Below, one piece after another: positions 1-51,476 of a DNA stretch of 51,476 bases (the first letter of the stretch is position 1; the number at the start of each line of letters is the position of its first letter). This stretch comes from a virus: positions 1 through 51,476 of IMG/VR virus record IMGVR_UViG_3300046703_000050. One strand, given 5' to 3'. The translations under genes and the position numbers were made by a program. The notes beneath the pieces are model-generated. The model ran no database searches and had not been told where the DNA came from. It was given only the letters and a program-made list of their open reading frames with translations.

Positions 1-1
1 G

Positions 2-76
2 ACCAAGTACGAGAAGTTCGTGGTAAGGGGGAGCGAAGACAAAAGCGGGAACGGGGAATCAGGGGAGGAGGAGTAG
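2..76 (+). CDS. 3' end of an unknown gene (partial)
   Basis: An open frame enters from the left edge and ends in TAG at 74-76, encoding about 24 residues with a very acidic end (GESGEEE). It stops 4 bp before the next start, as expected for the previous gene of the same operon. An acidic C-terminal tail is common in phage single-strand DNA-binding proteins, but nothing more of the protein is visible, so no function is assigned. Confidence 0.45.
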   Translation, partial: TKYEKFVVRGSEDKSGNGESGEEE

Positions 77-80
77 GCAC

Positions 81-398
81 GTGATTCAGGCTATCCAATC
101 GGACTGGAGCATCGGACTGGGGACGTTCATCGTGTCTATGGTGCTGGCGGTGATCGGCGGGATCGTGATCGGGGAGTGGGTGTCGGAGATCCTGGAGTGG
201 AGACGGATAAGAGTATCGCGACCGAGTAAGAAAGAAATGCAGAAGATGTTTGCGATGATTACGCGGCGTGATCGGGAGATGAACGACGGTGATGGAGATG
301 GCATGACAGCGACAGGGCGTTGGCCATCGGAGCCAGAACTACAGAACATACCCGATCCGAACAGGGTGCGCGGACCAAGGGGTGAACCATGGAACTGA
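81..398 (+). CDS. Small membrane protein, unknown function
   Basis: 105 residues from a GTG start preceded by GGGGAGGAGGAG. One hydrophobic helix (about residues 12-32, GTFIVSMVLAVIGGIVIG) is followed by a basic, charged tail, so it is probably a single-pass inner-membrane protein with a cytoplasmic C-terminus. The stop overlaps the ATG of the next gene, which is also a small one-helix protein, so the pair is probably co-translated. I recognise no family. Confidence 0.6.
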   Translation: MIQAIQSDWSIGLGTFIVSMVLAVIGGIVIGEWVSEILEWRRIRVSRPSKKEMQKMFAMITRRDREMNDGDGDGMTATGRWPSEPELQNIPDPNRVRGPRGEPWN

Positions 399-613
399 CA
401 AACGAGGCTCCATTCCTAGTCGGTGTGTTCGTCGGAGGGTCGATTGTCATACTGATGATTTACGTACAGCGTGCCATTGGTAGTGTGCTTCGTCCGAGAC
501 CGCTGACCGACGACGAGCTGAAGAAGCTATACGAGCGGATGCAGGTTGCGAAGATCCGTGCCGGGGTGAGTAAGTTGGAGGGTCGAGAAGGGAAGGACAA
601 GATATGGAACTGA
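389..613 (+). CDS. Small single-span membrane protein, unknown function
   Basis: 74 residues starting MELTNEAPF. There is one hydrophobic segment at about residues 8-28, then a charged helical tail. It overlaps the genes on both sides (10 bp at each end), typical of a tightly packed phage operon. No family recognised. Confidence 0.6.
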   Translation: MELTNEAPFLVGVFVGGSIVILMIYVQRAIGSVLRPRPLTDDELKKLYERMQVAKIRAGVSKLEGREGKDKIWN

Positions 614-1176
614 AACGAGTGCCGGCCATGCTGGTGTTGGACTGGCAGGCGGCGGCGGAGTGCAAGGGGCTGAAGGTAAGTAAGCTCAAGCCGAGAGAAG
701 CGGAGAGTCTACAACGGGCATGCAGGATGCCGGGGATCGCGCTCTGTGAGGAATTCGGCGTGTGCAAGAACTACCGGATACAGGCGGGGGTGGATGGCTG
801 GGACAAGGTGGTGCAAGAAAAGTACATGATCGTGCATCGCCCGAGCCAGAGGCCGTTGGTGTGGGGGGTGGGGAGCGTGAATGAGGGAATGGGGATCGTC
901 GAGAGGCTGGTGAACGGGGAAGATGGAAAGCCGCTTGATTGGGATTTCACGGCGGCGGAGTTTGCGAAGTTGGCGGAGGGCAAGAAGGAACGGTATCGGA
1001 CGGCGGTGAGGGGGGCGGTACAGTTTACGGACGCCAAGAGTGCGTTGTTGAATGGGGAGTGTGTAGGGCAGCAGCAGGGGAAGGCGACGCCAGCAAAGAG
1101 CAAGGTGGCGATGGGGAGGCGGGTCAGCATGGCCCCGAGCAAGGCGGGTACGAATAGGGTGAGTTTGCTACCCTAA
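604..1176 (+). CDS. Hypothetical phage protein
   Basis: 190 residues starting MELKRVPAM, overlapping the preceding stop. The central part (residues 70-130) has mixed alpha/beta character, and the last 40 residues are Lys/Ser/Ala-rich and look disordered. It is the last gene before the promoter at 1235. I recognise no domain. Confidence 0.6.
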   Translation: MELKRVPAMLVLDWQAAAECKGLKVSKLKPREAESLQRACRMPGIALCEEFGVCKNYRIQAGVDGWDKVVQEKYMIVHRPSQRPLVWGVGSVNEGMGIVERLVNGEDGKPLDWDFTAAEFAKLAEGKKERYRTAVRGAVQFTDAKSALLNGECVGQQQGKATPAKSKVAMGRRVSMAPSKAGTNRVSLLP

Positions 1177-1234
1177 CGTGGGAGCCTCCAGGACGAACCA
1201 GGGAAGGAGGATGTCCAATTCCACAATAGAAGCA

Positions 1235-1263
1235 TTGACAACGCAGTAGAGATCCGTTATTAT
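1235..1263 (+). promoter_or_regulatory. Sigma70-type promoter before the first HNH gene
   Basis: A perfect -35 TTGACA (1235-1240), a 17-bp spacer, then TATTAT as -10 (1258-1263). The HNH start codon is at 1270, only 6 nt after the -10 box, so transcription would begin at or next to the ATG and the message would be leaderless or nearly so. Confidence 0.7.
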
Positions 1264-1269
1264 GCTTCC

Positions 1270-1719
1270 ATGAGGCATATAGCGGTGTACGGCAATGTCA
1301 AGATCCTCCGGGACTATTGCAAGGACTGTGAACAACATGCTTTTATACTCGATGGAAAGTTCGCGTGTTGTGACAAACCAGTCGTACCGAAAGATCCAAG
1401 AGGATACAAACGAATGTCGGAGGCAGACGGATTGCGTACCCGTCCCCATCTGTCTGTGTGCAAAGCAATTCTCCGAGAGCAGGAATATCGGTGCTTCTAT
1501 TGCGAGAGACTATTTGGGCACCTGTATCGGTATCGAGACCGGACTATTCGCCTTGGGGTTGTCTGGGATCATCTGGTCCCGTTTTCATACCTCAACAGCA
1601 GTCCACTTGCAAACTTCGTTGCAGCATGCCGATACTGCAACGCAACCAAAAAATCAATCATGTTCCAGACAATTGAGGAAGCGAGGATTTATGTCCGATC
1701 TAGGGTACTCAGACTGTAA
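1270..1719 (+). CDS. HNH endonuclease
   Basis: 149 residues. A zinc-binding pair CFYC (75-78) and a second pair CRYC (120-123) bracket the core WDHLVP (Asp100-His101) with Asn residues following near 109-115. This is the classic HNH ββα-metal arrangement. Such proteins nick or cut DNA and in phages are usually free-standing homing endonucleases. The gene has its own promoter (1235-1263) and no visible Shine-Dalgarno, which suggests an independently acquired module. Target site unknown. Confidence 0.8.
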   Translation: MRHIAVYGNVKILRDYCKDCEQHAFILDGKFACCDKPVVPKDPRGYKRMSEADGLRTRPHLSVCKAILREQEYRCFYCERLFGHLYRYRDRTIRLGVVWDHLVPFSYLNSSPLANFVAACRYCNATKKSIMFQTIEEARIYVRSRVLRL

Positions 1720-1858
1720 GAACAAGAAGTGCGGCAAGCACTTCAAGAAGAAACGGGTGAAGCACGACTTCTGCTCGCCAGAATGTAGACTGGCGCATTG
1801 GGCCATGATGAACCCGAGAGTCAAGTTAATCGAGCCTGAGACAAAGGAAGACAAATAG
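1691..1858 (+). CDS. Small zinc-finger-like protein
   Basis: 55 residues from ATG 1691, overlapping the HNH gene by 29 bp. It has C9-x4-C14 and C28-x3-C32 pairs (DCKNKKC and CSPEC), consistent with a single zinc knuckle, in a Lys-rich context. A longer frame upstream is open but lies inside the HNH gene, so the internal start is preferred. Probable DNA- or RNA-binding accessory protein, by inference only. Confidence 0.55.
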   Translation: MSDLGYSDCKNKKCGKHFKKKRVKHDFCSPECRLAHWAMMNPRVKLIEPETKEDK

Positions 1859-1860
1859 CC

Positions 1861-3054
1861 GTGGACGAACCAACCATAAAATGCAAGAAGTGCGGCAACA
1901 TCATCAAACTGACGGATGCGGTGGCGGCGCCGCTATTGGAGAGCGCAAAGGCACAGTTCGACCGGGACTTAGCGAATGCACGCACGCAGATCGAGCAGGA
2001 TGCGATGCATGTGGCGACACAGCGGGTGGAACTCGCACTGGCAGCAACAAAGGCGAACGCCAATGCTGCGGCACTCAAGGCAGCGAATGAGGCAAGTGTG
2101 TTGCGGCTGAGCTTGGCGGAACAGGAGCGGAAGCTGGCTGAGGCACAGCGGGAGCAGGCGAGACTGCTGGCGAAAGAACATGAGCTGGATGAGGCACGCC
2201 GGGAGATGGAGCTGACGATTGCCAGGCAGGTGCAGGCGGCGTCGGCTTCGATACGCGATCAAGCACGAGCAACAGCGGAGAGCGAGATCGGGCTGAAGGT
2301 TGCCGAGCGTGAGGAGCAGATCGCAGCGATGGGAAGACAGATCGACGATCTCAAGCGACGGGCGGAGCAGGGGAGCCAGCAGATGCAGGGTGAGGCACAG
2401 GAGATCGTGCTGGAGCAGATGTTGAAGGCGCGGTTCCCGATGGATCTGGTGGAGCCCATCGCAAAAGGCGTCTTCGGCGGCGACGTGATCCAACGTGTGC
2501 TAGGTCCTAGCGGACAACCCTGTGGGTCGATTCTGTTCGAGAGCAAGCGCACGAAGACCTGGACCGCTGGGTGGCTACCCAAACTGCGTGAGGACCAGCG
2601 GGCGGCGAAGGCAGAGATCGCGTTGCTGGTAACTCAGGTGATGCCCAAGTCGGATGATGGACAGACGGTAGTGGCGTTCGACCTGATCGAGGGGATTTGG
2701 GTATGCGAGTGGCGCTGTGCGATCGCGGTCGCGGTGGCGTTACGGCAGAGCTTGATCGAGGTCGCGGGGGCGAGAGCGGCTGGCGTGGGGCAGAAGAGTA
2801 AGTCTGAGTTAGTCTATGCCTACCTCACTGGGAATGCATTCAAGATGAGAATCGGTGCAGTAGTGGAGAAGTTCTCGATGATGGCCGACGACCTTGCTGC
2901 CGAACGTAAGGCGATCACCCGCATGTGGGCGAAGCGCGAGGGGCAGATCCAAGGGGCGCTCGATGCTGCGGTCGGTCTGCACGGGGATCTGTCGGCGATC
3001 GCGGGGAAGCAGATGCCTGAGGTCGAGGGGCTGGGGATGAAGGAGTTGAAGTAA
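1861..3054 (+). CDS. DUF2130 family protein
   Basis: 397 residues from GTG 1861, two bases after the previous stop. It begins with a CxxC element (residues 8-11) and a KLTDAVAAPLLE-type segment, continues with a long Ala/Glu/Arg coiled coil (about 20-180), and ends with a globular domain carrying the family's conserved pattern (QEIVLEQMLKARFP, then SKRTKTWTAGWLPKL). DUF2130 proteins occur widely in bacteria and phages. The C-terminal domain is thought to be restriction-endonuclease-like, but no activity is established as far as I know. One copy of the CTAGGTCCTAG palindrome lies inside the gene (2500-2510). Confidence 0.8.
   Translation: MDEPTIKCKKCGNIIKLTDAVAAPLLESAKAQFDRDLANARTQIEQDAMHVATQRVELALAATKANANAAALKAANEASVLRLSLAEQERKLAEAQREQARLLAKEHELDEARREMELTIARQVQAASASIRDQARATAESEIGLKVAEREEQIAAMGRQIDDLKRRAEQGSQQMQGEAQEIVLEQMLKARFPMDLVEPIAKGVFGGDVIQRVLGPSGQPCGSILFESKRTKTWTAGWLPKLREDQRAAKAEIALLVTQVMPKSDDGQTVVAFDLIEGIWVCEWRCAIAVAVALRQSLIEVAGARAAGVGQKSKSELVYAYLTGNAFKMRIGAVVEKFSMMADDLAAERKAITRMWAKREGQIQGALDAAVGLHGDLSAIAGKQMPEVEGLGMKELK
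2500..2510. repeat. CTAGGNCCTAG palindrome, copy 1
   Basis: CTAGGTCCTAG, flanked by G and C, which extends the symmetry to 13 bp. It lies inside the DUF2130 coding sequence. It is one of seven copies in the window. Confidence 0.7.
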
Positions 3055-3055
3055 C

Positions 3056-3313
3056 ATGGGCGACGGAACTGATGAGTTTTGTAGGCAAAAAACAAATGCG
3101 TGGTTGCTTTGGGATGGCCAAGGTCCATTCGCAGGAGTTGATCTTGCTGAAGATATTGGCAGCGAGAGGGCCTTTACTTCCTATAAGGAAAGTGCTAGGC
3201 TTCCTGATGCTGGTCCGAAACGAGGACGAGGACGAGGACGAGGAACGATATCGAAATCGCGCCGGATCAGCATGAATCCAAAATCAACAGGAACAGGGAA
3301 GCGAGGGAGGTGA
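3056..3313 (+). CDS. Hypothetical protein of uncertain frame
   Basis: 85 residues from ATG 3056, with AAGGAG 9 nt upstream, one base after the DUF2130 stop and 4 bp before the next gene. It contains an Arg-Gly run encoded by a GAGGAC-type hexamer tract near 3220-3245. A competing frame at 3072-3275 (67 residues, MSFVGKKQM) overlaps it and reads the same tract as Asp-Glu. The better ribosome site and spacing favour the longer frame, but neither resembles a known protein. Confidence 0.4.
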   Translation: MGDGTDEFCRQKTNAWLLWDGQGPFAGVDLAEDIGSERAFTSYKESARLPDAGPKRGRGRGRGTISKSRRISMNPKSTGTGKRGR

Positions 3314-3317
3314 GGGA

Positions 3318-3653
3318 GTGGCAGTAAAGAAGAAAGCAAGAGCGGATCTGGAGAGCATCGGGGCACGTGCCCAAGTTCTATTGCGGATATCCGTGCTGTG
3401 TAAGTTGCGCCGTGAGCCGGGACCAGGACGGCAGTCGAAGATCATGCCCAGCATAAACATGAGCGCAGCAGCGGCGGCGGCGGGAGTGACTGCTAGTTAC
3501 TTGAGCAGGGTGCTGGGTGGGACACAGAGTCCGGGGCTGGAGACGGCAGGGAGGATTGCGAAGGCGTTGGGGGTGGGGGTCGAGGAAGTGGCGGCGTTGA
3601 GGGTGAAGGCGAGGAAGGTCGGTAGGGGCAGGGCGCGGAATAAGGTAGCGTAG
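3318..3653 (+). CDS. Xre-type helix-turn-helix regulator
   Basis: 111 residues from GTG 3318 with GGGAGG upstream. Residues 46-92 form a Cro/CI-like helix-turn-helix: MSAAAAAAGVTASYLSRVLG, then a second part with GLETAGRIAKALGVGVEEVAAL. Basic segments flank it on both sides. It is a plausible repressor or copy-control protein. Its site is unknown. The recurrent CTAGGNCCTAG palindrome is a candidate target only by guilt by association. The next gene is ParB-like. Confidence 0.7.
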   Translation: MAVKKKARADLESIGARAQVLLRISVLCKLRREPGPGRQSKIMPSINMSAAAAAAGVTASYLSRVLGGTQSPGLETAGRIAKALGVGVEEVAALRVKARKVGRGRARNKVA

Positions 3654-3761
3654 TCAGTGGACGACTTAGAAGAGCGATTCCTGGACCGCGACGAGCGTGT
3701 ATACTACGAATCGCTAGACGAAGAACAACCACAATTTCAATTCAGGAGACAAGGACAGGAA

Positions 3762-4862
3762 ATGGGAACGAAGCCGAAGGTGACCAAGCAAGTGCAGGTC
3801 GAGAAGAAAGCAGTGAAGAAGGTCGAGAAGTCCGCAAAGAAGAAACCAGCGACAGCGGCGAAGAAGCCAACGTCAACGCCGACACAGAAACCAGCAGCGA
3901 AGTTAGCGCTGGTGCCCGCGTCGATCATCCAGATCCCGATCAAGGATATCGTCGCCGACGCGGAGGCGAACGTCCGGTACTTCAAGGAAGATCCGAAGCT
4001 GATCGAGCATCTCGCGGAGAGCATTAAGCGGGACGGGGTGATCGAGCCGCTAATCGTGCGGGCGACCGAGGAACTCGACACATATGGTCTCATTGCCGGG
4101 TATCGGCGACTCAAAGCGGCGAAGGAAGCAGGGTTGAAGGTGGTCCCGTGCATCGTACGAGACGGTGTCGATGACCAGATGCAGCTCAGGATATCGCTCA
4201 CCGAGAACATCCAACGCAAGAACCTCAGCCCGATGGAGTTCGCCATGAACTGCAAGCGGGTGCGGGGAGAGTTTGCGTGGGAGGGCGAGACGAATACGAA
4301 GAAGGTCGCCCAGTTTATGGGGGTAAGTGCGGCCACCATTACGCAGATGGAGAAGTTACTGGTGTTGAAGCCGGAACACCAGCGGATGATCCATGAGCGG
4401 GCGCTGGGAGCGCAGGCGGGGCAGGACATCGCCGATATCGTGAAGGAGTTCGGTGCCGAGAAGGCCGCGAAGGTGCTGGCGAAGGCGGTCGAGATCGAGG
4501 AAGAAGAGCAGGAACGGAAAGCAACCAAGAAGTCTGCGAAGCAGGGGAAGGTGAAGCCCAGCGAGGCGGGACGGGCGGCACGGGCGGAGAAGAAGGAACG
4601 TGAAGGGCGCGAGGAGAAGGACGACAAAGGCGGCAAGAAGGGCGCGGTGGTCAGCCAACGCAGTGTGCGTAAGGCCGCGAAGTCCGAGAAGGCCGTCATC
4701 AAGCATGCCCGCAACATCAAGGACCTGATGGAGATCTTCGAGGTCTGCTTGGACGGGGACAGCGAGCCGTTGAAGAAAGTGGCGCAGGCCGTGATTGACT
4801 GGCAGAAGGGGGAGATCGGCGACGAGGAACTGATTAAGGTCCTCGGCGTAACTGTGAAGTAA
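3762..4862 (+). CDS. parB: ParB/Spo0J-like partition or nucleoid-occlusion protein
   Basis: 366 residues from ATG 3762. A Lys-rich disordered N-terminus leads into the ParB/Srx nuclease-like domain, with IPIKDIVAD, ANVRYF, HLAESIKRDGVIEPLIV and the CTP-binding motif AGYRRLKAAKEAG. The TENIQRKNLSPMEFA signature and a KorB/ParB helix-turn-helix (FMGVSAATITQMEKLL) follow, then a charged tail. ParB proteins bind parS and load as CTP-dependent clamps. No ParA is seen in the window, so it may act in transcription or replication rather than segregation. The frame is open back to GTG 3657, but the AAGGACAGGAA leader before 3762 matches the leaders of two other genes here, so the shorter start is preferred. 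Confidence 0.85.
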   Translation: MGTKPKVTKQVQVEKKAVKKVEKSAKKKPATAAKKPTSTPTQKPAAKLALVPASIIQIPIKDIVADAEANVRYFKEDPKLIEHLAESIKRDGVIEPLIVRATEELDTYGLIAGYRRLKAAKEAGLKVVPCIVRDGVDDQMQLRISLTENIQRKNLSPMEFAMNCKRVRGEFAWEGETNTKKVAQFMGVSAATITQMEKLLVLKPEHQRMIHERALGAQAGQDIADIVKEFGAEKAAKVLAKAVEIEEEEQERKATKKSAKQGKVKPSEAGRAARAEKKEREGREEKDDKGGKKGAVVSQRSVRKAAKSEKAVIKHARNIKDLMEIFEVCLDGDSEPLKKVAQAVIDWQKGEIGDEELIKVLGVTVK

Positions 4863-4914
4863 GTGTAGGGTGTCGATGCTGTGCTGCTACTATCAGCTTA
4901 GAGGAGATGCCCCG

Positions 4915-6231
4915 ATGGGCACTGTCACGGTTATGCAACTGAGCAGACCGATATCGGTTGTCGGCGGTAGCGGGAGTCGGCGGGTGGGACTAGGGGTGAA
5001 CCGTCCCATCCGTGATACCAAGCTCAGTAAGTTGGTAAGGGTGTTCCGGGAGAGCATGCACATGCCAGATCCAGCGCCGTTGTATGCGGTGGTGGGGACG
5101 ATCGCGGGGAACATGCTGCCGGGACCTCCGGTTTGGCTTATGTTAATTGCCGGCGCAAGCGGGGGCAAAACTGAATTACTACTTAGTACTAAGTCGGTTC
5201 CGGGGGTCCATCTGCACGGGAGACTAAGTGGGGTCGCAGCACTCCTCAGTGGTGTCCCACGCAAGGATGTCAAAGCCGGTAGCACAGGCGGGATACTCCG
5301 GCAGATCGGGAGTAACGGTATACTGCTGCTGAAGGACTTCACGAGCGTACTGAGTCTGCCGAAAGATGTGCTGACGGAGATCTTGGGGACGTTCACGGAG
5401 CTGTATGACGGGGAATGGAGCAGAGATGTGGGGGCAGATGGGGGCAGGCAACTGAGTTGGAGCGGCAAGCTCGGGTTCCTCGCTGGGTGTACACCGCTGA
5501 TCGACCGGCACCATACCGCGATGGGCGAACTAGGACCTAGATTCATGAATTTTAGATATACGGAGACGGAGGGGTACGCGGAGAGTCGGAGTGCGCTGAC
5601 GAGGCCGGTGATCGATACGGTGCGGGAGAACCTGTGTGAGGCGATGCGGGAGTTCTTCGACGGGTTTGATGCGGATGAGCATCGGGAGGTGGAGCTAGGG
5701 GAGCAGGAACTAGGGAGGTTGATTGCGCTGGCGACGCTATCGAGTAGGAGCAGGAGTCCGGTAGCGCGGAACAATTGGACTAGGGAGGTCGAGGAGGTTC
5801 CGAGCTGGGAGATGCCGGCGAGGCTGAGTCTGGAGATACAACAGTTGGCGAAGGGGATGCGGGCAGTGGGGGTGGGGAGTGAGGAGATGTGGCGGGTTCT
5901 GGGGAAGGTGGCGCTCGATGGGGTGCCGGCGGCACGGAGAGTGATGTTACTGGCTCTGGCTGACTGCAACCTGAAGAAGAAGGGTAGTGGTATGACCCTG
6001 ATGGAACTGACGGCGAGGAGTAAGTGTTCGAGTCAGACGAGCAGGAGGGCGCTGGAGGATATGGGGTTGCATGGGGTCGTACGATCGTCGGGTCCGGGAG
6101 CGGGGGGCGGTGGGAGTAAGGGTAAGGGGGAAGTCTGGGAACTCACGGACTGGATGAAGGAACAGTGGAGGATTGCGTATCCGAAAGGGTATGAGGGAGT
6201 GCTGGGGGAGAAACATTCTGGAAGGGCGTAA
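4915..6231 (+). CDS. P-loop replication ATPase / helicase-like protein
   Basis: 438 residues from ATG 4915, chosen because of AGAGGAG 8 nt upstream. An in-frame GTG at 4870 lacks such a site. Walker A is GASGGKTE (80-87) and a Walker B-like strand is ILLLKDF (136-142). The segment LGFLAGCTPLIDRHH, then GPRF with a likely arginine finger, matches a phage/ICE family of P-loop proteins found in replication modules. The C-terminus (about 350-420) looks like a winged helix (LMELTARSKCSSQTSRRALEDMGL). It probably works as a helicase, helicase loader or initiator between ParB and the helicase gene. The exact role is not established by sequence. Confidence 0.65.
   Translation: MGTVTVMQLSRPISVVGGSGSRRVGLGVNRPIRDTKLSKLVRVFRESMHMPDPAPLYAVVGTIAGNMLPGPPVWLMLIAGASGGKTELLLSTKSVPGVHLHGRLSGVAALLSGVPRKDVKAGSTGGILRQIGSNGILLLKDFTSVLSLPKDVLTEILGTFTELYDGEWSRDVGADGGRQLSWSGKLGFLAGCTPLIDRHHTAMGELGPRFMNFRYTETEGYAESRSALTRPVIDTVRENLCEAMREFFDGFDADEHREVELGEQELGRLIALATLSSRSRSPVARNNWTREVEEVPSWEMPARLSLEIQQLAKGMRAVGVGSEEMWRVLGKVALDGVPAARRVMLLALADCNLKKKGSGMTLMELTARSKCSSQTSRRALEDMGLHGVVRSSGPGAGGGGSKGKGEVWELTDWMKEQWRIAYPKGYEGVLGEKHSGRA
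5530..5540. repeat. CTAGGNCCTAG palindrome, copy 2
   Basis: CTAGGACCTAG inside the P-loop ATPase gene. It shares a 15-bp context (GAACTAGGACCTAGA) with the copy at 21741-21751. Confidence 0.7.
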
Positions 6232-6241
6232 TCGTAATGTC

Positions 6242-6276
6242 GGTACGAACGTACTCTGACTACTGGCTTAATAAGG
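6242..6276. repeat. Repeated upstream motifs, copy A
   Basis: Contains GGTACGAAC (6242-6250, part of the inverted repeat GTACG-AA-CGTAC) and CTTAATAAGG (6267-6276). The same two words recur downstream of the deoxyribosyltransferase-like gene. Confidence 0.45.
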
Positions 6277-6310
6277 GGAATTACATACTTGAATACAGCG
6301 GAGGCCGGAC

Positions 6311-6784
6311 TTGAAAATCTACGTCGCTAGTTCATGGCGGAATACGTTTCAACCGATGGTGGTTGCAACCCTTCGGAAAGACGGTTATGAGGTCTACGAC
6401 TTCAGAGGTCCAGGAAACGGTTGGGGAACCAGTGGAGACGGCCCTGGAGGGTTCGGGTGGCACGAGATCGACAAAGACTGGAAAGAATCCTGGATTGCCG
6501 ACGTACAACGCTACCTACGGGGCCTTGAGCATCCCCGCGCGGTCGAAGGTTTCAAGCGAGACATGGACGCTTTGCGCCTGTCGGACGCCTGCGTGATGGT
6601 GATGCCGGCCGGTCCCTCGGCAAGCATGGAGATGGGATGGAGTGTCGGTGCGGGGCGTCCGACCTATGTGTATATGCCAGCCATTCGAGAGCCTGACCTG
6701 ATGGTGAAAATGGCGAATCTGGTTTCAGACAACTTGGCACTGATTCGGCAGGAGTTAGCGTGCGCGCTGTACTTAAGCATATAG
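6311..6784 (+). CDS. Nucleoside 2-deoxyribosyltransferase-like protein
   Basis: 157 residues from TTG 6311, with GGAGG upstream. The N-terminal KIYVASSWRN strand, the FKRDMDALRLSDACVMVMPAGPS region and the SMEMGWSVGAGRPTYVYMP segment (Glu in S-x-E-x-G-W) match the nucleoside deoxyribosyltransferase / DUF4406 fold. These enzymes cleave or transfer N-glycosidic bonds of nucleosides or nucleotides. A phage use in nucleotide salvage or base modification is plausible. The flanking intergenic segments share two repeated motifs (see 6242-6276 and 6788-6805). Confidence 0.7.
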   Translation: MKIYVASSWRNTFQPMVVATLRKDGYEVYDFRGPGNGWGTSGDGPGGFGWHEIDKDWKESWIADVQRYLRGLEHPRAVEGFKRDMDALRLSDACVMVMPAGPSASMEMGWSVGAGRPTYVYMPAIREPDLMVKMANLVSDNLALIRQELACALYLSI

Positions 6785-6787
6785 GTC

Positions 6788-6805
6788 CCTTAATAAGGTA
6801 CGAAC
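6788..6805. repeat. Repeated motifs, copy B
   Basis: CCTTAATAAGG (6788-6798, arms CCTTA/TAAGG around a central A) merges with GGTACGAAC (6797-6805). Both words also occur in the leader before 6311. Possible operator or promoter element. Confidence 0.45.
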
Positions 6806-6866
6806 ACATCTTACCTATAACTGGGAGACGTGCTTCGAGATTGCAGAGCGCCTTAGTCTAGGTAGG

Positions 6867-6998
6867 ATGGCGACCACCGCTGCTCTGATGTATGCCAGAG
6901 ATCATTTGTTGGTAGACGTGGAGTACAGGAAGTTGCCGGGGAAACCTAATCCGGTGACGATGTATCGAAAGAAACAGAGTGCTGGGGGAGAGGCATAG
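6867..6998 (+). CDS. Small basic protein, possibly 3' part of an HTH protein
   Basis: 43 residues from ATG 6867 (MATTAALMYARDHLL to KKQSAGGEA). The same frame is open upstream to the previous gene and reads protein-like (YNWETCFEIAERLSLGR), resembling the first helix of a small winged-helix protein. No good start codon is available there, so either a non-standard start is used or the gene is 5'-damaged. Function unknown. Confidence 0.4.
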   Translation: MATTAALMYARDHLLVDVEYRKLPGKPNPVTMYRKKQSAGGEA

Positions 6999-7012
6999 CG
7001 GGAGAGCATAAC

Positions 7013-7342
7013 ATGGCTGCTGGGATGAAAGGACAAGAGCTGATGTTTACGGACAAGACGGACAAGTACGATGATAGGCCAAGAGCAGGCACAGGACCAA
7101 GCACTGCTCCTAACAAGAAACCGGCTGAAGAGACCGGACGCCGTGTGCTGGTGATCGAGTTTGATTATGGGCACGAACCAGAGCGCCGGAGCGCGGAGCC
7201 TTGGTTGCAGATCACGCAGTTCGTGAGGGCGCCGAAGAGCTATGACTTCTCGCAGAAGATCATGCGGCTAAGTAAGGCTGAACAGACACAACTGCGGGAA
7301 GCATTGAACACAGGGATGGATGGGGTTGTGGGATATGTCTAA
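7013..7342 (+). CDS. Hypothetical phage protein
   Basis: 109 residues from ATG 7013 (GGGAGAG upstream). An alternative ATG at 7043 follows GAAAGGACAAGAGC, a leader word repeated before the gene at 7632, so the true start is uncertain. The N-terminal 35 residues are polar and likely disordered. A small alpha/beta domain follows. No family recognised. Confidence 0.55.
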   Translation: MAAGMKGQELMFTDKTDKYDDRPRAGTGPSTAPNKKPAEETGRRVLVIEFDYGHEPERRSAEPWLQITQFVRAPKSYDFSQKIMRLSKAEQTQLREALNTGMDGVVGYV

Positions 7343-7574
7343 GTCCAGGCATGTCGCCCGCGTCAAGATGACCGGCCAGCTACTCGCCGAGATGTGGGGA
7401 CTACCCGACACGGTCGAGGTCGTGACGATCCTCAAGGACGAACTGATGGAGACGTTCGACGTGTTGTTTCGGGCGGAGCATCTGCCGGAGGTGAAGGAGG
7501 GGGAGGTGCCTAGGTACGTGAGCTTGGGGGAAGTGTTTCCACCAAAGAAGCGGGTAAAGAAGCAGGTAGGGTAA
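7335..7574 (+). CDS. Hypothetical protein
   Basis: 79 residues from ATG 7335, overlapping the previous stop by 8 bp. An in-frame start 15 bp upstream is possible. The protein is charged, with a Lys/Arg-rich end (PPKKRVKKQVG). No domain recognised. Confidence 0.5.
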   Translation: MSKSRHVARVKMTGQLLAEMWGLPDTVEVVTILKDELMETFDVLFRAEHLPEVKEGEVPRYVSLGEVFPPKKRVKKQVG

Positions 7575-7631
7575 ACGACTTTTGAGATTGTGGGGCGGAA
7601 TTTTTCAACATAGGACGAAAGGACAAGAGCA

Positions 7632-8081
7632 ATGGACAAGGCACCAACAGAAACAAAATCGGACATCGATGCTGTAACTCTGCCCAAAGCGGTCAGGGTG
7701 GTGAAGTGCAAAGCCTGTGGGCTGCTACATCGGTCGGACAACAAGCAGCGTGTGCAGTTCAGGAAAGAGTACGTCGAGGCACTGTTGCGTGGGATGAAGG
7801 CTCCGACTAAGGACATCGGCACTAACGGCAGATCACTTGTGTCACTCGGGCTTGCACGAGAGGCGAGACAGTACACTGAGGAGCAAGTTGAAGCGAACGA
7901 AACGGATAAGGTTAAGTTTCTGGATACGGCGATGCAGCAGATCAAGGACAACCAGCCCGAAAAGGCAAGAGACAGCCTACGTAAGATGCTGTACATGGAA
8001 TCGGCTATCAGCATGCGGTCACGGAGGGTATACCTGATAAGCAAGAACGGGCTGGCCATCGCGAGGACGTTTGTTAGGTAG
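7632..8081 (+). CDS. Hypothetical protein with a CxxC element
   Basis: 149 residues from ATG 7632, preceded by GAAAGGACAAGAGCA. It has one CKACG zinc-type pair near residue 26 but no second pair, then mostly helical charged sequence. Unknown function. Confidence 0.55.
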   Translation: MDKAPTETKSDIDAVTLPKAVRVVKCKACGLLHRSDNKQRVQFRKEYVEALLRGMKAPTKDIGTNGRSLVSLGLAREARQYTEEQVEANETDKVKFLDTAMQQIKDNQPEKARDSLRKMLYMESAISMRSRRVYLISKNGLAIARTFVR

Positions 8082-8083
8082 GC

Positions 8084-8115
8084 AAGGACAAGGACAAGGA
8101 CGAAAGGACAAGGAC
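8084..8115 (+). repeat. AAGGAC hexamer repeat forming a ribosome-binding leader
   Basis: Three tandem AAGGAC units (8084-8101), a GA spacer, then two more (8104-8115), ending one base before ATG 8117. The repeats fill almost the whole intergenic gap and supply several Shine-Dalgarno-like AAGGA words. Confidence 0.6.
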
Positions 8116-8116
8116 A

Positions 8117-8512
8117 ATGCAAATACTAATCACAATCTGTATCACACTGACAGTGCTGTTTCTGCTGGTGCCGCTCGCGTGCTGGTTCGCCACTGCGCTG
8201 GTTACGAGCAACGCGAAGACACCGGGGGAGGCCGGAGTGCGCGGACTCTATTATCTAGCACGGAGGTTGCGGGCGCTGGCTGAGGGGGCGGATGCGTTCC
8301 TGATCGGGTACCGGGATGTTATGCGGGAGGTGCAGGTTAGCCCGAACTGCGAGAGCTTGCGGAGGCTGGAGGAGGAGAAGCAGAGGAGGGCGGGTAGAAA
8401 GCACGAGAAGCAAGTAAGAGAGAAGGTCAAGCAGCCGAAGCAGATGGCGGCGGATGGTGCTGTGGTGAAGGGCGGGCTGGGGGAGCGGGTGATGAAGTTT
8501 GTGTTCGGGTAG
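8117..8512 (+). CDS. Membrane-anchored coiled-coil protein
   Basis: 131 residues. A strong hydrophobic helix at residues 3-27 acts as an N-terminal anchor. The rest is a highly charged helical region rich in Arg/Glu/Lys (about 75-115). No signal-cleavage site is obvious. Unknown function. Its translation leader is the AAGGAC repeat. Confidence 0.6.
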   Translation: MQILITICITLTVLFLLVPLACWFATALVTSNAKTPGEAGVRGLYYLARRLRALAEGADAFLIGYRDVMREVQVSPNCESLRRLEEEKQRRAGRKHEKQVREKVKQPKQMAADGAVVKGGLGERVMKFVFG

Positions 8513-8525
8513 CGGGGGGAAAACT

Positions 8526-8813
8526 ATGCCTAAACCATCTAAGTGCATCTGTTGTCGTCTCGATAACATGATGGCTGAGGCCATGAAGCATCCATCGGTC
8601 ACGTCTGGACTTGCGTTGGCTTCTGGAATCAAGAAACTCAATGCCTCCACCATGGAAGAATTCATAGTATCAGTGGCGACTTGCGCAAAGAACCATCCTG
8701 AAGGTTGGTTTACGGAATGGTCGAGAACTGTGAACACCAGACTTGATGAGGCAAGAGATCACGCAATAGGGGTGCTAGAGGACAGAAGTTCAAGGGGATT
8801 TAGGTTCTTATGA
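8526..8813 (+). CDS. Hypothetical small protein
   Basis: 95 residues from ATG 8526, behind GGGGGAAA. The frame extends to GTG 8499 inside the previous gene without a ribosome site. It contains CICC near the N-terminus. The stop overlaps the start of the helicase gene (ATGA), so the two are translationally coupled. Confidence 0.55.
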   Translation: MPKPSKCICCRLDNMMAEAMKHPSVTSGLALASGIKKLNASTMEEFIVSVATCAKNHPEGWFTEWSRTVNTRLDEARDHAIGVLEDRSSRGFRFL

Positions 8814-10480
8814 GCAGTGTCCTATCCACCTTCTCTCCCTGCGACTGGGGCGTCCCCGGCAAGTTCAGGGAGTGGCGCAAGCACCAGGCGGAGATCGTCG
8901 AACAGATATTGCAGAGTAAGAAGAGGTTTGTGGCGGTTGCGGCGCCAACAGGTCTAGGTAAGTCGCTCGCATATATGATGGCACTAGCAGTCAAGGGAGA
9001 GCGGGGCTGCATACTTACTTCAACTAAGGGACTCCAAACGCAAGTTGTAAACGACTTTCGTGATATTGGCGCGCAGGATATTCGGGGCCGGGCAAATTAC
9101 ATTTGCAAGGACTATCCGGGGTGCAACTGTGACGAGGCGGCGCCGAAGTGCGAGTGCGACGGAATGAGTTGCACATACAAGCTGGCGTATGCGCAGGCGT
9201 GCGCCGCTCAGATCCCGGTTACCAACTACGCCTATTGGATGAACGTCGGTAAGTACGCAAAGGGCGGGAGCAGTGGGGCGCTGTGTACTACTGAAAAGCA
9301 TCTTGGGACGACGTGTGTGGTGAACCCGTTCCAGTATTTGATATTGGACGAGGCACACAATGCGGATAAGGAACTGAGCAGCTTCCTACATATAGACATC
9401 ACATTACGGGAGCTGCATGACGTACTCGGCGAAGACATCGGGTACTTCAATGATCTTGATGCCCACAGTAAGATGAAGGACTGGCAAAGTTGGGCGAGGA
9501 AGGCGGCGGCGGATGTTGGGGAGCGGGTCGAGAGTCTGAAGGAGGCGGCAGATAGCAGTGCGGAGTTGAAGCTGCTCAAACGGATGACGGTGCTCGCCGG
9601 GAAGCTGGAGATGATCGCTAAGTCACCCGAGAAGGGATGGGTGGTGGATGCGATTAAGGCAAGAGGGTTGCATTCTCAGATAAGTGGGTATCAGTTCGAC
9701 CCGGTGTGGCCGGCGCAATACGCCGAGCAGTTCTTATTCCGAGGGGTGCCAAAAGTGGTGCTCATTAGTGCGACGCTGCGCCCGAAGACACTGGACCTGT
9801 TGGGAGTCGATGATAGCGAGTACGACTTCAAGGAGTACCCGTTTATCTTTGACCGGAAGCGGTGTCCGATCTATTGGATACCCACGGTGCGGATGAACTT
9901 CAGGACCAGCGAGATGGAGAAGCGGACGTGGGTCAGGACGATCGACGGCATTATAGGAGCTAGGTTGGACCGGAAGGGCATTGTGCATGTGCCGAGTTTT
10001 ACGTTGCAGCGGTACTTCTTGCAGCATACGGAACACAGTGGGGTAGTGATGCACAACGATACGAGTTGGGGCGCTGATGAGGAGTTACGGACAGCGAAGG
10101 TGCTGGAGAGGTTCTTGGGGAGTAAAGCACCGAGGGTGTTGGTAAGTCCGAGCTTGAGCACCGGGTATGACTTCAGCGGGAGCGCTTGTGAGTATCAGGT
10201 GATTGGGAAGCTCCCGTTCCCTGACATGCAGAGTAAGGCGATGCAGGAGCGGAAGAACAGGGACAGGGGGTATGCGAGTTATCTGGCGATGCAGAGCTTG
10301 GTGCAGGCGAGCGGGAGGGCGATGAGATTCCCAGAAGATCGCGCGGAGACTTTTATCGTGGACGATAGCGTGGGTTGGTTCATGAATCAGAACCGGCTGA
10401 TGGCACCGAACTGGTTCAGGATGCAGAGGGTGGAGGGGAAGATACCGGAACCGCCACCAGCACTGGCGGATGAAAGCTGA
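8810..10480 (+). CDS. DinG/XPD-like superfamily 2 DNA helicase
   Basis: 556 residues. Walker A is APTGLGKS (45-52) and the DEAH box is at 180-183. Between them a Cys-rich insert (Cys99, 105, 107, 114, 116, 121) matches the Fe-S cluster domain of the DinG/XPD/Rad3 family. The second RecA-like domain ends with SLVQASGRAMRFPEDRAET (motif VI, Q-x2-GR-x2-R). These enzymes unwind DNA 5'-3' and remove R-loops or structured DNA. In a phage it probably supports replication or recombination. Confidence 0.85.
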   Translation: MSSVLSTFSPCDWGVPGKFREWRKHQAEIVEQILQSKKRFVAVAAPTGLGKSLAYMMALAVKGERGCILTSTKGLQTQVVNDFRDIGAQDIRGRANYICKDYPGCNCDEAAPKCECDGMSCTYKLAYAQACAAQIPVTNYAYWMNVGKYAKGGSSGALCTTEKHLGTTCVVNPFQYLILDEAHNADKELSSFLHIDITLRELHDVLGEDIGYFNDLDAHSKMKDWQSWARKAAADVGERVESLKEAADSSAELKLLKRMTVLAGKLEMIAKSPEKGWVVDAIKARGLHSQISGYQFDPVWPAQYAEQFLFRGVPKVVLISATLRPKTLDLLGVDDSEYDFKEYPFIFDRKRCPIYWIPTVRMNFRTSEMEKRTWVRTIDGIIGARLDRKGIVHVPSFTLQRYFLQHTEHSGVVMHNDTSWGADEELRTAKVLERFLGSKAPRVLVSPSLSTGYDFSGSACEYQVIGKLPFPDMQSKAMQERKNRDRGYASYLAMQSLVQASGRAMRFPEDRAETFIVDDSVGWFMNQNRLMAPNWFRMQRVEGKIPEPPPALADES

Positions 10481-10490
10481 TACGTGACCT

Positions 10491-10796
10491 ATGACGATTG
10501 AACTAATAACGTCTAAAGAGAAGACTTGCTTCAACAACAGCGCCGTCTGCAAGGACTTCTTACAGAAGATGATGAACCGGATCAGTGTCGGGCACTATCG
10601 GTATGGGGCGGAAGACGCTGGTAAGAAGTACGGCAAGCGGCTTGTGGGTGCTGTCCGTCGGTACGCACTCACTGGAAATCAAGAGTATTTGATAGATGCG
10701 GCGAACTACGCACTGTTGGAGTGTGCTTTCCCGTCGCACAAGGACGCACATCACAAACACCTGGAGAGCAATGGGAGGAACTTTATCCCAAACTAG
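10491..10796 (+). CDS. Conserved phage protein (unknown function)
   Basis: 101 residues. The stretch VGAVRRYALTGNQEYLIDAANYALLE with PSHKDAHHKH resembles a small all-helical protein found in many phage nucleotide-metabolism regions, often near MazG-like or deaminase genes. No catalytic residues can be assigned. Confidence 0.55.
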   Translation: MTIELITSKEKTCFNNSAVCKDFLQKMMNRISVGHYRYGAEDAGKKYGKRLVGAVRRYALTGNQEYLIDAANYALLECAFPSHKDAHHKHLESNGRNFIPN

Positions 10797-10812
10797 CGTT
10801 AAACGAGGATCT

Positions 10813-11049
10813 ATGATCGTACTTCCAGATGGTGCAGGCGATTACTACAACATGGAGAAGGCATACGTCTTCTTATCGACTCCCGTACCCGAGGGGTACC
10901 GACGCTGGATCTGCTTGCTGTGTGGATGCCCAGCGGGAGACTGGAAGATAGAGTTCGACGCTGTGGGAGCTTACTGCTGTGGGGGATGCGGGATGTCCTG
11001 CGTAAGGCCGATAGAGGAATGGGAGAGAAGAGAATCGTCGGGGTATTGA
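10813..11049 (+). CDS. Small zinc-ribbon protein
   Basis: 78 residues from ATG 10813 with GAGG upstream. Cysteine groups CLLCGC and CCGGCGMSC form a likely four-Cys zinc ribbon. Its stop codon lies inside the -35 box of the promoter at 11046. Confidence 0.6.
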   Translation: MIVLPDGAGDYYNMEKAYVFLSTPVPEGYRRWICLLCGCPAGDWKIEFDAVGAYCCGGCGMSCVRPIEEWERRESSGY

Positions 11050-11074
11050 CTTCCTAGGAACGAAATCATACAAT
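11046..11074 (+). promoter_or_regulatory. Sigma70-type promoter for the 11243 operon
   Basis: TTGACT (11046-11051), a 17-bp spacer and TACAAT (11069-11074). The TGA stop of the preceding gene (11047-11049) is embedded in the -35 box. The spacer contains GGAACGAA, also present in the promoter at 14828. A leader of roughly 160 nt would precede the 11243 start. Confidence 0.75.
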
Positions 11075-11242
11075 GATCGAGCACCATGTTGACGTTCATA
11101 ACGAGAGCGGCATTATCTAACCACGCGAACACATCAGTACGTTCGCTCTTATCAACAATCGCCGGGGCCACCCATGCCGGTGGCAGGCACAGAGCGCCGA
11201 GCACCATACAGTGTGTCCCGGCACAAGGGAGGTAGTTGCAGT

Positions 11243-12148
11243 ATGCCGAAAGTAAGTATGGCACCGAAAGATGCCAGCGAAGGTGGGTTTGGGATTCAGC
11301 AGGGCGACGTGCGGGTGGTGGCGGCGTGCTACAAGATCCACCAGTACCAGCCCAACAAGGAGACCGGGGCGCAGATGGACCCGTTCCCGGCGCTGGCGCT
11401 GACCTATCAGTTGATGGTGGACGGCAAGAAAGAGGGCGACCCCGAGTTGGTGACGTACAAGGCTGGGAAGCTCGGGAAGTTCGCGCCGAGTACCGACGGG
11501 GAAGACCCGGTCGGGCAGGATGTCGATGACGAGGGGCCTTTCCTGGTTTCGTTGGAGGACGGGGCAGCACCCAATAAGAAGGGCGGGCTGATGCTGTTCA
11601 CGGCGGAGCTGGTGAAGTGGGGCTTCAAGGAGAGCGTCTTGGAGGAAGGCGACGCCAGCGCGTTGGTGGGGCTGGAAGGTCACGTCACCACGAAGAAGAT
11701 GCCGGGCATCGACGGCGGCAAGGAGTACGGTGTGCTGGTGTTCGACAAGATCACGAGCCGCCCGTACGAGAAGAAGAAGAAGGCGGCGGCGGCTGATGAG
11801 GACGAAGTACCGGCCAAGAAGGGTGCCGGGAAGAAGGCCGCTGCGGACGACGAAGAGATCGACGAGAAACCGAAGAAGGCCACGAAGTCGGATGACGACG
11901 GCGAGAAGGACCCCAAGGAATTACTCACCGCGATCCTCAAGAAGCTCGTCGCTAAGATGGACGAGGAAGGCAAGGGTCGGAAGGAGTTGAAGAAGGACGT
12001 GCTCGCCAGGGTTATCAGCGAACCCAGCAAGTTGCAGAAGGCTGTGCTGGCGTTGTTCGACGACGACGACGAGATGAAGGAGTTGCGCGGCGAATGTGGG
12101 TTTAAGATGATGAAGGACGGCACGATCAAGCCGGTGCCCGAAGAGTAG
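11243..12148 (+). CDS. Acidic/basic-tailed phage protein, possible ssDNA-binding role
   Basis: 301 residues from ATG 11243, chosen for GGGAGG about 9 nt upstream. The frame is open to 11174. Residues 1-190 form a beta-rich domain. About 200-235 is a Lys/Glu/Asp-rich linker, and the C-terminus is helical. A strong dedicated promoter and a position before nuclease/ATPase recombination genes suggest an abundant DNA-binding protein such as an SSB-like factor. This is inference: no motif proves it. Confidence 0.55.
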   Translation: MPKVSMAPKDASEGGFGIQQGDVRVVAACYKIHQYQPNKETGAQMDPFPALALTYQLMVDGKKEGDPELVTYKAGKLGKFAPSTDGEDPVGQDVDDEGPFLVSLEDGAAPNKKGGLMLFTAELVKWGFKESVLEEGDASALVGLEGHVTTKKMPGIDGGKEYGVLVFDKITSRPYEKKKKAAAADEDEVPAKKGAGKKAAADDEEIDEKPKKATKSDDDGEKDPKELLTAILKKLVAKMDEEGKGRKELKKDVLARVISEPSKLQKAVLALFDDDDEMKELRGECGFKMMKDGTIKPVPEE

Positions 12149-12166
12149 CCAACAGCCAGTGGTCAG

Positions 12167-12208
12167 TGTAGGGTGGTCGCTTTCTAACCGGAAGGTGGTC
12201 ACCCTACA
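12167..12208. terminator. Stem-loop between the 11243 and 12230 genes
   Basis: Perfect 9-bp arms TGTAGGGTG (12167-12175) and CACCCTACA (12200-12208), with an inner CTTTC/GGAAG helix. No T-run follows, so it may be an RNA-stabilising or attenuating hairpin rather than a full intrinsic terminator. Confidence 0.55.
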
Positions 12209-12229
12209 GCCAACCAGGAGGAACAGAAC

Positions 12230-12493
12230 ATGATTAAACTCGGCATGAAGGCACGCGATACCATCAGTGGGTTCGAGGGGATCGTGATCGCCAGGACGGA
12301 ATGGCTGTACGGGTGTATCCGGTTCACGCTGTCCCCCCAGAAGTTGCATGAGGGGAAGATGATCCAGTCGGAAACATTCGATGAGGGTCAACTGGTGGAG
12401 ATTGTACCGGAGGTTGCAGCTACTCCGGTGGAATCAAAGCGTACGGGTGGGGATCGCCCTTCGCCAACGAGGAGTTCAGACCCAGCGCGGTAA
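12230..12493 (+). CDS. Small conserved phage protein
   Basis: 87 residues behind CAGGAGGAA. The first 60 residues (GMKARDTISGFEGIVIARTEWLYGC in part) form a KOW-like/SH3-like small beta barrel that recurs in many tailed phages next to recombination genes. The tail is polar and disordered. Function unknown. Confidence 0.6.
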   Translation: MIKLGMKARDTISGFEGIVIARTEWLYGCIRFTLSPQKLHEGKMIQSETFDEGQLVEIVPEVAATPVESKRTGGDRPSPTRSSDPAR

Positions 12494-12526
12494 GCCACGC
12501 TGGTCACACCAGGACCCCGCTCTAAG

Positions 12527-12537
12527 CTAGGTCCTAG
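12527..12537. repeat. CTAGGNCCTAG palindrome, copy 3
   Basis: CTAGGTCCTAG in the leader of the nuclease gene, ending 21 nt before its ATG at 12559. The copy at 51010 is placed almost identically before the DGR target gene. Confidence 0.7.
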
Positions 12538-12558
12538 AAAGGAGATGAGAATAACGCC

Positions 12559-13278
12559 ATGAGAGTGAGCCCCCAGCGAGTACGGATGGTTCAGCAGCCA
12601 CCGTTGCTGGATCGGGACGGCAAGCGTGCCGTGCGTGCTCCGGGGGCTCACCTCTCAACGATCATCAGGTATATTGCGAAGTCGGCAGGGATGTTAAAGA
12701 CCGACACGTACAGGTTTGTCGGCAAAGATGTAAAGGTCAGCGACGAGATCGAATCCCTGATCGAGGACAAGCACCTGCTGAAACTGATCCCGCAGGGTAG
12801 AGTGCCGATGCGGATGGCGATCGGGATCGCGTGGGAGGCGTTTGCGGCACAGGGAATGCCGGATATGATCTGGCAACCGGGCGAGGTGGAGAAGGACGGG
12901 GTTAGTATGAACCCCGATGGGGTGTCACCGGCGCCCAAGGGCGGGCTGGTAGTTGAGGAGTTCAAATGCACTTATAAGTCGAGCCTGGTGAAGGGTGCGG
13001 CGCGTGATGTTGCCGGTGAGTGGATGTGGATGGCACAGTGCAAGGGCTACTGCCTGCGTTATGAGACGTGCAGGGCTAGGTTGCATGTGTTGTATGTGAA
13101 CGGCGGGTACAGGTTTGACGGCGAGGTGCCGGAGTATTGGACCTACGATATTGTGTTTTCGGAACAGGAGTTGGGCGTGAACTGGTCGCTGATGCTACGG
13201 AATAAGAGTGCGGCGATGAAGGGCGCAAGGGAGGAAGAGAAGATGATGAAGAGGTTGGTGAGGGAGATGGGAGCATAG
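12559..13278 (+). CDS. PD-(D/E)XK exonuclease (RecB/Cas4-like)
   Basis: 239 residues behind AAAGGAGATGAG. The signature is Asp120 in NPDGVS followed by EEFK (Glu134-x-Lys136) on the next strand. A Glu in the helix at about 93 (IAWEAF) could be the first acidic ligand. This is the metal-dependent nuclease core. The gene is immediately followed by a RecA/Sak-like ATPase, the usual pairing of a phage recombination exonuclease with its annealing or strand-exchange partner. Confidence 0.7.
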   Translation: MRVSPQRVRMVQQPPLLDRDGKRAVRAPGAHLSTIIRYIAKSAGMLKTDTYRFVGKDVKVSDEIESLIEDKHLLKLIPQGRVPMRMAIGIAWEAFAAQGMPDMIWQPGEVEKDGVSMNPDGVSPAPKGGLVVEEFKCTYKSSLVKGAARDVAGEWMWMAQCKGYCLRYETCRARLHVLYVNGGYRFDGEVPEYWTYDIVFSEQELGVNWSLMLRNKSAAMKGAREEEKMMKRLVREMGA

Positions 13279-13279
13279 T

Positions 13280-14122
13280 ATGGCACTATCTAACAAAATC
13301 TTAGGCTTTGCGGAAGTCTCGGCGCCGTCGCGTCCGATTATGACGGTGTCGTCACATGGGCTCCCACGTACAGGTAAGACGCGGTTTGCTGCCTCAATGC
13401 CAGGTGATATTGGTTGGATACCACTAGATCGGAACTCCCGTTGGACGGCGGCGAAGGCGGCAAAAGAATTCGGCAAGCGCATTATGATCCCAGACGAGGA
13501 TCTGATCCGCATGGACAAGGATACAGTGATGCGGGTAGCGCGACTGCCGGTTGCCGAAGCCATCAAGGTCTATCGGAAGCACGTCGATAAGATCAAGGAA
13601 CTATTCTTCCGACTGCTGGAGACCAAGTCGATCAAATCTATATGCCTAGACACCGGCGGTGCGCTCTGGGAGGACATCATGTTTGCCAACTTCGGCAGGA
13701 ATCTTAGGATCATGCCGAGAGACCGTGGGGCACCGAACCAGGAGATGCGTGACCTCATCAACGCCTGTGACAAGAATCTGCTGATCGTCCATCAGAGTAA
13801 GGAGATTTGGGAGGGGAGCGGGGATAACTCCAAGCCGACCGGGGAATTCGCCGCGCAGGGATTCCCGCACATGAACTATTGCTGCAACTGCGCGGTAGAG
13901 CATTTCAAGATCACCAAGCCCAGTGTGATTCGGAAACGGCTTGGGCTGGATGCCGACGAGTCGGCCCCATCCGTTCTGTTTGGACTGGAGATCTACGACA
14001 GCCAAGCGAACCCGATGTTATCGAAGAATGATGAGGAGAGCAGACTGTATGGGAGACAGTGTACTTTTCAGGAACTAGCAGTAAAGATTTTCCCGTCGAG
14101 CGAGCCGGAAGATTGGATTTGA
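13280..14122 (+). CDS. RecA/Sak-like P-loop ATPase
   Basis: 280 residues, starting one base after the nuclease gene. Walker A is GLPRTGKT (27-34) and a Walker B-like strand is KSICLDTGGALWED. The size and context fit the AAA_24/Sak4-type phage recombinases that bind ssDNA and promote annealing. A conserved DRGAPNQEMRDL and a VHQSKE strand end follow. The specific recombinase subfamily cannot be decided here. Confidence 0.7.
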   Translation: MALSNKILGFAEVSAPSRPIMTVSSHGLPRTGKTRFAASMPGDIGWIPLDRNSRWTAAKAAKEFGKRIMIPDEDLIRMDKDTVMRVARLPVAEAIKVYRKHVDKIKELFFRLLETKSIKSICLDTGGALWEDIMFANFGRNLRIMPRDRGAPNQEMRDLINACDKNLLIVHQSKEIWEGSGDNSKPTGEFAAQGFPHMNYCCNCAVEHFKITKPSVIRKRLGLDADESAPSVLFGLEIYDSQANPMLSKNDEESRLYGRQCTFQELAVKIFPSSEPEDWI

Positions 14123-14123
14123 G

Positions 14124-14831
14124 ATGTCACCATCACCTGCCATGCGTGTTAGTTTTCAATCCAAGCTGTTAGGAAAACGGTTTGGGAGATTACGTGTGAC
14201 CAGCTTCTCCAGGTCGAATGGTCATTCATACTACTGGAACTGCATCTGTGATTGTGGGAAAACCAGGGAGATACGTGGATCGTGCCTAACTGGAGGGACT
14301 ACTACCTCCTGTGGATGCTACCGTCTAGAGATGCGTACCACACATGGGATGACAAAGGGCGGCAAAGTCCCAGCAGAGTACCGTGTCTGGAGCCACATGC
14401 GGAGACGCTGTGAGGACAAACTGAACAGGTCGTACCAAGACTATGGAGGGCGCGGTATATCCGTATGTTCCAGGTGGAGTAAATTCGAGAACTTCTTTGC
14501 CGACATGGGAGAAAGGCCATCGCCTAAGCACTGCATCGAACGGAAGAACAATAGTCTAGGTTACTCGAAGCGGAATTGCGTCTGGGCCACACGAGACCAG
14601 CAAGCTAGGAACAAGCGGAACAACGTGATGATTACCGCATTTGGAAAAACTCAATGTGTGATGGATTGGGCCAGGGAGATCGGTATCAGCCATTCCACCC
14701 TAAGACGTAGAATCAAAATCATTGGACTGTCACCAGAGGATGCGATCAATATGCGACTTGGGAAAAAGCACCTTCATGGGAGGTCTTGGATGACGCGACC
14801 AGAACTTCGGGCAGCTCGTAATAGTTCTTGA
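14124..14831 (+). CDS. Free-standing homing endonuclease (phage HNH / EDxHD-like)
   Basis: 235 residues. An N-terminal zinc-type domain (Cys40, 42, 44; Cys63, 65) is followed by YRVWSHMRRRCED, YGGRGISVCSRW (108-118), FFADMGERPSPKHCIERKNN and NCVWATRDQQARNKR. This is the conserved block of a large family of phage homing nucleases. The C-terminal helix-turn-helix (MDWAREIGISHSTLRRRI) is a typical DNA-recognition module. The TGA stop lies inside the -35 box of the next promoter. Confidence 0.75.
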   Translation: MSPSPAMRVSFQSKLLGKRFGRLRVTSFSRSNGHSYYWNCICDCGKTREIRGSCLTGGTTTSCGCYRLEMRTTHGMTKGGKVPAEYRVWSHMRRRCEDKLNRSYQDYGGRGISVCSRWSKFENFFADMGERPSPKHCIERKNNSLGYSKRNCVWATRDQQARNKRNNVMITAFGKTQCVMDWAREIGISHSTLRRRIKIIGLSPEDAINMRLGKKHLHGRSWMTRPELRAARNSS

Positions 14832-14856
14832 CAGGAACGAATTGATTTGGTAGGAT
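14828..14856 (+). promoter_or_regulatory. Sigma70-type promoter for the small-gene operon
   Basis: Perfect TTGACA (14828-14833), a 17-bp spacer, TAGGAT (14851-14856). As at 11046, the stop codon of the gene before it is inside the -35 box and the spacer contains GGAACGAA. Transcription would start near 14863, which excludes ATG 14858 as the start and selects ATG 14876. Confidence 0.7.
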
Positions 14857-14875
14857 CATGGTGGAGGATGTAAGG

Positions 14876-15268
14876 ATGCTAACGTCTGACGAGTTGCAAA
14901 TTGCAACTGAGACATGGAAGGGGTATCTGAAGTTCCCTGGTGATTATCTGGAACGCCTCAAGCTCTGGTATCCCCGGCTGCTCAAGCATGTCTCGGAGCA
15001 GGCGGCGGAGATCGAGCGGCTGCGCGATGAGTCCAACCACTGGAATGAGCGGGCGGTGCTGGCGACGGATCGGGCGCTCAAGGCGGAAGGGGAGGTATCG
15101 AGCGCCATCGCGGAGGCCGTTGCGGAGAGGACGCGGGCGATTGACGAAGAGATAGGGGACTACATTATCCCGAAAGGCGCGGGTTGGGAAGATGCGACCA
15201 CTCACTTGCGCCGCGCCTACCCGGAAGCGTTCACGGCCCCGGCTGGGGAGCGGAAGGAGGACGTATGA
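14876..15268 (+). CDS. Coiled-coil hypothetical protein
   Basis: 130 residues from ATG 14876, with GGAGG 8 nt upstream and downstream of the predicted transcription start. An in-frame ATG at 14858 would lie before it. The centre (about 40-100) is a charged coiled coil (EQAAEIERLRDE). It is the first of a chain of overlapping small genes. Unknown function. Confidence 0.6.
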   Translation: MLTSDELQIATETWKGYLKFPGDYLERLKLWYPRLLKHVSEQAAEIERLRDESNHWNERAVLATDRALKAEGEVSSAIAEAVAERTRAIDEEIGDYIIPKGAGWEDATTHLRRAYPEAFTAPAGERKEDV

Positions 15269-15399
15269 AACAAATCAACACTGGACTTGCGATTTTCAGC
15301 GTGATGGGTATTAGTCTTGCTCTCCCTGAATTTCGCATACCTTTGGCGCTTGTTGCTGTGATGTTCGCCATCCTCGCGGTGGCTTGGAGGCGGGGATGA
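15265..15399 (+). CDS. Tiny membrane protein
   Basis: 44 residues from ATG 15265 (GGAAGGAGGACGT upstream), overlapping the previous stop as ATGA. It consists almost entirely of two hydrophobic segments separated by a PEFR turn, ending WRRG. Probable two-span inner-membrane peptide. Confidence 0.6.
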   Translation: MKQINTGLAIFSVMGISLALPEFRIPLALVAVMFAILAVAWRRG

Positions 15400-15614
15400 T
15401 GTCGTACAAGGAGTTTGAACTAGTGGACAACCTCACTGCTGAGGAGATTGATCCTGAGCAATTACAGGCGCTCAAGGATTTAGCCCGGCGTGAGGTAACA
15501 GGACAATCAAGGGCGGAAGCCTACAGGTACATAGCTCAACACGCCACACAGCAAAACTGGTGGCAGTTCTGTTACGACAAGGCTGCTGAAGTGGAAGAGA
15601 GGATGCAGCCATGA
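15396..15614 (+). CDS. Hypothetical helical protein
   Basis: 72 residues from ATG 15396 (or 15399), with GGAGG upstream and ATGA overlap with the previous gene. Rich in Glu/Ala/Gln helices. No family recognised. Confidence 0.5.
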   Translation: MMSYKEFELVDNLTAEEIDPEQLQALKDLARREVTGQSRAEAYRYIAQHATQQNWWQFCYDKAAEVEERMQP

Positions 15615-15916
15615 CCGGCCAGGACGCGCTGAAGGTGGCACGGAGGGATCTCGAATCAGACGGCTTGTCGTTTAAACAGCAGGAAGCTCTTGACGCTGTT
15701 ATCCGGTGCGAGCGTGCCGCAGCGGTGGAGGCCACTCGACCGGAGATTGAGCGTGCGGCACGGGTGAAGGCGCTGGAGTGGGCGTTGAAGTGGGCCGACA
15801 TAAGACCCTACCTAGGTGAGGGAGGGTTTATAGGCTTGAGCGGCGCAAAGGAGATCGAGGCCGAACTCGCCCGCCTCCAAGCGGGCCAGGAGAAGGAGAG
15901 AGATGCCACAGATTGA
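15611..15916 (+). CDS. Hypothetical helical protein
   Basis: 101 residues, again with a 4-bp ATGA overlap. Charged alpha-helical sequence throughout. Part of the translationally coupled cluster 14876-16436. Confidence 0.5.
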   Translation: MTGQDALKVARRDLESDGLSFKQQEALDAVIRCERAAAVEATRPEIERAARVKALEWALKWADIRPYLGEGGFIGLSGAKEIEAELARLQAGQEKERDATD

Positions 15917-16172
15917 CATGACGACTGAGCAGAAGTTGAGAGATGCACTGAGCCTGCTGGAGCGCGTCGTAGCGGCGGAAATACAGGCCCCGGACCCGCA
16001 ATGGTTTCGGGATTATTTCCTGCTCACCGGGCAGCATATGATTCTGACCGAGGAGGGTTGGGAGTCGGGAGACTCGAAGCAGGCGTATCTCGACGGACTG
16101 AATCCTGAAGACTCCATCGAAGACGTGATCTTAGACGAAGTGGGAGCCCTGGAGATCCGCGATGCCCGCTGA
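15903..16172 (+). CDS. Acidic hypothetical protein
   Basis: 89 residues with GGAGAGAG upstream, overlapping the previous gene by 14 bp. Acidic, mostly helical. Unknown function. Confidence 0.5.
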   Translation: MPQIDMTTEQKLRDALSLLERVVAAEIQAPDPQWFRDYFLLTGQHMILTEEGWESGDSKQAYLDGLNPEDSIEDVILDEVGALEIRDAR

Positions 16173-16227
16173 CAATCCCAAGCCCCCGACCGGGGCGCAA
16201 CTGTACAAGCGGAGGCGGTCGGCATGA
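16162..16227 (+). CDS. Possible 21-residue peptide
   Basis: ATG 16162 to TGA 16227 encodes a Pro/Lys/Arg-rich 21-residue peptide that overlaps both neighbours and would bridge the gap in the coupled operon. The only support is position and overlap style. Confidence 0.3.
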   Translation: MPADNPKPPTGAQLYKRRRSA

Positions 16228-16436
16228 GGTTATATTTTGGCAAACACATCGGTGAAGAACTCTGCAACGTCGATCTCGGTTACGTCCGCTGGCTGGAAGA
16301 GCAACCCTGGATATCGGCGGAGATGCGGAAGGCTTGCCAGTACGAGATCCAGCGAAGGGTGGGTAACATTACGTCGTTGGGAAGGGCAGTGCAGCCGACG
16401 AAGCCTAAGAAAGTAAGTCTGGTGAATACCAAGTGA
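16224..16436 (+). CDS. DUF3820-like small protein
   Basis: 70 residues starting MRLYFGKHIGEEL, then VRWLEEQPWIS. The pattern of a FGKH turn followed by a WL-x-E helix matches small phage and bacterial proteins of the DUF3820 type, often next to nucleases. It overlaps the ERCC4 nuclease start by 4 bp, suggesting a shared role in DNA metabolism. Confidence 0.55.
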   Translation: MRLYFGKHIGEELCNVDLGYVRWLEEQPWISAEMRKACQYEIQRRVGNITSLGRAVQPTKPKKVSLVNTK

Positions 16437-17185
16437 TCCTCATTGACTCCCGCGTCGGCTCCGTTGACCTAGCCCCGTTGATTCGCCGTCTCGGTGTCTC
16501 CACCCGGATTACGACACTGAAGTTCGGCGACGCCTGCTTCCATGGGAATGGACCAGATGGTGCTGAGTACGTGATCGGGGTGGAACGGAAACGAATAAGT
16601 GACATGGTGTCCAGCATGCGTGGCGGGCGGTTGAGTGGTCACCAGTTGCCAGGGCTGTTGGAGATGTTCCATAGGGTCGTAGTCGTCATTGAGGGGATCT
16701 ATAAGCCAGGCCAACATGGCGAACTGATGGTCCATCGACGCGGAGACTGGGTTCCGTTGTTTATCGGGAATAGGGCAGCTTACTACGCCGAAATCGACAA
16801 ACACTGTACTAGCCTAGAACAGTGCGCTGGAGTTACCGTTAAAAGAACTGGGAGTGCCGAGGAAACAGCAGTAGTGTTGGCCAACCTATATTCCTGGTGG
16901 TCTATTCCCTTTTCGTCCCACAAGAGCGTCCAAGCGGCATATATCCGAGAAGCAACGCTGCCAGCGAGGACGAAGTTTGGGTATAGGCGCCCGCCAGGGA
17001 TAGTATGGAAGATGGCCGCGCAATTGCCTTCGATTGACACAAAGGGGAAAGAGGTCGAGAAGGCGTTCAGTACTCCACTGGAAATGTGTTTGGCAACACG
17101 GGAGACATGGGCTAAGATACCAGGCATTGGCGTCAAGCTCAGTAGCAGCATTGTGGAACTGTTACAGGGGAAGAACAAAGCCTGA
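16433..17185 (+). CDS. ERCC4-type (XPF/MUS81-like) nuclease
   Basis: 250 residues from GTG 16433. The ERCC4 signature appears as IDSR at the N-terminus, GDACF (Asp33) and VERKRISD (50-57, the V-ERK-x3-D metal site), followed by GGRLSGHQLPGL. A C-terminal helix-hairpin-helix (WAKIPGIGVKLSSSIVELL, about 225-243) binds DNA. Such enzymes cut branched or flap DNA, so a role in resolving replication or recombination intermediates is likely. Confidence 0.8.
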   Translation: MILIDSRVGSVDLAPLIRRLGVSTRITTLKFGDACFHGNGPDGAEYVIGVERKRISDMVSSMRGGRLSGHQLPGLLEMFHRVVVVIEGIYKPGQHGELMVHRRGDWVPLFIGNRAAYYAEIDKHCTSLEQCAGVTVKRTGSAEETAVVLANLYSWWSIPFSSHKSVQAAYIREATLPARTKFGYRRPPGIVWKMAAQLPSIDTKGKEVEKAFSTPLEMCLATRETWAKIPGIGVKLSSSIVELLQGKNKA

Positions 17186-17559
17186 TGCCCATCCGTGAAT
17201 CCGGCCCTGGTGTCTGTGTCCAAGCACGTGGATATCTCCAGATTACGCGCCGTGGACCGTACCGGAACTGGCTCGTCCATCGTAAGGTGATGCTGGAGAT
17301 GTGTTTGGAGCAGTGCTACTACGTGCTGCCGATGGGGAAGAATGGGTTGCCCACACTGCCGGAATGGGCGACGGTCGAGCACCTGGATCATCGGAAGCAG
17401 CACAACTGTAGGCAGAACTTGATGATGCTCGATAAGCGGATACACGATGCAATCAGTTTGGATCACGGTAACATGCGGCGGGCGATGTACAGGAGCATTG
17501 TTGATGTTGTAGTAGAAGTGCAAAAGGGGGAGGAGGCTGACTTTGAGTACACGTACTAA
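17185..17559 (+). CDS. HNH endonuclease-like protein
   Basis: 124 residues. His66, Asp68-His69, Asn74, Asn78 and His87 (VEHLDHRKQHN, NLMML, RIHDAI) make an HNH core without the usual zinc cysteines. The N-terminal half looks like a small beta domain as in phage HNH proteins. A homing role is possible. It is packed tightly between the ERCC4 nuclease (1-bp overlap) and the next gene (17-bp overlap). Confidence 0.65.
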   Translation: MPIRESGPGVCVQARGYLQITRRGPYRNWLVHRKVMLEMCLEQCYYVLPMGKNGLPTLPEWATVEHLDHRKQHNCRQNLMMLDKRIHDAISLDHGNMRRAMYRSIVDVVVEVQKGEEADFEYTY

Positions 17560-17971
17560 TACCAACACTAAGAACACACTGCTGTCGGCTCTGCCATTGC
17601 CGTCACGGGCACCGACTACCGAAGAAGTCGATGCACTGCTGACTATGTGGGGCACCAGCCTCAAGGATGCGCCAGCCGATAAGCACCGCCTGGAACTGGA
17701 CACGGCTGAACTCGTTACTGTGCTAGGGCCTAGGTTTGCCAACAGCGACATGATGATAGCGTTCACAGCCAATAAGACCGTGGATATGCTTGCAGCGGCA
17801 ATGTCAACAGAGCCGACGGATTGCATACTGGAGGTTATCGGAACGCTGGTGATAGGGCTGGCGGCGGGGATTAGACTGGGGCTGATGATGGAGAGGAACG
17901 ACAAGGTAGTAGCCGAGAGTTTGGCAATGACCGCTAGTTCATCGGCGCAGGAAGATGGAGGTGGCAGGTAA
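17543..17971 (+). CDS. Hypothetical helical protein
   Basis: 142 residues from TTG 17543, behind GGGGGAGGAGG. A Thr/Ser-rich start is followed by amphipathic helices, including a moderately hydrophobic segment around residues 95-115. It contains palindrome copy 4. Unknown function. Confidence 0.5.
   Translation: MSTRTNTNTKNTLLSALPLPSRAPTTEEVDALLTMWGTSLKDAPADKHRLELDTAELVTVLGPRFANSDMMIAFTANKTVDMLAAAMSTEPTDCILEVIGTLVIGLAAGIRLGLMMERNDKVVAESLAMTASSSAQEDGGGR
17723..17733. repeat. CTAGGNCCTAG palindrome, copy 4
   Basis: CTAGGGCCTAG, the only copy with a central G, inside the 17543 gene. Confidence 0.6.
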
Positions 17972-18207
17972 TGCCGCGCACGCACGCGATTGTGGAATAC
18001 GGGTCGGGACCATGTAAGGGATGTGGGACGCCGATTACTAAGCCTAATGGGCATGCGGTCTATAAGTATGCGGAGGACAAGAATGGGGTGATGACGAGAA
18101 CGGTGGAGTTGTATTGCAGTACCTGTTGCCCTATCTGCTGCCCACCGAAGCCGAAGCCGCTGGTACCGCCGCTGAAGATCAACGATCCGCCATTACAGAC
18201 CGCATAG
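17971..18207 (+). CDS. Zinc-ribbon-like small protein
   Basis: 78 residues. Cys pairs CKGCG near residue 15 and CSTCCPICC near residue 50 suggest a treble-clef or ribbon zinc site. The C-terminus is Pro/Lys-rich. It precedes the glycosylase gene by one base. Confidence 0.55.
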   Translation: MPRTHAIVEYGSGPCKGCGTPITKPNGHAVYKYAEDKNGVMTRTVELYCSTCCPICCPPKPKPLVPPLKINDPPLQTA

Positions 18208-18208
18208 T

Positions 18209-19693
18209 ATGGAACCTCTCCGCATCGTCCACGACTGGAACGAACTGTACGCATACAGGTGCCCCCGGTGTTTGGGCCAATCCCGACTCGTACCCGGACT
18301 AGGTCCTAGCCCTTGTCGTGTCATGCTGGTCGGTGAAGCTCCCGGCCAACGGGAAGACGAACAGGGGAAACCGTTCGTAGGGATAACTGGGTACGAGTTG
18401 AATAACACGTACCTTAAGATAGCTGGGCTGCGACGGGAAGAGGTCTATGTAACAAATTCTGTTAAATGCAGACCATTGAACAACCGAAAGCCGAAGCTGG
18501 ACGAGACAAGGGAGTGTGCTGCACATTTCTTGCCGTCTGAGTTGGCGATGGTCGATCCCGAGATCGTCGTACTGATGGGGGCAACAGCGTGCTCGTTGAT
18601 CCCGGATATTGACCTGGAAGCACACCACGGGATTCCAAGATATGTTGACATCTTCACAGACTTCTATGGGTGGGAAGGTTGGGTGTTTCCGACTTACCAC
18701 CCAGCGGCGGGGTTGCACGACTCGACATCAATGATCCCACTTCTGGAGGATTTCGAGTCACTACGTAAGCTGGTAGACGGTTCCGACCCACGATCCCTGA
18801 TCCCCATCGACCAATACCCCAAACCCGTGTACGCCGAGATCAACGGAGAAGTCCTAGCCCGCCTGCTTGAAGACAACATGGCGCCCAATGAACTGTCGAT
18901 CGACCAGGAGAACGAACAGGGCGAGATGCGGAGTGTGCAGGTAAGTAGGATGCCGGGGATGGGGTTTCTGTTTAGGACGGCGGATGAGAAGGCGATGAGC
19001 GTGTTCAGGGAGCACTGCGCGAGGGATAAGCGGTTTGTGTATCTGCTCCATAACGCACCGCAAGATCTGGATTGGCTGATGCGGTATGGCGTCACACTAC
19101 CGAGCGATAGGCTGCGCGACACGATGCAGGAAGCCTTTCATTTAGGCAATCTCCCACAGGGGTTGAAACCCTTAGCCTATCGACTGTGTGGAATGCAGAT
19201 GAACGACTACATCAGTACAGTTGATCCTCCAAGCAGAAAGGCCGTTGCCCAGTGGTTACGCGAGTCCACTGAATTTGCCCTACCAAGAATCAAGGATGCT
19301 TTGACCAAGCGAGGGAAGCCCAAGTACGAAGTGACAAGGAACCCTCTAATCACAGGAATCAAACGCATCCTGGAACACACAGAAGAGGAACCAGAGCCGG
19401 GGACAAAGAAGTATAATCCTTGGGATGCTTGGCAGAAGGAAAAGGTGAAGTGGTCTAATAAGCTGGATATGGTAGGTGAAGAAGAGAAATCCGAGTTCGC
19501 AATCGAAACCATCATCGAGATCGAGAATGCTTTAGGTCCTATGCCTGTCCGTGGACTGGCACAGGTGGACAAGGACACAGAGATCAGGTACGCATGTCGA
19601 GATTCGGATGCCACACTTCGAGTAGCACATGTCATGTCTGAGCGCAGGAAGGATGTTGGAAAAGAGGTTGCAGAGAAGGACTACGCACAGTAG
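18209..19693 (+). CDS. Uracil-DNA glycosylase fused to 3'-5' exonuclease domain
   Basis: 494 residues. Residues 1-190 are a family 4/5-type uracil-DNA glycosylase: four Fe-S cysteines (18, 21, 87, 103), GEAPGQ active-site loop (42-47) and HPAA (164-167). After a linker, about 250-490 is a DnaQ/polymerase-A-type 3'-5' exonuclease fragment (FVYLLHNAPQDLDWL; YACRDSDATLRV near the end). The segment corresponds to the proofreading half of a family A polymerase, whose polymerase half is encoded separately from 20216. It would couple uracil recognition or removal with proofreading during phage replication. Confidence 0.8.
   Translation: MEPLRIVHDWNELYAYRCPRCLGQSRLVPGLGPSPCRVMLVGEAPGQREDEQGKPFVGITGYELNNTYLKIAGLRREEVYVTNSVKCRPLNNRKPKLDETRECAAHFLPSELAMVDPEIVVLMGATACSLIPDIDLEAHHGIPRYVDIFTDFYGWEGWVFPTYHPAAGLHDSTSMIPLLEDFESLRKLVDGSDPRSLIPIDQYPKPVYAEINGEVLARLLEDNMAPNELSIDQENEQGEMRSVQVSRMPGMGFLFRTADEKAMSVFREHCARDKRFVYLLHNAPQDLDWLMRYGVTLPSDRLRDTMQEAFHLGNLPQGLKPLAYRLCGMQMNDYISTVDPPSRKAVAQWLRESTEFALPRIKDALTKRGKPKYEVTRNPLITGIKRILEHTEEEPEPGTKKYNPWDAWQKEKVKWSNKLDMVGEEEKSEFAIETIIEIENALGPMPVRGLAQVDKDTEIRYACRDSDATLRVAHVMSERRKDVGKEVAEKDYAQ
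18299..18309. repeat. CTAGGNCCTAG palindrome, copy 5
   Basis: CTAGGTCCTAG about 90 bp into the glycosylase gene. Confidence 0.7.
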
Positions 19694-19702
19694 CCCTAAA
19701 AG

Positions 19703-19711
19703 TGGTATACT
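19703..19711 (+). promoter_or_regulatory. Extended -10 promoter before the inserted HNH gene
   Basis: TGG followed by TATACT (19706-19711), an extended -10 element without a recognisable -35. It lies in the 37-bp gap between the exonuclease stop and the HNH start, so the HNH gene seems to carry its own promoter and AGAGG ribosome site. Confidence 0.5.
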
Positions 19712-19730
19712 GCTGCATAGAGGAACATCC

Positions 19731-20213
19731 ATGCGTATAGCGAAGCCAATACCAAAATTGAGCAAGGAAGACTTGGCGAGGTTCTGGGAACTCGTTTACA
19801 AACGAGGACCGGATGAGTGCTGGCCTTGGCTAGGGAGTCGCACTAAGGCTGGGTATGGAACCTTCGGGTACAATAAAGGATCATACTACGCGCACAGAGT
19901 AGCAGCATCCTTAGCCCGTAAGATTACTGTCAATCTACATGTATGTCACAACTGTGACAATCCTCCTTGCTGCAATCCTAGGCACACTTTTAATGGATCG
20001 GACAAAGACAATTCTAAAGACTCGGCCCATAAGAAGCGGTGTGGAGCATTCACAAAGCCTTGGCGTTACCCACAGATTAAGATGTCGTTCATACGTGCAA
20101 AGAAGGTAGCGGCGGCTAAAGGAGTCCAGACAGAAATCGCTCGTAGGTTCAAAATATCACAATCAACCGTTAGTCGCGTCAAGACTGGTAGGATCTGGAG
20201 AGACGAGTACTGA
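19731..20213 (+). CDS. HNH homing endonuclease between the exonuclease and polymerase genes
   Basis: 160 residues from ATG 19731 (AGAGGAACATCC upstream). The HNH_3-type core is CWPWLGS, AHRVA, VCHNCDNPPCCNPRHTF and GSDKDNSKDSAHKKR. A C-terminal helix-turn-helix (EIARRFKISQSTVSRVKTG) recognises DNA. It sits exactly between the proofreading and polymerase parts of a family A polymerase, so it is the probable agent that separated them. Nearly the whole 522-bp interval is coding, leaving no room for a group I intron. Confidence 0.8.
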   Translation: MRIAKPIPKLSKEDLARFWELVYKRGPDECWPWLGSRTKAGYGTFGYNKGSYYAHRVAASLARKITVNLHVCHNCDNPPCCNPRHTFNGSDKDNSKDSAHKKRCGAFTKPWRYPQIKMSFIRAKKVAAAKGVQTEIARRFKISQSTVSRVKTGRIWRDEY

Positions 20214-20215
20214 AA

Positions 20216-21586
20216 GTGATCGACGGCATCACACTTCCCGGCTATCCCTGCCTCGACAACGTCCGTCGTCTCGACATCTCCATCATCCCCATGGTGCGGC
20301 GCATCCAGCGTAACGGAATGATGCTCGACATCCCCGGCATGCAAGGACTCAGTGCGAAGTTCGACGCCAACATGAGGAGGATTGACGAGCAGATATCGGG
20401 GATGCTACCGGCAAGTTTTTTGGAGAAGTTCACAGGGGAGACGTTCAACGTGGACTCCGCTCCGCAAGTCGCCGAACTCCTATTCGACGCTCTTGGTGTA
20501 GGTCGCGGTCAGAAGCTCAAGACAACTCCGAGCGGTACTAGACAGAGCACAGGCAAAAAACAGCTTGAGATGTTACGCGGTGAACATCCAGTTATCCCAT
20601 TGATCCTGGAGTACCGCGAAAACGCCAAAATGAAGAGTGGATTTTCGGAGGGGTTGCAGAAGCGGTCGGTACTGCACAGTAAAGGTAAGTGTTGCTCGCA
20701 GTGCGGTCGTCGGCACTACACGAATGAGTGGCGAGTACATCCCGAGATCACGACGACACGGACAGGTACGGGCAGGCTAAGTTGCAAAGCGCCGAATTTG
20801 CAGACGATACCTGTGCGATCGGAGCTAGGACGTGAAGTCCGTGCAATGTTCTTGGCTGGTGAAGGCCGTAAGCTGATCTCCTGTGACTTCAGCCAGATCG
20901 AGTTGCGCCTGCTCGCGCATTGCGCTAACGAACTCAGCATGATCGAGGTCTTCAAGAACAACGGAGACATTCACACGGCGACGGCGATGGACGTGTTCGG
21001 ACTTGCTAAGGAGCAGATAGACCCGATTAAGCACAGGTTACCATGCAAAAACGTCGGCTTTATGTGTCTGTACGGATCGTCGGCATCCGGGTTACAGTTG
21101 CAGCTTGCACTTAGTGGGTTGTTCTGGAGCCTGGATACTTGCGAGAAGTTCATTGCAGCGTGGTTTGCCAAACGTCCTGGTGTACGTGCTTACATGGATG
21201 AGCAGCACTATCACGCCAGAAGGTATGGGTATGTTTGGGAACTAGCAGGCAGAGTCAGACTGATACCGGAGATCAGGTCGGCGATCTCTAAGGTCGTCGA
21301 AGCCGGTCTACGCCAAGCCGGTAACCACCGCATTCAGGGTACCGCCGCTACCCTGATGAAGCTCACTATGATCGAGATGACTCAGATCCAGAACGATATC
21401 TGGGACCCAGCTCACTTCGACGCCGAGCCCCTGATGACCATTCACGATGAGCTGATCTACGAGGTCGAGGAAGACGAAGCCGAGACGGTAGGGAGGACGA
21501 TTAGCAGGGTGATGGATGGGTGCGTGGAGTTGAGGGTGCCGGTGAGAAGTGATTGGAAGGTGGGGAAACGGTGGAAGAAGGAATAG
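20216..21586 (+). CDS. polA: DNA polymerase family A, polymerase domain only
   Basis: 456 residues from GTG 20216, starting within the region that in intact enzymes joins exonuclease and polymerase (IIPMVRRIQRNGMMLD). Motif A is DFSQIELR (Asp224), motif B is around Arg274-Lys278 with FMCLYG, and motif C is MTIHDELIYEVEE near residue 420. All catalytic residues are present. A small zinc ribbon (CCSQCGRRHY, 159-168) is inserted before motif A. The proofreading domain is encoded in the upstream glycosylase fusion, so the two products probably assemble. Confidence 0.9.
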   Translation: MIDGITLPGYPCLDNVRRLDISIIPMVRRIQRNGMMLDIPGMQGLSAKFDANMRRIDEQISGMLPASFLEKFTGETFNVDSAPQVAELLFDALGVGRGQKLKTTPSGTRQSTGKKQLEMLRGEHPVIPLILEYRENAKMKSGFSEGLQKRSVLHSKGKCCSQCGRRHYTNEWRVHPEITTTRTGTGRLSCKAPNLQTIPVRSELGREVRAMFLAGEGRKLISCDFSQIELRLLAHCANELSMIEVFKNNGDIHTATAMDVFGLAKEQIDPIKHRLPCKNVGFMCLYGSSASGLQLQLALSGLFWSLDTCEKFIAAWFAKRPGVRAYMDEQHYHARRYGYVWELAGRVRLIPEIRSAISKVVEAGLRQAGNHRIQGTAATLMKLTMIEMTQIQNDIWDPAHFDAEPLMTIHDELIYEVEEDEAETVGRTISRVMDGCVELRVPVRSDWKVGKRWKKE

Positions 21587-21589
21587 GCT

Positions 21590-21751
21590 ATGGTCTGCTG
21601 CGCCTACTGCTTACATTCCGTGGATGAACACACTGGCGGTGACGATCCCGATAAAGCCGCCTGCATCCATCCAGGCTGCGAGTGCTCAGACTACATTGGG
21701 GATGAAGAGTTTGAGGCACGAAGGCACGAGCAGGATGGAACTAGGACCTAG
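21590..21751 (+). CDS. Small Cys-rich zinc-finger-like protein
   Basis: 53 residues (MVCCAYCLHS at the start, CIHPGCECSDYIG in the middle). Cys pairs CCAYC and CIHPGC suggest a zinc site, as in small phage restriction-alleviation or recombination cofactors. It is the last rightward gene. Its TAG stop (21749-21751) is part of the palindrome CTAGGACCTAG, which also contains the stop of the converging endolysin gene. Confidence 0.6.
   Translation: MVCCAYCLHSVDEHTGGDDPDKAACIHPGCECSDYIGDEEFEARRHEQDGTRT
21741..21751. repeat. CTAGGNCCTAG palindrome, copy 6, at the convergence point
   Basis: CTAGGACCTAG. The right half gives TAG on both strands (plus 21749-21751, minus 21750-21748), so the rightward and leftward transcription units end in the same palindrome. 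Confidence 0.75.
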
Positions 21752-22305
21752 ACTGACTGCGGATCGGTGGGCGCCATGGGGATCGTCGGCGGTACCAGCA
21801 TCGTCATGTACTGCTCCCATCCCCACACAGCATTCGGGCACCCACGGTGGCTTGTCGCCTTATCGACCTCACAGTGCCCCAGCACATGCGCCCGATCCAT
21901 CGGGATCTTGAACAGCGTGCATAGCCAACGTACGAGATCGGCACTCGCCTCGTACTCCACCTCCGTCACCAGCAGCCCCCGCGTATTTGCGACGTGCTCG
22001 ATCCCAATGCTGTTGGAGTTCGCGGCTCCTGCATGCCACGCCACATCCTTATGCAGGACCATCTGCACGACCTCGCCGTCTTGGCCGACGATGTAGTGTG
22101 CGGAGACTTTGGCAGCGGGGTTCTTGAACCACGATATGGTCCCATTGATATTCGCCCCGCCATCGGTGATGTGGGTGATGATGCGGGTAATGGCGCGGGA
22201 GCCCAGCGCGGGAGGGGCGGGGCGGGCGCGGTAGTTGGTGGGGGCGGCGGAGACGAACCGCGCGGCCCCCGGATACTCGGACAACTGCATTTTCGGCAGT
22301 GTCAT
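21748..22305 (-). CDS. Endolysin: N-acetylmuramoyl-L-alanine amidase (Amidase_2/PGRP)
   Basis: 185 residues. The amidase_2 fold is visible as RIITHITDGG (His45), VSAHYIVGQDGEVVQMV, DVAWHAGAANSNSIGIEH and the zinc-ligand segment HCEVDKATSHRGCP (about 144-157). It cuts the bond between MurNAc and L-alanine to lyse the host. There is no signal peptide, so release needs a holin. The neighbouring small membrane genes (22302, 22652) are candidates. The start overlaps the stop of the next upstream gene. Confidence 0.88.
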   Translation of the reverse strand: MTLPKMQLSEYPGAARFVSAAPTNYRARPAPPALGSRAITRIITHITDGGANINGTISWFKNPAAKVSAHYIVGQDGEVVQMVLHKDVAWHAGAANSNSIGIEHVANTRGLLVTEVEYEASADLVRWLCTLFKIPMDRAHVLGHCEVDKATSHRGCPNAVWGWEQYMTMLVPPTIPMAPTDPQSV

Positions 22306-22454
22306 ATCTTAATCAGCATCGACGCCGCGATCAGAAACGCCCCCAGCCAGCCCCACTTAATCCTGGGTTGATCTGGGACGCCGATGCCGGCGACCAGCAA
22401 AAGCACATCGCCGACTACGAATACAAGCAACTGCAAAGACGGTGCGATTACCAT
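22302..22454 (-). CDS. Small two-span membrane protein (holin candidate)
   Basis: 50 residues from ATG at 22454 with AAAGGAGG upstream. Two hydrophobic helices (IAPSLQLLVFVVGDVLLLVAG and WLGAFLIAASMLI) flank a short polar loop. Its stop overlaps the endolysin start (ATGA), so the two are coupled. Size, topology and position fit a holin, but this is inference. Confidence 0.6.
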   Translation of the reverse strand: MVIAPSLQLLVFVVGDVLLLVAGIGVPDQPRIKWGWLGAFLIAASMLIKI

Positions 22455-22470
22455 ACTGGGCCTCCTTTGG

Positions 22471-22650
22471 TTACTTCGTTGACAGAATCCCCTCCGCCAC
22501 CATCTCATTCAGCACACCAACCTCGGCGTCGATGAACGTACGGCGGATGGGTTCGGGCGCGTCTTTCCACCCCAGTTGTCGGAGGAGCCGATTGGCCAGC
22601 TCCTCCGGGGTGAACTGCGCGGGCTTAGTGATACGTTTTAGCAGTGGCAT
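22471..22650 (-). CDS. Small hypothetical protein
   Basis: 59 residues (MPLLKRITKPAQFTPEELA at the start). Amphipathic helices; no membrane segment. It lies between two small membrane proteins of the lysis region. Too short to classify. Confidence 0.55.
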   Translation of the reverse strand: MPLLKRITKPAQFTPEELANRLLRQLGWKDAPEPIRRTFIDAEVGVLNEMVAEGILSTK

Positions 22651-22651
22651 G

Positions 22652-22846
22652 TTACGATGTTGGGGGCTTCACGCCGCCAGCAAACGTCGCTATCGCCTGG
22701 TCGAAAGCCGTGTCGGATACTCCGGTGATCTCGACGACGATAGCCTTTACCTGTGCGTCATCCAACTGAGGGTACTCCTTATGGATGAACGCCGCGATGA
22801 CGGCGGGTAACTGCGGAATCAGCGCCATGATGATTGGTAACCACAT
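22652..22846 (-). CDS. Small membrane-associated protein
   Basis: 64 residues. A hydrophobic start (MWLPIIMALIPQLPAVIAAFI) is followed by an acidic amphipathic helix. It overlaps the lipoprotein gene stop by one base. Possible lysis accessory. Confidence 0.5.
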   Translation of the reverse strand: MWLPIIMALIPQLPAVIAAFIHKEYPQLDDAQVKAIVVEITGVSDTAFDQAIATFAGGVKPPTS

Positions 22847-23292
22847 TAAAGTACCGGCCCCCCCACCGCTGTTGAGATTGCATTGAATGTGCTCAAGCAG
22901 ACTGCCATGATTGTGCGGGCGGTCGGCGAGAGTTGCTTGGCGATCTCCGCCAGCCCGGATGCGATGACATCGTTACGCATCTTGACCTTTTGGACATCCC
23001 AAGTATCTGTGGATCTCAGATCGGCGTTGAGTTTCTTCCCGGTCGCAGAGATGGCGATGCCCACACGGGCGGCGATGTTGAATTCGGCCTGAGAGATCTT
23101 GCCTTGGTTCAATGCGGCCCGTAATGAGGTCGCGGCAGCATTGGTGACCTGCGCCAGCTTGTTGATGTCGCTGGCCACCTGAATAGGCGCCGGCGTCGGG
23201 ACGGTGTTGTGGTTCTGCGCCGCACACCCAGCAAGCAGCAACACCAGGATGACGGAGAACGGAACGACAATTCTACGTTGGGTTCTCTGCAT
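22846..23292 (-). CDS. Lipoprotein
   Basis: 148 residues. A basic N-terminus, hydrophobic core (PFSVILVLLLAG) and lipobox LLAGC with Cys23 make a type II signal peptide. The mature part is helical with a low-complexity start. It could be an outer spanin-like or superinfection-exclusion lipoprotein. The position by the lysis genes supports the former but does not prove it. Confidence 0.65.
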   Translation of the reverse strand: MQRTQRRIVVPFSVILVLLLAGCAAQNHNTVPTPAPIQVASDINKLAQVTNAAATSLRAALNQGKISQAEFNIAARVGIAISATGKKLNADLRSTDTWDVQKVKMRNDVIASGLAEIAKQLSPTARTIMAVCLSTFNAISTAVGGPVL

Positions 23293-23294
23293 GG

Positions 23295-23819
23295 TTACTC
23301 CGGGAAAGCGTTGACGATCACGGCGAGTGCCTGAAAGTCGGCGACTTCGACCTTCGTCTTCGGAGGCTGTGCCCCCAGAATTCTTCCGATGGCCTCGATG
23401 GTCCGTTGCTTGGTTTCCTTGGCCGTGGGCACCCCGCTAATCGGAACAGCATCCGCAGGGGGATCGCAGGCTACTTTGAACTCGAACGGCCCGGAGTACA
23501 TTTTCCACTTCCCATCCGTATCCAGGAAGGGAACGTCCAGAACTTTGCCTGGGTCTCTGCGGATGACCACCGGGGTTACCGGACCTCCGCCAAACCAACC
23601 CTTCACCAGTTGTTCGGCGTTGGTCACACCCGTACCAACGGCGTACATATCGTCCCCTGAGATGCGGACGACCTGATCTCCCACGGTCAGTATGACCTGT
23701 CCTTGGGTATCGTCAATAACACCCTCGGGGTACAACTGCTTGAACACAGCCAGGCAGGCATGGTATCCGGCCTGTGTGCTGGGGTCAAGGGTAGCAAGTA
23801 AACTCAAAAATCCTGCCAT
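23295..23819 (-). CDS. Hypothetical protein
   Basis: 174 residues from ATG at 23819 (AAAGGAA upstream; the frame extends to 23894 but without a ribosome site and overlapping the next gene). Mixed alpha/beta sequence ending in a helical segment. Unknown function. Confidence 0.55.
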   Translation of the reverse strand: MAGFLSLLATLDPSTQAGYHACLAVFKQLYPEGVIDDTQGQVILTVGDQVVRISGDDMYAVGTGVTNAEQLVKGWFGGGPVTPVVIRRDPGKVLDVPFLDTDGKWKMYSGPFEFKVACDPPADAVPISGVPTAKETKQRTIEAIGRILGAQPPKTKVEVADFQALAVIVNAFPE

Positions 23820-23845
23820 TGTAGTTCCTTTCAAGGTTGAATCGC

Positions 23846-24079
23846 TTAATCCAGCGGAGCGCCGTATTCCACTTCCAGGCCGTGCTCCACGCACAGCGCC
23901 GCCGCAGAGCCCATGATCGACGCCTCAAACTCCGGCGCCGGCCGCTGCCAATTCGGGGAGCGCAGCAGGTTGCCCCAGACCTCCGCGACTTTATGGTTCA
24001 ATCGTCGGCAGGGCTTGCAGAGATGCTTGCCGCTCTCGATCCTGAGTGGTCTGCCACACTCGCTACAGCGTCCGAGCAT
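23846..24079 (-). CDS. Zinc-ribbon protein
   Basis: 77 residues. CSECG (5-9) and CKPCR (about 21-25) form a four-Cys zinc ribbon at the N-terminus. The rest is helical. AGGAA precedes the ATG. Function unknown. Confidence 0.6.
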   Translation of the reverse strand: MLGRCSECGRPLRIESGKHLCKPCRRLNHKVAEVWGNLLRSPNWQRPAPEFEASIMGSAAALCVEHGLEVEYGAPLD

Positions 24080-24100
24080 TTTCCTGTTGGTTTCTGGGGA

Positions 24101-24127
24101 GGAGGTCCCCTGCTACAGAGGACCTCC
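24101..24127. terminator. Stem-loop downstream of the 24135 gene
   Basis: 8-bp perfect arms GGAGGTCC (24101-24108) and GGACCTCC (24120-24127) with an 11-nt loop, lying in the 55-bp gap after the leftward gene ending at 24135. No T-run is present, so it may be a weak terminator or mRNA-processing hairpin. Confidence 0.5.
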
Positions 24128-24134
24128 CCTGAAA

Positions 24135-24452
24135 TTACCCGCGCTTACTCGCAGACTCGGGAGGAGGCGGAGGAGGCCCACCGGGGCCACCGGGGTTGGC
24201 TGCAACGGCAGTGGCCAGCAGCCCCGTAGAGTCCTTCAGCGTCGCCAATGTTGCCTTGACCGAGGCCGAAGCGGCAGCGGCAGCAGCGTCATCGACAGCG
24301 TTGTCCGCTGCCAGCGCCGCATCCACTGCGGATTGAATGATGGGAGCGATGCCATTCAGTACTTCGGTGGCACTCTTCTGCACCCCAACGGTGTTCGTAA
24401 CTGTGGTCACCAGTTCGGCAATGTCCGCCTGGAGTTCCGTCAAATTAGCCAT
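24135..24452 (-). CDS. Ala-rich coiled-coil protein with a poly-proline tail
   Basis: 105 residues behind AAAAGGAGA. Helical Ala/Thr-rich repeats (LQADIAELVTTVTNTVG-like) are followed by PGGPGGPPPPPP near the end. The layout resembles small phage structural or tail accessory proteins. No family recognised. Confidence 0.6.
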   Translation of the reverse strand: MANLTELQADIAELVTTVTNTVGVQKSATEVLNGIAPIIQSAVDAALAADNAVDDAAAAAASASVKATLATLKDSTGLLATAVAANPGGPGGPPPPPPESASKRG

Positions 24453-24495
24453 GGTAAATCTCCTTTTCGTTAATGGTCTCTATCGATAGACACGT

Positions 24496-24705
24496 TTACT
24501 TCTGAGTTCTTTCGACGGCACCTTCGAGTACCGTGCTAGATTGCGACAGCTTAGTGTTCAGTTCTTCCACTTGAGCTGACAATGCCTCGATCTTCTTTTG
24601 CTGGTCGGACTGGTCGCGCAGATACGCCACCAAGTCTGTCAACGCCGGAAAATCGACGCGGATTACAGATGGGAAATCGATCTTAATTACTACAACGTCT
24701 TTCAT
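24496..24705 (-). CDS. Small coiled-coil protein
   Basis: 69 residues from ATG at 24705 (GGGGG upstream). A short beta segment is followed by a coiled coil (KKIEALSAQVEELNTKL). It overlaps the LuxR-like gene by 23 bp. Unknown function. Confidence 0.55.
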   Translation of the reverse strand: MKDVVVIKIDFPSVIRVDFPALTDLVAYLRDQSDQQKKIEALSAQVEELNTKLSQSSTVLEGAVERTQK

Positions 24706-25036
24706 TCTCACCCCCTTTGGATGCTCCCAGCAGGGTATCCTGCGCGATAACTCCGGAAGCCGCTGCCTGCACGGTGCGGGCGAATCCGACGTAGGCGCAG
24801 TTCCCGCACTTAGGCTCTGCTATTTTCTCCCAGACAAGGCGTGCCAGTACAATTCTGGAGTATGTCCCCTGACCAATCTTCAACTTGGAATAGATCCTCG
24901 ACAGGAATACCCTCACCGTCAATGGTGACAGGTGCAACTCCACGGCAATTGCCTTGTTGTGCCACCCCAGGCCCACCAGTTTCGCCATTTGCAACTCACG
25001 CGGCGTCAGGTGGCCGTCGATTTCCGTTGGAATCAT
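24683..25036 (-). CDS. LuxR/FixJ-type helix-turn-helix protein
   Basis: 117 residues from ATG at 25036, overlapping the previous stop as ATGA. Residues 9-70 match a GerE/LuxR DNA-binding domain: LTPRELQMAKLVGLGWHNKA, then IAVELHLSPLTVRVFLSRIYSKL. A Cys pair CGNC follows. There is no receiver or autoinducer domain. A LuxR-type regulator buried between tail-associated and lysis genes could time late expression or act on host genes. Confidence 0.75.
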   Translation of the reverse strand: MIPTEIDGHLTPRELQMAKLVGLGWHNKAIAVELHLSPLTVRVFLSRIYSKLKIGQGTYSRIVLARLVWEKIAEPKCGNCAYVGFARTVQAAASGVIAQDTLLGASKGGENERRCSN

Positions 25037-25749
25037 GGACGGACAGGTGAGCACGGATACCCTCCGTCCGCAGGCGGGGCGGGCACGCTGGCGAAGGTCG
25101 CATACGTCGATGCCCGGTTCGCATCCGTGACGGTGACCATGACGACGAACTCCCCCATCTCGGTCGCCGTGCCGCTGAGAATCCCCGTGCTGCTGAGGGC
25201 AAGGCCGGCCGGCAGCTTGCCACCCGTGATGGCCCACGTGAATGGCGCGTGCCCACCGCTGGCGACCAGCGACTGCGAGTAGGGCACACCGATGGTCGCA
25301 TTCGGAAGCGCGGCGCCGACGATGATCGGGTTCGTGTACCACCCAAAGGGCACGCCTGCCCACACGCGGTTTCCCTGTTCGTTCTCGACGCACGCGAACA
25401 AGCCCTGCCGGCCGAGCCAGATGGAGTTCAGGCCCTGATCGGCGCAGGACGATCCGATAACGGGTTCTTCCGTGGTCAGCACTGGCGTCACCCGATGGAG
25501 GATTGTGTTGGGTGTCGGGAGCCCCGTCCCCTCGATCAACCTTGACCACATCTCTGCCGGCGTCAGCCAAAGATAGAGCCCTCTCGCCCCTGTCTTGGGA
25601 TCGGTTGGACCTTGCGAGTAGTCCCACCAGACACCACGCAATCGAGAAGTTGGGCCGGGGACAATGGGTGCCATTGCGGCGGATAACAGCAGTACGCAGG
25701 CCGAGAGCATCACGGCGATCGTCAACCTTCTAAGCCCAAGCGCACTCAC
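25033..25749 (-). CDS. Exported protein with a putative Ig (He_PIG) domain
   Basis: 238 residues. An N-terminal hydrophobic segment (about 10-27) looks like a signal peptide or anchor. Residues about 143-215 match the He_PIG fold (ALPNATIGVPYSQSL, GKLPAGLALSSTGILSGT, GEFVVMVTVTDA). Ig-like domains on phages commonly stick weakly to cell-surface glycans. An export signal on such a protein is unusual in a tail module and parallels the DGR target gene. Confidence 0.65.
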   Translation of the reverse strand: MSALGLRRLTIAVMLSACVLLLSAAMAPIVPGPTSRLRGVWWDYSQGPTDPKTGARGLYLWLTPAEMWSRLIEGTGLPTPNTILHRVTPVLTTEEPVIGSSCADQGLNSIWLGRQGLFACVENEQGNRVWAGVPFGWYTNPIIVGAALPNATIGVPYSQSLVASGGHAPFTWAITGGKLPAGLALSSTGILSGTATEMGEFVVMVTVTDANRASTYATFASVPAPPADGGYPCSPVRP

Positions 25750-26195
25750 TCAATCACCCCCGCAAACGTAATTGCTACCCCTTCGAGTGTAGCATCCTGC
25801 GGGTCCGGCGCTACGAGCGTCAGTACGTCATCCTCGACGAACGTCGGTGGGGAGTCGGTGGCGGTATACAGGAACGTGACCGTCTCGCTCGTGTCGTTGT
25901 CGAGAGTCAGGGTTCCGATTGTGGCACCGTTCTGCTGGATCTCGTACACCGCTGGGTCGGTAGGACCGGAATCGTACGAGCACTTAGAGCCGAGGAAGTC
26001 CTCTCCGAACGCAACAGTGCGAGCGAAGATGTGGCGGAATACAACGGCACCGGCACCAGGCTTCCCAGCAAGGTAGCAGTACAGATCGAATATCTGCTTG
26101 AGGACGTACGCCGACACATCAGTGCCGCTCTTCTGCCAAGTCACGTTCTGGTTATTGGAGGGCGCGGCTGGGGTAGTGCTGCTGAGATTAATCAT
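25746..26195 (-). CDS. Conserved phage structural-type protein
   Basis: 149 residues starting MINLSSTTPAAPSNNQNVTW, an opening seen in many phage tail-region proteins. Beta-rich, with IGTLTLDNDTSETVTFLY. It is probably a virion accessory protein. It overlaps the Ig-domain gene by 4 bp. Confidence 0.55.
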   Translation of the reverse strand: MINLSSTTPAAPSNNQNVTWQKSGTDVSAYVLKQIFDLYCYLAGKPGAGAVVFRHIFARTVAFGEDFLGSKCSYDSGPTDPAVYEIQQNGATIGTLTLDNDTSETVTFLYTATDSPPTFVEDDVLTLVAPDPQDATLEGVAITFAGVIE

Positions 26196-26213
26196 GACGA
26201 GATTCCTTTTGTA

Positions 26214-28934
26214 TTATAGTCCATCCACAAGCTGACCGAGTGTGCTCATATCCAATGCAACGCCATCGACATACGATGTCTGGTCCGTAGAGACGGGGAC
26301 GTTGTTAGCTGCCCATTCCAAGTCTGGGCTGAACTGGCCAGGCAGAACTGCCGGTGTTGGTTGTGTGGAGGAGCTGACGGCTGCTGGGACGTTCCCCTGT
26401 GTTAGGTCGTACATCGAATCGGTAACGGTCTTACCCATGAAATCGACCGACCAGTCCCGGTTCACCCGGATAGTCTGGATACGCATCGTCCCATATCCAT
26501 CCGGCAGATCGTCGTCCACCAGATCCACAACCATCCCCGCTTCGCAGTCGAGCGCCATGATGGTAGAGCGCCAGGATGCCAGCCGGGCTCTCTTCTGCTC
26601 GGATTCACCAACGCCGCCGAGTTCCTCGCGGGTGCGGACAGTGGCGACACGAGCCGCCTGGGATTTCGTCGAGCACCCGACGAGACCGAATTGCGAGGTT
26701 AGTGGGTTTTGGATGCGGGAGTAACGAGCGGCGTGATCCTGGTCGGTGTAATCGACGGTGTTCTTGGCGAATAGGTATTCCTCGTCGGCGAACTCGATAA
26801 CGAGCTTCTCAAACTCCGGTGTTATTGGCTGAAGTTTGAGAGAGCCGAAGAGCATGTTACCGGCGTGGAAGGTCGTGATGGGAGCGGCGTTGATACGAAG
26901 ACCGAGTCGGAGACGCCCAAAGCTCCAAGTGAAGAATCCGAGGCCGTTATTGAGGATGTCCCGTACCCAGTCACGGGTTGCTTTCGAGGAGTCGATGGTG
27001 CCTTTGAACCGGAATTGAGCTTCGGTTCCGGTGCCGATGATCTTAGCCACGATGGTGTCGGCGGTGGTGGCACAGGTGATGGCGGCATCGACATCTAAGT
27101 AGGCTGATTGTTCTATGTCGGTGAGGGAGTTAGCACCGATTGCTCGGAGGTAGGTGTTGATCGCGACCCAGAACAGGTTGGTGCAGCCTGGAACGGCGGT
27201 GCGGGTGGAGATATCGGTCCAGGTCCACCCAGTAAGCCCCTGTGAGATCATCGCGATCATGGAGTGGGAGCCGGGGGTGGAGAGTTGAACACCTACTTCA
27301 TCGACACGGCGTATGCTCAGGAACGAGATCCCCGAGATGAAGTTGTCCCAGAACACACTGGAGCCGGAGATCACCTCCCGGAAGCTATCGGGGGTTCCGG
27401 CAACACGACCGATGGAGAAGTAGTCGTTAGCGCCCGCTGGGTCGGTACCCAACGCTGTGAAGAGACCGTAACTGTTGCCGGTTGGGTTGCCAGAACTGTC
27501 TACCTTCCAGCCATGATGGGGCTGTCCATCGAGAGTGCTGCCGACGAAGGTCTCTTTGGTGCCGTCACCATCGGTATCGACCATCGCCGTGGTGGTAAAT
27601 GCGCCAATGGGGCCTACGCCGACAAGACCGATGGCCGAGTAGAAGTCGGATTCTTCACGTCCACATGCGATGGTGCATTGGACAGGGAGCCCCCGCTGCG
27701 GGATGCCATCGTCGTTATGCCAGATCTCAGGGAGAGACTTTCCCCATGCCGAGTCGTTGATCTGAGAGGTGGGGGTAATGGATTGTCGCCCTAGTCCCCA
27801 GAGTCCGGTGGAGTTATCGAGGACTTGCGCTTGCTCGGGCGCGATGACGACGCCGCCGAAGTAGTGCTTGGTTTCACCGGCAGGAGAGTGAGCGAGGCAC
27901 CCGTTGGGGGTGTCGTACCCAAGGTCGCACCATGTAGCGTCGGCGAGTGGGAAGTGGGCAGTGTCGAGGGGCTGACTACCGACGATGGCGGGGCATCCGT
28001 CGAGACCATAGCGCCGGTAACAGGAGTGCGAGCACACACGTACTGGGGATAGGATGTTGAGGGCGCTGAGTGGGTCGGATGCATGAATGACGAACTCTGG
28101 ACCGGCGTTCGATTCCCAACTTACAATCCGCCCAGCCCAGAGATTCAGGAGATAGCCAGTCTGGACGTGGTAGAGGGAGAGTTCGATCTGCGCCCATTTA
28201 AGTTCGGTGTCGTTGGCAAGTTGGATCATCAGTCGGTCGGCGTTGCCGAATGCGAATTGGACATCGTCAGTAGAGCCGTCGATGGACTGCTGAATGAGGA
28301 TGTCACTGCCGGGGTCGCCAACACGAAGGAGCCGGGGCTGGTAGAGAGTGCCGTCGATAGTGACGCGGCGATCGGAGAGGTAGATGTCATCGACGGCGGC
28401 TTCGGCGACGCGGATGTGGATAAGTGGGATGATCTCCTGGACTTCGTCGAGCAGGGCCTCAGCGAGTGTGGTGTCGGGGAACCGGATCAGTGGGGAGTTG
28501 GTGTCGGTGGCGTATTCGGGAGCGATAGCGGGGTCGGGGATCTCGATGAACGTAATTCCGACCGAACAGATACAGGCGAGGAGGTCGTTCAGGGTCAGTG
28601 GTCCGTTCTCGAAGCGGACGACGGTTTCGACGAACGACTGATCCTCCTGGGGGACTCCGTAGATGAACGGTAGGACGCCACCCTGAATGGACTGCCAGAA
28701 CGCTACGAGAGTCGCACGGTCGTCGTTCGTCAGCGCAGTAGCGACGTAGGTATAGCGTGCGGCTGGGTCTCCAACGAAATAGCGTTGCTCAACCCGTGGG
28801 TCGCCAAACGAATGCGCTATGACTTGACGGGCAATCGCCATGCCATGTGGGTACTCGGTGACGAACGGGAAGTACGGCGTAGACGTATCTATGATGGCGT
28901 CTGGGAGTTCGATTCTGCCGATGGTTTCAGACAT
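26214..28934 (-). CDS. Large tail hub/baseplate protein (DUF2163-like)
   Basis: 906 residues. Residues about 150-320 carry IHIRVAEAA, GTLYQPRLLRVGD and a Cys-rich loop (VCSHSCYRRYGLDGCP) as in DUF2163/phage BR0599-type hub proteins. The later part has a second all-beta region with WVRDILNNGLGFFTW and a conserved FADEEYLFAKN block. It lies between the tail-fibre-like discoidin protein and downstream accessory genes and probably forms the tail tip that attaches fibres. Confidence 0.65.
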   Translation of the reverse strand: MSETIGRIELPDAIIDTSTPYFPFVTEYPHGMAIARQVIAHSFGDPRVEQRYFVGDPAARYTYVATALTNDDRATLVAFWQSIQGGVLPFIYGVPQEDQSFVETVVRFENGPLTLNDLLACICSVGITFIEIPDPAIAPEYATDTNSPLIRFPDTTLAEALLDEVQEIIPLIHIRVAEAAVDDIYLSDRRVTIDGTLYQPRLLRVGDPGSDILIQQSIDGSTDDVQFAFGNADRLMIQLANDTELKWAQIELSLYHVQTGYLLNLWAGRIVSWESNAGPEFVIHASDPLSALNILSPVRVCSHSCYRRYGLDGCPAIVGSQPLDTAHFPLADATWCDLGYDTPNGCLAHSPAGETKHYFGGVVIAPEQAQVLDNSTGLWGLGRQSITPTSQINDSAWGKSLPEIWHNDDGIPQRGLPVQCTIACGREESDFYSAIGLVGVGPIGAFTTTAMVDTDGDGTKETFVGSTLDGQPHHGWKVDSSGNPTGNSYGLFTALGTDPAGANDYFSIGRVAGTPDSFREVISGSSVFWDNFISGISFLSIRRVDEVGVQLSTPGSHSMIAMISQGLTGWTWTDISTRTAVPGCTNLFWVAINTYLRAIGANSLTDIEQSAYLDVDAAITCATTADTIVAKIIGTGTEAQFRFKGTIDSSKATRDWVRDILNNGLGFFTWSFGRLRLGLRINAAPITTFHAGNMLFGSLKLQPITPEFEKLVIEFADEEYLFAKNTVDYTDQDHAARYSRIQNPLTSQFGLVGCSTKSQAARVATVRTREELGGVGESEQKRARLASWRSTIMALDCEAGMVVDLVDDDLPDGYGTMRIQTIRVNRDWSVDFMGKTVTDSMYDLTQGNVPAAVSSSTQPTPAVLPGQFSPDLEWAANNVPVSTDQTSYVDGVALDMSTLGQLVDGL

Positions 28935-28945
28935 GAGTTAGTATG

Positions 28946-30493
28946 TTACCCAAAGATTGCGTTTCCGTCCCCGCTAGTTGGATCGTTCGATCCAGCGGTG
29001 TGACGTTTAGTTGCCCAACCTATGCCGAAGTGTGATAGGCCGAGCGGAGGAGCCCATACTGTTTCCCAGACCACCAGCAGGTAGTGGTCGGTGATAAGAA
29101 TATTGGCACAGTCTAGGTTACCTGAGTCGCCGTTTCCGGGATCGCTTTGGTTCGTTGATCCCCAAGGCACTATGTTGCTGTAGAAACTTCCGATGGCCGA
29201 AGGGCTCAACCCATGTGTCCAACTCCCGGCAGTACAGAAAAGGTCCTGAAGTTGAGGATAGAGACCATAGCCGTTGTACCAGGATGGTAGGTCAGGATCT
29301 CCGAAACCACCCCACCATAGATGGTCTTTAATGTACCCGGAAATGTAAATGTCCACTTCTGGTGAACCGTTGTTTGATCCCTCCGTTACAATCGAAACGC
29401 TTTCGAGCGTGAGATCCGCAAAGCCTGTAGGGGTATCCCAATCCGAGCAGGCGATCTCCGGGTAGTCAGTGGTGAGTGGTGTCGTCATCCAAAGGCGTAT
29501 CTTGGATTCCACTTTGGAGAGTTGTCGATTAGAAGGATCTGTTCCGTCTGGAGTGATGCGAAGATAATCAACGCTTCCTCGGCCAAGAGCTTGGTGTGTG
29601 TTTAGAGTTCGCGGGTGCGCCTTCCAGTAGCGCTTGTAGGTTTCGCCAGGTGCGAGCTGTCCAGCCCAAATTTCCGCGATGGCCAGGCGGTCATACTGTC
29701 CCCCGATCTGCGTTGCGGTGAACCGAAAGTACCGGGCCAAGCGGGAGGTGAACTCGATCCAATGCGTAGTTCCGTACGCTGGCCAAACCATCTCCCGAGC
29801 TAGGGTCCAGGTCACATTGTCCAGACTGGTCCATGCCTGCACCCGCGTTGGAAGAGTCTGCCCCCACACAATTGGTACGTAGGAGCTCACCGATGCCTGC
29901 TGCACTCGGAGGTAGTTGATGGTCTGCACGCTTCCCATGTCCACGGTGATGGACTGCGGGGCGCCGGCATCCGAAATGAAGTTGGTGTAATTCTGTTCGG
30001 AGTACCCGTCGATGGCCTTCTGGGCGTCCGTCGCGTCGTCGTAGTGGCTGTCCGAAGTGGCGCTCCAGCCGTAGCGGTTCAGGCCCTGCTCGACCCACAG
30101 ATAGATGTACTGGATGTACATCCAGTTGCCGAGGGCGCCGGCCAGACCGACCAACTTGAGGTACCGTGCAGTTTGCCGGGGGATCATGATCTGCTCAGGT
30201 CCCTGAACCGTGCGAGATAGCATGGCGACAGTGACGACAGGAGAGCCCCAGTTGATTCCGTCGTTTGAAACGTAGACCTCGATGCTCGTAGCGAAGCGCC
30301 CGTAGTAGTCCCAGCCGATGTCGATGCGGTCGAAAGTGACCGGAGCCTTCATGTCCACGGCCAGCCAGTGCGGGTACGGAGTGTAGGCGGCGGTCCACCA
30401 GTCAGGAGGAGTATCGACAGTATGCTGGGCGTGGGCGGTTCCGTACTCGCTGTCCGCCGTCGCGGTCCAGCCGGTGCGATTGAGAAGAGGCAT
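28946..30493 (-). CDS. Tail protein with tandem F5/8-type (discoidin) domains
   Basis: 515 residues. Two discoidin-like repeats: residues about 8-130 (HWLAVDMKAPVTFDRIDIGW, YVSNDGINWGSPV, ARYLKLVGL) and about 140-290 (QSITVDMGSVQTINYLRVQ, WTSLDNVTW, ARYFRFTA). This fold binds carbohydrates, so the protein is a likely receptor-binding component. The remaining C-terminal 200 residues are beta-rich and unassigned. It precedes the hub gene in the tail operon. Confidence 0.75.
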   Translation of the reverse strand: MPLLNRTGWTATADSEYGTAHAQHTVDTPPDWWTAAYTPYPHWLAVDMKAPVTFDRIDIGWDYYGRFATSIEVYVSNDGINWGSPVVTVAMLSRTVQGPEQIMIPRQTARYLKLVGLAGALGNWMYIQYIYLWVEQGLNRYGWSATSDSHYDDATDAQKAIDGYSEQNYTNFISDAGAPQSITVDMGSVQTINYLRVQQASVSSYVPIVWGQTLPTRVQAWTSLDNVTWTLAREMVWPAYGTTHWIEFTSRLARYFRFTATQIGGQYDRLAIAEIWAGQLAPGETYKRYWKAHPRTLNTHQALGRGSVDYLRITPDGTDPSNRQLSKVESKIRLWMTTPLTTDYPEIACSDWDTPTGFADLTLESVSIVTEGSNNGSPEVDIYISGYIKDHLWWGGFGDPDLPSWYNGYGLYPQLQDLFCTAGSWTHGLSPSAIGSFYSNIVPWGSTNQSDPGNGDSGNLDCANILITDHYLLVVWETVWAPPLGLSHFGIGWATKRHTAGSNDPTSGDGNAIFG

Positions 30494-30503
30494 TTGGATT
30501 ATG

Positions 30504-31310
30504 TCAGACGAGCACTACTTCGCCGCGCACTTGCAGGGTGAGTTCGTCATCAACGCCCGGAGTGAACGCGGTCTGGATGCTGAGGTAAATTTTGGACCCG
30601 TTTGGAATATCGACAGGGTCGGAGACGAAGTCGGTAACAACCTCGCCGTCAATGTCGGCACCTGTAGACCCGACACCTCCAGGGAAGACGTTGTGCAGTA
30701 CGTGTGCTGGAGTCTCGTATTGCATGTCCATCTTTCCAACGCTTCCCTGCTTCGACGTTGCGACGGCGGCACACACACGGAGAGCATAGGCGTCACTGGG
30801 GAGGAGCACTTTTAGGGGCGGTGCCAGATCCGCTCCTCCTATGAGCATTCCTCTCGGCGGCTGCAAGGTGATCCACAAGTCTGTGAGATGATTTACCATT
30901 TCGGCTTCCTCTAGGGACGTTACTTCGATGAGTTCGACGGTGGTATCGCACAGTGCGATCCCCATACTCTGTGACCAGTCGGAGTTGATGCGGACGGCGT
31001 AGCGTCCAATGGGGTCCACGCCGGTTGGATCGGATGTGTTGGGGGGGACGGTTTCTTTAGGGCTGTAGAACCAGAATGAGTCGGCAATGTGGATAAGTAT
31101 GAAGTCACGCAGGGTGACGAGATCGGCTGGGGGGAGATGTTTGGAGAGCCGCCATGCGTGACGCGGCGCAGAGACGAGAGCGAGTTGCTGCGACGAACCA
31201 TCATGGTACTCAGCGACGTTCGCGGCGTAGGTCTGGGTTTCGGTGAACGCACGTGACAGGGTCTCAGGGAATACTGCGGTGGGGGTCATCGAGATGACGG
31301 AACCGGGCAT
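30504..31310 (-). CDS. Distal tail-type protein
   Basis: 268 residues. The N-terminal half (AEYHDGSSQQLALVSAPRHA, ADLVTLRDFILIHIADSFWFY) resembles phage distal tail/DUF2460-like proteins that cap the tube and follow the tape measure gene. The C-terminal half is a beta domain. Position directly after the tape measure supports this. Confidence 0.6.
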   Translation of the reverse strand: MPGSVISMTPTAVFPETLSRAFTETQTYAANVAEYHDGSSQQLALVSAPRHAWRLSKHLPPADLVTLRDFILIHIADSFWFYSPKETVPPNTSDPTGVDPIGRYAVRINSDWSQSMGIALCDTTVELIEVTSLEEAEMVNHLTDLWITLQPPRGMLIGGADLAPPLKVLLPSDAYALRVCAAVATSKQGSVGKMDMQYETPAHVLHNVFPGGVGSTGADIDGEVVTDFVSDPVDIPNGSKIYLSIQTAFTPGVDDELTLQVRGEVVLV

Positions 31311-31327
31311 TGAGAGTATTGTACCTG

Positions 31328-34300
31328 TTAGTGTGTGATTACGCTAGGAGCTAAAGTCAAGACGGCGTTGCCGGAACGGACGTTGGAGGCAGTAGCACCG
31401 CGCATAGCGGATTGGGCGACGCCGCGCGGGTCACCCTGGATCGCGGCGGCGGTTCCGGTGCGCCAAAGGTTCACAGTAGCCTGTGGGGATACGAAGACCT
31501 GTACAGGCTGACCACCAGCACCGGCAGTGGGCGACATCGTCGGGAGTTGCATGCCCGAGATCCCGTTATACGCGCGTAGGTTGCTGGCGTACGTGTAGGC
31601 TTGTCCGTTGTCGTACTGAGCGCCCTGGAAGAGTTCGCCACGGGATTGGATCAGGGACGCGGAACGCGCTACGTCGAACATCAGCGAGGTCGGAAGTTTC
31701 ATCCCCATTGTCTGACCATAGAGACGAAGGAGTTCGCGGGTCTCGGGAGCGCGGACGGCCATGTCGAGAGAGCCGCCGTACTTCTCCTTGGCGAACTGCA
31801 CGATCTGCTTGGCGATCGACTTGGGGATGGTGAGTCCGTACGTGGCACGAACTTTGTCTTGGACTTTCTCGTCGGCGGACTTGATGAAGAGACGGACGAT
31901 ACCGGCACCGAGTCCGATAGCGCCACCGATGAGAGCACCAATAGGACCACCGAATTGCATACCGATAAGTGCCCCACCAGCAGTGGACATCCCAAGACCA
32001 GAGACACCCCCACGCATTAGACCGGCAGCGGCGAGCCCTCCGCCCGCGCCTGTGATAGCCCCACCTAGTCCGGTCATCCCCATCATCCCGGACATTCCGT
32101 AGCCCATTGCGGCGCCACCAGCAACGGTCATGGGAGAGGAGCGGCGTTGGATACCGGCACTGAGGAGCCCCATGCCACCCATGAGCGCTAGGCCCTGTGC
32201 GGCCTGTCCCCAGTTCATACCCTTGAGCATGCCTCCGAAGCCACCACCAGCGGTACCGCCAGCACCTATGGTTGTAGATCCCGCCCACCCCGGCATCATA
32301 CCGGGCAGACCGGCACCGCCGAACCCACCACCGTATGTGGGAAGCCCTGCCATCCCTGTGGCAGCCCCACCAGCAAGAGCAGCACCCTCGCCTGCCCCAG
32401 CACCACGCAGCCAGAGACCGCTGGCGTCACGGGTGAGTCCCGTAGTGGAACCACCAGCACCGATGACCTCACCGCCGATGGTGCGTGGGGCGCGAGATAG
32501 GAGACCACCGAGGAAACCGGCGCCGGCACCGGCACCGATAGCCGTTGCTGTACCACCACCTCCCGTGCTCGCCGCCGCCGCCGTCCCCACAATCACCACG
32601 GGGACTGCGCCGTTTATCAGCCGTACACTGTTGATACCACCACCGCCGCCTGTGACATTCAGGTTCAGCGTCTCCGACACCCGATTAGTGGTGTTGCTCG
32701 ACCCGCCGACGTTGAAGATCCGGCTGAGGATTCCACTACCGCCTGCGCCTGCTCCCCCACCACCAGCCTGCCCTTGCATTCCCATGAACATCCCGGCGAA
32801 CATCCTCGACATTTGTTCTTTGATAGGGGTGAGGAATACCGCCATCATCATGCGCTTGAGAGCATTGGTGAAACTCTTTGCGCCCTCGAATGCGGCATCG
32901 AACAGACCCTCAAACGATCGCTTTAGTGCATCGAAGTGTTCCTGCTGTAACCGAATTAGGGACTCCGCACGCGATATCGTTGCCTCGTCTAACATCGCCT
33001 TTTGATCGGTCCATGCCCGTGTGATCGCAACCGACTTCTCTCCAATGGCACTGATCTTCTCGGCTTGGGTGACCTCGTAGTCATAGAGATCATGCGCGAG
33101 CTGGATGCGAATCGAATATGCCTGCTCAATTGCGGACACGGAAGAGCCGCCAGCGCCTTCGGACAATCGCAGTGCAGCCTGTGCCTGACGTTCGATATCG
33201 GATCGACCGGCGCCTACCAGTAGTTTGTCACGCTGATTACTGCTGTTGATGTATTCCTCGGAGATCGCCTTGAACTTTTCGGTGGCACCCGCAATGTTTG
33301 CGTCCATGTTGGCGTCGTAGAACTTCAGGGACGCTAGTGTTAGTTTGTCCCACGCTGCACGCTGTATCTCGATCTCCTTGGTGTACTCGGCGAACGACAT
33401 CTTAGCCAGCGTTGCGTACGCTTGGTTGAGTTGCCCCTTCTCCATCTGCGCTTTGTTGATCTGATCGAGCATCGAGAACGACTCCTTCATGGACTCGTGC
33501 TCTTTGCGGTTGGAGGTGTCGCGCAACGTGATGAGGAGTTCTTCGTTGCGCTTGTAGCGTTCGATGGCTTCGAGTTCTGCTTCGTAGCCACGCTGCTGCG
33601 CGAGAGCAGCAACGTAGGCACGCTTATTACTAGAATCGCGGGCGTCGCTCACGGCCTGCTCCGCCGCCTTCACCATGTTGGTCAGCCATATCTTCCGTTC
33701 GGAGACCTTCAAGTAGGCGTCTAAGTCGCGTTGGTAAATCTTTGCTGTATCGGTATCGACCCCTTTCTTGATAACGTCGGTCGTCTCCTTAGTACGTTGT
33801 TCCAGCATCTTTGCGAATGCGGAGTCCCCCGGCAGTGGAACCCCGGATAGCCTGCGTAGTTCATCCGCTGCGTCCTTGAACACTTTAGGGAGATGTTCCT
33901 CTAGCCATGTAATCCAGCCGGGTACTGCGACGCCGTAGTACTCGTTTTTGAACTCCTGTAGCGCCTTGGTGGTGCCGAAAATGGTCAGTGTTAGTTTGTC
34001 GGCGGCGGCTTGGGCAAAGGCGTTTGTGGCAGCCATGTTCACACCAGCAGCGACACCGGCACCGGCGTAGGTGGCTGCTGTGGTTCCCAGTAGGAACTTC
34101 GTCGCAGCAGTGACAGCGAGACCGCCACCGAGTAATGCGAGTACCGACCCGGCCTTGGGGTGCTCTTCGCCGAGCTTGGCGAGTTCGGTCAGGGTACGTA
34201 CGGCGACGCCTAGTTGCGGTAGGAATTCCTTACCGATTGCGTCCTGCGCCTCCTTGAAGTACCGCTTCAGGGATGTCATCTGCTTGCCGACGCTGGTCAT

Positions 34301-35590
34301 CGACTGCTCATAGATACCGGCGTACTGCGGGGCGACACGCAGGACTTCATTGACACGGGCTTGTGCTTTCTCCTGTTCGGTAAGTTCCAGGACGTTCTTG
34401 CCGAGCACGACGGCGAGCTTCTGATAGGATTCGGCGAATTGCACGTTGATGCCGATGGTGCGGAGGACGCGGACTTGGCCGGACTGGATTCCGTAGATCA
34501 TCTGCTGGAAGGCATCGGAGGAGTTGATGTTCGAGATTACGGCGGCGTCTTGGGCAAGGCGGGCGAGTTTCGTCGCGTTCGCCGTGTCAATCTCGACCAC
34601 CATCATACGGATCAACGCTTGGCGGGCGTCTTCGGTGGTGATACCGAGTTTCTTGATTGCCGCCTCCTGCATGTGCAGTCCGGTGACGGCGATGTTATTG
34701 GTCTTGCCTGCCGCTTCCATGGCGACGCCCAAGGTTTCGGTTCTCGCTGCCGCCATCGCGGTTCCGACGATACCTTCGACAATGGCGTGCTGATAGAGTT
34801 GGTAGGCGACGAACGCTGCACCGAGTCGCTCGACGGCATTCTTGAACTCACTGTTCATACTACGAGCGGATATAGCCGCTTCCTTCTGGAGCTTATCCTG
34901 CTCTGCCAACCTAGCATTTGCAGCACCGTAACTAGCGATGAGCGCTGCTCTGTTCGCCGGGTCCATCCCAGAGCCAGCGAGTGCCGCTTCGTGTTCCTGC
35001 TGGCGTTGGATGTCACGGCGCTCAGTAGGTGTACGGCCTATGAGAGCTTGTTGCTGTATATAGCGAGCGTTGCTGGTTGCTGCACGTTCCTCCGATATTC
35101 GTAGGTTATCGAGTGCCTGCTTTGCGCCCATCGCATTAGCGCGGAACCTCGACCACTGCTCATCCGATGCCCGCATTGTTCGATTGTGCTGTTCCGCCGC
35201 CGCTGCTGCTTTGAGTTGTGCCGCTGCATTCTCCTGTAAGATGCGTGTCTGTGCAGCAGCAGCAGCATTGATCTGCTCAAAAGCACGGGCGTCCCCGGAC
35301 GTTCGACTAATCCCCTGCATCCGAAGTGCTTCGACTTGCTGGATCGGCGTAGGTGCCGATACCCCCGTAGCACGAATCTTCGCCGTGATACTGTCCATCG
35401 CCCGATTGATAGTATTTGTGCTGCTATGAACTACATTAACAGCCTGCTGCGTACCCTTACTGATCTCGGCTCCCAGAGCTGTCCCTACCTTTGTCGCCGT
35501 CCGTTCGATCGATTCGACACTCGCATTGATCTTGGCAGCATCAGACTCTGCCTGCTCTGGTGGGATTCGGATTGTGATGTCTTCAGCCAT
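31328..35590 (-). CDS. Tape measure protein
   Basis: 1420 residues. The N-terminal 350 residues are Ala-rich helices (KVGTALGAEISKG onward), the middle is coiled coil, and about 960-1290 is an Ala/Gly-rich hydrophobic region with repeated GGAATG-type stretches, typical of the segment that enters the host membrane. Its length implies a tail of a few hundred nanometres by the usual residue-to-length relation of long-tailed phages. AGGAG inside CTAGGAGCTAG serves as ribosome site. Confidence 0.9.
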   Translation of the reverse strand: MAEDITIRIPPEQAESDAAKINASVESIERTATKVGTALGAEISKGTQQAVNVVHSSTNTINRAMDSITAKIRATGVSAPTPIQQVEALRMQGISRTSGDARAFEQINAAAAAQTRILQENAAAQLKAAAAAEQHNRTMRASDEQWSRFRANAMGAKQALDNLRISEERAATSNARYIQQQALIGRTPTERRDIQRQQEHEAALAGSGMDPANRAALIASYGAANARLAEQDKLQKEAAISARSMNSEFKNAVERLGAAFVAYQLYQHAIVEGIVGTAMAAARTETLGVAMEAAGKTNNIAVTGLHMQEAAIKKLGITTEDARQALIRMMVVEIDTANATKLARLAQDAAVISNINSSDAFQQMIYGIQSGQVRVLRTIGINVQFAESYQKLAVVLGKNVLELTEQEKAQARVNEVLRVAPQYAGIYEQSMTSVGKQMTSLKRYFKEAQDAIGKEFLPQLGVAVRTLTELAKLGEEHPKAGSVLALLGGGLAVTAATKFLLGTTAATYAGAGVAAGVNMAATNAFAQAAADKLTLTIFGTTKALQEFKNEYYGVAVPGWITWLEEHLPKVFKDAADELRRLSGVPLPGDSAFAKMLEQRTKETTDVIKKGVDTDTAKIYQRDLDAYLKVSERKIWLTNMVKAAEQAVSDARDSSNKRAYVAALAQQRGYEAELEAIERYKRNEELLITLRDTSNRKEHESMKESFSMLDQINKAQMEKGQLNQAYATLAKMSFAEYTKEIEIQRAAWDKLTLASLKFYDANMDANIAGATEKFKAISEEYINSSNQRDKLLVGAGRSDIERQAQAALRLSEGAGGSSVSAIEQAYSIRIQLAHDLYDYEVTQAEKISAIGEKSVAITRAWTDQKAMLDEATISRAESLIRLQQEHFDALKRSFEGLFDAAFEGAKSFTNALKRMMMAVFLTPIKEQMSRMFAGMFMGMQGQAGGGGAGAGGSGILSRIFNVGGSSNTTNRVSETLNLNVTGGGGGINSVRLINGAVPVVIVGTAAAASTGGGGTATAIGAGAGAGFLGGLLSRAPRTIGGEVIGAGGSTTGLTRDASGLWLRGAGAGEGAALAGGAATGMAGLPTYGGGFGGAGLPGMMPGWAGSTTIGAGGTAGGGFGGMLKGMNWGQAAQGLALMGGMGLLSAGIQRRSSPMTVAGGAAMGYGMSGMMGMTGLGGAITGAGGGLAAAGLMRGGVSGLGMSTAGGALIGMQFGGPIGALIGGAIGLGAGIVRLFIKSADEKVQDKVRATYGLTIPKSIAKQIVQFAKEKYGGSLDMAVRAPETRELLRLYGQTMGMKLPTSLMFDVARSASLIQSRGELFQGAQYDNGQAYTYASNLRAYNGISGMQLPTMSPTAGAGGQPVQVFVSPQATVNLWRTGTAAAIQGDPRGVAQSAMRGATASNVRSGNAVLTLAPSVITH

Positions 35591-35611
35591 ACTCTAGCTC
35601 CTAGTCAGCAC

Positions 35612-36055
35612 TTAGGCGGTCTTGGACAGACGAGCGTATGGAACACCGCGAACGGATTGCATCAGGACGCCTTCGTCGGATGGCGACATGCCCCATTGAC
35701 GAGAACGGGCTTGGTTACGGGCAACTACGAGTTCGATAGGGACTTTGTCCTTGCGCCCGGAGCGGAAACCAGGAAGAAAACCAAGGACGACGAAGTTGGT
35801 ACCGGAACGCTTTATCTGGAGATGCCCGAGGGTCTGTCCGGTCATCCGCCAATTGCGGATAGCGGGTGGATAACGACGGGCCTTGAACTTCTTGTAGTTG
35901 GGGCGGAGCGGCGGCGCGAGTGCATCGTGTACGTCGATACCATAGGAGAGGCGGGTCTTGATCTTGGTGAGTACGTCGGTGCCGATCTCGCGCATACGAT
36001 TAGGACCGAACGCCGTGACATCTACTCGGGTACGCCCTCTGATTGTTGTAGCCAT
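35612..36055 (-). CDS. Tail assembly/virion morphogenesis-like protein
   Basis: 147 residues. YGIDVHDALAPPLRPNYKKFK, IRNWRMTGQTLGHLQIKRSG and the NQARSRQWGMSPSD end recur in phage virion morphogenesis proteins. It lies between the chaperone frames and the tape measure gene. Confidence 0.6.
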   Translation of the reverse strand: MATTIRGRTRVDVTAFGPNRMREIGTDVLTKIKTRLSYGIDVHDALAPPLRPNYKKFKARRYPPAIRNWRMTGQTLGHLQIKRSGTNFVVLGFLPGFRSGRKDKVPIELVVARNQARSRQWGMSPSDEGVLMQSVRGVPYARLSKTA

Positions 36056-36065
36056 CGTCTAACTT

Positions 36066-36407
36066 CTACCCTACCCTCGACCACTTCTTCGGTCTCTGCT
36101 CCGCCTGGTCCCCGTGCATCTGCCTCTCCTGGTACTTGATCTTCTCTTCCTCAAACACCCGCAATGCTAGGAACTCCTCTCTCGTGATGTCATCGAGAGT
36201 AATGGTGATCCTCTTTTGGAGCGCGAAGTCCAAGTCGGCCACCGACCGGAATAGAACCCCAAGTGGCGATCCCATATCCTCGTCGGTGGTGGAGTTGTTG
36301 AACGCCGCGCGTGTTAGTGCCCGGAATGAGCCTGACGCACCTGGACCGATGGCGATGGCGTCAGGCGATGTTATTCCGGGAGTACGATGCCTTCGCCGAT
36401 TGCTTCC
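36066..36407 (-). CDS. Tail assembly chaperone, frameshifted C-terminal part
   Basis: An open frame without a start codon runs from 36407 to 36066, in -1 phase to the upstream chaperone gene, which it overlaps by 37 bp. Read continuously it gives DAIAIGPGASGSFRALTRAA and then the segment MGSPLGVLF (36275 onward) to the end. Only the 69 residues from ATG 36275 could be made independently. The arrangement matches the G/GT (or equivalent) chaperones of long-tailed phages, with the fused product made by -1 slippage. Confidence 0.6.
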   Translation of the reverse strand, partial: GSNRRRHRTPGITSPDAIAIGPGASGSFRALTRAAFNNSTTDEDMGSPLGVLFRSVADLDFALQKRITITLDDITREEFLALRVFEEEKIKYQERQMHGDQAEQRPKKWSRVG

Positions 36408-36994
36408 TCACCCTGATCGAGGAGTTCGCGGATCGCGGCGTACTGATGAATGATCGGGATCAGGGTGTCGTCGGCATACCCCTCTTGAGAGACGAAGACT
36501 TCCTTGAAGAGTTCGCCGGCCGGCTCCAGGAAGGAGCGCCACTCTTGGGTCCGACGCCCAGAGCGGAGCTTCATCGAGCCATCCTCATACTCCTTCGATT
36601 GGCGTAAGGTGGGGCTCTTGAGTGTGATGGAGACTTCGGAGAGGGGAACTTCCATCGCAATCTTGAACTGCTTGCCGTCGCGGGATACGTCGATGATCCG
36701 ACAGGAGTCGAGCTTGGTGATAACCTTACTGGCTTCAGCGGAGTCGAAGTCGATGCCGGAGTCGGCGTCGAGCCGTATCTTAGTGAATAGGGCTAGATCG
36801 ACATCGGCCTGTCCGGGTGCGTTCGACTCGAACATATCGCGGCCCACAGGGGTGCGATACACCCGGATCTTGCGGACGCGCTCGCACCATTCGGCGTCGG
36901 TCGGGAATCGCACGCGGCAGGTTTTGTCAGTGCCGGAACTGATGGTTACCGGGAATCCTTTTTCGGGTTCTTTCAGGGAATTGAGGCGGAACAT
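36371..36994 (-). CDS. Tail assembly chaperone, upstream frame
   Basis: 207 residues behind AAAGGAGATAT. Charged alpha/beta protein that directly follows the tail tube gene and precedes the tape measure region, the conserved place of the tape measure chaperone. The frame ends with TAA, but the -1 frame remains open beyond it and joins the next coding segment. About 308 residues would result from the fusion. Confidence 0.6.
   Translation of the reverse strand: MFRLNSLKEPEKGFPVTISSGTDKTCRVRFPTDAEWCERVRKIRVYRTPVGRDMFESNAPGQADVDLALFTKIRLDADSGIDFDSAEASKVITKLDSCRIIDVSRDGKQFKIAMEVPLSEVSITLKSPTLRQSKEYEDGSMKLRSGRRTQEWRSFLEPAGELFKEVFVSQEGYADDTLIPIIHQYAAIRELLDQGEEAIGEGIVLPE
36377..36383 (-). other. Possible -1 frameshift site
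   Basis: Near the stop of the upstream chaperone frame the minus strand reads CTC CCG GAA TAA. Only the interval from about 36407 to 36371 is open in both frames, so slippage must occur there. The best run is CCC at 36379-36381, but it is not a textbook X-XXY-YYZ heptamer, so the exact site is uncertain. Confidence 0.35.
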
Positions 36995-37048
36995 ATATCT
37001 CCTTTGGAAGTGTCCAAGTTAAGTTACTGTTCTACTGCTTTGTTTCTG

Positions 37049-37165
37049 TTCGAGGGCGGCTTGCTTTGATCTGGCAGGAGGTTAACGGGATCAGGTTGTG
37101 TCAGCGATCTACCCCTAGTTTCCACTGACATCGTTTGTTGGCCAGTTCCCAAGCTCGCCCTCGAA
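37049..37165 (-). ncRNA. Candidate multi-branched structured RNA
   Basis: The outer arms 37049-37063 and 37150-37165 pair over about 15 bp (TTCGAGGGCG against CGCCCTCGAA plus CTTG/CAAG with one bulged base). Inside are nested hairpins TGATC/GATCA, TGTCAG/CTGACA and TTGG/CCAA. The pairing is possible on either strand. Transcription of the tail operon makes the minus strand more likely. No known family recognised, and it could be DNA-level rather than RNA-level structure. Confidence 0.4.
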
Positions 37166-37180
37166 ATCCATTATGGATTA
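37166..37180. repeat. AATCCAT-T-ATGGATT palindrome
   Basis: Perfect 7-bp arms around one base, 15 bp after the tail tube stop codon and directly adjacent to the multi-branched structure. Confidence 0.55.
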
Positions 37181-37195
37181 AGCAACCTCTGTTGT

Positions 37196-38245
37196 CTAGG
37201 CTGCTTCTCCAATCTCATCCTGGAGCGTCGTCACCTCCATAGTCACGACTTCATCGCTGGGGTCTTTGAGGATTTCGCAATCCACCGCGATGGTGATGAG
37301 ACCATCGGTCTCGCCAATCGGCGTGGTCTTGAAGATCAGCCGGGGCCAGGTGACCTCTAAGGTGTGCTTGGCTCCCGCGCTACCCGCGAGGTAATCGCCC
37401 GCGACGATGATATTCGCCGCGCCCTCGGTCAGCGCCTCCATCTTGGTACGCTCGGCGCTGTCCGCTTCCATCTCGACGACGAAGTTCAGGAAGCAAGCGC
37501 GGTCGCCGTGACGCATACGGCCACGGATACTAGCGCCGTCCTGCGATCCCGACCCCGGATAGAACCCAGAGTCCAGCCGGGGGTTGTTCTGCCAGCCAAA
37601 CTCCATCGATACGAATCGCTGGTTGGCGATGTAATCGACACCCGACACAGTCAGCGTGGTGGCACCACCGGCATTGAGCGGATGCTCGACAGTGGCGTTC
37701 GGCAGGGTAATGGTGCTGGGGTTGGCGAACTTTCCGCATCCAGTCCAGGTAGAGGTCATGGTGGCGTTGTCGCGCCCCGGCCCTTGGCGCAGCATGACCC
37801 GGAATTCATTGAGCGCCATGCCGATGAGTGCGAAGTCGAAGAAATCGCTGGCACCCTGACGTACTGCCTGCACGAGCGTCGTTACCGGCATCACGAGGTT
37901 GTCTAGGATGGGATCGAGCGGCGTGAAGGTGTACTTGAAACCGGCACCCGCTGTTGCCTTGCTGGTGACACCCAGTCCGAACGCGGCGAGCATGGCGGCG
38001 TTCTCGCTGGTGAGACGGGCGTCCCACGACCAGGGCATGTCCCAGTTCGATTTGAAGAGCTGGGTAGCCCACTCGTGCCCTTTGCCGATGTCGGCGGCAT
38101 TGCTCTCCAGAACAAGGTTGGGTTGGCCGACTGCTCGGCTGGTTTGTGACAGCGCCCACATATCGGCTGCCACTAGTGCGGTTTGCAAAGCAGATTGCTT
38201 ATGGAAACCGATTGCTAGTCCTAATTCACGAATTCCACCGGGCAT
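37196..38245 (-). CDS. Major tail tube protein
   Basis: 349 residues starting MPGGIRELGLAIG. Beta-rich with NLVLESNAADIGKGHEW, SNWDMPWSWDARLTSENAA and a C-terminal TLEVTWPRLIFK strand. Size, order (after terminator, before chaperones and tape measure) and composition fit a tail tube subunit. GAGG precedes the ATG. I cannot rule out a sheath-like protein, but no sheath/tube gene pair is present, supporting a non-contractile tail. Confidence 0.7.
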   Translation of the reverse strand: MPGGIRELGLAIGFHKQSALQTALVAADMWALSQTSRAVGQPNLVLESNAADIGKGHEWATQLFKSNWDMPWSWDARLTSENAAMLAAFGLGVTSKATAGAGFKYTFTPLDPILDNLVMPVTTLVQAVRQGASDFFDFALIGMALNEFRVMLRQGPGRDNATMTSTWTGCGKFANPSTITLPNATVEHPLNAGGATTLTVSGVDYIANQRFVSMEFGWQNNPRLDSGFYPGSGSQDGASIRGRMRHGDRACFLNFVVEMEADSAERTKMEALTEGAANIIVAGDYLAGSAGAKHTLEVTWPRLIFKTTPIGETDGLITIAVDCEILKDPSDEVVTMEVTTLQDEIGEAA

Positions 38246-38282
38246 ACTAATTCTCCTTGTGAGCCGTTATGCGGCGTGCCGA

Positions 38283-38759
38283 CTATGCGGCCAGTCCCCG
38301 TTCGTAGAGGACAAAACTTACTTCCCAGTAGTCGATACTGGAGTACTCCGACAAAAACAGTTGACGGCGATCCGCACTGAGTTCGTTGATCGGATCGCAG
38401 GATGAGTGCAAAGTTATGAGACGGAACTTTAGGGTACCGCCGTAGATACCGCCTGTCGGTACGCCGTTGATGATGGCGGCAACGAGATCGGTATAGGCGT
38501 TCTTCGTTTTCAGGATCAGCGAGAACTTGTGCTCCCACACAGAACCCTTCTTGTAGTCGGCGGTGGCGGTGCCATTGTACACCACCAGGATGCTGGGGTT
38601 CGGCATGTTGTTGATGGACTCGGAGATGGTCAGGGAGCCGGGGAACAGGTCCTCATAACCGGCGATGCGGGAGGCATCGGAGCCTAGTTCACTAACAGCA
38701 CCGGGGATCGCACGTAGGGCAGCGACGATGTTATCGACGAGATCGGAGGGGTTCGTCAT
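38283..38759 (-). CDS. Tail terminator-like protein
   Basis: 158 residues. LVDNIVAALRAIPG start, central FSLILKTKNAYTDLVAAIING and a beta-rich end resemble tail terminator proteins that cap the tail before joining to the head. It lies between the head-tail joining protein and the tube gene, the expected order. Confidence 0.65.
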   Translation of the reverse strand: MTNPSDLVDNIVAALRAIPGAVSELGSDASRIAGYEDLFPGSLTISESINNMPNPSILVVYNGTATADYKKGSVWEHKFSLILKTKNAYTDLVAAIINGVPTGGIYGGTLKFRLITLHSSCDPINELSADRRQLFLSEYSSIDYWEVSFVLYERGLAA

Positions 38760-39058
38760 TAGTTGTTCTTCTCCAACTGTACGCGGACACCACCACCACC
38801 GTCAGGATCTACGTCGATGATGTTATAGACAACACCGTTCCGTGTGATGGTGTCGCCGCGTGCAATGCCGGGTACATCGACGAGCATCGCCCACAGGTAG
38901 AAGTAGTTTGGGTTCGGCGTAGATTCCCCGACAAAGGGAGTTTGTGACGTGATGACGGTGATGGGAACAGACGATCCTGACCAGTCCACGTCTTCGCCGA
39001 ACGTAGCGAGTTGCGAAGCGTTAGCACCCGCCATCAGGTTTTCCCATGCCGTTGGCAT
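38759..39058 (-). CDS. Head-tail joining protein (gpFII-like)
   Basis: 99 residues. The sequence FGEDVDW, ARGDTITRNGVVYNIIDVDPDGGGGVRVQL matches the small beta-barrel head-tail joining proteins of the gpFII/Phage_attach type. The stop overlaps the next ATG by one base. Confidence 0.7.
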   Translation of the reverse strand: MPTAWENLMAGANASQLATFGEDVDWSGSSVPITVITSQTPFVGESTPNPNYFYLWAMLVDVPGIARGDTITRNGVVYNIIDVDPDGGGGVRVQLEKNN

Positions 39059-39783
39059 CAGTTCACCTCTCCAGGCTTCTGATAGTACTTGGTATAAAGA
39101 TTTGCATCATCCCCGACCCACGATCTTAGCATGGTGAGGTCGGGGTCGGCGAACCACCCACGGGTCTGCTCGCGGTGTGCCTGGGTAATGCCGGGACGAC
39201 CGGGTAATCCTTTAATCCCGATGCAGGAGCCGGAGAATGAATGGATAACTGCTCCGGGGTTTCCAGCAACACGCCGCCATAGGGGGATGTCGAGGATGCC
39301 GCCGTGAGGGTAGAGGTTGCAGATGTCGGTGAGCATGTGCAGGTGCGAGGCACGAATCCCGGTCGCACAGAGCGATGAGTGCCGTGGGTTGTGAAAGATC
39401 TTGTACTGGCGGGTTGGGGGGTGGTAGTAGTGCGAATTGCCTTCGCCGACGAGGAAGGTGCGGGGGGAGTGGAAGCGCCGGGACATAAGGGACAGGTAGT
39501 CGGGACGAAAATAATCATCGTCTTCGACCAATAGTACGATGTCGTACTTCACCTTGGAGATAGCGAGTAAGATATTGCGGGACTGCGTGTTATGACCAGG
39601 AGTCCAAGATGGGAGCGGATTGATAAGGTCTTGTCCCATCGTCATGTTGGTCTGTGGCATGCAGTCGTCTATCACCAACCACTGAGTAGGTCCAGTGTAG
39701 TCTTGTCGGTTGATGAAATACTCGCACAGCGCGAACGCCTCTGGTCGTCCCCCGGTCGGCGTTATCAGTGTGATTCCCGGCAT
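39058..39783 (-). CDS. Glycosyltransferase-like protein
   Basis: 241 residues from ATG at 39783 (5 nt after the previous stop; the frame is open to 39945 but lies inside the upstream gene). N-terminal MPGITLITPTGGRPEAFAL, a metal-type EDDD motif (87-90) and a C-terminal CIGIKGLPGRPGI segment. The same blocks occur in the last third of the adjacent large glycosyltransferase, so these are paralogues. Confidence 0.75.
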   Translation of the reverse strand: MPGITLITPTGGRPEAFALCEYFINRQDYTGPTQWLVIDDCMPQTNMTMGQDLINPLPSWTPGHNTQSRNILLAISKVKYDIVLLVEDDDYFRPDYLSLMSRRFHSPRTFLVGEGNSHYYHPPTRQYKIFHNPRHSSLCATGIRASHLHMLTDICNLYPHGGILDIPLWRRVAGNPGAVIHSFSGSCIGIKGLPGRPGITQAHREQTRGWFADPDLTMLRSWVGDDANLYTKYYQKPGEVN

Positions 39784-39788
39784 CCTAT

Positions 39789-42140
39789 CTATCCCTGTGC
39801 ATGCACACGCGGAAGGAATCCGCGCTGTAAGTTGACTGGCCGTCTCGATCTTGAGAACGACACTGTCGATTGCGATGGTGCTACCGGGGCACTCGGAACT
39901 CTCCCAGTGTACTTCTCGTACAGTGCGGCGTCGTCTCCGATCCAAGACCGCAGCACCGACAGATCAGGGTCTAGTTTCCAGGGAAGATCATGCTGGTGTC
40001 CATGCCCAATCCCCGGTCGTCCTGGCATTCCCTTGATGCCGATGCACAAGTGGGGACCGGCGAATAACCCACGAGAGTATGCTACTCTCCGCCAGAGTGC
40101 TATGTCGATGTATTCGGTCGTGGTCTGCTCACACACCCACTGTAGGTCGGGGAGCAGGGACGCACGGATGCCGGTCGCGCAGAGCGATGCGTGACGGTGG
40201 TTGGGGCACTGGTAGTATGCGCGGTAGGCGACGTTGTAGTAGAGCGCATTAGGCTGACCCACTATTGGGTTGGCGTCGAGCCGCGCACTCATCTCTTGCA
40301 GGTAGGACGGTGACAGGTGGTCGTCGTCCTCCAGTATCAGGATCTTATCGTAAGTGACAAAGGGAAGTGCGGCGAGCAGGTTGCGCCGCTGGGTGCTTTT
40401 GCTGCCCGCTGACCACCGGGGTTCTGGGCGTATCACCGTCTGCCCCATCGTGCATGGGGTCGCAGGATCTACGTCGTCCACACACAGCCATTGAATCGCA
40501 CCAGTGTACGTTTGCTGTTTGATGTATCGCTCCAGCAACGCGAAGGACTCAGGACGCCCGCCAGTCGGAGTGATGAGTGTGATTCCACCGGGTAAGTAGG
40601 TTCCTGGGATCGTCACAGGCTGCGCGGCGTGCGCGTGCTTCGCATTTAATACCCTGCCCATCTCCCGCATAGATCTGTCGCGGGCTTGGTCCGACCCCAT
40701 CGCACGGATGAAGGTGGCGGATACCGGCTGGGACTGATGTCCGTGATGGATCTGGACGAATGGCGTTACTGCTAAACGGAAGTTGGCGGCGTGTGCTCGC
40801 TGGCAGTAGTCCACATCGTCAGATCCGTAACCTGTGAAGCGTTCGTCCATAAGACCAATGCGGTCGATGACGGAGCGTTTGATGTAGACGCACACGAAGC
40901 ACAGGTACTCGTTCGTATAGAGCAGGCCGGATTTAGTCGGGGGCTGCGCGATACTGCGGGTGGGACGGGTATGACGACGCTGACTTGAGAAACTAATACC
41001 GCGCGACCCACCGGACACACTAGCAGGGACGGAGTTCGTCGCTCGTTGAATCACCGTACCTACGAGCCCTCCGCTAATCTGAGGGGACAGGATGCCGACA
41101 GTTGGGTCGGAGTAGGCGGCAGCGTGGAGTTGTTCGACAGTACTGGGGGTCAGGAATCGCCCGTCATCCCCCAGGAAGAGTATGTCGTGTGCCGGGTTGG
41201 ACGCTTGGATACCAGCGTTGACGTTGCGCGAGAACACAAATGGGGACTGGCCGGTTAGGATCTTCCAGCCACGGGCACGCAGGGATGGGAGATCATACTC
41301 AGACTCGTCGGCGGCTGCGTCCAGCACCAGGATCTTCTCTGCTATCCCAGAGTCAATCGCGTGCTGCTCGATAGAAGCTGCCAGTGGCATGAAGATATCG
41401 GCGTAACGTGACAGAACGACCAGCGTGACCTTGGGTGCCTGCCAGTCGCACCAGTTCCACAGGTAGGACTCATCCATCCTGTAGATGTGCATGTTGCCGA
41501 CATCCCGTTGCCAGCCCTTCGCTTTGTAGGACTCAGATAGTGAGTACCAAGGGTCGAAGGGGATACGGTCCAGCAGGAAGACCGGGAGAGAGGGTTTGAT
41601 CCAACCGATCGTCAGCTTGTGCTTACGGCACCAGTCGTCCAGCCCGTGATAGACGCCACGAGCTACCGGGTAGTCCCCATGTAAGAAGATTGAACGCCGA
41701 ATGATAGCGAGACCGTCACCGGCTGGAGCGGGCTGGTAGGAATGCGGCAGGGGACCGGACAGGTTCCAGATGTTCTCCAGGCAGAGCATCGGCAGAGTGG
41801 GGTTGCGCTGCATGACGCCGAGACCGATGTCGAGCCAGTTCGGCGGATACATCGCGTCGTTGTCGATCGTGGCTAGGAGGTCGGCGGTGGAGCGGCGGAA
41901 GAAATCGCTGCGGGCGGTAAGGCCGGAACCAAAGCTGGTTTGCCGGAGTTCGGTGCCTAGCTCAGTGGCTTGTTGCTGGAGGAATTCCAGTGTGCCATCG
42001 GTGGAGCCGTCGTCGTAGATCACGAAGTTGGTGACGCGGGACCAGTCGGTGTTGGCACGCAGAGTACGCAGGGATTCCTTCGTAAACGCTAGTCGGTTCT
42101 TGGCGAAGTAAGCAAGGTCGAGAGTAGGAACTGATGTCAC
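39789..42140 (-). CDS. Three-domain glycosyltransferase
   Basis: 783 residues from GTG at 42140, one base overlapping the methyltransferase stop, with GGAGG about 10 nt upstream. Domain 1 is GT2-like with YDDGSTDGTLEFL. Domain 2 (about 270-500) is a second GT-A fold with LVLDAAADE, LFLGDDGRFL and GYGSDDVDYCQRA. Domain 3 (about 540-760) is a paralogue of the next gene (GGITLITPTGGRPESFAL, EDDD, IGIKGMPGRPGI). Multi-domain GT2 proteins build oligosaccharides on lipids or proteins. Here the likely substrates are phage virion proteins or host envelope glycans. Confidence 0.75.
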   Translation of the reverse strand: MTSVPTLDLAYFAKNRLAFTKESLRTLRANTDWSRVTNFVIYDDGSTDGTLEFLQQQATELGTELRQTSFGSGLTARSDFFRRSTADLLATIDNDAMYPPNWLDIGLGVMQRNPTLPMLCLENIWNLSGPLPHSYQPAPAGDGLAIIRRSIFLHGDYPVARGVYHGLDDWCRKHKLTIGWIKPSLPVFLLDRIPFDPWYSLSESYKAKGWQRDVGNMHIYRMDESYLWNWCDWQAPKVTLVVLSRYADIFMPLAASIEQHAIDSGIAEKILVLDAAADESEYDLPSLRARGWKILTGQSPFVFSRNVNAGIQASNPAHDILFLGDDGRFLTPSTVEQLHAAAYSDPTVGILSPQISGGLVGTVIQRATNSVPASVSGGSRGISFSSQRRHTRPTRSIAQPPTKSGLLYTNEYLCFVCVYIKRSVIDRIGLMDERFTGYGSDDVDYCQRAHAANFRLAVTPFVQIHHGHQSQPVSATFIRAMGSDQARDRSMREMGRVLNAKHAHAAQPVTIPGTYLPGGITLITPTGGRPESFALLERYIKQQTYTGAIQWLCVDDVDPATPCTMGQTVIRPEPRWSAGSKSTQRRNLLAALPFVTYDKILILEDDDHLSPSYLQEMSARLDANPIVGQPNALYYNVAYRAYYQCPNHRHASLCATGIRASLLPDLQWVCEQTTTEYIDIALWRRVAYSRGLFAGPHLCIGIKGMPGRPGIGHGHQHDLPWKLDPDLSVLRSWIGDDAALYEKYTGRVPSAPVAPSQSTVSFSRSRRPVNLQRGFLPRVHAQG

Positions 42141-42589
42141 TATTTCACAGCCTCCAGTACGATCCGCAGTTTTAGGACTTGATCCACAAGTACCTGCTCG
42201 ATTTCGGAGATGATGTTGAACGCACAACGGATTCCATAGGCAGCGGCGAACCGATTACGGTGTCCGTTCCCGTGCGTGTAGTACATAAAGCTATTGTGAT
42301 TCCAAAACGACACATGCGTCGGATCTTGCCATGCCCCACGCCCGTCCGTTGTCGGCACCATGATATCGATCTTGCCGCCAGGGACCAGGACTCTCCAGGC
42401 TTCGTTCATCGAGTGGATTGGGGAGTGGAGATGCTCGAAGATATCAAGGGCGACGATGTAATCGACTGAACTATCTGCCCAAGGCCATCGTTCGTTCAGA
42501 TCGGCGAGTTGGTCGCAGGGTGGTACGATATCGACGTTGATCCACGGTGGCGGCATGATGGCGTCGCTACACCCTAGATTCAACTGCAT
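42140..42589 (-). CDS. SAM-dependent methyltransferase
   Basis: 149 residues. Motif I-like LNLGCS, acidic INVDI, and the core VDYIVALDIFEHL then SMNEAWRVLVPGGKI match the small class I Methyltransf_11 family. Overlaps the radical SAM gene by 10 bp. Probably modifies sugars or glycan intermediates together with the neighbours. Confidence 0.75.
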   Translation of the reverse strand: MQLNLGCSDAIMPPPWINVDIVPPCDQLADLNERWPWADSSVDYIVALDIFEHLHSPIHSMNEAWRVLVPGGKIDIMVPTTDGRGAWQDPTHVSFWNHNSFMYYTHGNGHRNRFAAAYGIRCAFNIISEIEQVLVDQVLKLRIVLEAVK

Positions 42590-43842
42590 GACGCGGGTCC
42601 CTGGTAGGTGCTGCCTAATCGCAATGCGCCGCGTACCTCTGCTTCAAGCTGCTCGGGAAGCGCCGCGAGTTCATCGTACGACAGACCAGAGGTCCGTACG
42701 GAATGCGGTAAGTGAGTACCGGCAGCGCCACGGAACGTCATCGCCTCGTGCTCGTAATCGACGTTGAATTCGATGTCGTGACCGTTGCGATGGTCGTGGA
42801 TGAACGATCCTGGGAATGGTATAAACATTGTCACTGTCAGGTCATCGACGGAGTTGTCGATCAGCCAGCGGCGGGTGTCGGCGATGGTGGCGTGGGATTC
42901 GCCAGGGAGACCGGCGATGACGAAGGCTTTGAACTTGATACCGGCGTCTCGGCAGATAGCGCGGGCACGAGCGTTGATATCGGGGGTAGTTCCTTTATTG
43001 ACGCGGAGAAGGATGTCTGGATTGCCCGATTCGACGCCGACGCAGAGCCAGGAACAACCAGCGGAGGCTAGAGCAGAGGCTTGTGCGGCGGTCAGTAAGT
43101 CCGCACGGACGTTAGCCTTGAAGCGGACGTTCTCAGGGGCTAGGCGTTCACACAGCGCAATCAGCCTGTCGTTGTGCAGGTTCATTTCGTCGTCGTGAAA
43201 GACGAACGACGACCAACCGTCGTCTTTGAGTTGCCGAATCTCCTCGATGACATTGTCGAGGTGGCGGGCGCGGACACGACGGGAGCCGGACCAGCGTGAG
43301 CAGAACGAACACGAAAACGGACACCCACGCTGCGAGACTAAAGAGGTCGCTGGTTGCCCGTCCAACGTGCATTTATACTCGTGGATAGGAACTAGGTGAC
43401 GAGACGGTATCGGAATGCGATCGACATCGACATCCATCGGATACAGTGCAGCGGTCTTATGCTGAAAGGTTGCACTCACCAAATTGCAGATCGCGTTCTC
43501 CCCGTCGCCGCTCACAAACCAGTCGGCACCAAGCTTGGAGAAGTCCATCGGGCGTACCGAGATATGCGGACCACCAACGACGATAGGAACACTTGGATAG
43601 CCACGCTTGCACTCCGCAATGATCCGCCGTGCTGCTGGGTAGAGCGCCGTCGTCAGCCCGATGCCGATCATTGCGGGGTCGTGACCCCGGATAGTGGTGC
43701 CGGGAAGGTTTAGATCGACGACGTGCGGACGATGCCCAGCGACTTCAAGCGCAGCAGCCAAGTAGAGCAGTCCCAGCGGCGGTACGAACGCCGGTTCTGC
43801 CAGGAAGTCGGCGCAAGGGTTGATAAGTAGGACTTGAGACAT
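42580..43842 (-). CDS. B12-binding radical SAM enzyme
   Basis: 420 residues. An N-terminal cobalamin-binding-like domain (residues 1-135: LLINPCADF, PPLGLLYLAAAL, VVGGPH) is followed by the 4Fe-4S motif Cys174-x3-Cys178-x2-Cys181 (RGCPFSCSFC). A later GVESGNPDILLRVNKG and FIAGLPGES-like segment complete the radical SAM barrel. Such enzymes methylate or rearrange unreactive carbons. In this cluster it may create an unusual sugar or peptidoglycan modification. Confidence 0.85.
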   Translation of the reverse strand: MSQVLLINPCADFLAEPAFVPPLGLLYLAAALEVAGHRPHVVDLNLPGTTIRGHDPAMIGIGLTTALYPAARRIIAECKRGYPSVPIVVGGPHISVRPMDFSKLGADWFVSGDGENAICNLVSATFQHKTAALYPMDVDVDRIPIPSRHLVPIHEYKCTLDGQPATSLVSQRGCPFSCSFCSRWSGSRRVRARHLDNVIEEIRQLKDDGWSSFVFHDDEMNLHNDRLIALCERLAPENVRFKANVRADLLTAAQASALASAGCSWLCVGVESGNPDILLRVNKGTTPDINARARAICRDAGIKFKAFVIAGLPGESHATIADTRRWLIDNSVDDLTVTMFIPFPGSFIHDHRNGHDIEFNVDYEHEAMTFRGAAGTHLPHSVRTSGLSYDELAALPEQLEAEVRGALRLGSTYQGPASCS

Positions 43843-43845
43843 CGG

Positions 43846-44838
43846 TTATTTCCAGGATTCCGGTAGATGCTTGGCGATCTCGATACCACAGAACGGCACG
43901 GTCGGACGGGGTCCATGCTCTCGTGCCCACGCAGCCATACGTGCGAGCCCGTCCTGGAGATTGACGACGGGTCGGCAGTTGAACACCAACCCAGCCTTGG
44001 TATGGTCCGCATACACCTGCTGGACTTCGTTGCGTGCGGGCAAGTTGACAATCTTCGGCGATGCCCCCATCGCCTTGCCGACCACCCACGCGAGTTCGTT
44101 GACCGAGTACGGTACGCTAGCTCCTAGGTTGAAGGTCTGACAGCGAGCGGCATCCACAAAAGGGGACGCGGCGATGATTGGCGCGACATCGTCGATGTGG
44201 GTGAACGCGCGCCGCTGTTCACCATCTCCGAATACTGTGAGCGGCTTTCCTTGGAGAAGCTGGTTCATGAAGATGCCGATTACGTTGCGGTACTTATCGC
44301 CAATGTTCTGACGTTCGCCGTAGACGTTATGAGGACGAAAGATAACGTAGTCTAAATTGAACATCTTACTGGAGATTCGGAGTTCCTGCTCAACCGTGAG
44401 CTTGGCAATACCGTAGGGATCGACGGGGATGGTCGGAGTCTCCTCGGTTACCGGAAGGTACGGTGGTTCACCGTACACCGCTATCGACGACGTGAACACG
44501 AAGCACTTCACCTGATGGTTGATGGCGGTGTTTATCAGGTTCACGCTGCCGATCAGATTATTGGTGTAGTTGAACCGTTTTATGAAGTGGCTCAGCCCTT
44601 CGGCAGCGTACGCAGCTAAGTGATAGACGTAGTCGATCCGGTAGGTCTCGAATACCGCTTCTACTAGCTTGTGGTCGGCGATTGAACCTTGGACGAACTT
44701 TGCTCCGGCCGGTACGTTCTCCTCAAACCCTCCACTCAAGTCATCCAGTACGATGACTGCGTGACCAGCACGCACAAGATGTTCGGCGACATGCGACCCG
44801 ATGAATCCGGCGCCACCTGTGACTAGGCTAGACGGCAT
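43846..44838 (-). CDS. NAD-dependent sugar epimerase/dehydratase
   Basis: 330 residues. The Rossmann motif GGAGFIGSH (8-16), SSIAVYGEPPYLPVTEE and the catalytic Tyr142-x3-Lys146 (PYGIAK) identify an extended SDR of the UDP-sugar 4-epimerase/4,6-dehydratase class. The substrate cannot be read from sequence. It overlaps the DUF115-like gene by 11 bp. Confidence 0.85.
   Translation of the reverse strand: MPSSLVTGGAGFIGSHVAEHLVRAGHAVIVLDDLSGGFEENVPAGAKFVQGSIADHKLVEAVFETYRIDYVYHLAAYAAEGLSHFIKRFNYTNNLIGSVNLINTAINHQVKCFVFTSSIAVYGEPPYLPVTEETPTIPVDPYGIAKLTVEQELRISSKMFNLDYVIFRPHNVYGERQNIGDKYRNVIGIFMNQLLQGKPLTVFGDGEQRRAFTHIDDVAPIIAASPFVDAARCQTFNLGASVPYSVNELAWVVGKAMGASPKIVNLPARNEVQQVYADHTKAGLVFNCRPVVNLQDGLARMAAWAREHGPRPTVPFCGIEIAKHLPESWK
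44116..44126. repeat. CTAGCTCCTAG, degenerate relative of the palindrome
   Basis: One mismatch from CTAGGNCCTAG, inside the epimerase gene. A second such variant lies at 35594-35604, where it doubles as ribosome site for the tape measure gene. Confidence 0.4.
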
Positions 44839-45475
44839 GTGAGTAGCTCATGGTAGGTAGGAGTATATCAGAAAGTTTGGCAAACGGGAAACACCGGATT
44901 AAGCTATCGGGGTTGCAGTTGATGACGGAGACACCATGAGAGGCAAGGGGCTCTACAAGGGAAGCAAACCGTGGCACCCAGTTGTTACGCTTTTGTGCGT
45001 CGGCGAACGCAAGGGACTTTGGTCGTTGTGCCGGGATGGTTTCCTGTCGGTAACAGTGGTCGCCGTGCATGTCGTAGCCTAGTAGGACGATGCGACTAGC
45101 ACCTAGATGAAACGCCAGTCCGATTGCCTGGTAGCCAGAATTTCCGCCGTGCGCCAACGCCGTAGGGTCCAACGACAGTCCATGCAGCCCACCATGCCGA
45201 ACGCGATGTACGCCGTCCTCGCCCACGTTCATGCTCACCATCCACAGCCCTTCAAACTTAGCCAATACCCGTTCACGATGCTTTGTCCACCACAGGGCGT
45301 CGCTGAAGTATAGGATATCGGCGAACGGACAGCGTAGATACCAGTCGTTGATGGCGATGATACGACCGTGACCGGATAGGACGTTGGGATCGAAGTCAGT
45401 AAGGGAGGCACCACCAGCGAGCAAGAAGAACTTCTCACCAGGGTAGGCTCTCGGGATGGAGAAGAACTCACCCAT
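44828..45475 (-). CDS. DUF115-like sugar/glycan protein
   Basis: 215 residues. The opening FFLLAGGASLTDFD with AINDWYLRCPFADILYFSD and WWTKHRE is shared by phage and bacterial proteins of the DUF115/MptE-like Rossmann family found in motility-glycosylation and surface-modification clusters. Start chosen at 45475, where it abuts the membrane protein gene. Enzymatic role unproven. Confidence 0.65.
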   Translation of the reverse strand: MGEFFSIPRAYPGEKFFLLAGGASLTDFDPNVLSGHGRIIAINDWYLRCPFADILYFSDALWWTKHRERVLAKFEGLWMVSMNVGEDGVHRVRHGGLHGLSLDPTALAHGGNSGYQAIGLAFHLGASRIVLLGYDMHGDHCYRQETIPAQRPKSLAFADAQKRNNWVPRFASLVEPLASHGVSVINCNPDSLIRCFPFAKLSDILLPTMSYSHAV

Positions 45476-46014
45476 TACCGTTCCCCTCGCCGATGCCGTT
45501 CATTCACTTGATCCTGTATCTCCACTTCTGCGGCATCCTCGGCCGCATTATCGGCAGCATCAGCAACGGCCTCTCGGCGCCGCTTCCTACGTCCAACTCG
45601 GCTGTAGTACGCCCAAGCGTCCTTGAAGTAGGGGAAAAACACCCCCGTGATGATGAACCAGCCCATTGCTGTTACCAAGCGGATATCCCGACTAGTGGTG
45701 GCGATGTTCTGCTCCGCAATTGTGAGACGCTTCCTAACTTCAGCGTTCTGTAGCTCGCCCATGTAGGCTCTGAGCACCGCTACTTCACTATGCAGCTTCG
45801 ACAAGTCCTGCGAGATTTCATAATGCGTGGGGTACTCTACGATCTGCGCCCCGAACACATGCGGTGCGCTCCAGAGCAGAAAGAAGCATGCTGTTATAGA
45901 CATCAAGGAGCAGACGACCCCGCTAAAAATAAGCCGGGTTGCCACCTTGGAATAAAAGTGTCTGTATATGTGTCGATGACTCCAAATCACTGGATCACTG
46001 GCTTTCGACAGCAC
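45475..46014 (-). CDS. Two-span membrane protein
   Basis: 179 residues. Hydrophobic helices at about 27-50 and 114-132 flank a periplasmic-type coiled coil (EISQDLSKLHSEVAVLRAYM). The C-terminal 40 residues are highly charged (RRKRRREAVADAADNAAEDA). It overlaps the holin-like gene by 20 bp. Possible lysis-related or receptor-exclusion protein. Confidence 0.6.
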   Translation of the reverse strand: MLSKASDPVIWSHRHIYRHFYSKVATRLIFSGVVCSLMSITACFFLLWSAPHVFGAQIVEYPTHYEISQDLSKLHSEVAVLRAYMGELQNAEVRKRLTIAEQNIATTSRDIRLVTAMGWFIITGVFFPYFKDAWAYYSRVGRRKRRREAVADAADNAAEDAAEVEIQDQVNERHRRGER

Positions 46015-46384
46015 TGATAACCTGCGACTTGTCTTTCGCCGCCGTAGCCTTCGCCGCCTCCGCTACTTGTGTCGGCTTCACCAACCCCTGATACATGCCC
46101 TCTTGAAACGCCACCTGTTTCATGATAATCCAAAGCACGGTGGCGATGTTGGCGATGGTCAAGCCGTCTACCACCAGTCGTCCAGCGGTGGGGTCGAACG
46201 TCCAGATGACGCCAGCGGAGGCAAGCGTCCCCAGTAATACGGAGATGATCCGGTTAAGGTTGCCGCCGTTTTTCTGAATCCATGGAAACCAAGACGCACT
46301 TTTGAGTTTCTCCAGGATGTAGACGACGATCATGCTGGTGCCGAGTTGATCACCCAGTGGGAGGATGGTGGATGGATCGGTCAT
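45995..46384 (-). CDS. Holin-like membrane protein
   Basis: 129 residues. Three probable hydrophobic segments (SMIVVYILEKL, ISVLLGTLASAGVIWTF, IANIATVLWIIMKQVAF) and a charged Ala/Lys tail. Topology and position next to a spanin-like protein support a holin. Not proven. Confidence 0.6.
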   Translation of the reverse strand: MTDPSTILPLGDQLGTSMIVVYILEKLKSASWFPWIQKNGGNLNRIISVLLGTLASAGVIWTFDPTAGRLVVDGLTIANIATVLWIIMKQVAFQEGMYQGLVKPTQVAEAAKATAAKDKSQVISAVESQ

Positions 46385-46605
46385 TACTTATTCCCCTTTC
46401 GTTTTGCTACTGCTCGCGCTTCATCGAATCGGCTCTGCCAATGAGACTTGAGCACGATAAGATCCTCACGGACCTGTTTCAACTCAACTCGCAACTCAGG
46501 CACGGATTCCAGGGTTGTCTCCATCCTGGTGAGCTTGGCCGAGCCCTGCCAGATAAGCCCACCGATTACGAGCAGGGTTCCGAGGATGGCGAGGTTGATC
46601 TTCAT
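46384..46605 (-). CDS. Spanin/inner-membrane-anchored coiled-coil protein
   Basis: 73 residues behind AGAAGGAA. One N-terminal anchor (INLAILGTLLVIGGLIW) is followed by a coiled coil. Overlaps the holin-like gene by one base. It resembles i-spanins such as Rz, but an embedded outer partner is not visible. Confidence 0.55.
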   Translation of the reverse strand: MKINLAILGTLLVIGGLIWQGSAKLTRMETTLESVPELRVELKQVREDLIVLKSHWQSRFDEARAVAKRKGNK

Positions 46606-46710
46606 TTCCTTCTATCTCTCTGACCGCCGCGCCGGTACGGGTGCCTTTGACTGCTCGCGGGAGATCGTTGGGGAACGTTGGACGATATTTAGGGTGCCTG
46701 CCTCATCGGA

Positions 46711-46746
46711 TCGTCGCCCCACTGAGGGTCGTCGCCCCACTGAGGG
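46711..46746. repeat. 18-bp tandem duplication
   Basis: TCGTCGCCCCACTGAGGG occurs twice head-to-tail (46711-46728 and 46729-46746) in the otherwise gene-free stretch upstream of the integrase remnant. Confidence 0.7.
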
Positions 46747-46780
46747 TTGCGCCTTGCGCCCGGCTTCCGACATTACTTCG

Positions 46781-47047
46781 ATGCGTTCTGGGAGCGTTGG
46801 ACATCCCCAGGACACCCGGAAGATCCTCCGAGTCTTGGCGAAGCGGGCCGGCGTGAAGGGACGCATCTGGCCGCACCTCCTGCGCCACTCCCTGGCGACG
46901 GCGATGTTGGACCGCGGCGCTTTGCCGCAAACGATCCAGGCCGTCCTCGGCCACACTTTCATCTCGACGACGATGGAGTATTACCTCCACCCGTCCAAGA
47001 GGGGCGTCAGGGCCGACTATCATCGGTGCGTTCCTTCGTTCATCTGA
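46781..47047 (+). pseudogene. C-terminal fragment of a tyrosine recombinase (integrase remnant)
   Basis: 88 residues on the plus strand, opposite to all neighbours. ILRVLAKRAGV, WPHLLRHSLATAML (His-x2-Arg), QTIQAVLGHTFISTTMEYY and a final Tyr give the C-terminal half of the catalytic domain: HxxR, LGH and the nucleophilic Tyr are visible, but the first catalytic Arg, the Lys hairpin and the DNA-binding domain are missing. The frame upstream is open but reads the 18-bp duplication and shows no integrase similarity. No other gene is apparent in 46606-47079. Confidence 0.65.
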
Positions 47048-47079
47048 ACGTCAGGGTCCATAAGACTCCTTTAGGTTGC

Positions 47080-47409
47080 CTACCCCACCAACTTCTCAAC
47101 AGGTGCCACAGTGACTTTCGACTCCAGCACGGCAACGCGATCTTTGAGCGGCACCACGGGGATTAACCCTGCGGCCTTCCCTGCCTTCTGAAGCGTCTTG
47201 GTCTTCGGGTCAACCGTATACGCCTTCTGGTTCGCCGTGAGACTCACCAGGTCTGCGTCCGACAACTCGCCCACATCAATGTAGGCGAGGTTGGACTTCT
47301 GCCCTTGCGGTGTCGCCAAGTAGGCGTCCATCTCTGCGGGGCGCAAGTCTTGGGCGATGTTTTGGATCTGTCCCTCAAAGCCTGGGTTGGTTCGGTAAAT
47401 TATCAACAT
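47080..47409 (-). CDS. Small protein coupled to the RT gene
   Basis: 109 residues from ATG at 47409 with GGAGG 7 nt upstream. The start lies inside the last codons of the RT, so translation is coupled. It has a short beta start (MLIIYRTNPG), Asp/Glu/Lys-rich helices and ends with VPLKDRVAVLESKVTVAPVEK, a possible coiled coil. I recognise no family. Coupling to the RT makes it a candidate DGR accessory protein, or simply the next phage gene. Confidence 0.6.
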   Translation of the reverse strand: MLIIYRTNPGFEGQIQNIAQDLRPAEMDAYLATPQGQKSNLAYIDVGELSDADLVSLTANQKAYTVDPKTKTLQKAGKAAGLIPVVPLKDRVAVLESKVTVAPVEKLVG

Positions 47410-48452
47410 AGGAATCCTCCAAGAATCGGTTTTGCCTCGCGCCATAACGCCACGCGGAGCCGGTATGAATCGGCGTGACTGAGATGCTGGAACCAACTTC
47501 TCAGCGACTCTATGGCCTTTCCACCGGGCAACTCCTCGCGCTCCACTGCCGCCATTAAGCCGCGCATTCGCCGCCTCCCAGCCACGACGTTCGGGCGCAA
47601 GATACGCCGGTGGCCGCACCAGACCTTATGGCCTAGGAACGGCACTCCGATGCGTGTGGGAAATACGCAGGTTTTGGGATTTGTCACGAGGCCCATTTCT
47701 TCAATGAAGCTGCGCAGGTTGTCCTCCCAGCCTTTGACGACGTTCTGCTTTGAACCGAGCAGCACCAGATCATCCATATACCGGGCGTAGTAGCGGCAGC
47801 GGAGAACGTGCTTGACGTGGTAATCGATTCGCGAGCCGACGATGTTGGCGAACCACTGGCTGGTCAGGTTGCCGATGGGTAGACCGCGCGGACCAAACCC
47901 GGCCGGGAAGATACTAGGGTCCGCCTGATAGCTGGTTAGAATGCGACGGCACAACTCCAGCGTTCTCGAATCCGCGATGCGCCACTCCAACTCCCGCATC
48001 ACCAAGCCGTGCGGGATCGAATCGAAGAACTTCCGCAAGTCGAGTTTCAGAATGTAGTTTGAACCCGGCCTGCGGAGAAACTGCGTCAGGCGGTCAATGG
48101 CCTTGTGTGTGCCCTTGCCAACGCGGCAGGCGTACGTGTCGTGAATGAATGTGTTCTCAAACAGCGGAGCGATCACAGAACAGAGCGACTGGTGGACGAT
48201 CCGATCCGAGAATGGGGCGATGCGGATGATGCGCTCTTTCGGTTCGTGAATAACCTTTTTCCGGTATGTACCGGGTTGCCACTCCATCGATTGAAGTTGG
48301 TCTCGCAAAGCGATCAGGTTCTCTCCGAGATTGCCAGTGAATGAAATCACATCGGGTCGGTTGCGCTTTCCTTTTGCCGCCCGATGATATGCTGCGTGTA
48401 GATTTGAGAACTCACAGATTTGATCGAACAAGTACTTATAGGTGTGGGGCAT
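47403..48452 (-). CDS. DGR reverse transcriptase
   Basis: 349 residues from ATG at 48452 (MPHTYKY). Fingers/palm motifs include LDLRKFF (137-143, catalytic Asp), the DGR-specific IGNLTSQ (193-199, replacing the QG-x3-SP of group II intron enzymes) and YMDD (225-228). The length is that of stand-alone DGR RTs, with no maturase or endonuclease domain. The same frame is open back through the template repeat to 48713, which would give a 436-residue protein. That extension is the template RNA, so the 48452 start is preferred. The enzyme copies TR RNA with errors at adenines. Confidence 0.95.
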   Translation of the reverse strand: MPHTYKYLFDQICEFSNLHAAYHRAAKGKRNRPDVISFTGNLGENLIALRDQLQSMEWQPGTYRKKVIHEPKERIIRIAPFSDRIVHQSLCSVIAPLFENTFIHDTYACRVGKGTHKAIDRLTQFLRRPGSNYILKLDLRKFFDSIPHGLVMRELEWRIADSRTLELCRRILTSYQADPSIFPAGFGPRGLPIGNLTSQWFANIVGSRIDYHVKHVLRCRYYARYMDDLVLLGSKQNVVKGWEDNLRSFIEEMGLVTNPKTCVFPTRIGVPFLGHKVWCGHRRILRPNVVAGRRRMRGLMAAVEREELPGGKAIESLRSWFQHLSHADSYRLRVALWREAKPILGGFLC

Positions 48453-48546
48453 GAGAGAATCCGGCTTCAGGTTTCGCGTTGCTACTCTCTGTCGCCGGTG
48501 TGTTTTATATTCGGCTCCCTCTCGGAAGCGCAGGATACAGGTGTGG

Positions 48547-48599
48547 TGTGCGCGCACTATGGCGGCGATTCGTAAATCGCGCGCTGCTACGGGCGCACA
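48547..48599 (-). ncRNA. Structured spacer of the template RNA
   Basis: Between the TR and the RT start, TGTGCGC (48547-48553) pairs with GCGCACA (48593-48599), and inside it GCGATT-CGTA-AATCGC (48565-48580) forms a tetraloop hairpin. In characterised DGRs a structured spacer downstream of TR primes cDNA synthesis and binds RT-Avd. This is the equivalent position. Confidence 0.55.
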
Positions 48600-48601
48600 A
48601 T

Positions 48602-48713
48602 TGGCCGAGCGGAACCCGATATTGTTATTCGCGTTTCCGGGCGAGTTGTTGGCGTTCGCGTTACGCACTCCTGCGTTCGAACCGTCGCTCCAGAGCCCGC
48701 CGACGATCAGCAT
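48602..48713 (-). repeat. DGR template repeat (TR)
   Basis: 112 bp that align without gaps to 49138-49249 (offset 536). In the coding sense it is rich in AAC/AAT codons (nine Asn codons and one Ile in the mutated stretch). Of 27 template adenines, 17 differ from VR, while only one of 85 non-adenine positions differs (48657, silent in the protein). Identity at the 5' 36 nt and at the 3' GGGTTCCGCTCGGCC block (IMH*-like) flanks the mutated core 48620-48677. Confidence 0.95.
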
Positions 48714-49081
48714 TTACCACCTTCATCCTTTTTCGCCGCGCTTATCCAGCCGCCAAGCTGCTTTCCCACCTCCGCCACGAGGCCAGAGGCGTGTTCGAAC
48801 TGCTTGATGCTGGTAAGGCGGAGCGAAACCGATAGCCGCAGGAGCATTCGCAGTCCATCTAACTCGGCGCTGGCGCGCTGTAGGTGCTGCAATCTCTGCT
48901 GGTGTGGACTCGCATAAGCCGAAACGCAGGCGCGAAACACACTGAGCATGCAGTCCAAAATCTGCTGCCCAAGCGTCGGGCGTACCCATTTGGGCCACTT
49001 GCCGACGTGCGGGGTGAGCCACAGGGCTAGGTTGTGTATCGCCTGGTAAATCGCCTGCGTTTCAAAAGCTTGGTATGCCAT
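48707..49081 (-). CDS. avd: Accessory variability determinant Avd
   Basis: 124 residues forming four helices. The C-terminal part (LDGLRMLLRLSVSLRLTSI, then ASGLVAEVGKQLGGWI) matches the Avd/bAvd family, small pentameric basic bundles that bind RT and template RNA and are required for mutagenic homing. The stop falls 7 bp inside the TR. No good Shine-Dalgarno precedes the ATG (only a T-run and CGGA), unlike most genes here. Position between VR and TR is classical. Confidence 0.9.
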   Translation of the reverse strand: MAYQAFETQAIYQAIHNLALWLTPHVGKWPKWVRPTLGQQILDCMLSVFRACVSAYASPHQQRLQHLQRASAELDGLRMLLRLSVSLRLTSIKQFEHASGLVAEVGKQLGGWISAAKKDEGGKC

Positions 49082-49132
49082 GAAAAAAAATCCGAAAAGC
49101 CAAAATCCAAAAGATCAAAAGTCAAAACCTTT
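49082..49132. repeat. T-rich degenerate repeat between VR gene and avd
   Basis: On the minus strand the 51-bp gap reads as near-repeats of GACTTTTGATC / GGATTTTGGCTTTT, ending in eight T residues before the avd ATG. It is low complexity and lies just behind the target stop codon, where other DGRs carry a DNA hairpin needed for homing. Confidence 0.5.
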
Positions 49133-50989
49133 TCACCTGGCCGAGCGGAACCCGAAACCGCTATACGCGTCCCCGGGCGAGTAGGAGGCGTAAGCGCCAC
49201 GCACCCCCGCGAGCGAACCGTCGCTCCAGAGCCCGCCGACGATCAGCATAGAAGGGAGACCATCCGTGTAGCCACCCGTTGCGGGGTTGTAGGATTGCCC
49301 ATAGAAGTTGTAGGCATTATCTCCTTGATATCCCCAAGCGACCCCTCCTCCTGGAACTAACGGCTGCAATCCCCCAAAAAACTGTGCGACAAACTCCCCG
49401 ACATTTCCCACTGCGTCGGCCAATCCAGAAGGACTATACCAAGAGCTACCCGCTGCCGCACCAACCCAACTAGAGGTACGAGGGCCAGTTCCGGTTAGGC
49501 ACCGCCCGCCCTGCGTCGGGTCGGCAGTGCAGGTTTGGGTAGCGTCGTCGCTCGATGCACCAGAATTCGAATTGCCGTTCTGAGAGGCAGGCGTCACTGA
49601 GCCGGGATTGTACGTCACCGCAGCCAGCCATTCTGCCCACGTAGGCAGGCGCAGGCCGGATTGTGGCAGCACGCTCATCACAGCCCAACCTTCCACGTCC
49701 CCCCACGGCACCACGCCGTAACGGGATGTCACGTATGCGCTAGTGCCAGCGGCAGTGGGCGAGGCGTCTTCGTGCGATGCCTCGTAGATCCCATATGCCA
49801 CCCCGCCTACGCGGACCATGCCCGGCAAGGGGATGCCAGCCGCTAGATCCTGCACGGCGCGAAACGGATAAGTGCGGTTGAGCTTGTCGTTGCTGGTTAC
49901 GCTGTACTGAAATATGTCGCCGGTCGCGTTTCGCGCATCCTGCGTCTTGCCGTTGTGGAAGTATCCCAGTAAGCAGGTGCTCGCTGCCGTGTACGTGGCA
50001 GGAACCAACCCGGTCGCGTGATACGTCGAGATAGCGGTGAGCTTGATCCCCGCAGCCGTCAGGAACGCCGCGTAGTCCACGCCTACTGTGCGGGTTCCGG
50101 TGTCTAGGGCGGTGAAGGTGACGTTGCCCCCGGCGTAGCTGATTGCCGTGCCTCCCGTGGTAATACAGCCGCCCACCGAAACGGAGATCGTATCCGCGTC
50201 CACCCAATCAAGCGTCAATCCGGTGCGGGAGCCGAGGAAGTTCGGAAAGCTGCCTCCGGTGGTCGGGTTAAGCACCGTAGTCCCTATCTTTAGGTTCTTG
50301 CCCGTGATCGTCACGTCGGTGGCGTCCTCAGTGATGGCCGGGGTGGGGTCGGTCGGAACCGCGCCGCCGTCCTTGAGCAGCTTCCCCGTGGTCTGGTCGA
50401 ATACCGCCAGATGGCCGTCCGTGGCCGAGGCGGGACCAACTACCCCGTTGGTTGCGGTATCGGCCACTGTGGCCGTTGCAACCTTCCCAGAGCGTGCCGC
50501 ACGATAGTTGGTTCCATTCGACCAAATCCGGGCCCCCTGTCCTGTCGTCAACACCAACGTGGCCGCGCCCTCAATCGTAGAGGTAGCAGGCGTGATCGTA
50601 GCCGTGCCGGCGCCGGAGTTGAGCACAGTCGTCTCCCAGCCGTCCGCAAACCCGGTCGAGCCAGCTTGTGCGATACTCACCGCGATGGACGAGCCGTTCG
50701 TAAGCGTGACCAGCTTGCCCCGGTCCCCCGTCAGGAGGGCGTACGACGTGCCGGTCTGTGGATTCGTCGCAACAAACCTGGAGAGGGTTGCCGTATCGGA
50801 CAGGTCCGTGCTCGCAGCATTCAGGCCGGGATCAGGATAGGTTCCAGACAACTTTCCACCGGCAGTGCCAGTAGGAGCACCACCTCCGCCTCCCGACACC
50901 GCTGGGATCGACGTTACCTGTCCCCGAACCACCGCCGCCTGAAACATCGTCAGCAGCAAAGCTATCCCAATCAGTTTGAAGTTCTTCAT
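49133..50989 (-). CDS. DGR target: secreted C-type-lectin/FGE-fold protein
   Basis: 618 residues. Residues 1-23 are a signal peptide (KNFKLIGIALLLTMFQAAVVRG). Then come a Gly-rich segment with GTAGGKLSGTYPDPGLNA (common in phage tail-fibre proteins), a long Thr/Ala beta region, and from about 395 a formylglycine-generating-enzyme-like CLec domain (RLPTWAEWLAAV, SWYSPSGLADAVGNVGEFVAQ, GGLWSDGS, GFRSAR). The VR fills the last 38 codons. Such targets present diversified loops for receptor binding. The signal peptide is unusual for a virion fibre and suggests display on the host surface or envelope passage. Start ATG has GGAG 8 nt upstream; palindrome copy 7 is in the leader. Confidence 0.9.
   Translation of the reverse strand: MKNFKLIGIALLLTMFQAAVVRGQVTSIPAVSGGGGGAPTGTAGGKLSGTYPDPGLNAASTDLSDTATLSRFVATNPQTGTSYALLTGDRGKLVTLTNGSSIAVSIAQAGSTGFADGWETTVLNSGAGTATITPATSTIEGAATLVLTTGQGARIWSNGTNYRAARSGKVATATVADTATNGVVGPASATDGHLAVFDQTTGKLLKDGGAVPTDPTPAITEDATDVTITGKNLKIGTTVLNPTTGGSFPNFLGSRTGLTLDWVDADTISVSVGGCITTGGTAISYAGGNVTFTALDTGTRTVGVDYAAFLTAAGIKLTAISTYHATGLVPATYTAASTCLLGYFHNGKTQDARNATGDIFQYSVTSNDKLNRTYPFRAVQDLAAGIPLPGMVRVGGVAYGIYEASHEDASPTAAGTSAYVTSRYGVVPWGDVEGWAVMSVLPQSGLRLPTWAEWLAAVTYNPGSVTPASQNGNSNSGASSDDATQTCTADPTQGGRCLTGTGPRTSSWVGAAAGSSWYSPSGLADAVGNVGEFVAQFFGGLQPLVPGGGVAWGYQGDNAYNFYGQSYNPATGGYTDGLPSMLIVGGLWSDGSLAGVRGAYASYSPGDAYSGFGFRSAR
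49138..49249 (-). repeat. DGR variable repeat (VR)
   Basis: The last 38 codons of the target gene. Relative to the TR, residues 593, 598, 600, 602, 603, 607, 609, 610, 611 and 612 are changed from Asn (nine) or Ile (one) to Leu, Gly, Tyr, Ser, Tyr, Asp, Tyr, Ser, Gly and Phe. The conserved GFRSA tail follows, as expected for a C-type-lectin scaffold. Confidence 0.95.
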
Positions 50990-51009
50990 GCTATTTCTCC
51001 GGCCTATGT

Positions 51010-51020
51010 CTAGGTCCTAG
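51010..51020. repeat. CTAGGNCCTAG palindrome, copy 7, in the DGR target leader
   Basis: CTAGGTCCTAG (plus strand), ending 20 nt before the target ATG in the direction of transcription, next to three tandem CCTCAG units (51021-51038). This matches the spacing of copy 3 before the nuclease gene. Confidence 0.75.
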
Positions 51021-51034
51021 CCTCAGCCTCAGCC

Positions 51035-51439
51035 TCAGCCTCCCAGCCGCTTCCCTCTCAGATACCCAACCACCGCCGTCCCGCTTGACGCCGACCAGCT
51101 AACCCCGTTTGGGCAATACCTGGACCCGAACTGGATCACATACGTCGTATGCGCGGCGATACTGACCGCCGACAGCACCTCGCGCGGCGTTGTCTGTTTA
51201 TCCTGGACCGTCACTGTCACAGTACCCGCTGAGATGTTAGTCAGCGTGATCTCGCTGAGCCAGATGTTCTTCGCATAGACGGTGGTATCGACTGCCGGGA
51301 TCAGTGCCGGGGTCGTCTCCTGAATGTTCAGGTTGGCCGGTGTCACCTCGAAGTTCGGGGCAGTGATGGTTGCCGAATGCAGCCAGCCGAAAGCCAACAG
51401 CAGAATCGCCACTACGAGAAGTTTGTTTGGGGAACGCAT
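51035..51439 (-). CDS. Small exported beta protein
   Basis: 134 residues from an ATG with AGGAGG about 8 nt upstream. A signal peptide (LLVVAILLLAFGWLHSA) is followed by a small beta-rich domain (LSEITLTNISAGTVTVTVQDK). The gene directly precedes the DGR target and shares its exported character, so the two products may act at the same location. No family recognised. Confidence 0.65.
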   Translation of the reverse strand: MRSPNKLLVVAILLLAFGWLHSATITAPNFEVTPANLNIQETTPALIPAVDTTVYAKNIWLSEITLTNISAGTVTVTVQDKQTTPREVLSAVSIAAHTTYVIQFGSRYCPNGVSWSASSGTAVVGYLRGKRLGG

Positions 51440-51476
51440 ACAGTTACCTCCTAGGATTCAAGATTGCAGGGTAAGA

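Follow-up and report, generated by a model that had tools for sequence, protein, structure and literature searches.

A BPP-1-type diversity-generating retroelement in a tailed phage, with an Mtd-like target that carries a predicted signal peptide

The stretch of DNA analysed here (the window, 51,476 nucleotides) is an IMG/VR virus contig from a tailed phage, and it contains a complete diversity-generating retroelement (DGR) on its minus strand at 47403–50989. As a DGR, this element adds one more example to a well-known kind. What is unusual is its target, in which an Mtd-like C-terminal half lies behind a predicted Sec signal peptide, unlike the phage targets described earlier (PMC6199706). 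The observations are best explained by a BPP-1-type DGR located among the clustered late (structural) genes of a tailed phage, the target of which would be a Sec-exported, diversified Mtd-like binding protein; we put the probability of this reading at roughly 0.7. The usual view of phage DGRs is that they allow host-range switching by varying a receptor-binding protein of the virion. If the reading proposed here is true, phages also diversify proteins that function outside the cell during infection or in the lysogenic state, or, alternatively, tailed phages are able to load appendage proteins from the periplasm.

The cassette and its pattern of variation

The order of elements in the cassette, target gene with variable repeat (VR), avd, template repeat (TR) and reverse transcriptase (RT), is that of mtd-avd-TR-brt in Bordetella phage BPP-1, and all four were located on the minus strand; a sequence-only reading of this DNA had described them in this order on one strand. 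The target gene (49133–50989) encodes 618 amino acids comprising a signal peptide, a unique N-terminal region, an Mtd-like second domain and an FGE/C-type-lectin-like C-terminal domain that contains VR. VR (49138–49249) covers the final 37 codons and terminates at the stop codon of the target, namely at the 3′ end of the gene. It is followed by avd (accessory variability determinant; 48707–49081, 124 amino acids), TR (48602–48713) and the RT gene (47403–48455, 350 amino acids). A small gene of unknown function (47080–47421, minus strand, 113 amino acids) comes after the RT gene, with the same placement in all three related phage contigs.

TR and VR align without gaps over 112 nucleotides, with changes at 17 of the 27 template adenines and at 1 of the 85 other bases (Fisher p = 2.5e-12), which reproduces the earlier counts exactly. 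Of the changed adenines, nine became G, six became T and two became C. Read in frame with the target, the TR core has nine AAC/AAT codons, every one of which is altered in VR (to L, G, Y, S, Y, D, Y, S and G), and an Ile codon is changed to F as well, whereas 36 nucleotides at the start and 18 at the end of the aligned region are unchanged. The sole difference at a base other than adenine is a G>T change (GCG>GCT) that is silent in an Ala codon. Together with the RT and Avd family matches given below, this pattern fully supports the earlier claim of adenine-directed mutagenic retrohoming in a complete phage DGR, and it also supports recent diversification of VR, as judged from the two repeats. 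A degenerate TR/VR pattern search of IMG/VR for a second VR belonging to the same TR gave no match, and the search for a hairpin downstream of VR found just a 6-bp pair with a 29-nt loop.

Mutagenic retrohoming is expected from the cassette anatomy and from what is known of BPP-1. By analogy with that phage, RT and Avd would use the TR region of the DGR RNA as a template for cDNA, placing random bases at template adenines, and the mutagenized cDNA would then replace VR, such that nine Asn codons and one Ile codon would be varied on the lectin-like C-terminus. It is very improbable that the DGR is degenerate and no longer working. One non-adenine difference between TR and VR, compared with none at many other loci, could be taken as a sign of decay, but this single off-target change is silent, so that the protein is unaltered by non-adenine changes, the ORFs are all intact, and the catalytic motifs are kept. 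Among the other loci compared, five (L064, L065, L068, L069 and L079) have the same target N-terminus and TR length with a varying number of changed adenines (17 to 21 of 26), and would lend themselves to demonstrating active diversification in a different phage. One TR was observed to serve two VR copies at L017 and at L024, and several closely spaced VR copies at L071.

DGR-class RTs carry IGxxxSQ where other RTs have QGxxxSP. The RT of the window was confirmed to contain IGNLTSQ and YMDD, both reported earlier, and it matched PF00078 (E 1.8e-19) and phrog_1423 (E 7e-124). Against solved structures, the top match was the BPP-1 RT (8ub7, E 8.5e-51), followed by group II intron RTs (4e-20) and retron RTs (2e-8); the group II model TIGR04416 gave 126.6 bits, far under its cut-off of 300. 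Thus, in the profile check that the sequence-only reading had proposed, DGR RT families were matched, and clustering with retrons or group II introns was not seen by sequence search. In an RT tree made up of DGR-type RTs only, with no outgroup, the window RT formed one clade with full support together with those of two other contigs, L002 and L003. Avd was found to match PF22296 (bAvd, E 6.6e-19), phrog_3206 (the PHROG Avd family, E 1.1e-24) and the NCBIfam equivalog NF033474 (82.4 bits, above the cut-off of 80).

The ORF of the RT stays open backwards across TR to 48713. However, differences between the window and L003 at the three codon positions are nearly even in the TR–RT interval (15/11/12 over the 147 nucleotides compared), unlike those in the RT gene (94/53/187). 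The RT therefore most likely starts at 48455 (MPHTYK...), judging from this comparison, and the long ORF across TR would be incidental. A coding fusion of TR to RT was considered and rejected, because spacer differences are flat by codon position and stops occur there in most relatives. The spacer itself (48456–48601, 146 nt, versus 144 nt in BPP-1) probably belongs to the DGR RNA. The predicted fold of TR plus spacer was no more stable than those of shuffled sequences (z −0.07), and an Rfam search gave no match.

An Mtd-like target behind a predicted signal peptide

Residues 264–354 of the target match Pfam PF21916 (mtd_2nd) at 30.6 bits, above the cut-off of 24.6. The C-terminal domain (429–617) matches PF03781 (FGE-sulfatase) at 19.7 bits, under the cut-off of 23.3, which is passed by the L003 target, unlike that of the window. 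When the target was compared by hhalign with a small Mtd family alignment, the VR domain and C-terminus were recovered (E 8.9e-6). Two structure models, one covering the whole target and one its C-terminal part, had very low confidence (mean pLDDT 33.0 and 30.5, respectively).

The N-terminus of the target, MKNFKLIGIALLLTMFQAAVVRG followed by Q (residues 1–23; 50921–50989), shows a full signal-peptide layout, with Lys, a hydrophobic core and V-R-G before the predicted cleavage site, and the start codon is preceded by a GGAG Shine-Dalgarno site. In the L003 target, the N-terminus is MRKLLLAIAVFAGLAFA followed by Q, ending in A-F-A, with AGGAGA upstream, and the sequence behind it is unrelated to that of the window. 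Immediately upstream of the target in both contigs lies a gene for another protein with its own signal peptide, a small protein at 51035–51439 (minus strand) in the window. The two targets have four cysteines each, two of which are at matching positions with a spacing of 64 residues, weakly suggestive of disulfides formed outside the cytoplasm. The target had no recognisable anchor, lipobox or outer-membrane domain.

To call signal peptides, a home-made heuristic was used, based on hydropathy, charge and cleavage site and calibrated on an E. coli region, in which it flagged five of six exported proteins and, among the other 33, just two membrane proteins. TR/VR pairs were detected at 67 compared loci, the window included, and targets could be scored at 59 of them; those left out were targets running off the locus and the unclear L071 and L072. 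By this heuristic, a signal peptide is predicted on the targets of the window and L003 only and on none of those at the 57 other viral DGR loci, which represent fewer than 57 independent cases because some are near duplicates. The signal-peptide lineage comprises two complete targets, since close relatives are few (two). Mtd-type tail receptor-binding targets of phage DGRs are expected to be homologous to Mtd, to lack a signal peptide, to assemble in the cytoplasm and to be part of the virion. In the window target, Mtd homology was found (PF21916 above cut-off; hhalign), and a signal peptide is predicted by the heuristic. A survey in 2018 described phage DGR proteins without detectable signal peptides (PMC6199706), and one in 2021 reported signal peptides for cellular DGR targets (PMC8144416). 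Among the titles found in the literature, none was relevant to the export of tail proteins or of phage DGR targets.

From its predicted signal peptide, the target would be made as a Sec precursor, have the signal peptide removed and work outside the cytoplasm. Against export, the family to which the Mtd-like domains belong is known for a protein of the tail-fibre tip that is put together in the cytoplasm. Accordingly, a conventional BPP-1-like alternative has to be weighed, in which the target is the receptor-binding protein at the tail-fibre tip and the hydrophobic N-terminus is a virion-attachment or coiled segment. The Mtd-like second domain with the VR domain behind it fits this alternative, as does the position of the target on the structural-gene strand, and most phage DGR targets are tail proteins (PMC8144416). 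It is nevertheless unlikely, given that the N-terminus has a full signal-peptide layout that is absent at the 57 other viral loci, that a signal peptide recurs in L003 with a different sequence behind it, and that the window cassette lies between cement-protein and head-tail genes, away from the tail-tip genes. The sequence-only reading had called the target a receptor-binding protein. Binding of a receptor is plausible from the Mtd second domain and the lectin-like VR domain, but assignment as a receptor-binding tail protein is not established, because the target starts with a predicted Sec signal peptide, which had been overlooked.

Genomic position and the probable site of action

Besides the DGR, the window encodes a family A DNA polymerase, a helicase, a uracil-DNA glycosylase, ParB, an endolysin, a head-tail attachment protein and a discoidin-domain protein. 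Its last 111 bases (51366–51476) recur unchanged as the opening 111 bases of contig 3300046703_000160 (8723 bp), which carries genes for a gpA-type terminase, a lambda-type portal, a capsid protein and a cement protein. The length and exactness of the overlap suggest that the two contigs are truly adjacent, in which case the window and L003 probably derive from one metagenome. Since it is exact and these genes are on the same strand, the upstream flank of the cassette appears to be phage structural DNA. The cassette would then lie between the capsid/cement and head-tail genes, on the structural-gene strand and not beside the tail-tip genes.

Could the DGR of another genome have been joined to the window phage by chimeric assembly? 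Such a join might leave marks like the opposite-strand integrase fragment next to the cassette and the break in similarity to L002 at 47176. However, the other end of the window overlaps the terminase/portal/capsid/cement contig by exactly 111 nucleotides on the same strand, and the related cassette of L003 is likewise in a tailed-phage contig, so that this explanation has very little probability. The fragment in question (46748–47047, plus strand) is the C-terminal part of a tyrosine recombinase (PF00589), preceded by a short CGTCGCCCCACTGAGGG tandem repeat, and it looks like a remnant at a recombination border.

Where would an exported target act? Most probably, it would be a diversified ligand-binding protein, either shown at the surface of the infected or lysogenic cell or released from it, or else taken up by virions only at lysis. 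Within the preferred reading of a Sec-exported target, a more specific proposal is that of an envelope or secreted protein outside the virion, such as a surface lectin that blocks superinfection or is shown by lysogens. Signal peptides on both the target and its upstream neighbour favour such a role. Exported phage proteins in such gene positions do exist, since Lom of phage lambda, which is comparable in placement, carries a signal peptide, resides in the outer membrane and is encoded between the tail-spike and tail-fibre genes (PMC12309495). The ParB gene and the integrase remnant also make a temperate or plasmid-like life possible. In contrast, the target gene lies within the late structural cluster on the same strand, the protein has none of the recognisable envelope features listed above, and no intact integrase was seen in the window. 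Taken as a proposal in its own right, a role outside the virion is tentative, its chances being somewhat short of even. Loading at lysis is ranked somewhat below a surface or secreted role outside the virion, and an ordinary tail tip that assembles in the cytoplasm is less likely.

Other features of these phages concern surface proteins and lifestyle. On the minus strand at 25033–25749, just after the tail-tip genes of the window, is a gene whose product has a putative Ig domain (He_PIG) and an N-terminus resembling a signal peptide. The L002 contig encodes two signal-peptide proteins after RT, one with a fibre-like C-terminal part; relatives of this fibre-like part in other phages showed no signal peptide where the N-terminus was available. 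In view of the 25033–25749 protein and the L002 signal-peptide proteins, export may extend to several surface proteins of these phages. The ParB-family protein is encoded at 3657–4862 (plus strand), with a small HTH-like protein before it, and the phage may persist as a plasmid-like prophage. Between the DGR and the head-tail genes (39058–45475, minus strand) lies an island of sugar or surface-modification genes, encoding two related glycosyltransferase-like proteins, a methyltransferase, a B12/radical SAM protein, an epimerase and an MptE-like protein.

Related cassettes and comparison with known systems

The RTs of L002 (a fragment starting inside RT) and L003 are 96% and 72% identical to that of the window, respectively. 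Searches for further relatives of the target and of the small genes found only L003, L002 and one overlapping contig, and searches of GTDB genomes for a host with the RT and target gave no relative. The three contigs convincingly share only the DGR cassette, the small gene that follows it and a small lipoprotein, and DNA similarity between the window and L002 ends abruptly at 47176. Because the cassette appears in otherwise unrelated phage backbones, modular exchange between phages is suggested by these comparisons. That a tailed-phage lineage diversifies a Sec-exported Mtd-like protein by means of a cassette found in otherwise unrelated phages, whether the protein belongs to the host envelope or surroundings or is a virion protein loaded at lysis, is held to be slightly more probable than the contrary.

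The closest DGR relative whose target is complete is L003 (IMG/VR contig 3300046703_000051), whose terminase, portal, prohead protease and capsid genes mark it as a tailed phage. Its Avd is 77% identical to that of the window, its TR is similar, and it shares both the signal peptide on an Mtd-like target and the signal-peptide protein upstream. The phage backbone is different, however; the L003 target has 707 amino acids, contains two inserted domains and differs in its N-terminal region, and its cassette follows a tail-tip gene, whereas that of the window is between the cement and head-tail genes. Likeness to BPP-1 extends from the gene order to the type of TR/VR pair, the RT and Avd families, the Mtd-like second domain and the VR domain. 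The differences are that the RTs are only 33% identical, that the window target is 618 rather than 381 amino acids long, with a signal peptide and an unrelated N-terminal region, and that the window cassette has a different setting, next to cement and head-tail genes. Cell-encoded DGRs with membrane-bound or secreted targets (PMC8144416) resemble that of the window in combining an N-terminal export signal with a C-terminal lectin-like VR domain, but the window DGR is encoded by a tailed phage that has genes for terminase, capsid and tail, and its target has the Mtd-like second domain. L003 also has a glycosyltransferase gene among the genes preceding its tail genes and, near its DGR and opposite to the late genes, a gene for a matrixin-type metalloprotease (PF00413; 762–1436 of that contig, minus strand).
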